Assembly: GCA_011049455.1 (NCBI GenBank)
Contig: DSBL01000073.1
Span: forward strand, 1-33,308
Direction of reading: 5' to 3'
DNA length: 33,308 nucleotides
From: Desulfonatronum sp.
Lineage (GTDB): Bacteria > Desulfobacterota > Desulfovibrionia > Desulfovibrionales > Desulfonatronaceae
Position numbers and translations under genes: made by a program. Shown here one piece after another: positions 1 to 33,308 of this stretch. Under the pieces are notes generated by a model. It was not told the DNA's origin. It searched no databases and saw nothing but the letters and a program-made list of their open reading frames with translations. Every line of letters begins with the position of its first letter. Positions within the stretch are counted from its first letter, which is position 1.

Positions 1-34
1 GATCGGAAACCTCCCATGACTGAACCTTTGGCAT
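1..34 (-). CDS. IS transposase, N-terminal 11 codons only (runs off the left edge)
   Basis: Reading leftward from an ATG whose complement is 32-34, the frame gives MPKVQSWEVSD and is still open at base 1. This resembles the usual beginning of IS5-family DDE transposases (a Met-Pro-Lys start followed by a W-x-VSD motif). A strong Shine-Dalgarno GGAGG lies five bases upstream of the ATG on the same strand, which supports a real start. The transposase would mediate cut-and-paste transposition of its element. Only 11 residues are visible, so the family call is tentative. The start region is embedded in a perfect inverted repeat, described separately. Confidence 0.5.
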   Translation of the reverse strand, partial: MPKVQSWEVSD

Positions 35-78
35 GTTGTCCTCCATGATCAAGGTTGAACATGGAGGACAACATGCCA
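29..78 (-). promoter_or_regulatory. 19-bp perfect stem-loop enclosing the transposase ribosome binding site and start codon
   Basis: Bases 29-47 and 60-78 are perfect reverse complements, separated by a 12-base loop. On the minus strand the 3' arm contains GGAGG, a five-base spacer and the ATG of the leftward transposase. Any RNA that reads through from the right would therefore bury both the Shine-Dalgarno and the start codon in a stem. Known IS10 and IS50 biology includes exactly this kind of protection against transcription entering from outside. No T-run follows either arm, so it is not a simple terminator. The outer boundary of the element is not visible. Confidence 0.6.
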
Positions 79-142
79 GAAATGCGAAATAAAGTCCACA
101 TTATTTACGGATAAGCTCTAAGTATTAAAAGGAGTACGAAAA

Positions 143-388
143 ATGCAAACGATTTATACCGACAGAATCGTCAGCGTCACTGAGTTGAAACGGAATTTCA
201 GCAATGTACTTAGCCAAGCCGGCAATGATCCAGTAGCAATTCTCAACCACAACAGGGCAGCAGCTTATCTTCTTTCCGCCGAGCATTATGAACGACTGAT
301 AGACCGCCTCGAAGACATCGAGGATGGAAGACTAATTCGGGAACGCGCGGCCGGACCTTTTGTGGAGGTAAGCATGGATGACCTATAA
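143..388 (+). CDS. Type II antitoxin, Phd/YefM family
   Basis: An 81-residue protein with the Phd/YefM layout. The N-terminal DNA-binding part reads VTELKRNFSNVL (about residues 12-23), followed by a PVAILNHNRAAAYLLSAEHYE core (about 31-51) and an acidic, probably flexible C-terminus that would wrap the toxin. AAGGAG lies eight bases upstream of the ATG. Family members bind and neutralise the cognate RelE/ParE-type toxin and repress their own promoter. The stop codon overlaps the start of the downstream toxin gene by 11 bases, the normal arrangement for antitoxin-first modules. Its position next to an IS fragment suggests a mobile or recently rearranged locus (inference). Confidence 0.88.
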   Translation: MQTIYTDRIVSVTELKRNFSNVLSQAGNDPVAILNHNRAAAYLLSAEHYERLIDRLEDIEDGRLIRERAAGPFVEVSMDDL

Positions 389-668
389 ATTGCAATTCCA
401 TGAGCTGGCCTTAAAAGAATGGAACAAGCTGGCTCCGGATCTTCGAGACCAGATGAAAAAGAAGCTTGCTGATCGCTTGGAAAACCCTCACATCCCCTCT
501 GCCGCTCTTTGGGGCATGGAGCATTGCTACAAAATCAAGCTGCGCAAGGCAGGATATAGACTTATTCACAGGGTTGAGCAGGATGTCGCCGTTCTCACAG
601 TCATGGCCGTTGGCAAGCGTGACAAGCTGAAGGTCTATTCCGCGGCACAAGTGCGAGTCCGTAGCTAA
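378..668 (+). CDS. Type II toxin, RelE/ParE family
   Basis: A 96-residue basic protein of normal length for the RelE/ParE superfamily. It starts MTYKLQFHELALKEW, continues with a helix rich in K/R, has the core CYKIKLRKAGYRLIHRV (about residues 52-68), and ends with a VMAVGKRDKLKVYSAA strand (about 76-91). The KLRKAGYRLIY-like strand and the GKRDK.VY ending are hallmarks of RelE-type ribosome-dependent mRNA interferases, so a RelE role is somewhat favoured over a ParE gyrase poison. The catalytic mechanism cannot be proved from sequence. The start lies inside the antitoxin gene, implying translational coupling. No frame damage is seen, so the pair may be active. Confidence 0.87.
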   Translation: MTYKLQFHELALKEWNKLAPDLRDQMKKKLADRLENPHIPSAALWGMEHCYKIKLRKAGYRLIHRVEQDVAVLTVMAVGKRDKLKVYSAAQVRVRS

Positions 669-882
669 ATCATCACACGAACCATCTTCCGCAATTAATC
701 ATTTTCCATGCCTTGTTCCGATCCGCGCTACCCATTTCAGGAAGCGGGAAGGGGAAAGCGAATGCGGAAAGCGGCATAGACGAAACCAGGTCTCCACCTT
801 AAAAGAGCCGCTAAGCTGTCCAAGGAATCGGACCCACTTCACCGTCAATGTCGAATCATGGCCCTGAAATTTGCTGCATGCG

Positions 883-1059
883 GGCATTCGAAGATCTCCC
901 TGGATGGGCCGCATGGCGCTCCTGGCGTCTTCCCTGGGTTCAAAACTCCATGATCCTGTAGATCGCTTGGTAATTACCACGGCCCTGCAGCATGAAGCCC
1001 TGTTGATTACAGCGGACAAGGTGCTGCCTGATTGGGGGACGGACCTGAAACGACATGAC
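883..1059 (+). pseudogene. C-terminal relic of a PIN-domain (VapC-type) toxin
   Basis: The frame through 883-1059 contains the segment LHDPVDRLVITTAL followed by EALLITADKVLPDW. This matches the C-terminal half of PIN-domain ribonucleases, where the HxDPxDR and TAD acidic residues help form the metal-binding active site. The N-terminal half, with the first catalytic aspartate (usually an LLDTH-like start), is absent in all frames upstream. The frame also has no natural stop near the expected end and runs on to 1194, into glgP. Bases 669-882 hold no convincing gene. The relic lies beside an intact toxin-antitoxin pair, so this stretch may be a decayed toxin-antitoxin cluster. It is unlikely to make a working product. 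Confidence 0.6.
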
Positions 1060-1190
1060 GCCGAAACATGCTACCCGCCTGCACAAACCAACCCGACGCA
1101 TCCCCCATTGAATTTTGACCGATTCCCTGGCACAAGTCAGCGGTTGCCTGTTCTTTCCACACTTTTCAGCAAGTATAATTCGGAGGCCTC

Positions 1191-3758
1191 ATGAATCCGC
1201 TTCAGATATACAGCGTCATCCCCAAACTGCCCGCGAAACTGAAGGCATTGTGGGACTTGGCCTACAACCTCTGGTTCGACTGGAACCATGAGGTCGTGGA
1301 TCTTTTCTCGCTGATCGACCCGAAACTCTGGGCCAGGAGCTACGGCAACCCCTTGTGGTTCATAAACCACCTGCCGCAGACCACCCTGGAGAATCTGGCC
1401 AAGGATGAATTTTTCCTGGAACGTCTCCGTTCGGTCACGCACAACCAAAGCATCTACATGGGGCGCAAAAGCTCCATGCTCCCTTTTGCCTATGAAGAAA
1501 AACAGCCCATGGTGGCCTACTTCAGCCTGGAATACGGCCTGACCCTGTGCCTGCCGATCTATTCCGGCGGCTTGGGCATTCTGGCCGGAGACCACCTCAA
1601 ATCAGCCAGCGACCTGAACATCCCCCTGGTCGGCGTCGGCCTGGCCTATCACCAGGGCTATTTCCGCCAGTACCTCACCGCCGACGGCTGGCAGCAGGAA
1701 CGCTATCCGGACTACGAATTCGAACAGATGCCCATGACCTTGGTACGTCAAGGCAAGAACCAGAAACCTTTGACCATCACTGTGGACCTGGCCGGCCAGC
1801 AGCTCATAGCCCAGATCTGGGAAGTGCGCATCGGACGCATCCGCCTGTATCTGCTGGACACCAATATCCCTGAAAACCCTCCGCCCTTCCGGCGGATCAC
1901 CTCCCGGCTCTACGGCGGAGATCTGGAAATGCGCATCTGGCAGGAAATCCTGCTGGGCATCGGCGGGATCAAGGCCCTGAACACCCTGGGCCTGACCCCC
2001 CGGGTGATTCACATGAACGAGGGGCATTCGGCCTTTGCCGGCCTGGAGCGGATCCGGGTGTTCATGGCCGATTTCGGCCTGTCCTTTGAAGCGGCCATGG
2101 AGCTGACCGCCTCCACCAGCGTATTCACCACCCATACCCCGGTTCCCGCGGGCAACGACCGTTTTCCCGCGGAACTGATGCAGCGCTATTTCGACGGCTA
2201 TGCGCGCAGCCTGGGACTGGCCTTCAAGGTCTTGCTGGCCCTGGGTCGGGAGGACCCGCGCAACGACGGGGAATGGTTCTGCATGACCGTGCTGGCCCTG
2301 CGCTTGTCCCGCTTCAACAACGGGGTCAGCGAGCTGCACGGGCATGTGTCCCGCAAAATGTGGGAAAAAGTCTGGCCCCAGTATCCGGTGGAGGACATCC
2401 CCATCGGCACGGTGACCAACGGCGTGCACATCGCCTCCTGGGTGGCCAGGGACATTGCCATGCTTTTCGAACGCTACCTGGGCGCCAACTGGAAGGAAGA
2501 CCCGGACTGCACCCGGGTCTGGCACCAGGCCGAGACCATCCCGGACGGCGAACTCTGGCGCACCCATGAGCGTCTGCGGGAACGGCTCGTGGACTACGCC
2601 CGGTTCCGGCTGCGTGAACAATTGATCCAAAGAGGCGCACGGCGCAAGGAACTGCTGGAGGCCGACGAAGTTTTGGATCCCCAGGTTTTGACCATCGGCT
2701 TTGCCCGGCGCTTTGCCACGTATAAACGGGCCACCCTGCTTCTGGCGGATCAAGAACGTTTCCTGCGCATGATCACCGACTCCCATCGGCCCGTACAGTT
2801 CATCTTTGCGGGCAAATCCCACCCCCATGACAACGAGGGCAAAAAGTTCATGCAGCAGCTGGTCCAGTTCTGCCAGGCGCCGGATATACGCAAGCGCTTG
2901 GTGTTCCTCGAGGACTACGATATGGAGGTGGCCGCGTACATGGTCCAGGGGTGCGACGTCTGGCTGAACACGCCGCGGCGGCCCCTGGAGGCTTGCGGCA
3001 CCAGCGGCATGAAGGCCATTGCCAACGGCGTGCTCCATGCGAGCACCTTGGACGGCTGGTGGGTGGAGGCACACCGCCTGGACAACGCCATAGGCTGGTC
3101 CATCGGCCAGGGCGAGGATTACGAGGACACGGCCTACCAGGATTTCGTGGAAAGCCAGATTCTCTACAACCTCCTGGAAAAAGAAATCATCCCGACGTTT
3201 TACGAGCGCGGCCAGACCAACTTGCCCAGGGAATGGATCCGGCGGATGAAAAAAAGCCTGCAGCTGTTTACCCCGCAGTTCAATTCCCATCGCATGGTCA
3301 CGGATTACGTGACCAAGGCCTACGAGCCAGCTTACAAGAATTCCGTCAGCCTCATGGAGGGCGACTTCGCCCCGGCCAAGCAATTGGCTTCCTGGCGCAT
3401 GGAAATCATGACCAAATGGAACACCTTGCGCATCAGCAACGTGCGCTCCAGCGTCCCGGAAATCATTCATGTGGATCAGCCCCTGTCCATTCAGGCGGAC
3501 GTTTTTCTGGACGGACTCCGTCCCCAGGACGTGCGCATGGAGATCTACGGCGGACCGGTGAACATGGAGGGCAAATTCACCCACAGAAGCACGGCGCGCA
3601 TGGACATGACCGAGGCCTTGGACGACGGCTGGTTCAGATACGCCGGCCAGTTCACCCCGGACGCTCCCGGCCGTTTCGGCTACACCGTGCGCATGCTGCC
3701 CAACCATCCGCTGCTTTTGGATCCCCACTCCCTGGGGTTGATTCACTGGGCCCAATGA
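1191..3758 (+). CDS. glgP: Alpha-glucan phosphorylase (GT35, DUF3417-type)
   Basis: An 855-residue protein of the length typical for the bacterial alpha-glucan phosphorylase branch that carries an N-terminal DUF3417 segment. The enzyme releases glucose-1-phosphate from glycogen or maltodextrin using phosphate and pyridoxal phosphate, in the cytoplasm. The N-terminus (LWDLAYNLWFDWN) is the DUF3417 signature. Residues around 80-130 contain YFSLEYGL and IYSGGLGILAGDHLK. The pyridoxal phosphate region is ACGTSGMKAIANGVL, with Lys608 the probable cofactor lysine, followed by STLDGWWVEA. The start ATG at 1191 has a GGAGG five bases upstream. No other glycogen genes are adjacent; a PaaK-like ligase follows after 96 bases. 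The gene appears intact. Confidence 0.93.
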   Translation: MNPLQIYSVIPKLPAKLKALWDLAYNLWFDWNHEVVDLFSLIDPKLWARSYGNPLWFINHLPQTTLENLAKDEFFLERLRSVTHNQSIYMGRKSSMLPFAYEEKQPMVAYFSLEYGLTLCLPIYSGGLGILAGDHLKSASDLNIPLVGVGLAYHQGYFRQYLTADGWQQERYPDYEFEQMPMTLVRQGKNQKPLTITVDLAGQQLIAQIWEVRIGRIRLYLLDTNIPENPPPFRRITSRLYGGDLEMRIWQEILLGIGGIKALNTLGLTPRVIHMNEGHSAFAGLERIRVFMADFGLSFEAAMELTASTSVFTTHTPVPAGNDRFPAELMQRYFDGYARSLGLAFKVLLALGREDPRNDGEWFCMTVLALRLSRFNNGVSELHGHVSRKMWEKVWPQYPVEDIPIGTVTNGVHIASWVARDIAMLFERYLGANWKEDPDCTRVWHQAETIPDGELWRTHERLRERLVDYARFRLREQLIQRGARRKELLEADEVLDPQVLTIGFARRFATYKRATLLLADQERFLRMITDSHRPVQFIFAGKSHPHDNEGKKFMQQLVQFCQAPDIRKRLVFLEDYDMEVAAYMVQGCDVWLNTPRRPLEACGTSGMKAIANGVLHASTLDGWWVEAHRLDNAIGWSIGQGEDYEDTAYQDFVESQILYNLLEKEIIPTFYERGQTNLPREWIRRMKKSLQLFTPQFNSHRMVTDYVTKAYEPAYKNSVSLMEGDFAPAKQLASWRMEIMTKWNTLRISNVRSSVPEIIHVDQPLSIQADVFLDGLRPQDVRMEIYGGPVNMEGKFTHRSTARMDMTEALDDGWFRYAGQFTPDAPGRFGYTVRMLPNHPLLLDPHSLGLIHWAQ

Positions 3759-3794
3759 TTTGTTTCAGCGGGCCGTTGCATCATGGCTTAATCC

Positions 3795-3830
3795 AGGCTC
3801 TTCTTGACCATTGGCATCCAAAGAGCCTTT
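3795..3830 (+). terminator. Possible weak intrinsic terminator after glgP
   Basis: AGGCTCTT (3795-3802) and AAGAGCCT (3821-3828) are perfect complements separated by 18 bases, and the 3' arm runs into a short TTTT (3827-3830). It lies 36 bases after the glgP stop and just before the PaaK ribosome binding site. The loop is large and the T-tract short, so termination may be only partial. Confidence 0.35.
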
Positions 3831-3854
3831 TGAAACGCTTTTCGAGGTCCATCA

Positions 3855-5171
3855 ATGCAGTTCATTCCTGATACTGACGCCGCCCAGCTGGCCGAGATGC
3901 AGGCCGCGGGTCTGCGCTGGACCGTGGGCCACGCCTACGAACACAGTCCTTTTTACAGACAGCGCCTGGACAAGGCCGGCATCCGGCCCGATGACGTCCG
4001 GGGACTGGACGATCTGCGCCATCTTCCGTTCTGCGACGCCAAGGATCTCCAGGCCGGCTATCCTTTTCCCCTACTCAGCGTGCCCACCGAGGATGTCGTG
4101 CGCATCCACGCTTCTTCCGGAACCACAGGCAAGCGCAAGGTGCTCTGCTACACCCGTCAGGATATTGACGACTGGGTGAACATGTTCGCCCGCTGCTATG
4201 CATTGGCCGGCCTGACCCCTTCGGACCGGGTGCAGATTGCCGTGGGCTACGGGCTGTGGACCGCCGGAGCCGGTTTTCAACTGGGCTGCGAGCGTTTCGG
4301 AGCCATGGCCGTGCCCCTGGGTCCGGCCAATACGGACATGCATTGCGAAATGATGGTCGATTTGCAGACCACGGTCTTTTGCGCCACCGCATCCATGGCC
4401 CTGCTCATGGCCGAGGAGCTGCACCGCCGCGATCTCATCTCCAGAATCAAGGTCAAAAAGATCATCCTCGGCGCCGAGCGCCACAGCGACGCCATGCGCA
4501 GACGCATCAAGGACCTGCTCGGGGTTGAACACATCTTTGACATCTACGGCCTGACCGAACTGTACGGTCCGGGCACGGGTCTGGACTGCGCCGAACACCG
4601 GGGCATCCACTACTGGGCCGATCACTTCATCCTGGAAATTCTGGACCCAAACACCCTGCAGCCCGTGCCGCCGGGCGTTCCCGGCGAAATGGTGGTCACC
4701 ACCCTGCGCAAGCAGGCCGCTCCTTTAATCCGCTACCGCACGCACGATGTAAGCCGCCTGCTCCCCGGACCCTGCCCCTGCGGCGTGGGCTTCCCCCTGC
4801 ATGACCGTGTCCTGGGGCGCACCGACGACATGTTCATCTATCGGGCCGTGAACATCTATCCGGGGCAAATCGACGACGTGCTCAGCCGGATTCCCGGCCT
4901 GGGCAGCGAATACCAGATTCATCTGCACCACCGGGAGGACGGCCGGGACATCATGACCTTGAAGGTGGAGCGGGCCTCGAATGCCGATTCAGGTCAGGAC
5001 AAAGAACTGGCCGAAGCCGTGGCCGGAGAGATCCGCCGCAGGATCATGGTCCGCTCCCAGGTGGACATCCTGGATTATGCCGCCCTGCCGCGCACCGAGC
5101 GCAAAAGCAAGCGCGTCTTCGACCACCGCGAAACCGTGTCCAGTTTTCTGGACCAGAGCAGCGTCAGCTGA
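3855..5171 (+). CDS. paaK: Phenylacetate-CoA ligase family protein (PaaK-like, AMP-forming)
   Basis: A 438-residue adenylate-forming enzyme, normal for PaaK. The family activates phenylacetate or another aryl/acyl acid to the CoA thioester using ATP in the cytoplasm. The AMP-binding P-loop SSGTTGK is at residues 87-93. DIYGLTELYGPG carries the adenylate-binding core, and the C-terminal lid holds DVSRLLPGPCPCG, GRTDDMFIYRAVNIYPGQID and a final basic stretch. GAGG is seven bases upstream of the ATG. The next gene starts immediately after its stop, so the two are probably co-transcribed. Nearby IlvE and LivKHMGF suggest a role in amino acid catabolism, with arylacetates or branched acids as substrates; the true substrate cannot be read from sequence. 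Confidence 0.9.
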   Translation: MQFIPDTDAAQLAEMQAAGLRWTVGHAYEHSPFYRQRLDKAGIRPDDVRGLDDLRHLPFCDAKDLQAGYPFPLLSVPTEDVVRIHASSGTTGKRKVLCYTRQDIDDWVNMFARCYALAGLTPSDRVQIAVGYGLWTAGAGFQLGCERFGAMAVPLGPANTDMHCEMMVDLQTTVFCATASMALLMAEELHRRDLISRIKVKKIILGAERHSDAMRRRIKDLLGVEHIFDIYGLTELYGPGTGLDCAEHRGIHYWADHFILEILDPNTLQPVPPGVPGEMVVTTLRKQAAPLIRYRTHDVSRLLPGPCPCGVGFPLHDRVLGRTDDMFIYRAVNIYPGQIDDVLSRIPGLGSEYQIHLHHREDGRDIMTLKVERASNADSGQDKELAEAVAGEIRRRIMVRSQVDILDYAALPRTERKSKRVFDHRETVSSFLDQSSVS

Positions 5172-5627
5172 GTGTGCACCGTGTCTCGAACCTCGCTGTT
5201 TCACTATCAACACACCCAGCGCGGCACGCTGATGATCAGCGCCTCGCTTTTGGCAGCGGGTTTTGTCTTTTATCATCTGCTGCACGGCGGTCCTTCGTGG
5301 CTGTGGATCATCCTGGCCCTGACCGCCGCCGTGGGGATTGTTTTTTCCAGCCTGTCCGTGGTTGTGGACGACACCAGACTTACGGCGGCCTTTGCGCCTG
5401 GGTGGCCAAAACTGGAAGTGCGCCTGACGGACATTGTCGAGGTGCTGGTAGTGCGCAACCCCTGGTATTACGGCTGGGGCATCCGATTGACTCCAGCCGG
5501 GCTGTTGTACAATGTATCCGGGCTGAACGCCGTGGAAATTCGCAAAAAAAACGGCAAAACCATCCGCATCGGCACGGATGAACCGGACAAACTGCGTCAA
5601 GCCTTGAATCGAGAAAATGTCACATGA
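5172..5627 (+). CDS. Small membrane protein, bacterial PH-like, unknown function
   Basis: A 151-residue protein whose GTG start directly abuts the PaaK stop. A second GTG three codons later is equally possible. After a short polar N-terminus there are two hydrophobic segments (about residues 21-35 and 43-62), then a soluble beta-rich domain with NPWYYGWGIRLTPAGLLYNV near residues 95-114 and a basic KKNGKTIRIG strand. The layout of two membrane helices plus a beta-rich domain with a WGIR motif resembles bacterial PH-type membrane proteins of unknown role. The head-to-tail junction indicates coupling with PaaK, but nothing shows a functional link. Confidence 0.7.
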   Translation: MCTVSRTSLFHYQHTQRGTLMISASLLAAGFVFYHLLHGGPSWLWIILALTAAVGIVFSSLSVVVDDTRLTAAFAPGWPKLEVRLTDIVEVLVVRNPWYYGWGIRLTPAGLLYNVSGLNAVEIRKKNGKTIRIGTDEPDKLRQALNRENVT

Positions 5628-5640
5628 AGAAGCGCAAAGC

Positions 5641-5693
5641 AAAAAGAGCAGCGTTACATGCGGGTGACCACGTGACCTGTCGCCTCTTTTTTT
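5641..5693 (+). terminator. Intrinsic terminator after the paaK unit
   Basis: An A-tract with AGAG (5641-5648) pairs with CTCT and the T-tract (5684-5693). Inside is a second imperfect stem around GGTGACCACGTGACC. The 3' side ends in seven consecutive T, giving a plausible rho-independent terminator that separates the paaK unit from ilvE. The A/T symmetry could allow weak function in both directions. Confidence 0.5.
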
Positions 5694-5739
5694 AAAACCT
5701 TTGTCCCAAACCCCTTATCTGAACCACGGAGACCGTGCC

Positions 5740-6816
5740 ATGCGCATCACGATTCAACAAGCCTCCCCCGCCCAATGCCAAACAAAACCCGCCGATGAAA
5801 GCAAGCTCGTGTTCGGCTGTTCATTCTCCGACCACATGTTCCTCATGGATTTTCGCTCTGGACAAGGGTGGCATGATGCCCGCGTTGTTCCCTACCAGAA
5901 CTTATGCCTGAATCCGGCGGCCATGGTGCTGCATTACGGCCAGGGCATTTTCGAAGGCATGAAGGCCTATCGAACCAAAGACAACCACATCCATTTGTAT
6001 CGGCCGCGCAAAAACTTCGAGCGGATGAACCGCTCGGCCCAGCGGCTGTGCATGCCCACCATGGATGTTGAAGATCAGTTGACGATCCTGGAGACCCTGC
6101 TGCGCTCGGACCATGAATGGATCCCCAAAACCAGGGGATCTTCCCTGTACATCCGGCCGACCATGATCGCCAGCGAGCCGCACATTGGCGTGCGGCCGGC
6201 CAAGGAATACATCTATTTCATCATCACCGGCCCGGTGGGCGCATACTACGCCGAGGGCTTCAATCCCATCAGCATCTATGTTTCCGACGAATTCGTGCGG
6301 GCCGTACGCGGCGGCGTGGGCGAGGCCAAGACCATGGGCAACTACGCAGCCAGCCTGTATGCTGCCGAAGTGGCCAAGCACAAGGGCTTCACCCAGGTGC
6401 TCTGGCTGGATGGCGTGGAGCGGCGCTTCATTGAGGAAGTGGGCACCATGAACATCTTTTTCAGGACCAACGATGAACTCCTCACTCCTCCCCTGACCGG
6501 CTCCATCCTGCCCGGAATAACCAGGGATTCGGTCATCACCCTGGCCAAACACTGGGGCTTGAACGTCCAGGAAAGACCCATCGACATCCAGGAATGCATC
6601 GCATCCATTCAAAGCGGCGCCATGCTGGAAATCTTCGGCTCGGGCACGGCCGCGGTCATTTCTCCGGTGGGATCCATCTCCTACAAGGATACCATCTATA
6701 CCGTCCAGGACGGAGGCGTGGGCGAGCTGTCCCGCAAGCTGCACGACGAAATCACCGGCATCCAGTACGGCGAAAAAGAGGACGTCTTCGGTTGGGTGCA
6801 CGAGGTCAGGATTTAG
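5740..6816 (+). CDS. ilvE: Branched-chain amino acid aminotransferase (class IV)
   Basis: A pyridoxal-phosphate enzyme that interconverts leucine, isoleucine and valine with their 2-oxo acids, using the 2-oxoglutarate/glutamate pair. The ATG at 5740 (358 residues) is chosen because GGAG sits eight bases before it; an upstream TTG at 5701 has no ribosome binding site. Class IV marks include HYGQGIFEGMKAYR in the N-terminal domain, EAKTMGNYAASLYAAEV with the probable cofactor Lys197, and LPGITRDSVI and FGSGTAAVISPVGSI in the C-terminal domain. The length suits the longer subgroup of this family (about 355-360 residues). A small CACGG/CCGTG hairpin (5725-5737) overlaps the ribosome binding site. 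The leftward Liv transporter downstream fits a branched-chain amino acid role. Confidence 0.92.
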   Translation: MRITIQQASPAQCQTKPADESKLVFGCSFSDHMFLMDFRSGQGWHDARVVPYQNLCLNPAAMVLHYGQGIFEGMKAYRTKDNHIHLYRPRKNFERMNRSAQRLCMPTMDVEDQLTILETLLRSDHEWIPKTRGSSLYIRPTMIASEPHIGVRPAKEYIYFIITGPVGAYYAEGFNPISIYVSDEFVRAVRGGVGEAKTMGNYAASLYAAEVAKHKGFTQVLWLDGVERRFIEEVGTMNIFFRTNDELLTPPLTGSILPGITRDSVITLAKHWGLNVQERPIDIQECIASIQSGAMLEIFGSGTAAVISPVGSISYKDTIYTVQDGGVGELSRKLHDEITGIQYGEKEDVFGWVHEVRI

Positions 6817-6851
6817 CAGGAAAAAGCCGCACGACTTGCGCTATCTGAATC

Positions 6852-6868
6852 GGCAAACTGCCTTTTTT
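6852..6868 (+). terminator. Possible short intrinsic terminator after ilvE
   Basis: GGCA (6852-6855) and TGCC (6859-6862) form a four-base-pair stem with a three-base loop, followed at once by six T. The stem is short, so this is tentative. It lies 36 bases downstream of the ilvE stop, where a terminator is expected. Confidence 0.35.
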
Positions 6869-6881
6869 CACTTCCTTTCTT

Positions 6882-6914
6882 CGATACCGGTCCCGATAGC
6901 GATGCCGATCCCGA
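6882..6914. repeat. Short degenerate GATNCC hexamer array
   Basis: This stretch is a run of degenerate GATACC / GATCCC / GATAGC / GATGCC hexamers in the ilvE-cyclophilin intergenic region. It is related in unit and phase to the larger array at 25737-25877. No protein is likely to be made from it. Confidence 0.55.
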
Positions 6915-6953
6915 GTCTCAAAACGCATCGTTTCGACTCACCAGGTTCGGTTT

Positions 6954-7127
6954 ATGGCTGGGTTGCCGTGTTTTGGGTCTGTCGCTTGTCTGACTGAACC
7001 AGGCATCGTTCGTCGAACCATTGCCAAACGCTGGCAGCACATGCTTTCGTTCCCTGACTGCAATGGTTAGACGATACGGGATCGGAGAAGGAGTTGCGAC
7101 GGAACCAAAACACGGCAACCCAGCCAT
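6954..7127. repeat. 174-bp imperfect palindrome with 23-bp perfect terminal arms
   Basis: Bases 6954-6976 and 7105-7127 are perfect 23-base reverse complements. Similarity continues inward, for example TCGTCGAACCATTGC near 7010-7024 against a near-complement TCGTCTAACCATTGC on the other strand around 7056-7071. The whole unit is therefore two diverged inverted copies meeting near 7041. It fills most of the gap between ilvE and the cyclophilin gene and codes for nothing recognisable. It could be a miniature inverted-repeat element, a REP-like double unit or a cruciform. Confidence 0.65.
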
Positions 7128-7192
7128 GCCCCGTGGACGCGTTCATGTTTTGCTGAGCAGTTACAACGCATCAACATCAAACAAGGTGCCCC

Positions 7193-7807
7193 ATGAAAAC
7201 AACGCGACCCCTCTCCATTTTGGCCCGCTTTGCACTTGCGCCCCTGATCATCTTCGCTTTTCTGAACTTTTCCGCCCATGCGGACAACACCTTCCAAACC
7301 GCTTCCAAGGAGAACCCGATGACCGTTGTCATGACCACGCCCCACGGCGACATTACCATTGAACTTGACGCCGACAAGGCGCCGATCACCGTTGAAAATT
7401 TTCTGGCCTACGTGGACGAGGGCTTTTTTGACGGGACCGTCTTCCACCGGGTGATTCCCGGCTTCATGATCCAGGGAGGCGGCATGACTGATGAAATGAT
7501 TCAAAAACGCGGGCATCCGCCGATCAAAAACGAGGCGGACAACGGCCTGAAGAACCTGCGCGGCACCCTGGCCATGGCCCGCACCGCGGACATCAACAGC
7601 GCCACCAGCCAGTTCTTCATCAACCTGAAGGACAACGCCTTTTTGGACCACGGCTCGCGGGACTTCGGCTACGCCGTGTTCGGACAGGTGGTTGACGGCA
7701 TGGATGTGGTGGACGCCATCGCCGCAGTCCAGACCGGCAACCGGGGCATGCATCAGGACGTGCCCGTGGAGCCGGTGACCATCATCAAGGCCGCGCGCAA
7801 GGAATAG
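7193..7807 (+). CDS. Cyclophilin-type peptidyl-prolyl cis-trans isomerase with signal peptide
   Basis: A 204-residue cyclophilin that speeds proline isomerisation during protein folding. Residues 1-30 form a signal peptide (basic start, hydrophobic core, AHA before the predicted cleavage), so the long form is exported. The domain follows with [16 protein letters not shown], then [15 protein letters not shown] containing the conserved catalytic arginine, then [14 protein letters not shown] and [18 protein letters not shown]. The ATG at 7193 has only a weak AAGG upstream. An internal ATG at 7319 (codon 43), exactly where cytoplasmic PpiB-type proteins begin, has AAGGAG with a six-base spacer. 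A shorter cytoplasmic form is therefore possible. Convergent with the liv operon, which ends 114 bases away. Confidence 0.9.
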
Positions 7808-7832
7808 GCACGCGCCGCCCCTTGCTGGAGAC

Positions 7833-7879
7833 AAAAAAAGACCAGGCCGGTGCATGCCTTGTAAAAGCCCCGGCCTGGT
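7833..7879 (-). terminator. Strong intrinsic terminator of the liv operon
   Basis: ACCAGGCCGG (7841-7850) and CCGGCCTGGT (7870-7879) form a perfect ten-base-pair stem. On the minus strand the 3' arm is followed by C and then seven T (complement of 7833-7839), which is a textbook rho-independent terminator about 40 bases after the livF stop. On the plus strand the stem could also help stop the cyclophilin transcript, although the T-run there is interrupted. A smaller CTGCCG/CGGCAG hairpin lies at 7895-7912. Confidence 0.85.
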
Positions 7880-7920
7880 TCGTTGTTCTCCCTACTGCCG
7901 CCTTGCCGGCAGCGACCCGC

Positions 7921-8631
7921 TTAAACTCCGCCCAGGTAAGCCGTGCGCACCTCCGGATCGGCCAAAAGACCCTTGGCCGTGTCCTCAAGCACAATCCGGC
8001 CCGTTTCCAGCACATAGCCCCGGTCGGCCAGCTTCAGGGCCAGCCGGGCGTTCTGTTCCACCAGGACGATGGTCACGCCGGACTTGTTGATTTCCCGGAT
8101 GGTGGAAAAAATGGATTTGACCAGGATCGGCGCCAAGCCCAGGCTGGGCTCGTCCAAAAGCAGGATTTTCGGATTGGCCATCAAGCCCCGGCCGATGGCC
8201 AGCATCTGCTGCTCTCCTCCTGAAAGGGTCCCGGCCAATTGACTGCGGCGCGTGCGCAGAATGGGAAACATTTCGTAAACCCAGTCCAAATTTCGGCGGA
8301 TCAAGGCCGGGTCGGTCTGGGTGAACGCCCCCAGATGCAGGTTCTCCCGCACGCTGAGCGTAGTGAAAACACGACGGCCTTCGGGCACCTGGGCCACGCC
8401 CAGGCCCACGATCCCGTGGGCCTCCAACTGATGCAACGGTCTGTCATGGAAAAATATCCCGCCGCTTGAGGACCTGACCAGTCCGCTGATGGTCATCAGC
8501 GTGGTGGATTTTCCAGCGCCGTTGGCGCCCAGGATGGTCACTATCTCACCCTTGGCCACGTGCAGGTTCAAACCGTGCAGGACCTCCACGTTGCCGTATT
8601 TCACGGTCAGATTTTCCACACGCAACAGCAT
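7921..8631 (-). CDS. livF: Branched-chain amino acid ABC transporter ATP-binding protein LivF
   Basis: A 236-residue ATPase, the usual LivF length, beginning MLLRVENLTVKYGN. An upstream in-frame extension lies inside livG and is not protein-like, so the start at 8631 is preferred. Walker A is GANGAGKS at residues 35-42, the signature is LSGGEQQMLAIGRGLM and Walker B is ILLLDEPSLGLAP. It energises import together with LivG on the cytoplasmic face of the LivH-LivM channel. The gene starts two bases after the livG stop and is last in the operon before the terminator. Confidence 0.94.
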   Translation of the reverse strand: MLLRVENLTVKYGNVEVLHGLNLHVAKGEIVTILGANGAGKSTTLMTISGLVRSSSGGIFFHDRPLHQLEAHGIVGLGVAQVPEGRRVFTTLSVRENLHLGAFTQTDPALIRRNLDWVYEMFPILRTRRSQLAGTLSGGEQQMLAIGRGLMANPKILLLDEPSLGLAPILVKSIFSTIREINKSGVTIVLVEQNARLALKLADRGYVLETGRIVLEDTAKGLLADPEVRTAYLGGV

Positions 8632-8633
8632 GG

Positions 8634-9422
8634 TCAAAAAACCTCGTCCTCGGCCTCGGCAACGCCCAGATAGGCGTCGATCACCCGCTGGTCCTTCTGG
8701 ATTTCCTCGGGCGTGCCCTGGGCGATCATCATGCCGTATTCCAAAACCACCAGTTTTTCGCAAATGCGCATTACCAAATTCATGTCATGCTCAATAAGCA
8801 AAACAGTGATGCCCCGGTCCCGGATCTGGACGATCAGGCGGACCAGCGCCTGGGTTTCATTGTCATTCATCCCGCCGGCCGGTTCGTCCAGGACCAGAAA
8901 GCGCGGCTTGGTGGCCAGGGCCCTGGCGATCTCCAAGAGCCGCTGGTTGCCGTAGGAAAGATTTCTGGCCGCCAGGTCCAGATGCGCCTTTAACCCGACA
9001 AAATCCAATTCTTCCACCGCGGTCTGCAGGGCTCGACGTTCCTCCTGCTTCTGGCCGGGCAGGCGGAACATGGCCCCCAGCACACCGGATTGCATTCGGC
9101 AATGACAACCGGCCAGCACGTTTTCCAAAACGCTCATGTTCTGGAACAAGCGGATGGTTTGAAAGGTCCGGGCAATGCCCAGGGAAACAATTTTATTTGT
9201 CCGCAGATGAACAATGCTTTGACCGTGAAAAACAATGTGCCCTTTGTCCGGACGATAATTCCCGGTAATCAGGTTGAAGACCGTGGTCTTGCCCGCCCCG
9301 TTGGGACCGATCAATCCGACGATGGCTCCCGGGGCGACATCAAAGGTCACGTCATTGACCGCCATCACTCCGCCAAAAGACTTGGTCAACTCGTTTATGC
9401 GCAGGATCGGAGCCGTGGTCAT
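8634..9422 (-). CDS. livG: Branched-chain amino acid ABC transporter ATP-binding protein LivG
   Basis: A 262-residue ATPase with Walker A GPNGAGKT at residues 39-46, the LivG-type signature LSYGNQRLLEIARAL (tyrosine in place of the usual serine-glycine pair, normal in LivG) and Walker B FLVLDEPAGGMN. The C-terminal helix GTPEEIQKDQRVIDAYLG is characteristic of LivG. Its start overlaps the livM stop by four bases, giving tight translational coupling. It forms the second ATPase of the LivFG dimer. Confidence 0.94.
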   Translation of the reverse strand: MTTAPILRINELTKSFGGVMAVNDVTFDVAPGAIVGLIGPNGAGKTTVFNLITGNYRPDKGHIVFHGQSIVHLRTNKIVSLGIARTFQTIRLFQNMSVLENVLAGCHCRMQSGVLGAMFRLPGQKQEERRALQTAVEELDFVGLKAHLDLAARNLSYGNQRLLEIARALATKPRFLVLDEPAGGMNDNETQALVRLIVQIRDRGITVLLIEHDMNLVMRICEKLVVLEYGMMIAQGTPEEIQKDQRVIDAYLGVAEAEDEVF

Positions 9423-10381
9423 CTCCCGATCCCTTTGGGCGTCTCAGGCAGAAAATCCAAGCAATAGGTCCGGGCCCGGGGCGGCAATATGCCCTTGGGT
9501 CGAAAAATCATCATCACAACCATGGCTGCGCCGAAAAAGAGCATCCTGGCGCCGGCAAACTCCCGGAACACCTCTGGCAGACCGATGATCAAAAATGCCC
9601 CCAGAAGCACGCCGCGAATGTTGCCGGAACCACCCAGAATGACAATGGTAAACATGACCACGGATTCCCAGAAGGTAAAGGATTCCGGAGAGACAATGGT
9701 CATCTTGGCCGCGAAAATATTTCCGGCCATGCCCGCCCAGAAGGCTCCCAGAACAAAAGCCACCAGCTTGTAGTGGGCCGTGTCGATGCCGCTGCCCTCG
9801 GCGGCCGTGTCGTCCTCGCGGATATAGTTCAAGGCCCGGCCGAACCGGGAATTTTCCAGACGCACAAAGAGCAGCACGGTCGCCGCGGCAAAGGCGAAAA
9901 TCAGATAATAAAACTCATGGGGCGTTCGGATCACGTGGCCGAAGAGATGCGGACGGCTGATACCGAAGATGCCGTTGGCTCCGCCCGTGATCCCGAAAAC
10001 ATTGTTCACCAGGGCGATGCGCACGATCTCCACAATGCCGATGGTCACGATGAGCAAGTAGTCCCCGCGCAGATGAATGATCGGCCGGGCCACGATCATC
10101 GCGAAGGCTCCGGCCGCCAGGCCGCTTAAAGGCAACAGCCAGAGGACCGGGATGCCGAACTGGGTGTTCAAAATGGCCGTGGTGTACGTGCCCATGGCGA
10201 AAAACGCCGCGTGTCCCATGTGGAACAGTCCGGCATAGCCCAGGATGATGTTCAAGCTTAAGGCAAGGACGGCGTACAGGCCGATGGAATTGAGCACGTC
10301 CACCCAGTAGGGGTTGAGCCAATACGGCGCCATGAGCAATACGGCCACGACAACGATATTGAGGACGGTTGCCGGTTTCAT
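9419..10381 (-). CDS. livM: Branched-chain amino acid ABC transporter permease LivM
   Basis: A 320-residue inner-membrane permease with about eight to ten hydrophobic segments. Family marks include LNIILGYAGLFHMGHAAFFA near the N-terminus, GGANGIFGI, and ILGGSGNIRGVLLGAF in the second half, which includes the loop that contacts the ATPases. It pairs with LivH to form the transmembrane channel. The gene overlaps livH by four bases at its start and livG by four at its end. Confidence 0.94.
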   Translation of the reverse strand: MKPATVLNIVVVAVLLMAPYWLNPYWVDVLNSIGLYAVLALSLNIILGYAGLFHMGHAAFFAMGTYTTAILNTQFGIPVLWLLPLSGLAAGAFAMIVARPIIHLRGDYLLIVTIGIVEIVRIALVNNVFGITGGANGIFGISRPHLFGHVIRTPHEFYYLIFAFAAATVLLFVRLENSRFGRALNYIREDDTAAEGSGIDTAHYKLVAFVLGAFWAGMAGNIFAAKMTIVSPESFTFWESVVMFTIVILGGSGNIRGVLLGAFLIIGLPEVFREFAGARMLFFGAAMVVMMIFRPKGILPPRARTYCLDFLPETPKGIGR

Positions 10382-11283
10382 ACCTTGTCCGCCACGCGTT
10401 CACCCAAAATGCCCGTGGGCCTGAATATCAGGATCAGGATGAGCACCAGAAAGGAAATGGCGTCTTTCCAGGCCATGGAAATGTAGGTCGCGCCCATGGC
10501 CTCGATCACGCCCAGCAGCAGACCGCCGAGCATGGCCCCGGGGATGTTGCCGATGCCCCCCAGAATGGCCGCGGTGAAGGCCTTCAGACCGTAAACCCAA
10601 CCCATGGTGAAGTTGATCTGGCCGTAGTACAAACCGACCATCAGGCCGGCCACCCCGCCCAGGGCCGGGCCGATCAGAAAAACATACATGATCACCCGGT
10701 TCACATCGATGCCCATCAGCTTGGCCGCGCCCTGGTCGATGGCCGCTGCCCGGATGGCCATGCCCGTCCTGGTTTTCTGCACAAAGGCATACAACCCGGC
10801 CATGAGCAGCAGGGACGTGGCGAAAAGAATGATGCGCATCACCGGGATGTTCACTCCGAACAGGGTAATCGCCGTGGTGGGCAACAAATCATGCGGAAAA
10901 ACCCTGAACCTGGCGCCGTAGAGCAGCATGACGGCATTCTGAAAAAAAATGGACGCACCCAACGCTGAAACAACGGCCGAAAGTCTGGGGGATGTACGCA
11001 AGGGCCGGTAGGCCACCCGTTCCAAAAGCGCCCCGATCACCGCCACCAATCCCATGACCATGGCCGCCAGGACGGCAATCCCGGCCAGTGGTCCCAGATG
11101 ATCGGTCAGGCCCAAGGACAACAGCAAGGTCAAACCGAGATAGGCGCCGATGGTGAACAGATCGCCGTGGGCGAAATTGATCAGCTTGAGCACTCCGTAG
11201 ACCATGGTGTACCCTAGAGCGATCAGGGCGTAGATGCCCCCCACGGCCAGGCCGTTGGTCAGCTGTTCAAGAAAAAGTTGCAT
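10378..11283 (-). CDS. livH: Branched-chain amino acid ABC transporter permease LivH
   Basis: A 301-residue inner-membrane permease when started at the ATG at 11283 (MQLFLEQLTNGLAVGGIYAL), which matches the normal LivH start and length. A longer frame to 11343 would begin inside the hairpin at 11316-11345 and is rejected. Hallmarks are ALGYTMVYGVLKLINFAHGD and AILGGIGNIPGAMLGG. No strong Shine-Dalgarno is visible, so expression may depend on its distance from livK and on the hairpin between them. It partners LivM. Confidence 0.93.
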   Translation of the reverse strand: MQLFLEQLTNGLAVGGIYALIALGYTMVYGVLKLINFAHGDLFTIGAYLGLTLLLSLGLTDHLGPLAGIAVLAAMVMGLVAVIGALLERVAYRPLRTSPRLSAVVSALGASIFFQNAVMLLYGARFRVFPHDLLPTTAITLFGVNIPVMRIILFATSLLLMAGLYAFVQKTRTGMAIRAAAIDQGAAKLMGIDVNRVIMYVFLIGPALGGVAGLMVGLYYGQINFTMGWVYGLKAFTAAILGGIGNIPGAMLGGLLLGVIEAMGATYISMAWKDAISFLVLILILIFRPTGILGERVADKV

Positions 11284-11315
11284 GGACCATACTGGAATGG
11301 TTTGCAGGAAAGGGG

Positions 11316-11345
11316 TTTTGGGAGCGCGAATACGCGCTCCCAAAA
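11316..11345. other. Perfect 13-bp stem-loop between livK and livH
   Basis: TTTTGGGAGCGCG (11316-11328) and CGCGCTCCCAAAA (11333-11345) pair perfectly around an AATA loop. Neither strand has a T-run after the stem. It lies after the abundant binding-protein gene and before the permease genes. Such structures elsewhere in binding-protein operons protect the upstream mRNA from 3' decay or lower downstream expression. Confidence 0.75.
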
Positions 11346-11383
11346 CCTAATGAGACAGAGCAGTTGAATCGTCAATCCGCCAG

Positions 11384-12511
11384 CTAGGGCTGCATGACGA
11401 AATTGCCTTCGCCGTCCACCCGGTACACGCGATACAGCTCGCCGACACGGTCGCCCTTCCCGTCAAAGGCAATGGGTCCGGTCAACCCCTGGAAATCCTT
11501 CAAGCCGGTCCGGAGATACTCGGCGATTTTGTCTGAATCCGTGGAGCCCAAGTCTTGAACAGCCGCAACAATAACCTTGAATGCGTCACCGGCCAGCACG
11601 GCCCAGACCGAAGCCGGATCGCTTTGATACTTGGCCCGGTAAGCAGCCATGAAGGACGTGGCTTCGGGGGAATCCAGGTCCTGGGGCACGGGCGGGCTCA
11701 AGAACATGAACCCCACGGCCGCGTCCTTGCCGGCAATGCTCACCAGATCAGGGTTGTTCGTGGCATCCCCGCCGAGAAAGGGCACGTCCCAGCCCATGGC
11801 CTTTTTCTGACGCATCAGCAGGCCGGCCTCGGGATAGTAACCGGTGAACAGGACCACATCCGGTCCGGCCGAGCGCAGCTTGCTCAGAATGGTGCTGTAA
11901 TCCCGCTCGCCCGGGGTCAAGGCGTCGAAAAACACGACATCCACGTTGTCGGCCTGGAGCAGAGTCTGCGCTTCGTCGGCCAGCCCCTTGGCATACGTAG
12001 TGTTGTCATGCAGGATGGCCACCTTCTGGAAGCCCATGGATTTCAATGTGTTGGCGGCCACCAAGCCCTGCTCGTCATCCCGGGGGGAGGTGCGGAAAAA
12101 ATATTTCAGCCCTTTCTCGCTCAACCGGATGGCCGTGGAACCGGTGGCCACCTGAACGATCTTGGCTTCGTCGTAAATGTTCTGAGAAGCCTCGGTAATC
12201 GAAGAACCATAGGTCCCGATGACCGCCGCAATGCCGCGTGTGGACAGGCGCTGGGCAGCCAGGGACGCCTGACGGGGATCGCCGCCGTCGTCCTCGACGT
12301 AAATTTCAACGGGCTGGCCGAGCACCCCGCCGGCCTTGTTCACTTCCTCGGCCAGCAGATCGACCACCTGTTTCATGGCTTGTCCCTCGCTGGCCCACGA
12401 TCCCGTCAGCGGAGCCATCAAACCGATCTTCACCTGGGCCTGGGCCTGGCAAAGCATCATCGGAAAAAGCAGCAAACCAATCAACAATGAAAACAACCAT
12501 TTCTTACGCAT
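11384..12511 (-). CDS. livK: Branched-chain amino acid ABC transporter periplasmic binding protein
   Basis: A 375-residue periplasmic binding protein of the Leu/Ile/Val type (peripla_BP_6). The signal peptide spans residues 1-25 with AQA before the cleavage point, then QVKIGLMAPLTGSWASEGQ opens lobe 1. Other marks are AAVIGTYGSSITEAS, FFRTSPRDDEQG and VLFTGYYPEAGLLM in the ligand cleft. AAGGAG is eight bases upstream of the ATG. It delivers its ligand to LivHM. Related proteins bind amides or aromatic amino acids, so the exact ligand is uncertain. It is the first gene of the leftward operon, separated from livH by a hairpin. Confidence 0.93.
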   Translation of the reverse strand: MRKKWLFSLLIGLLLFPMMLCQAQAQVKIGLMAPLTGSWASEGQAMKQVVDLLAEEVNKAGGVLGQPVEIYVEDDGGDPRQASLAAQRLSTRGIAAVIGTYGSSITEASQNIYDEAKIVQVATGSTAIRLSEKGLKYFFRTSPRDDEQGLVAANTLKSMGFQKVAILHDNTTYAKGLADEAQTLLQADNVDVVFFDALTPGERDYSTILSKLRSAGPDVVLFTGYYPEAGLLMRQKKAMGWDVPFLGGDATNNPDLVSIAGKDAAVGFMFLSPPVPQDLDSPEATSFMAAYRAKYQSDPASVWAVLAGDAFKVIVAAVQDLGSTDSDKIAEYLRTGLKDFQGLTGPIAFDGKGDRVGELYRVYRVDGEGNFVMQP

Positions 12512-12714
12512 GCACGCATCTCCTTGCAGACAAAAGGTTTAAACATCATCCAAAAACAGACTCGCATCGCCCCCATGCACGATATTGACTCCACGATTTC
12601 ATGAAAATGAAGAGCGTTTCTTACGGTGGATACGAGGGAAAATCAACAGCCCTGGACGCGCAACCGATGCGTTTTTCCATGCAAGTCCAGTTTGCAGATG
12701 ACGCGAAACAGCAT

Positions 12715-12743
12715 TTGACAGGCAATGACGACAAAAGATAGGC
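12715..12743 (+). promoter_or_regulatory. Possible sigma-70-type promoter for the cysteine-cluster gene
   Basis: A perfect TTGACA at 12715-12720 is followed after 17 bases by ATAGGC (12738-12743), a weak -10. A small hairpin (AAAGC GAT GCTTT) and the palindrome ACAATTGT lie between it and the gene start at 12796. The spacing is right but the -10 is poor. The 284-base livK/cysteine-cluster gap is divergent and should also hold the liv promoter, which I could not identify. Confidence 0.35.
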
Positions 12744-12795
12744 GCTGAAAGCGATGCTTTTTAACAATTGTCAGCCCTGAATCCCGGGAGTGCGG

Positions 12796-13404
12796 ATGAC
12801 TGATAATCTTTTCCGTCGGTTGGGACAACTCTATGCCGACATGGAGCAGGAATACGGCCTTGTCGCCGGGCAGACCGGACTGACCTGCTCAGGGTGTCCG
12901 GAAAACTGCTGTACGAGTTATTTCCAGCATCACACCCACGTGGAGTGGGCCTATCTTTGGGAGGGATTGGGGAACCTGCCGGATCAGCGTTTACGGGAGA
13001 TCCGCGGCAAGGCCGGGGAATACGTTCACGCGGCCCAGGAAATGCTCGCCCGACAGGGCCTGCCTGACGTAATGTGTCCGTTGAACGCTGACGGGCTTTG
13101 CACGCTCTATGCGCACAGAATGATGATCTGCAGGCTTCATGGGGTGCCCAACCGGTTCACCCTGCCCAACGGCCAAGCCAAGACGTTTCTCGGTTGCTTC
13201 CGTTGCCAGGAACTCCTTGCCGGAAAGGAAAAAACGCCGGTCCTGGAACGGACCGATTTTTACCGCCGCTTGGCTGCGCTGGAAATGGAATATATCCGGG
13301 GCCTGCCGTACAGACCGGCCAGGGTGCGACTGACACTGGCGGAAATGATCCGCATTGGACCGCCAGAATTCAACGACCCCGCCATGTCCTGCGCAACCCG
13401 GTGA
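12796..13404 (+). CDS. YkgJ-type cysteine-cluster protein (probable metal/Fe-S binding)
   Basis: A 202-residue protein from the ATG at 12796, chosen because GGGAG lies five bases upstream; a GTG two codons earlier overlaps that site. Cysteines are grouped as TCSGCPENCC (Cys31, 34, 38, 39), Cys94, Cys102, Cys112, and GCFRC (Cys134, 137). This spacing is typical of the YkgJ/UPF0153 (CxxCxxxCC) family, thought to bind zinc or an iron-sulfur cluster, with no known reaction. It has no signal peptide and should be cytoplasmic. It converges on the 81-aa gene. Confidence 0.82.
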   Translation: MTDNLFRRLGQLYADMEQEYGLVAGQTGLTCSGCPENCCTSYFQHHTHVEWAYLWEGLGNLPDQRLREIRGKAGEYVHAAQEMLARQGLPDVMCPLNADGLCTLYAHRMMICRLHGVPNRFTLPNGQAKTFLGCFRCQELLAGKEKTPVLERTDFYRRLAALEMEYIRGLPYRPARVRLTLAEMIRIGPPEFNDPAMSCATR

Positions 13405-13420
13405 CATGGGATTGCGCAGG
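13388..13420. terminator. Stem-loop overlapping the end of the cysteine-cluster gene
   Basis: CCTGCGCAA (13388-13396) pairs with TTGCGCAGG (13412-13420), and CCC (13397-13399) pairs with GGG (13408-13410) with one bulged base. The structure spans the stop codon at 13402-13404 and lies between convergent genes. There is no T-run, so it may shield mRNA ends rather than act as a classical terminator. Confidence 0.35.
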
Positions 13421-13456
13421 TGCGGATTCATTCATGGCTCTCGGGAAGGACGCCGG

Positions 13457-13702
13457 TTACGCCTCAAGGCTGGCGCCGGAAACCGCCTGCACGATATCGC
13501 CCTTGGCGTTGTACACGGGCGTTGTTTCCAGGGCCACAAGCTTGGCCAGCACTGCGGGGTCCTGGAGAACCTGGCGCTGCAAGCGGGCTTTACGGATGTT
13601 CTTCATGTAGTCGGCCTGGGACTGTCCATCCCTGACCTGGGCTTCCATTGGTTTGACTTTCAAGGATTCTGAAAAACTCGGGGCAACTGAGGGCATATTC
13701 AT
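13457..13702 (-). CDS. Uncharacterised 81-residue protein
   Basis: The start ATG at 13702 has a perfect AAGGAGG six bases upstream, so the small frame is probably real. A much longer upstream extension of this frame exists but is antisense to the HAD gene and is rejected. The protein is soluble and charged, with an N-terminal Ser/Pro-rich segment, a basic helix QADYMKNIRKARLQRQVLQD (about residues 30-49) and a C-terminal VYNAKGDIVQAVSGASLEA. No family is recognised. It is divergent from the HAD hydrolase gene, and the space between them holds a dyad that could be an operator. Confidence 0.65.
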   Translation of the reverse strand: MNMPSVAPSFSESLKVKPMEAQVRDGQSQADYMKNIRKARLQRQVLQDPAVLAKLVALETTPVYNAKGDIVQAVSGASLEA

Positions 13703-13729
13703 GACGAACCTCCTTGTCTCTTGCCTTTC

Positions 13730-13753
13730 TATAACGATACCTGTGCCGTTATA
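13730..13753. promoter_or_regulatory. Dyad symmetry TATAACG-N10-CGTTATA, possible operator
   Basis: Seven-base half-sites at 13730-13736 and 13747-13753 are perfect complements with a ten-base spacer. The dyad lies 28 bases upstream of the 81-aa gene start, in its likely promoter or leader, within the divergent gap to the HAD gene. It has the size of a helix-turn-helix repressor site. No regulator is encoded next to it. Confidence 0.4.
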
Positions 13754-13906
13754 TATGTATTCGGCTGATTTGCGAGGAACTTTAGCCCCTTTTTCCCGTT
13801 TTTTGCACTCCGAGAAGCGTTCCGGTGATTTGCAAGCCCGCCCTGAATGCAGCATGGTAGCGTTTTCACCGGCCATAATGCCGTCCACCTCTTTTGGGAG
13901 AACTTT

Positions 13907-15127
13907 ATGAACGACTCCATCACCAGACGCGTCATCCTGACACTGCAAGATTTTTACGATTTGATGGATCAGACAGCGACCGTCCGCCGCCAGGCGGTCA
14001 CCGTGGCCCTGGCCGGCGATCCCGGAAGGCAAAGGCATGCCGCCTCCCTGCAGGTGGCTTTGGAATGCCTGAACGCCATTCCGGGCACCGACTCCGGAAA
14101 ACCCTTTGAACGCCGCCTTGCGCTGGACCAAGAGCATGAAATCCATGTCGACTTAAGCTACGAAATCACGGAACTGGCCAGGGACGTCGTGTACATGGAA
14201 CTTGGCGAACCGGCTCTTTTGACCATCCTGGAAGACAAATCCCCGGGCCTGCGGGATCAGGCCGACCAACTCGCCCGGGCTTTGGGCGACAACTCCTTTC
14301 GCTGCCTGATCACGGACCGGGACGGCACGGTCAACAATTATTGCGGCCGTTACCGCTCCTCCATCCAGGCCATGTACAACGCGGTTTTTCTGACCCGTTT
14401 TGCTCGCGCCAAAACGCGCATCCCCATCATGGTCACCTCCGGCCCCTTGTCCGGACCGGGCCTGATGGACGTCAGCGTCATGCCTGACAAAACCATGGTC
14501 ATGGCTGCCTCCAAGGGCCGGGAATTCATCGACCTGGCCGGCGCCTACCGCGCCTTTCCGGCAGAAGAAGGCCAAACCAAGCTGCTCAAGGACCTGCATG
14601 GACGTCTGCAACAGCTGATCAGCAACCCGGTGCGTCGAAAATTCGGGCTGATCGGGTCCGGCCTGCAGGTCAAGTTCGGTCAGCTCACCGTGGCTCGCCA
14701 GGATATCTCCGGCTCCGTATCCGCTGACGAATCCGACGCCTTCCTGCATGACGTCGCCGCCCTGGTCCGCGAACTGGATCCTGACGCAACCAGACTGCGC
14801 ATCGAGGACACCGGCCTGGACATCGAGATCATCCTGACCATTCAATCCGACACGGGCCTCAAGGATTTCGACAAGGGCGACGGGGTAGCCTATCTGGACC
14901 AGACCCTGGGTTTGGACTTGTCCCAGGGGCCGCACCTGGTCTGCGGAGACACTTTCTCGGACCTGCCCATGCTTCGCGTGACCATGGAAAAATGCCCGGA
15001 TACGCGCGCCGTGTTCGTCACCAGAAAAAAGGAACTGCACCAGGCCGTACTGGAACTCTGCCCTCAGGCCCTGATTGTGGCCGAGCCGGACGTGCTGGTC
15101 CTGGCCCTGAACCAGTTGACACGATAA
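13907..15127 (+). CDS. HAD-superfamily hydrolase, trehalose-phosphatase-like
   Basis: A 406-residue protein from the ATG at 13907, with GGGAG six bases upstream. The C-terminal two thirds carry HAD phosphatase motifs: LITDRDGTV with nucleophile Asp137 and general acid Asp139, TSG at 177-179 as motif II, FDKGDGVAYL with Lys323 as motif III, and CGDTFSDLPML with Asp348 and Asp352 as motif IV. The arrangement resembles trehalose-6-phosphate phosphatases and related sugar-phosphate phosphatases. The first ~125 residues match no domain I recognise. No trehalose-6-phosphate synthase lies in the window, so the substrate is open; a sugar phosphate is likely (family inference). Confidence 0.75.
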   Translation: MNDSITRRVILTLQDFYDLMDQTATVRRQAVTVALAGDPGRQRHAASLQVALECLNAIPGTDSGKPFERRLALDQEHEIHVDLSYEITELARDVVYMELGEPALLTILEDKSPGLRDQADQLARALGDNSFRCLITDRDGTVNNYCGRYRSSIQAMYNAVFLTRFARAKTRIPIMVTSGPLSGPGLMDVSVMPDKTMVMAASKGREFIDLAGAYRAFPAEEGQTKLLKDLHGRLQQLISNPVRRKFGLIGSGLQVKFGQLTVARQDISGSVSADESDAFLHDVAALVRELDPDATRLRIEDTGLDIEIILTIQSDTGLKDFDKGDGVAYLDQTLGLDLSQGPHLVCGDTFSDLPMLRVTMEKCPDTRAVFVTRKKELHQAVLELCPQALIVAEPDVLVLALNQLTR

Positions 15128-15242
15128 CCAGGGGGCAACCCGGCACCAGGTACGCCCGAGGCCTGTTCGACGCTGTTTTCACGGCCACGTTTGCCTGACT
15201 GATCCAGAGATATCGTTTGCCGAATGATCACAAGGAGGACCC

Positions 15243-15740
15243 ATGATCGACATCATCCAGGCTGACATCACCACGTTGGATGTGGACGCCGTTGTCAACG
15301 CCGCCAATACGTCGCTCTTGGGCGGAGGCGGGGTGGACGGGGCCATTCACCGGGCCGCGGGGCCGCGGCTTCTGGAGGCTTGTCGAACCATTGGCGGCTG
15401 TCCCACGGGCGAGGCCAGGATCACGCCCGGATTCAACCTGCCCGCGCGCTTCGTGATTCACACCGTGGGGCCGGTCTGGCACGGCGGCCATCAGGATGAG
15501 GCCGAACTTCTGGCCTCATGCTACCGCAACAGTCTGAATCTGGCCTTGGCCCACCGGGTCCGCTCCATGGCCTTTCCCTCCATCAGCACTGGCGCATACG
15601 GCTATCCCAAGGAAGCGGCGGCACGCATCGCCCTGGGGGTTATGAACGCATACCAGGAAAAGTTCGAGCGGATCATCGCCTGCTGCTTCGGTGCCGCGGA
15701 TCTGGATCTCTACCGGATGATGGCGCACGATACGCAATGA
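15243..15740 (+). CDS. Macrodomain protein, O-acetyl-ADP-ribose deacetylase (YmdB-like)
   Basis: A 165-residue single macrodomain with the start ATG preceded by AAGGAGG at optimal distance. The ADP-ribose pocket is visible as [20 protein letters not shown] with Asn22 and Asp32, the catalytic pair in YmdB-type enzymes, and as [12 protein letters not shown] in the phosphate loop. It would hydrolyse O-acetyl-ADP-ribose or mono-ADP-ribosyl bonds in the cytoplasm. It stands alone between the HAD gene and a 377-base gap. No ADP-ribosyltransferase partner is nearby, so it is probably a housekeeping enzyme. Confidence 0.92.
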
Positions 15741-15923
15741 TCTTTGAATCGGCCTGATCACCAACACCAGCTGCCTTGCATGCCGCAAAAGCACCGGAGA
15801 CCGTCACCCGCCTTGGGTGCGTGGGTCGAAAGCGATGCGCCGAACACGTGTGGCCATTTACCAAGCCGTCATTTTCCGATAAAAGACCGTTCATGCGTCA
15901 AGTTTTTGCAACGCTCGTCGCGG

Positions 15924-16028
15924 CCTGGGGGCCCTTGATTCCGCCCGGCTCGACGCGAAGCGGGGGGCATCATGGGAAGAATTCCCCCATCGCGACCCTT
16001 GCCGGACATTCGGTCGCCGGCCCCCAGG
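15924..16028 (+). ncRNA. Candidate structured RNA or GC-rich intergenic element
   Basis: The 377-base gap 15741-16117 has no convincing gene but contains nested complementarity. A closing stem CCTGGGGGCC (15924-15933) pairs perfectly with GGCCCCCAGG (16019-16028). Inside it, GGGGG (15962-15966) can pair with CCCCC (15984-15988), and GCGACC (15992-15997) pairs with GGTCGC (16012-16017). A closing helix around internal hairpins is the usual architecture of structured RNAs. It lies 89 bases upstream of the kinase-like gene, so a leader role is possible, but the strand and any function are unproven. It may instead be a dispersed repeat. Confidence 0.35.
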
Positions 16029-16117
16029 AAGGCGATAATCGTCGCCGGAAGCGATTGCGTGACGTTCCAGAAACAACCAAAGCAACATGACCCCTCGTAC
16101 CCGACAGGAGGTGCATC

Positions 16118-17083
16118 GTGGACAATGCGGTATGGGAACGGATGCAGCGGGTGTTGCCTTCCCTTTCCCTCAGGGATCGCGGCGATATCTATACCGACAC
16201 CACCGAATTCATGAGTATTTCATACGGGGATGTCATCTCTCTGGGAAACCGGCTCTTTGCCGTGCTCCGGGACGAGGCTGAACGGCGTTTCGGCATGGAA
16301 GACCCCAAGTACTGGGTCAAACGCTGCCGGGATCTGGAAACAGAAGAACAATACATCCTCAAACTGGTGTTCCACGAACGTTTTGAACAGAACATCGGCT
16401 CCATAACCATCCAATGCTTTCGCAGTCCTGAAAAGGAATCCCGCATCCTCGACCGCGTCAAAAACGACGCCCGCTTCATGCAGGGCATCACCCTGCATGA
16501 CGTGGCCGGCAATCCCGTCCGCGTCCTGGAATTGATTCGGGGCCGAAGCCTGGACAATGTGATCGAAGATATCGACGCTGATCACCGGACCTATTTTTAT
16601 GAACTGTTCCCGGGTATTCTGGAAAAATTCATCGGCACCTGTGAAGCCATTGTTTTTTTACACGACCATGGGGAAAAACATGGAGACATCCGCCGGGACC
16701 ATATCTGGATCGAACACCGAACCGGCCGCTACCGTTGGATCGATTTCGACTATGCCTACGAATCCACGGAAAATCCCTTTGGTCTGGACCTGTTCGGTCT
16801 GGGAAACATTCTGATGTTCATCACTGGCCAGGGCATTCACACCACCCATGAACTGGCCGCAACCCAAAAGGGAAAGGAAATCCTCTCCACCCTGAATCCT
16901 GAGGATTTTTCCCTTTTGTTTCCCAACCGCCTGTTCAATCTCCGAAAGATGTTCCCCTATATCCCTGAGGAACTGAACAGGGTGCTGCTGCGTTTCTCGG
17001 CCGGAACCTATGTATTTTACGAAACCGTGGAAGAAATGCTCCAGGATCTCAAACCCTGCCTGTCATGCCTGCCCAAAACCTGA
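16118..17083 (+). CDS. Protein-kinase-like protein (atypical catalytic loop)
   Basis: A 321-residue protein starting at GTG 16118, chosen because AGGAGG lies six bases upstream. It has a kinase-like fold: Lys82 in YILKLVFHERF, a likely helix-C glutamate near 105-107, the catalytic loop HGDIRRDHIWIE with Asp190, and WIDFDYAYE with Asp209 at the DFG position. The asparagine normally found five residues after the catalytic aspartate is a histidine (His195). The HGD form recalls aminoglycoside-phosphotransferase-type kinases. It may phosphorylate proteins or small molecules, or be a pseudokinase. A universal stress protein gene follows after 41 bases, suggesting a two-gene stress unit. Confidence 0.72.
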   Translation: MDNAVWERMQRVLPSLSLRDRGDIYTDTTEFMSISYGDVISLGNRLFAVLRDEAERRFGMEDPKYWVKRCRDLETEEQYILKLVFHERFEQNIGSITIQCFRSPEKESRILDRVKNDARFMQGITLHDVAGNPVRVLELIRGRSLDNVIEDIDADHRTYFYELFPGILEKFIGTCEAIVFLHDHGEKHGDIRRDHIWIEHRTGRYRWIDFDYAYESTENPFGLDLFGLGNILMFITGQGIHTTHELAATQKGKEILSTLNPEDFSLLFPNRLFNLRKMFPYIPEELNRVLLRFSAGTYVFYETVEEMLQDLKPCLSCLPKT

Positions 17084-17124
17084 GCAGAAGAAGCGGGATC
17101 CCCCTCTAACATCCGGAGGAAGCT

Positions 17125-17610
17125 ATGAATTTCAAAAAGATCCTTGTGGCCGTGGATGCCTCGGAAAATTCAGCCCGGGCCGTCGAGTACACGGGAATAA
17201 TGATTGGCCAAACCCCGGGGTTTCAAATTCATCTGTTGTATGTGGAACGCCATCCGGAACGGGACATCTTTCCCGACGACGCATCCTGGAAAAACGCCTG
17301 TCAGGAAGAAGAACAAAATATCCGCGATTTTCTGGCCCAGGCCCGAGGCATGCTCGAGAACAAAGGCGTCCAACATGAGGCCATCTCCGTGGACTATGCG
17401 TCCTCGGGGTCCTGCTCCACGGGCCCGCAGCGCAGCAGCAAGGGGCACAGCGTGGCCAATCACATTCTCAAGGTGCATCAGGAGGGCGGCTATGGAACCG
17501 TTGTCGTGGGCCGCAGGGGAGTGTCCAAGGCCGAGGAGTTTCTTTTCGGGAGCGTGACCACCAAGATCATCCACAACGCCAAGGATTGCACGGTCTGGGT
17601 GGTGGAATAG
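17125..17610 (+). CDS. Universal stress protein, UspA family
   Basis: A 161-residue UspA-fold protein with GGAGG upstream of its ATG. It begins MNFKKILVAVDASENSARAV, the usual first strand and nucleotide-binding aspartate. The ATP-binding signature is GRRGVSKAEEFLFGSV (G-2x-G-9x-GS). It ends with the classic HNAKDCTVWVVE strand. ATP-binding Usp proteins act in the cytoplasm as dimers in stress survival. An unusual Ser/Gly-rich insert (SSGSCSTGPQRSSKGHS, about residues 93-109) precedes the signature. It follows the kinase-like gene and converges on the RND pump gene with only four bases between their stops. Confidence 0.9.
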   Translation: MNFKKILVAVDASENSARAVEYTGIMIGQTPGFQIHLLYVERHPERDIFPDDASWKNACQEEEQNIRDFLAQARGMLENKGVQHEAISVDYASSGSCSTGPQRSSKGHSVANHILKVHQEGGYGTVVVGRRGVSKAEEFLFGSVTTKIIHNAKDCTVWVVE

Positions 17611-17614
17611 ACCA

Positions 17615-20600
17615 TTATTTCGAAAGACCGTGCAACCCCCGGGCCACCCGGGGCAGCCCCTTGGAAAACGAACAGAGCACCGGCACCACCACCAGGGTCA
17701 GCAAAGTGGCCACGGCCAGACCGAAGACCACGGCCACGGCCATGGGGCCCCACCACTGGGCCGACTCCCCGCCGATGTTCCAGGCCATGTTCTTGAAGTC
17801 AAAGCTCACGCCCGTGGCCATGGGCAGCAGCCCCAGGATGGTGGTGATGGCCGTGAGCATCACCGGACGGAAACGGATCAATCCGGCCCGCATCAGGGCC
17901 TCTGTGCGTTCCATGCCCCGACTCAGAAGCTGCATGTAGTAATCGATGAGCACGATGGCGTTGTTCACCACCACCCCGGCCAGGCTGATCACGCCGACTC
18001 CGGTCATGATGATCCCAAAGGCCGTGTTCGTGACCAAAAGACCGAAAAACACGCCGATCAGGGACAGCAGGACCGAAGCCAGGATGATCAGGGCGGGAAT
18101 GATGGAATTGAACTGGGTGATCAGCACCAGGAATATCAAGAAGAGCACTGCGGCAAAGGCCTTGCTCAGAAAGTCCTGGGCCTTGGCCTGTTCCTCCTGT
18201 TCGCCGGTGAACTGGTAGGAATAGCCCCCGGGCCACTCAAACCCGGTCAAACGGTTCTCAATATCCCGCAGCACGTCGTTGGCCAGCCGACCGGAGACCG
18301 AGGCCGACACCGTGACCACCCTGCGCTGGTTCAAACGCATGATGTCCCCAACACCGCTGGCCAGTTCCACCCGGGCGACACTGGTCAGGGGAACAGGCTC
18401 GCCCCGTGGGCCGGATACCGTCAGCCGGCGCAGGGATTCCAGGGAATCCCGCGCCTGCTCGGGCAGCCGGGCCGTAATGTCGTATTCGTCCCGATCGTCA
18501 CGCAACACCCCCACGCGGACACCGCCCACCGCGGCCTTGACCGTGTAGGCGATGGTGTAGGTGTCCAGCCCCAGAAGCGCGGCCTTTTCCTTGTTTACAT
18601 TGATCCGGATTTCCGGCTTGCCATAGACGTAATTGTCCTTCAGATCCACCAGGCCGGGGATGTCGCGGATATTCCGGCGCACTTGGGCGGCCAATTCTCC
18701 CAGAACGCGGATGTCCCTGCCGGAAATTTCAATGTTCACGGGCGGGCCTGTGGGCGGCCCGTTCTCTTCATTTTCCACCTGCACCTCGGCCCCGGCAATG
18801 ACCGCCAGGACACGTTCGCGAATCTCGTCCACGGTTTTGGCGGAGGATTGACTCCGCTCGGCAAAGTCCTTGAAGTCCAAAACAACCCTGCTCAAATGCG
18901 TGCCCGGCCCGCCCGCGGCAAAAGGGTCGCCGCCGGCTGAACCGACATTGGCAATCACATGCTTGATGTCCTCGTATTCCAAGACAACGGCCTCCACCTG
19001 GGCCACCAATTGATCCGAAGCGTCCAGGCTGGTCCCTTCGGGAGCGCGGATATGCACGTAAGCCCGGTTGGGATCGGTTTCGGGGAAAAACTCCACCCCC
19101 TTGCCCCACCGGGCAAAGCCGCCCATGGACGCGATCAGCAACACAACGGAAGCGGCCAGGACGATCACGCGATGGCCCAAAGACCACCTGAGAAGCCCCG
19201 CATAAATCCGTTTGACCCATGCCTCGCGCTGGAGCCCGCCGGAATCGTCAGAATTGTTGGCTGTAGTCCTGCGCACGGTCTGGTAGCGGGCCGAAAGCAC
19301 CGGGTTGACCACCAGGGCGATGAACAGCGACGCCGTGAGGACCATGATCAGGGTCTTGGGCAGAAACATCATGAACTCGCCCATGATGCCCGGCCAGAAA
19401 AGCAGGGGGATAAACGCGGACAAGGTGGTCAAGGTGGCCGTGATCACGGGCCAGGCCACCTGGTTCGTGCCGATTCGCGCGGCCGCCTGTCTGGTCTCGC
19501 CCTGCTGCATGTGCCGGTAGATGTTCTCCACGATGACGATGCCGTTGTCCACGAGCATGCCCAGGGCCAAAATCAGGGAAAAAAGCACGACCATGTTCAA
19601 GGTCACTCCGAAAGCGGCCAGCAGGACAAAACCCATGAACATGGAATAGGGAATGGCCAACGCCACGAACACGGCGGAACGTCCGCCGATAAAGGCCAAA
19701 ATGACCGCCAGCACGAGAATCAGGCCGGTGAGGATATTGTTTTCCAGTTCCGCGACAATATCCCGCACATACTCGGACATGTCCGAAGAGATGTCCAACT
19801 GCAGGTTCGAAGGCAGGGTCACACGGGCCTGGTCCACCATGGCCCGGACCTCGTCGCAGATGCGCACGATGTTTTCCCCGCTGCGCTTCTGCACGGCCAG
19901 GGTCACGCTGGGCCGGCCGTTGATCCGGGACCGGGTCAACGCATCCTTGTGCGTATCCTCGATCCGGGCCACATCCCGCAAGTATACTGGTCGGCCGTCG
20001 CGCACAAAGGCCACGATGGAGAAGATCTCCTCCGGATGCTTGAAATCCTCGGGCACCCGAACCAGATAGCGGGTCTGGCCGATGTCCATGCTCCCGCCGG
20101 GCATGTTCACATTGCCCTGGGTCACGGCCTGGATCATGCTCGAAAAGGGCACGTTGTAGGCTTGAATGCGGTCCAGGTCGAACTCCACCCTGATTTCCCG
20201 CTCCAGACCGCCGCTTTCCAGCACATTGAGCACGCCTGGAATGGTTTCGATCCGGTCCTTGAGGTCTTCTCCCCAATTCTTCAACCGGGCCAGGGAATAC
20301 GGTCCCGAGAGAACCACGCGGATCACCGGGATGTCCGAGAAATTGATCTCTTCCACCACCGGATCATCTTCCAGGTCCGCCGGCAGATCCGCCTTGGCCT
20401 GGTCCACCTTGACCCGCACCTTTTGCAGGGCGTCGTCAATATCCACCGTGGGCAAAAACTTCACCGCCACCGTGGACAGCCCTTCCGCGGAACTGGCCCT
20501 GATCTCCTCCACTCCGGAAAGCCCCTTGAGCTTGCGCTCAATGGGCATGGTGATCAGGGTTTCCATGTCTTCGGGCGCCACGCCTTCGTAAGTGGTGGTC

Positions 20601-20740
20601 ACGAAAACGTACGGGATGGTGATGTCCGGAAAGGCCTCCCGGGGCAGGGTCAGGTAGGAATGCACGCCCACGACCACCAGGATCACCAACAGGGTCAGGA
20701 CCGTGGCTTGACGGCGCAGGGCCCATTCGTTGACGATCAT
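17615..20740 (-). CDS. RND-family efflux pump, inner-membrane subunit
   Basis: A 1041-residue protein of normal length for hydrophobe/amphiphile RND transporters, which export drugs, bile-salt-like amphiphiles or metals using the proton gradient. It has the N-terminal membrane helix, a large periplasmic loop (about residues 35-330) beginning with PREAFPDI, a block of helices with LALGMLVDNGIVIVENIYRH (about 391-410), a second periplasmic loop and a final helix block. In AcrB terms the relay aspartate pair is Asp398-Asn399, and the helix-10 lysine is replaced by Asn (about 926, VVVNNAIV). The start overlaps the membrane fusion gene by four bases (ATGA). Substrate unknown. Confidence 0.9.
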   Translation of the reverse strand: MIVNEWALRRQATVLTLLVILVVVGVHSYLTLPREAFPDITIPYVFVTTTYEGVAPEDMETLITMPIERKLKGLSGVEEIRASSAEGLSTVAVKFLPTVDIDDALQKVRVKVDQAKADLPADLEDDPVVEEINFSDIPVIRVVLSGPYSLARLKNWGEDLKDRIETIPGVLNVLESGGLEREIRVEFDLDRIQAYNVPFSSMIQAVTQGNVNMPGGSMDIGQTRYLVRVPEDFKHPEEIFSIVAFVRDGRPVYLRDVARIEDTHKDALTRSRINGRPSVTLAVQKRSGENIVRICDEVRAMVDQARVTLPSNLQLDISSDMSEYVRDIVAELENNILTGLILVLAVILAFIGGRSAVFVALAIPYSMFMGFVLLAAFGVTLNMVVLFSLILALGMLVDNGIVIVENIYRHMQQGETRQAAARIGTNQVAWPVITATLTTLSAFIPLLFWPGIMGEFMMFLPKTLIMVLTASLFIALVVNPVLSARYQTVRRTTANNSDDSGGLQREAWVKRIYAGLLRWSLGHRVIVLAASVVLLIASMGGFARWGKGVEFFPETDPNRAYVHIRAPEGTSLDASDQLVAQVEAVVLEYEDIKHVIANVGSAGGDPFAAGGPGTHLSRVVLDFKDFAERSQSSAKTVDEIRERVLAVIAGAEVQVENEENGPPTGPPVNIEISGRDIRVLGELAAQVRRNIRDIPGLVDLKDNYVYGKPEIRINVNKEKAALLGLDTYTIAYTVKAAVGGVRVGVLRDDRDEYDITARLPEQARDSLESLRRLTVSGPRGEPVPLTSVARVELASGVGDIMRLNQRRVVTVSASVSGRLANDVLRDIENRLTGFEWPGGYSYQFTGEQEEQAKAQDFLSKAFAAVLFLIFLVLITQFNSIIPALIILASVLLSLIGVFFGLLVTNTAFGIIMTGVGVISLAGVVVNNAIVLIDYYMQLLSRGMERTEALMRAGLIRFRPVMLTAITTILGLLPMATGVSFDFKNMAWNIGGESAQWWGPMAVAVVFGLAVATLLTLVVVPVLCSFSKGLPRVARGLHGLSK

Positions 20741-21768
20741 TGTACCGTCACCAAGGTGCCGTCTTCCACTTCACGCTGCCCGGCGACGATCAGACGATCT
20801 CCGATAGCAAGTCCTCGAACGATCTGCACGCGATCCCGCTCAATCACGCCGATCTCCACCGTCCTGGCCCGGGCCGCCCCGTTTTCCTCGACATACACCA
20901 GACGTTCCCCGCCACGATCAATCAAGGCGGACAGGGGCGCGGCCACGCCTTCGGGAATCACCCGGCGCACGAAAGCCACCCGGGCGATCATTCCCGGCCG
21001 GATCATTCCGTCCGGATTGTCAACCAGCACCTGAACGCGAAAGGTCTTGGTCGCCGGATCCGCCTTCAAGGCCACAAAATCCACCACCCCGGTAAAATCC
21101 TGCTCCTGGAACGCGTCCACCGCGACCCGTACGTCCTGTCCCTTTGTTAAGAAACGGACATCCATCTCCGGGACTTGCACCTGAAACTTGATGGTGTCGA
21201 TGTTCACCAGTTCCAGCATGATCTGGCCCCGGTCCACGAACTCTCCGGATTCGATGAAAAGATCGTTCACCCGTCCCGTCATGGGCGCCCGGACCAGACC
21301 TCGGTTGTACTCGATCTCGCTTTGCCGCAAGGCTTCCCGGGCCAAAACATGCTCCACCCTGACCTTGTCCAGCTCCTCCTCGGAAATGATGCTCTCCTGG
21401 AATAACTGTTCTCTCCTGCGAAGCTGGTCCTCGATCAGCTCGAAGGTGGCCCGAGCACTGGCCAGTTCCGCGCCCAGGGCCGTGACGTCGATATGGACCA
21501 GGACCTGATTCAAGACCACGCGGTCTCCCTCGCGCACCAGAAGCTTCTCCACCCGCCCGGCGGTTTCCGCGGCCAGGCGCACTTCCAGCCAGGACGTGGC
21601 CTCTCCGGGCAAAACAACCACGTCATGAAGCGTTTCCGGAACAATCTCCCGGAGCTGGACATTCACGCGGCGCGGCTGGTCTGCTTCGGCAGGGGAATGC
21701 TCCCCGGAGGAATTGGAACAGGCGGCAAGCAATCCGAAAAACAGCAGCACCGCGAGAATGCGCCACAT
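20737..21768 (-). CDS. RND efflux membrane fusion lipoprotein (HlyD/AcrA-like)
   Basis: A periplasmic adaptor that links the RND pump to an outer-membrane channel. From the ATG at 21768 it has 343 residues and a compact lipoprotein signal MWRILAVLLFFGLLAAC with lipobox LAAC (Cys17). The frame stays open to 21900 with other possible starts at 21801 and 21813, none with a clear Shine-Dalgarno, so the start is uncertain. A split lipoyl domain (EVRLAAETAGRVEKLLV and NRGLVRAPMTGRVNDLFIE) flanks a helical hairpin (about 95-145), followed by beta-barrel and membrane-proximal domains. It overlaps the pump gene by four bases. No TolC-like gene is adjacent, so a shared channel is probably encoded elsewhere. 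Confidence 0.88.
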   Translation of the reverse strand: MWRILAVLLFFGLLAACSNSSGEHSPAEADQPRRVNVQLREIVPETLHDVVVLPGEATSWLEVRLAAETAGRVEKLLVREGDRVVLNQVLVHIDVTALGAELASARATFELIEDQLRRREQLFQESIISEEELDKVRVEHVLAREALRQSEIEYNRGLVRAPMTGRVNDLFIESGEFVDRGQIMLELVNIDTIKFQVQVPEMDVRFLTKGQDVRVAVDAFQEQDFTGVVDFVALKADPATKTFRVQVLVDNPDGMIRPGMIARVAFVRRVIPEGVAAPLSALIDRGGERLVYVEENGAARARTVEIGVIERDRVQIVRGLAIGDRLIVAGQREVEDGTLVTVQ

Positions 21769-22092
21769 CAGGAGATGAATGGGAAGTTCATGTGATTGCA
21801 TACAAAAAACCATGGCAAAGGGTGCAATTGAAAAAAAACCCGATAACGCGCTATCCCGATAGGGGGGAACTTGTCTAGCCCGTTGCCCGACATTGTTCAA
21901 GCAACAAGATCGTGGTCATGAATATTGACGCTTCAGGGATGGATTTCCAAAACAGGGACAAAGATCCGCCCCAGCCGAAACAATGAAAGCTGGATTTTGC
22001 CAAAAAAAGGCTTTTGTGGTACTTATTTTTTTCATTCGCGGCCGAGCCGCCGCTTTTCGCACATCCCCAATCTTATCTTTTCTGAGCCCGAC
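21769..22092. other. Divergent intergenic region between efflux and MscS/Tam units
   Basis: About 324 bases separate the two divergent units. The region is richer in A/T runs than its neighbours and includes several short complementary pairs, such as CGGC/GCCG near 22040 and GTTG/CAAC near 21880-21904. I see no convincing gene, promoter match or operator. Regulatory sites for both units are expected here. Confidence 0.4.
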
Positions 22093-23832
22093 ATGATGAT
22101 CATACTTCACTCTTTTCGCACGTGCCGCTTCTTCGCCCTTTTCCTCCTTTGCCTGCTCATTGCCGCGCCCACGGCATTATTGGCCCAAAACAGCCACCAG
22201 CCAGCCAGGATCGACCAATCCTCCCCCGCTGACAGCCGGCTGGCCGCAGCCCGTTCCCAGCTGGCCGGCATTGCCGCGTCCATCCAGGACAGAAGAGAGC
22301 ATCTGGAAGAATTGCGCCAACAATGGGCAGCCGCGCAGACCGCATCGGAAAAAACCGAACTGGAACAGGAAATCGCCGAGCTGGAAGAACTGATCCAGGC
22401 CTCGCGCAACTCCTTTGAATCCATTGCCACGGGCGGCGTGGACAGCACGATTTTCAGGGATCATCCGGACCAGCCTTTCAACTGGCAGCAGGACCTGTTC
22501 CAGATCATCGAGCCCTTTCTGGACCAGCTCAAACGGATGACCGAAACGCCCCGGACCATAGAACGTTTGAGTTCCGAAATCTCCGACCAGGAAAGCCGCC
22601 TGACGATCATCAACCGGGCCCTGGAGCATATTGCCAGCGTCAAGGCCGGGGTGGAAGACGACGTCCTGGGCCAGCGGCTTTTGGCCCTGGAACGAGCCTG
22701 GCAACAGCGCGGCGCCGATGTCCAGCTGGAATTGGAATTGCTCCGCCAACGCCTGCTTGATTTGCGCGAAAAGCAGACATCTTTCTGGACCATGGTACAC
22801 CAGGGACTGCTCAACTTCATCACGGGCCGCGGCGTGGTCCTGGTGCTGGCCTTTTTTGCCGCCGGCACGGTCTGGTTCGTGATGCAGGCCCTGCCCAGGG
22901 TCATCAAACGGCGCAGGGATGAGCAAGCCCTTGCCTCCCGCAAACCCCACTTCCGTCTGATGACCTACGGATACCAGGCCCTTTGCGGCCTGCTTTCGCT
23001 GATCGCCCTGCTCCTGGTGCTCTATGTGTCCGGGGATTGGCTGCTCCTGGGCATTGCCCTGATCATTCTGATTTTTATCGCCATCGGGTTCAAGAACTAT
23101 CTGCCAAAATTCATGACCGAAGCCCGGTTGCTGCTGGACATGGGGCCCGTACGGGAAGGGGAGCGGGTCATCTACAACGGCATTCCCTGGCAGGTACAGT
23201 CCCTGAACATGTATTCAACCTTGGTCAACCCGGAGCTGCAGGGCGGAACCCTGCGCATGCCGCTTTCCGCTCTGGCCGACATGCTTTCCCGGCCCGTGGA
23301 ACCCGAAGAACCTTGGTTTCCCACCCGCAAGAACGACTTTGTCCTGCTTGCAGACGGCACCTTTGGACAGATATTGCTGCAAACCCCGGAAGTGGTCCAG
23401 ATGAAGGTGGTGGGATCCACCAGGACCTTTGCCACGGATTCCTTTCTCGGCTCGTCCCCGCGCAATCTTTCCCGGGACGGTTTCGGGTTTGCCGTGACCT
23501 TCGGCATTGACTACCAGCACCAAGCCATCTGCCTGGAAGAAGTTCCCGGCATCTTCGATGCGGCAGTCACGGCCGCGCTCAAAGCGTCCCCGGTCGCTGA
23601 TTCCCTGGAAGCTGTGCTCGTGGACTTCAAGGAAGCCGGAGCATCGTCCCTGGATTACCTCATTTTCGTGAACATGAGCGGCCAGGCCGCGGGCTCCTAC
23701 TGGGCCGTCGGCCGGATCATTCAACAGGCCTGCGTCCGGGTATGCAATGAACGCGGTTGGATCATCCCCTTCACCCAGTTGACGGTGCATCAGGGAGACG
23801 GGTTTGACGCCTTGCGCAACACCCGGAAATAG
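22093..23832 (+). CDS. MscS-like membrane protein with periplasmic coiled coil
   Basis: From the ATG at 22093 (579 residues) it begins with a signal peptide (hydrophobic LCLLIAAPTALLAQ). A long predicted coiled coil follows (about residues 46-112, rich in EL/EQ heptads) and a second helical part to about 235. Three membrane segments lie near 246-266, 294-312 and 316-334, then a domain with VREGERVIYNGIPWQVQS and TLRMPLSAL that resembles the beta domain of MscS channels. Small-conductance mechanosensitive channels release solutes under hypo-osmotic stress. The start lacks a good ribosome binding site; an upstream extension has no protein character. Its 3' end overlaps the TamA gene by 29 bases. 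Confidence 0.72.
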   Translation: MMIILHSFRTCRFFALFLLCLLIAAPTALLAQNSHQPARIDQSSPADSRLAAARSQLAGIAASIQDRREHLEELRQQWAAAQTASEKTELEQEIAELEELIQASRNSFESIATGGVDSTIFRDHPDQPFNWQQDLFQIIEPFLDQLKRMTETPRTIERLSSEISDQESRLTIINRALEHIASVKAGVEDDVLGQRLLALERAWQQRGADVQLELELLRQRLLDLREKQTSFWTMVHQGLLNFITGRGVVLVLAFFAAGTVWFVMQALPRVIKRRRDEQALASRKPHFRLMTYGYQALCGLLSLIALLLVLYVSGDWLLLGIALIILIFIAIGFKNYLPKFMTEARLLLDMGPVREGERVIYNGIPWQVQSLNMYSTLVNPELQGGTLRMPLSALADMLSRPVEPEEPWFPTRKNDFVLLADGTFGQILLQTPEVVQMKVVGSTRTFATDSFLGSSPRNLSRDGFGFAVTFGIDYQHQAICLEEVPGIFDAAVTAALKASPVADSLEAVLVDFKEAGASSLDYLIFVNMSGQAAGSYWAVGRIIQQACVRVCNERGWIIPFTQLTVHQGDGFDALRNTRK

Positions 23833-25678
23833 TCCCCCCGTGCACCTGTTCTGGGGAACGGTCGTGTTCTGCGCATGCCTTGGCCTGTTCCCGGCCATGG
23901 CATATGCCCAGCTGAACGAACAACTCAAGGGCATGCTTCCGGACGTGTTGCAAAACGCCCTTTTCGGGCCGAAAGCCTATCGCCTGGAATTCCGCGGAGA
24001 CATGGAACCCGGCGTACAAGAAACGCTGCAATCCGTTTCCGAGACCTTTATCCTGCAGGAACGACCGCCGGCCACTCCGGAAATGTTGGAGCGTCGCGCC
24101 CATTCGGACATCCCGCTGATGCAGCAGGCCCTGCGCTCCGAAGGATTTTACGACGGCCAAATCGAAGTCCATGTGGATCATGCCGCGGCCCCGCCCCTGG
24201 TCGCCTTTGAAATCCGCACCGGACCGCCCTACCTGCTGACCGCGGTGCATTTCAACGGCTCCTTCCCGGAGCATGATTTTCCCGAACCCACGGCCGCCAC
24301 CGCGAACCTTGCCCTGAACCAACGGGCCCGCGCTCCTGAAATCCAGCAGGCCACAACCGCGCTCAGAGAATATCTGCGCGAGCATGGGCATCCCTTTGCT
24401 ACAGCCAAGCTCGAAAAAATCATCGTCGACCATCAGCTTCGCTCCATGGTCGTCAATTTCACACTGGAACCCGGCCCCAAGGCCTTTTTCGGATCAATCG
24501 TGATCGAGGGCCTGGAACGTGTTTCCAGGCAATACATTATGGACAAGCTGCCCTGGACCACAGGCCAGGCCTACCAGGCATCCCTGCTGAACACGCTGCG
24601 CAGCCGCCTGATGCGCGACGGATTGTTCACCGCGATCAATGTTTCGCTTCCAGAGTCGCCTCTGCACGAGGTTGTCACGGATAACGGTGAGGTCCAGGTG
24701 GTCATCTCCGTGGTGGAACGAGTCCCGCGCACCGTGAAATCCGGAGCTTCCTACGAAACGGACCGCGGTTTCGGCGTCGAGTTGAGTTGGGAGCACCGCA
24801 ACCTGCGCGGACAGGCTGAACGCCTGCGGACCCGTTTCGTGCTGGCGGAAAAGGAACAGGCCCTTTCCGCGGACTACCGGGTCCCGAACTTCCTGGAGGA
24901 ACGGCAGTCCCTGGAATTTTCCAGCGAAGCCGGCAACCTGGAGACGGATTCCTACGATAGAAAAGGTATCGCCGTTGGGGCTACGGTGTTTCGTGAGCTC
25001 GACGCTTACTGGACCGTTAGCCTTGGCGCCAGATACCGTCTCTCCGAGACCACGCAGTTCGGCAAGACCCAGACCTACGGCCTTTTTTCCACGCCGGGCG
25101 AACTCACCTGGGACAAACGCAACGACGTGCTCAATCCAACCAGGGGCTGGCGGGCGCACATCAAGGCCGAGCCCTACATCGACACCCTGGAAGCAAGCAC
25201 CAGATTCTTCAAGCTCTTCGGTGGCATCAGCGCCTATCTCCCCGTGCTGTACGAGGATCGCCTGGTCCTGGCCGCCAGGGGCGGAATGGGCTCGATCATG
25301 GGCGAAGCCACCCGCAACCTGCCTCCGGACGAACGATTCTATGCCGGCGGCGGGGGCACGATCCGCGGGTACGCGTACCAGTCCATCGGTCCGGAGGAGA
25401 ACGGACAGGTGGTGGGCGGCAGGAGCATGGTGGATTACAGTCTTGAACTGCGGCTGCGCATGGAAAACAATCTCGGGCTGGTCGCTTTCCTGGACGGGGG
25501 GCAGGTATTTAAGGAGTCCAGGCTGCAATGGCAGGACGATTTCTTCTGGGGCGCCGGGCTTGGCCTGCGCTACTTCACGGACTTCGCCCCGATCCGCCTG
25601 GACGTCGCTTTTCCATTGAACAAGCGGGGCAAGGACAGTACGTTTCAGGTGTATGTCAGCATCGGCCAGGCATTTTAA
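23804..25678 (+). CDS. tamA: TamA, Omp85-family outer-membrane assembly protein
   Basis: A 624-residue Omp85 protein. The TTG start at 23804 is favoured because GGGAG lies six bases upstream, inside the preceding gene; a GTG at 23840 is an alternative. A signal peptide ends at AYA before QLNEQ (about residue 35). Three POTRA-like regions follow (about 57-125, 133-215 and 222-285), then a 16-strand-type barrel with FYAGGGGTIRGYAYQSIGP containing the Omp85 RGY/RGF lid motif, and a terminal Phe. TamA in the outer membrane works with TamB to insert proteins such as autotransporters and to move lipids. The overlap suggests coupling with the MscS-like gene. Confidence 0.9.
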   Translation: MTPCATPGNSPPVHLFWGTVVFCACLGLFPAMAYAQLNEQLKGMLPDVLQNALFGPKAYRLEFRGDMEPGVQETLQSVSETFILQERPPATPEMLERRAHSDIPLMQQALRSEGFYDGQIEVHVDHAAAPPLVAFEIRTGPPYLLTAVHFNGSFPEHDFPEPTAATANLALNQRARAPEIQQATTALREYLREHGHPFATAKLEKIIVDHQLRSMVVNFTLEPGPKAFFGSIVIEGLERVSRQYIMDKLPWTTGQAYQASLLNTLRSRLMRDGLFTAINVSLPESPLHEVVTDNGEVQVVISVVERVPRTVKSGASYETDRGFGVELSWEHRNLRGQAERLRTRFVLAEKEQALSADYRVPNFLEERQSLEFSSEAGNLETDSYDRKGIAVGATVFRELDAYWTVSLGARYRLSETTQFGKTQTYGLFSTPGELTWDKRNDVLNPTRGWRAHIKAEPYIDTLEASTRFFKLFGGISAYLPVLYEDRLVLAARGGMGSIMGEATRNLPPDERFYAGGGGTIRGYAYQSIGPEENGQVVGGRSMVDYSLELRLRMENNLGLVAFLDGGQVFKESRLQWQDDFFWGAGLGLRYFTDFAPIRLDVAFPLNKRGKDSTFQVYVSIGQAF

Positions 25679-25736
25679 ATCCAACGCATACCTTTTCCAT
25701 TATTTCTTTGTTTTCTGGCAGAAGCTGCCTTCGGGG

Positions 25737-25877
25737 TCGGTATCGGCATCGGGATCGGGATCAGAATTGTCTTAACGATCATGACCCGGCTTCGACCCTG
25801 ATACCGATACCGATTTCGATACCGATTTCGATATCGATTTCGATACCGATACCGATACCGAAACTGATCCAGATACC
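25737..25877. repeat. GATACC hexamer array with inverted flank, between tamA and tamB
   Basis: Bases 25799-25877 are a degenerate array of GATACC / GATTTC / GATATC hexamers. Bases 25737-25763 hold the same unit in reverse (TCGGTATCGG...). The two parts are imperfect complements over about 27 bases and could fold into a long hairpin with a ~35-base loop. The array occupies most of the 265-base gap between tamA and tamB. It is too short and regular in unit to be a CRISPR. Confidence 0.7.
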
Positions 25878-25943
25878 AAATACACCAAAGCAAACTTTTT
25901 GATCGTGATATACAAGAACCCAAAACGGTGACTCGGAAAACGC

Positions 25944-28900
25944 ATGACGGACAATGAAACGCATCCGCAGCAACCCACGGGCAAGCGGGCAAAACGCCGC
26001 TGGTGGCTGTATCTTCTCGTTGGCCCGCCTTTGGCGCTGCTGGTCGCGATTGTTGCCCTGGTGGTCTTTTTGCGCACGGACCACGGCCTGCAGCGCGTTG
26101 AATCGCTCCTGAATTCCACCCTCTCGGACGTGGGGGGACAACGCATAGTCTTGTCCGGTTTGCACGGACGTTTCCCCTTTGACCTGCGCCTGGACGGTCT
26201 GCGACTGTCAGACGCGGACGGAAACTGGCTGGAAATCGACGCCCTTGTGTTGCGCTGGTCCGGCCGGGATCTGCTGTCAGCCAGGTTGCGGGTCACGGAA
26301 CTCAGCGCCCGGCGTCTGGAATTGATTCGCCCCCCCTTGGCCGAGGCAAAGGACCCCAAACCCGGAGAGCCTTTCCAGGGCGTTGACCTGCCGGAAACCT
26401 TCCCCCAGGTGGCCGTGGAACGCCTCGCCGTGGAAAAAATCGTCCTGACCGAGTCTTTGGCCGGCCAGCGGACCGTGCTGCGCCTGGATGCGGACGCGAA
26501 CGCCGGCAGGCACGGCCTTGACGCCAACCTGCGCCTGGAGACCCTGAAGGGTCCGGTGGAAGGCCCGGCCGGCCTGCTCACCCTGCGCGTCGGCTACACT
26601 CCGTCCCAGGACATCCTGAACCTGGCAGCACGGTTCGAGGACCCACAAGGCAACCTTGCCCCCTTGCTGGGTCTGCCCGAAGCCACCCCCCTGCACCTGC
26701 TCCTGGCCGGCGACGGACCTGCGGGCGCCTGGTCAGGGGAACTCGCGGCCCAGGTCGGGGACCTGGTCACAGTGGACAGCTACCTGACGCTGGAGCTACA
26801 GGAAAAGTCCACTTTGCACTGGACCGGACAGGTCTTGGTGGCCCCGGACCTGATGCCCGAGCCTGTTCCCGCCTACCTGCCACAGACCAAGTTTGAGGTT
26901 TTCCTTTCCCTGCCCGAACCAAACCTGCTGCGCCTGGAACGGATACACCTGGAAAACCCGAGGCTGCGGGCTCACCTGCTGGCTGACCTGGATTTGGACA
27001 AGGCCGAGGTGCTGGGCGGCAGACTAGTTGTAGAGGTGGCGGACACGACCCCCTTGAACGCCCTGCTGGACATGGATCTCGGACCGTCCATACAGCTGAA
27101 CGCCGAGGCGTCCGGTCCCCTGGCCGGGCCGGACATCCGGCTTGCCCTGGCCTTGCAAAAAATCACCGCCGGGCCGGCACGTATTGGACCCCTTGAGCTA
27201 AACGCTGACACGCGCTTTGAGCGAGGAGCAGACCTGGTCATTGGTGTGACCGGCTCTGTTCAGGCCCAGGGGCTGGAGATGCCGGACATCGGCCTGCCCG
27301 AGGCCCTGGCCGAGTCCCTGAACCTGGGGTTTGATCTTGCATTTCACCAGACAGGATCTCTTCTTGCCTTGCATTCCCTGCACCTGCGCGGCCATGACCT
27401 TGAGGCCCTGGCCGAGGCCGAGCTGGACCTGGGTCAAATGCGCCTGGCCGGCAAGGTGCGGCTCATGCCCATGGATATCCATCCCTGGCTGACCGCCCAT
27501 GATCTGGACTATCAGGGCGCGGTGTCCATGGACATCGCCACCAAGGGCACGCTGCAGCCCCTGGACCTTGCCGTGGACGTGCAGGCCGCACTGGAAGCCC
27601 AGAATGCCCTGCCCGATCCCCTGCCGGCCATCCTGGGTGAAACAGTGGCCTTGAACGCCACGATCCTGCTTTCCTCCCCCGCTGAAGACAGCCAGGTTCC
27701 AGGCCAGGATCCAAGCCTGGGTCCAAGCTTACCTCTGATCCAGGCCAGAAACGTGTCCCTCCGGGCCGAGGCCCTGCAGGTGGACGCAAAGGCGCAATTT
27801 TGCCCGGAGACCAAGCTCCTTGACGCATTCGCCCGCCTGGAACTGCCGGACCTGGGCCGGGCCGCGCCGGCTCTGGATTTTGATTTGGCCGGGTCGCTCT
27901 TTCTCGAGGCCAGAGCACAGGGCCAGGTGGACAACAATCTGGCTCTGGAAGCGGTCCTGTCCAGCGACGATCTCGCCGTGGCCGGGCTGGACCCCTTCCC
28001 GCTGCACGTGGCTTTACACGCTGACAGCCTGGCTGACGCTCCAGCCGGGAACATCTCCATCAGCACCTCGCCCATGAACACGCCCCTGGCTGCCAGAACC
28101 GGCTTTGCCTTGACCGAGGAGGTGTTCCACGTTTCGGAATTCCTGCTCTCTCTGCCCCAGGGCAGGCTGACGGGGCACGGCCATGTTGACCTGGACAGCC
28201 GGATGGTCACGGCCCAGGTCCAGGGCCATGTCGCGGACATTGCCCCCCTGGCCCGGCTGGCCGGACAGGACATGCACGGGACCCTGGACATCCAGGCCCG
28301 CGTCTCGCCGGATTCTCCGAGGTCTTCGGGCTCTCCGGGCGCAGACAGGCTCAACGCTTTCCTGCATCTGGATCTCACACGGTTCAAGGCTGACTTCGGC
28401 GACCTGCATTCCTTGTCCGTGAAGGTCGAAGCCCGTGATCTTCCTGCCGACCCCGGTCTTGATGCCGACATCGCACTGCAAGGCTTTCACTCCGGTCAGA
28501 CCCGGGTGAACACGTTCACGGCCAAAGCCCAGGGAACCCCGCGCAAGCTGGCTGTGACTGCGTCAACCCAGGGCCATGCACTGCACCCTTTCAACCTCGA
28601 CGTGCGGGCGGCCTTTGAAGACAACGCCCCCGCCCGTATTGTGCGCGTCCAGGACATTGCCGGCGTCTGGGCCGGTCAGCGCCTGTCCCTGCCCGAAGCC
28701 GTGATCATAACCACCGCGGAGAACGACCTGGCGGTCTCTCCCCTGCTTATGGAATTCGGCCAGGCCCTGATCCGCGGCCAGGCGAAACTGGCAAAGCACG
28801 AAGCAGACCTGCGTCTGGGCGTGGAAAAGCTGCCCCTGGATCTCTTCACCGAAGCAGCGCAAGGAACGCTCACCGCCGGAATTGCGCTTTCCGGACCGAA

Positions 28901-30431
28901 ATCGGCCCTGGCCGGCCATATCACCATCCTTGGCCAGGACCTCTCACCCCGCATCCCCCAGGTCGACGACTCCATGGCCGTGGACCTGCACGCGGAAGCG
29001 GAATTGCATGCCCAGGGCCTGACCTTTGAAGCCGCCCTGCGCAGAAACGGCGACCAGGCCCCCCTGCTCCAGGCAGGCGGGCGGACAGCCCTGCGCGTTG
29101 CCCTGGAACCGGCCGGAGTGGAGCTGCCCGAAGATGCTCCGGTCAGCGCCTTTGCCAAAGGGGAACTGGACCTGCTCTGGCTGGGCGAGATGCTGCTTCC
29201 TGAAACCCAGTACCTCGCGGGCGCGCTGAACCTGGACCTGACCCTGGCCGGAACCCTGGCAGAGCCCAAACCCTCGGGCCGGGCGGAAATCCTCGACGCA
29301 AGCTACCAGCACCTCCAGCAGGGCGTGCTGCTTCGAAACATCGACGCTCTTGCCACCTTGGAGCAGGACCAGGTCCGACTGCACGAACTCACTGCCACGG
29401 ACATCGACCAGGGGAAGTTGCGCGTGCAGGGCCAAGCCGAACTTGTCCCGGACAAAAATTTCCCCTTTCATTTCACCATCCAGGCCGCTGACCTGAACAT
29501 CCTGGACAGTCCCCTGGCTACCGCCAGGCTGGCGGATGTTTCACTGGATGTTTCCGGCTCGGCCACGGCCCAGGAAATCAAAGGTCACCTGGCTTTTGAC
29601 CGCGTGGAAGTGTTTGTCCGGGACCTGGGCGGACCGCAGGTTGCGGAACTGCATGTCATTGAGATCCATGATTCAGACGCCCCAGCCGTGCTCGGCGAAC
29701 CCATACCCAGATCTGCACCGCCGGCCGTCACCCTGGACGTGGACGTGCGATTCCCGGCCAGGGTTTTCGTACGCGGCCGGGGCTTGGACTCGGAATGGGG
29801 CGGCGGCCTGCATGTTTCCGGAAACGCGGCAAGGCCCGCGTTGCGTGGTGAGATCAAGCCGATCCGGGGCCGTTTGGACATGCTCGGCAAGCGGTTCACC
29901 CTGTCCAGGGAAAGCGTCATCCAGTTCGTCGGCGACTACCCGCCCGCGCCTTTCGTGAACATCCAGGCCGAGCAGCAGGGCAAGGAGCATATGTTTTTCC
30001 TGATCATCAGCGGCATTCCGCCGGACATTGAGATCCGTCCCGAAGCAGAACCACCTTTGCCCGAGGACGAAGTACTGTCCCAGATGCTCTTCAGCCGGTC
30101 CATGTCCAATATCACCCCGGTCCAGGCCGCCAAGCTGGCCCTGGCCGTCCGCGAACTGGCCGGTCATGGCGCGGGCCCGGACATCATGGGGGCCGCCCGG
30201 GACATCCTGCTCCTGGATGACCTGGATATTGTTTCGCAAGAAGGAGGAGAGATGGGGCTGAGGGCCGGGAAATACGTCAACGAACGGGTCTATATGCGCC
30301 TGGAGAGCGACCTGAAAACCGGCGAGGAACAGGTTTCAGCCGACGTGGAACTGACTCCGCGCATCAACCTGGAAAGCAGGATCGGCCCCAAGGGCGGCGG
30401 TTTGGGACTGTTCTGGAGGCATGATTATTGA
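25944..30431 (+). CDS. tamB: TamB, translocation and assembly module / lipid transport protein
   Basis: A 1495-residue AsmA-like protein of the DUF490 family, slightly longer than E. coli TamB. Residues 1-18 are basic and polar, followed by a single N-terminal membrane anchor (about 19-43). A very long periplasmic region of repeating beta strands (grooved taco-like fold) then spans the periplasm. The C-terminal DUF490 domain contains GRLDMLGKRFTLSRESVIQF and the end GLGLFWRHDY. TamB bridges from the inner membrane to TamA. The ribosome binding site is weak (GGAAAAC). Unlike many tam operons, it is separated from tamA by 265 bases with a hexamer array. Confidence 0.92.
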   Translation: MTDNETHPQQPTGKRAKRRWWLYLLVGPPLALLVAIVALVVFLRTDHGLQRVESLLNSTLSDVGGQRIVLSGLHGRFPFDLRLDGLRLSDADGNWLEIDALVLRWSGRDLLSARLRVTELSARRLELIRPPLAEAKDPKPGEPFQGVDLPETFPQVAVERLAVEKIVLTESLAGQRTVLRLDADANAGRHGLDANLRLETLKGPVEGPAGLLTLRVGYTPSQDILNLAARFEDPQGNLAPLLGLPEATPLHLLLAGDGPAGAWSGELAAQVGDLVTVDSYLTLELQEKSTLHWTGQVLVAPDLMPEPVPAYLPQTKFEVFLSLPEPNLLRLERIHLENPRLRAHLLADLDLDKAEVLGGRLVVEVADTTPLNALLDMDLGPSIQLNAEASGPLAGPDIRLALALQKITAGPARIGPLELNADTRFERGADLVIGVTGSVQAQGLEMPDIGLPEALAESLNLGFDLAFHQTGSLLALHSLHLRGHDLEALAEAELDLGQMRLAGKVRLMPMDIHPWLTAHDLDYQGAVSMDIATKGTLQPLDLAVDVQAALEAQNALPDPLPAILGETVALNATILLSSPAEDSQVPGQDPSLGPSLPLIQARNVSLRAEALQVDAKAQFCPETKLLDAFARLELPDLGRAAPALDFDLAGSLFLEARAQGQVDNNLALEAVLSSDDLAVAGLDPFPLHVALHADSLADAPAGNISISTSPMNTPLAARTGFALTEEVFHVSEFLLSLPQGRLTGHGHVDLDSRMVTAQVQGHVADIAPLARLAGQDMHGTLDIQARVSPDSPRSSGSPGADRLNAFLHLDLTRFKADFGDLHSLSVKVEARDLPADPGLDADIALQGFHSGQTRVNTFTAKAQGTPRKLAVTASTQGHALHPFNLDVRAAFEDNAPARIVRVQDIAGVWAGQRLSLPEAVIITTAENDLAVSPLLMEFGQALIRGQAKLAKHEADLRLGVEKLPLDLFTEAAQGTLTAGIALSGPKSALAGHITILGQDLSPRIPQVDDSMAVDLHAEAELHAQGLTFEAALRRNGDQAPLLQAGGRTALRVALEPAGVELPEDAPVSAFAKGELDLLWLGEMLLPETQYLAGALNLDLTLAGTLAEPKPSGRAEILDASYQHLQQGVLLRNIDALATLEQDQVRLHELTATDIDQGKLRVQGQAELVPDKNFPFHFTIQAADLNILDSPLATARLADVSLDVSGSATAQEIKGHLAFDRVEVFVRDLGGPQVAELHVIEIHDSDAPAVLGEPIPRSAPPAVTLDVDVRFPARVFVRGRGLDSEWGGGLHVSGNAARPALRGEIKPIRGRLDMLGKRFTLSRESVIQFVGDYPPAPFVNIQAEQQGKEHMFFLIISGIPPDIEIRPEAEPPLPEDEVLSQMLFSRSMSNITPVQAAKLALAVRELAGHGAGPDIMGAARDILLLDDLDIVSQEGGEMGLRAGKYVNERVYMRLESDLKTGEEQVSADVELTPRINLESRIGPKGGGLGLFWRHDY

Positions 30432-30570
30432 AATCGCCGCGAGCTCTCTCAAGAGCAGTACGCAAAGCATAAACATGACCCCCTGGTCCAGGGCGAATGC
30501 GCGTCGAGATTGGAACACCGCTTTCTGGTGAATATTCTAACCTCACCTTCGCCTGATTTCCGAGCTCGTC

Positions 30571-30804
30571 TCAAGCCACCCTGGCCTCGGTTAGGTCGAG
30601 GACTTTGGCCTGAACAGACTCGAGCACCGAGTCTCGAATGAACTTGCTTGCGCCAAGAATTTCAATACCGATGAGCTCGCCTTTTTCATTCAATTCGGCT
30701 GTGATATTTGGACTGACCTCAACACTGCCGGCCTCTGCTTCATCCGAAATGGCGAGATGAAGAACATCATCTTTCTCGAAGTATGCCAGGCGTGTTTTAC
30801 TCAT
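30571..30804 (-). CDS. DUF2283 family protein (likely antitoxin-like partner)
   Basis: A 77-residue protein with the DUF2283 pattern: YFEKDDVLHLAISDE, then a strand pair with EVSPNITAELNEKGELIGIE and the C-terminal ILGASKFI segment. GGGAGG lies eight bases upstream and the start ATG overlaps the DUF4258 stop (ATGA), giving tight coupling. DUF2283 proteins are often encoded next to DUF4258 proteins in putative toxin-antitoxin pairs. Here the order is DUF4258 then DUF2283. Its role in neutralisation is inferred. Confidence 0.82.
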   Translation of the reverse strand: MSKTRLAYFEKDDVLHLAISDEAEAGSVEVSPNITAELNEKGELIGIEILGASKFIRDSVLESVQAKVLDLTEARVA

Positions 30805-31076
30805 ACTTTTAGCCTCCCAGATTTGACCCGAGAATTGATCTGTTGGCGGTTTGTCGAATGTATCGTCACAGGCGTCAGCGTGTTTTCAGTGCGCTCATAG
30901 GGAATCATGACCAGGAGTTCCTCATGTCGGCCAATCACCGCCAGACGACCTGTTGCCGTGTCCACATACCGTTCAGCTGAGTAGCGCAAAATATGCTCCA
31001 CAGTCGCAAGCTCATACCGACGCAACTTCAGCCGATACCTCATGTAGTCGGTCCAGACAATGGTCTGCTCCACCAT
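30801..31076 (-). CDS. DUF4258 family protein (RelE-fold toxin-like)
   Basis: A small protein of 91 residues from the ATG at 31076 (GGGG upstream); an alternative ATG at 31094 would add six residues and would share a base with the gdhA stop. It contains the DUF4258 pattern WTDYMRYRLKLRRYELATVE, a middle strand AVIGRHEELLVMIPYE, and a final VTIHSTNRQQINSRVKSGRL. DUF4258 is related to the RelE/BECR RNase fold, so a toxin role is plausible but not shown. It directly follows gdhA and is followed by DUF2283 with a four-base overlap, so the three probably form one transcript. Confidence 0.75.
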   Translation of the reverse strand: MVEQTIVWTDYMRYRLKLRRYELATVEHILRYSAERYVDTATGRLAVIGRHEELLVMIPYERTENTLTPVTIHSTNRQQINSRVKSGRLKV

Positions 31077-31093
31077 GCCCCCAGGCCCCAGCA

Positions 31094-32443
31094 TCAGACC
31101 ACGCCATGATCCAGCATGGCGTCGGCCACTCTGCGAAAACCGGCGATATTCGCCCCGGCCACCAAATCCCCCTTTGCGCCGAATTCCTCGGCTGCATCCA
31201 CGCATTGTTTGTGAATGGCCTTCATGATTTGTTGCAGCTTCTGGTCAACTTCCTCCCTGCTCCATTTGAGACGCATTGAATTCTGGGACATTTCCAGGCC
31301 CGAAACCGCAACCCCACCGGCATTGGCCGCCTTTGCCAACCCATAGAGCACTCGAGAGGAATGGACGAAATGAACTGCATCCGGCTCAGTGGGCATGTTG
31401 GCCCCTTCGCAGAGCAGACAACACCCATTATGACACAGGGCTTGCGCGTCAGCCAGACTGATTTCATTCTGGGTCGCCGATGGAAAAGCGCAATCGCACT
31501 TGATGCCCCAAGGCCTCGTGCCTTCATGGTACTCGACGCCTTTGAACTTTTCGGCATATTCCTTGATTCTTCCGTAACGGATCCTTTTCAACTCTATCAC
31601 GAACTTCAATTTTTCTTCGTCAATCCCGTCAGGGTCGTAAATCGTCCCGTTGGAGTCGGACAATGACACGACCTTTCCACCCAACTGCAAAATTTTCTCC
31701 ACCGTGTACTGGGCCACGTTGCCGGACCCGCTGACCACGCATATTTTGCCTTCCAGGCTGTCACCCCTGGTCCGCAACATCTCCTGGGCAAAGTAAACCG
31801 CCCCGTAGCCCGTGGCCTCGGGCCTGATCAGTGAGCCTCCCCAGTTGATATTCTTCCCGGTCAACACCCCGGTAAATTCGTTGCGCAGTCTTTTATACTG
31901 GCCGAACATAAAGCCGATTTCCCTGGCTCCGACGCCGATGTCGCCGGCCGGAACATCCGTATCCGCGCCGATATGCCTGGAGAGTTCCGTCATGAAAGAC
32001 TGGCAGAAACGCATTATCTCCGCATCGGATTTATATTTGGGATCAAAATCAGCCCCTCCCTTTCCGCCTCCAAGGGGCAACGTGGTCAAGGAATTCTTGA
32101 AGATCTGCTCAAAGCCCAAAAACTTGATGATTCCCAGATTCACACTCGGGTGAAACCTGATGCCGCCCTTGTACGGGCCCAGGGAGCTGTTGAACTGGAC
32201 CCTGAAGCCCCGGTTGACGTGCACGTTGCCCTTGTCGTCCTGCCACGGGACCCGAAAGAGGATCATGCGTTCCGGTTCCACAATTCTTCCCAGGATGTTG
32301 GCCTCAATGTACGCCGGCTTGGCCGCGATCACCGGTTCCAGGGACTCCAGCACCTCCTGGACGGCCTGATGGAACTCGCGCTCTCCAGGATCTCTTTTGA
32401 CGACGTGATCCAGCACGCTCTGGATATGCTCTTTTGCTTTCAT
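31094..32443 (-). CDS. gdhA: NADP-type glutamate dehydrogenase (hexameric)
   Basis: A 449-residue glutamate dehydrogenase that converts 2-oxoglutarate and ammonia to glutamate. The ATG at 32443 is chosen; a TTG one codon earlier is also possible, and AGGAAGG lies just upstream. Active-site lysines are in SLGPYKGGIRFHPS (Lys92) and LPLGGGKGGADFDP (Lys128), the same positions as in E. coli GdhA. The dinucleotide fold contains VVSGSGNVAQYTVEKI, and the end is GANIAGFRRVADAML. The gene continues into DUF4258 and DUF2283. A likely promoter and a leader hairpin precede it. Confidence 0.95.
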   Translation of the reverse strand: MKAKEHIQSVLDHVVKRDPGEREFHQAVQEVLESLEPVIAAKPAYIEANILGRIVEPERMILFRVPWQDDKGNVHVNRGFRVQFNSSLGPYKGGIRFHPSVNLGIIKFLGFEQIFKNSLTTLPLGGGKGGADFDPKYKSDAEIMRFCQSFMTELSRHIGADTDVPAGDIGVGAREIGFMFGQYKRLRNEFTGVLTGKNINWGGSLIRPEATGYGAVYFAQEMLRTRGDSLEGKICVVSGSGNVAQYTVEKILQLGGKVVSLSDSNGTIYDPDGIDEEKLKFVIELKRIRYGRIKEYAEKFKGVEYHEGTRPWGIKCDCAFPSATQNEISLADAQALCHNGCCLLCEGANMPTEPDAVHFVHSSRVLYGLAKAANAGGVAVSGLEMSQNSMRLKWSREEVDQKLQQIMKAIHKQCVDAAEEFGAKGDLVAGANIAGFRRVADAMLDHGVV

Positions 32444-32518
32444 CAACCTTCCTCTTTGTTGAATTATTGGTGAAAAATCACGGCATGGTCAAAAGACACA
32501 TGCGCACATGCGCTGACC

Positions 32519-32571
32519 TTCCCTTTGATAAAACAGTCCATCCCAGACATTGTCATCCGATAAAAAGGGAA
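32519..32571 (-). promoter_or_regulatory. Leader stem-loop and short palindrome upstream of gdhA
   Basis: TTCCCTTT (32519-32526) and AAAGGGAA (32564-32571) are perfect complements, enclosing further pairing. A GCGCA/TGCGC palindrome lies at 32502-32513, closer to the gene. Both fall inside the predicted 5' leader of about 140 bases. They could be an RNA control element or regulator sites for nitrogen control. The function is not known. Confidence 0.35.
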
Positions 32572-32588
32572 GTTTTTAACGACAAAAT

Positions 32589-32618
32589 ATTGTAAAAACA
32601 AGCCATACAGGTGCTCAA
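32589..32618 (-). promoter_or_regulatory. Probable sigma-70 promoter of gdhA
   Basis: On the minus strand TTGAGC (complement of 32613-32618) is followed after 18 bases by TACAAT (complement of 32589-32594). These are four of six and five of six matches to consensus. Transcription would start near 32582 and give a leader of about 140 bases before the gdhA ATG. It lies downstream of the truncated PEP synthase fragment's stop. Confidence 0.5.
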
Positions 32619-32677
32619 CCTATCCGCGTAAATGCAGGAAGGATTTTCGACGGCATGTGGAATCAATGATGCAGGAA

Positions 32678-33187
32678 TTATCCATGATAGCAGATCAGCT
32701 TCTGCTGAACCACATCGGCAACCATGCGCAAATTCTGCTCAGCCAGATCATAGACCCCCACCACGTGGGAAAGGGCGTCGCCATCGGGCGCCAGTGTTTT
32801 CAGACGGTTTTCAAAACCCTGGAGCCAGGAAAAATTCGCGATAACCTCGGGCAGATCCGGAAAAATGGCCAGATAAAAAATGCCCGTTTCCACCAGGTCC
32901 TGAAAAAAATGACTGCCATAGGACAACTCCGGCATCAGGTTGCCGTCTCTCCAGGCGACTTCTCCTAATACGGACACATTATTTATTTCTGAAAAATGCA
33001 CGGGAACCCCCATGGAAGGTGTCGTTGTCCCCCAACGCCCCGGACCAATAAGCATCAACGACTGGTGTTCCCGGTCAGCAACCTGTTTGTTCAGGCGCCC
33101 AATCAGACGCGCAACATCGAATTTTTCGTTCAAGGAAAGCCTTGCATATTCCCGGGGATGGATATGGATGAGGCGATGAATGTACTT
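32678..33187 (-). pseudogene. 5'-truncated PEP synthase / PPDK-type PEP-pyruvate binding protein, C-terminal fragment
   Basis: The minus frame encodes about 170 residues matching the C-terminal end of PEP/pyruvate-binding (PPDK N-terminal type) proteins. Marks are YIHRLIHIHPREYARL, VARLIGRLN, LIGPGRWGTTTPSMGVPV, then ELSYGSHFFQDLVE and a terminal IFPD segment. These proteins normally have roughly 800 residues or more. Upstream (to the right) family resemblance stops at about 33187, a TAG stop lies at 33221-33223, and the sequence becomes AT-rich, so the rest of the gene has been removed or displaced. The natural stop is at 32678-32680. Confidence 0.7.
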
Positions 33188-33232
33188 TGACCTGTGTTGA
33201 GCGTTTTTAACACATTCGCGCTACATTTTTGC

Positions 33233-33308
33233 TTGCATAACATACTGTATTTGTTTACTATATCCTCCATTCGAAACATCGTGAAGTTACACCCAACGAG
33301 TGGAGGAA
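33233..33308 (+). promoter_or_regulatory. Promoter-like sequence and Shine-Dalgarno of a gene beyond the right edge
   Basis: TTGCAT (33233-33238) and TACTAT (33256-33261) are spaced by 17 bases. The window then ends with GGAGGAA at 33302-33308, a strong ribosome binding site for a rightward gene starting just outside. The region 33190-33308 is markedly richer in A/T than the rest of the window. A short TGTGTT/AACACA inverted repeat lies at 33193-33214. An inserted mobile element is plausible but its identity cannot be seen. Confidence 0.45.

Follow-up and report, generated by a model that had tools for sequence, protein, structure and literature searches.

The left edge of the window (the whole 33,308-nucleotide stretch of Desulfonatronum DNA analysed here) carries the start of a transposase frame buried in a long inverted repeat, and the locus raises the question of what a hairpin at such a place does for a mobile element. 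The initial annotation had described a 19-bp perfect stem at 29-78 enclosing the ribosome binding site and start codon of a leftward IS5-like transposase, and had proposed that RNA made from neighbouring promoters folds and hides this start.

The window begins inside an insertion sequence whose left end occupies positions 1-118 on the minus strand, with the tip at 118 and the interior beyond the contig end. Read on the minus strand from the tip, the order is GAGCTTATCCGTAAATAATG, leader, stem and transposase start. Terminal inverted repeats are present, with GAGCTTATCCGTAAATAATG at both ends of the element; the left repeat spans 91-118 on the minus strand (inner limit approximate), and the right ends in the genome matched window positions 91 to 119 or 120 at 90% over 29-30 bases, including 1-2 flanking bases. 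Positions 119-121 (TTA on the minus strand) are a presumed 3-base target duplication, judged from the TTA or TAA next to the element's ends in this genome and from the duplications of relatives. A probe search of the genome detected nine left ends (window included), identical across the left-end region of the element, and a right-end probe detected ten right ends. The flanking bases were TTA in six and TAA in three of the left ends and TTA in six and TAA in four of the right ends, with left and right partners unmatched in this genome. All 19 ends (9 left and 10 right) were located at contig ends, so it is the multi-copy nature of this repeat that stops the contig at base 1. None of the contigs of the genome was found to carry the interior, and the leftward extension to a whole element that had been suggested earlier failed at this point. 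A DNA pattern scan across the genome contigs returned 0 matches, plasmid blastn with the left end as query returned no match, and PF13340 gave one match in this genome, below cut-off and with a stop. At another locus (L029, ~1478-1528, corresponding to ~45977-46027 of contig C15 in genome G000) two terminal repeats of the family abut head to head, forming a palindrome of ~50 bases with almost no spacer that resembles a minimal remnant or a MITE.

Beyond the tip of the window element stand a Phd/YefM-type antitoxin (143-388, PF02604) and a ParE/RelE-type toxin (378-668, PF05016). The antitoxin start codon is 25 bases past the tip, and the insertion may have cut the toxin-antitoxin operon off from its promoter. 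The toxin-antitoxin side had been offered as a source of read-through into the transposase; the operon in fact points away from the element, and read-through need not come from there.

Of the transposase of the window element, 11 codons at the N-terminus (MPKVQSWEVSD) and 37 residues at the C-terminus are readable. The frame start (ORFA, 2-34, minus strand), recognised from its sequence and its similarity to relatives, is cut by the contig end. The earlier expectation that the frame continues past base 1 was borne out over the 11 visible codons, which are open and transposase-like, up to the contig end where reading stops. The N-terminal SWEVSD is common to the window frame and the relatives, and the C-terminus encoded at the right end was 97% identical over 37 aa to that of L098, with identities of 95% to L089, 92% to L101 and 84% to both L113 and L092. 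Among these relatives, PF13340 was matched by ORFA of L098 and of L089, and PF01609 by the second half of L098. The NCBIfam model NF033580 ('IS5 family transposase', cut-off 110) scored 129.9 bits against the second half of L098, while the ORFA halves of L098 (105.9) and L089 (102.6) fell under the cut-off. Together these matches agree with the earlier call of a leftward IS5-like transposase, and we place the element in the IS5 family, an assignment that for this copy is read from the two short termini. The L098 transposase is split, its two halves lying in different, overlapping frames; two overlapping frames joined by frameshift are found in the IS427 subgroup. Eight loci were examined for completeness, and four of these (L098, L089, L101 and L099) were complete at 921-926 bp and flanked by TTA/TTA or TAA/TAA duplications, the other four not fitting the end pattern. 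Target duplications measure 3 bp (TNA) among IS1031-group elements and 2-4 bp in IS427, and the 3-bp duplication of the window element's kind presumably fits the IS1031 group. The C-terminus of the element was detected in its own genome only when eight genomes of the family were searched, being absent from the seven others. Weaker relatives were found in 27 other genomes of the 348 in the class, and a plasmid protein search returned 974 records with relatives, six of them at 60-80% identity.

The hairpin was evaluated by direct reading, a repeat search and folding. The inverted-repeat arms at 29-52 and 55-78 are 24 nt long and 96% complementary, and in the folds the outer 19 bp (29-47 with 60-78) pair perfectly, followed by an A.A mismatch, three pairs and a 4-nt loop. 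Minus-strand RNA from 110 to 1 folded at -48.2 kcal/mol, and 200 dinucleotide shuffles of this RNA gave a mean of -25.67 kcal/mol (sd 3.1, z -7.27) with 0/200 folding as well, confirming the 19-bp perfect stem. Both the ribosome binding site GGAGG (44-40) and the start codon ATG (34-32) lie within the 3' arm (29-47, minus strand), so the repeat does enclose them as annotated. The 5' arm (60-78, minus strand) contains the anti-Shine-Dalgarno sequence CCTCC as well as a -10-like CATGTT with a preceding TGG. The stem is also part of the other copies, with the same arms present on all nine left ends found in the genome. A terminator scan found none at the stem, and an Rfam search of window 1-700 with E up to 1 gave 11 matches, all short of the curated score, those that fell on the hairpin being miRNA-shaped.

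Read on the plus strand, the palindrome of the stem also gives an outward GGAGG and ATG (73-75) within window 60-114; the outward frame MPEMRNKVHIIYG, read by eye, stops after 13 codons, within the terminal repeat. When 297 genomes of the order were searched at the DNA level, with two candidates scored in each, two matches were returned besides the genome itself, both at the start of hslV (L046 and L047). Here the plus-strand arm resembled the hslV start over 29 bases at 90%, with E of 2.5e-4 and 3.8e-4 per genome. Capture of an hslV start by the element was considered and rejected, as hslV in the element's own genome starts differently and chance is the likely cause.

To compare the leader among relatives, an ORFA alignment search was used, which yielded 422 candidates confirmed in genomes, of which the best 80 loci were taken together with 7 from viral contigs. 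These 87 relatives gave 69 leaders, 3 of the 69 were left out with fewer than 40 bases upstream, addition of the window and three earlier loci brought the set to 70, and 11 near-duplicates were dropped, leaving 59. Three of the 59 had no Shine-Dalgarno sequence by the list used and were dropped from the shuffle test (n=56), and one was too short for the arm-swap test (n=58). A later search produced 30 more loci, 15 with a leader, that entered none of the tests. Related sequences are not independent, so the permutation figures given below are not strict probabilities. When each leader was tested on its own, 22 of 56 (window included) folded better than 95% of their shuffles and 15 of 56 hid the Shine-Dalgarno sequence better than 95% of shuffles, with 2.8 expected in each case. 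The folded leaders formed different stems over the same start (e.g. L098, L099, L108, L128, L115 and L093), and most of the close complete relatives concealed the same start in hairpins of different sequence.

Co-variation between the arms was measured by folding the 5' part of each of the 58 elements with each 3' part, taking the row and column means as the expectation. Own arms folded 5.35 kcal/mol better than the swap expectation (permutation sd 0.37), and the own pair was among the best 5% in 29/58 elements. Three other cut points gave -4.79 to -5.31 kcal/mol with 22 to 27 of the 58 in the best 5%, and removal of the window left -5.02 kcal/mol over 57 elements (28/57 in the best 5%). Eight control regions from the same loci (50-56 elements each) ranged from -1.34 to +0.17 kcal/mol. 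The -1.34 control lies inside the gene at +400, near the frameshift region, and had 9/56 in the best 5%. This small own-arm advantage in the relatives covers ~+340 to +409 of the transposase gene near the frameshift site, and a hairpin stimulating the frameshift there is possible. The advantage at the leader was missing in five of the 58 elements (L136, L152, L153, L171 and L173). Two of these five, L171 and L173, belong to the most remote relatives (49-50% identity), and L172, equally distant, had a weak advantage (rank 0.16).

The window stem had both the lowest energy and the largest own-arm residual among the 58 elements, in keeping with its earlier description as unusually long and perfect. 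That so strong a stem occurs in the window alone could be taken to mean that the palindrome was produced by chance or mutation and has no function, and template switching can generate long inverted repeats. Against this stand the z of -7.3 and the co-variation across elements with its near-flat controls, and we consider an accident of this kind scarcely credible.

The same co-variation was followed pair by pair on A2, a sequence-only alignment of the 12 close elements; the tested structures were taken from rows of A2 itself, which favours them somewhat. The 19 pairs of the window were paired in 77.4% of 217 cells, as compared to 71.9% (sd 1.5) in shuffled alignments and 40-58% when the structure was slid. 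Cells changed on both sides numbered 18 vs 9.1 in shuffles, and the covariation score was 0.288 vs 0.206 (sd 0.021), a value reached by 0/500 shuffles. Two measures were not clearly above control, namely the number of pairs in which both sides changed (6 vs 5.5 shuffled, 237/500) and further pair types (25 vs 21.5 shuffled, 39/500). The L098 structure on A2 was paired in 73.2% of cells vs 40-54% when slid, with a score of 0.252 vs 0.186 (0/500). When the pairs at the -10 and the ATG were left out, 73.7% were paired vs 66.0% shuffled (1/500) and 42-56% slid, and the covariation score was 0.374 vs 0.257 (2/500). RNAalifold on A2 predicted no consensus structure. We take this to mean that turnover of the hairpin is rapid, so that its columns fail to align over longer distances.

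These alignments also bear on the level at which the palindrome acts. It might work as DNA, as the operator of a repressor such as the transposase itself, and not as an RNA structure; in favour of this, the window repeat is at the DNA level a perfect palindrome of 19 bp that surrounds a site resembling a promoter. The relatives retain pairing and not sequence, partly through G-U pairs, and arm sequences diverge greatly between elements. In 10/12 sequences column pair 32-83 is U-G, which pairs in RNA and breaks a DNA palindrome. A DNA operator is therefore very improbable.

The extended -10 (TG-G-CATGTT, 70-78, minus strand) lies wholly inside the 5' arm and is the candidate for the element's own promoter. 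Across A2 it reads TGnTAnnnT, in which the first T and -10 positions 2 (A) and 6 (T) are invariant and the G nearly so. Counted by eye, the window -10 has 3/6 consensus matches and the -35-like hexamer TGGACT (93-98, minus strand), 17 bases before the -10, has 4/6. Close relatives have similar hexamers at the same place (TATACT, TGTACT, TTTGCT and weaker ones), with a spacing of 17 in most of the 12 and of 16 in L100, and the hexamer is weak in L099 and L108. An automatic promoter search detected a -10 in 57/58 elements and picked sites off the conserved place for some (e.g. L088, L086, L093 and L113); beyond the close 12-element group the place of the promoter was less clear and other sites were often chosen. 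As the extended -10 lies inside the 5' arm, the element's own RNA is predicted to start near base 63 (~+/-2 bases, minus strand), 7 bases beyond the -10, and would thus be without bases 78-64 of the 5' arm (15 of 19). The initial annotation had looked for RNA initiated inside the loop or within the 3' arm; this came close, and the conserved -10 moves the predicted start to within the 5' arm.

The consequence of such a start was assessed as the predicted cost of opening -14 to +3 around the start codon. For the window this cost was 28.2 kcal/mol in read-through RNA and 6.3 kcal/mol in own RNA, as compared to 7.7 and 5.9 kcal/mol for shuffled leaders. The 12 close elements were compared using automatic sites for 11 and a site set by alignment for L113, and the cost difference averaged 10.2, as compared to 2.95 for shuffled leaders. 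In eight of the 12 (window, L091, L092, L097, L098, L099, L108 and L113) no more than 5% of shuffles gave as large a difference, and the 5% mark was missed in L089 (0.07), L100 (0.08), L101 (0.22) and L090 (0.31). Own RNA was also more open in 47/57 elements, the median rising from 0.29 to 0.46; a shorter RNA is more open anyway, and it is the shuffled leaders of the 12-element test that correct for length.

Taken as a whole, the hairpin would act as a safety catch against transcription from outside. The promoter inside the 5' arm would start the mRNA near base 63, this mRNA would lack the bases that pair over the Shine-Dalgarno sequence and ATG, and its transposase start would be only weakly folded. 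RNA from a neighbouring promoter would contain both arms, form the 19-bp stem and not be translated, so that the level of transposase would be set by the element's own weak promoter and not by the landing site. We think it probable that the hairpin protects the transposase start from outside transcription with the element's own promoter inside the 5' arm; what we infer is where transcription starts, that translation is blocked and that the block is of benefit. Read-through is plausible because in four of the nine flanks an open frame, running the same way as the transposase, enters the element (L001 496 aa, L005 335, L009 268 and L008 101), these being frames and not proven genes.

A hairpin of this kind could instead repress translation always. 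The real start would then lie upstream of the 5' arm, e.g. in the terminal repeat or at the junction of joined ends, and an antisense RNA or host factor would open the structure, as proposed for ISPpu9. The window -10 is weak, and the available part of PMC8450116 describes for ISPpu9 a stable leader structure that conceals the transposase ribosome binding site and blocks translation until an antisense RNA opens it. A promoter-like TTAATA-17-AATAAT at window 128-100 on the minus strand also speaks for such a start; it spans the element edge, so that the -35 would be that of the target, and matches at 9/12 letters, with one such match found vs 0.9 expected by chance. What permanent repression leaves unexplained is the fixed place of the extended -10 in the 5' arm of the close relatives, and we regard it as unlikely. 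The Rfam search for an antisense RNA (window 1-700) gave nothing at curated scores. In L115, L116, L133 and L167 a GATAAT is likewise found with its -35 position at the element edge.

Protection of the transposase start from read-through has precedents. In IS10 and IS50, which are IS4-family elements, the transposase start lies near an inverted repeat that folds in outside RNA only and hides the translation start, the element's own mRNA beginning inside or after the 5' arm. The window hairpin is like these in that its ribosome binding site and start codon lie in the 3' arm, and unlike them in belonging to an IS5-family element and in having a long and perfect stem. IS10/IS50-like protection from read-through, as the initial annotation had envisaged, is supported by the comparison of relatives, many of which appear to carry compensating changes. 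It would be a known type of safeguard, here in an IS5-family element with the strongest stem of the 58.

IS200 is described in the accessible portion of PMC3196728 as having one stem-loop that ends impinging transcripts and another that hides the ribosome binding site. The concealment of the transposase ribosome binding site and the silencing of impinging transcripts, predicted for the window element, are alike, whereas IS200 as described there differs from the window element in its separate terminating stem-loop, its lack of terminal inverted repeats and its different transposase. Unlike the ISPpu9 structure, which according to that same part of its source sits in the transposase mRNA, the 5' arm of the window element is predicted to be missing from its own mRNA. 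Among the elements of Amoebophilus, ISCaa2 and ISCaa9 each have, within their first 50 bp, predicted stable hairpins, described as structures that 'might interfere with expression' (PMC3196728, data not shown there), and within the IS5 family ISCaa9 is placed there closest to the IS1031 group; in the text available these hairpins come without a comparison of relatives, whereas the window hairpin was compared among relatives. A 1983 study on repression of IS1 by read-through appears in the reference list of PMC12428005, as far as that source was available. The accessible parts of PMC4265352, PMC9330008, PMC2909936 and PMC12428005 contained nothing on the window hairpin, and the open-licence papers listed, judged by title and opening of the abstract, included no study of this hairpin in the IS5 branch concerned, which is weak evidence of absence.

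More broadly, a sizeable branch of the IS5 family, represented in records whose titles name many bacterial phyla, may keep a fast-changing -10/anti-Shine-Dalgarno hairpin by which outside transcription means 'do not translate', a generalization on which we are evenly divided. A widespread insertion sequence may then hold its activity independent of its landing site, and the natural hairpins with their matched relatives are a set for measuring read-through protection. A further comparison is with IS5 of E. coli, in which, from the part of PMC11677980 available, it is the flanking nmpC promoter on which the most important copy depends. That element, of the same broad transposase family, is driven by outside transcription, whereas the window leader predicts the opposite. 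If true, a single transposase family would contain two opposite strategies towards genomic context, and the contrast with E. coli IS5 permits their direct comparison within it.
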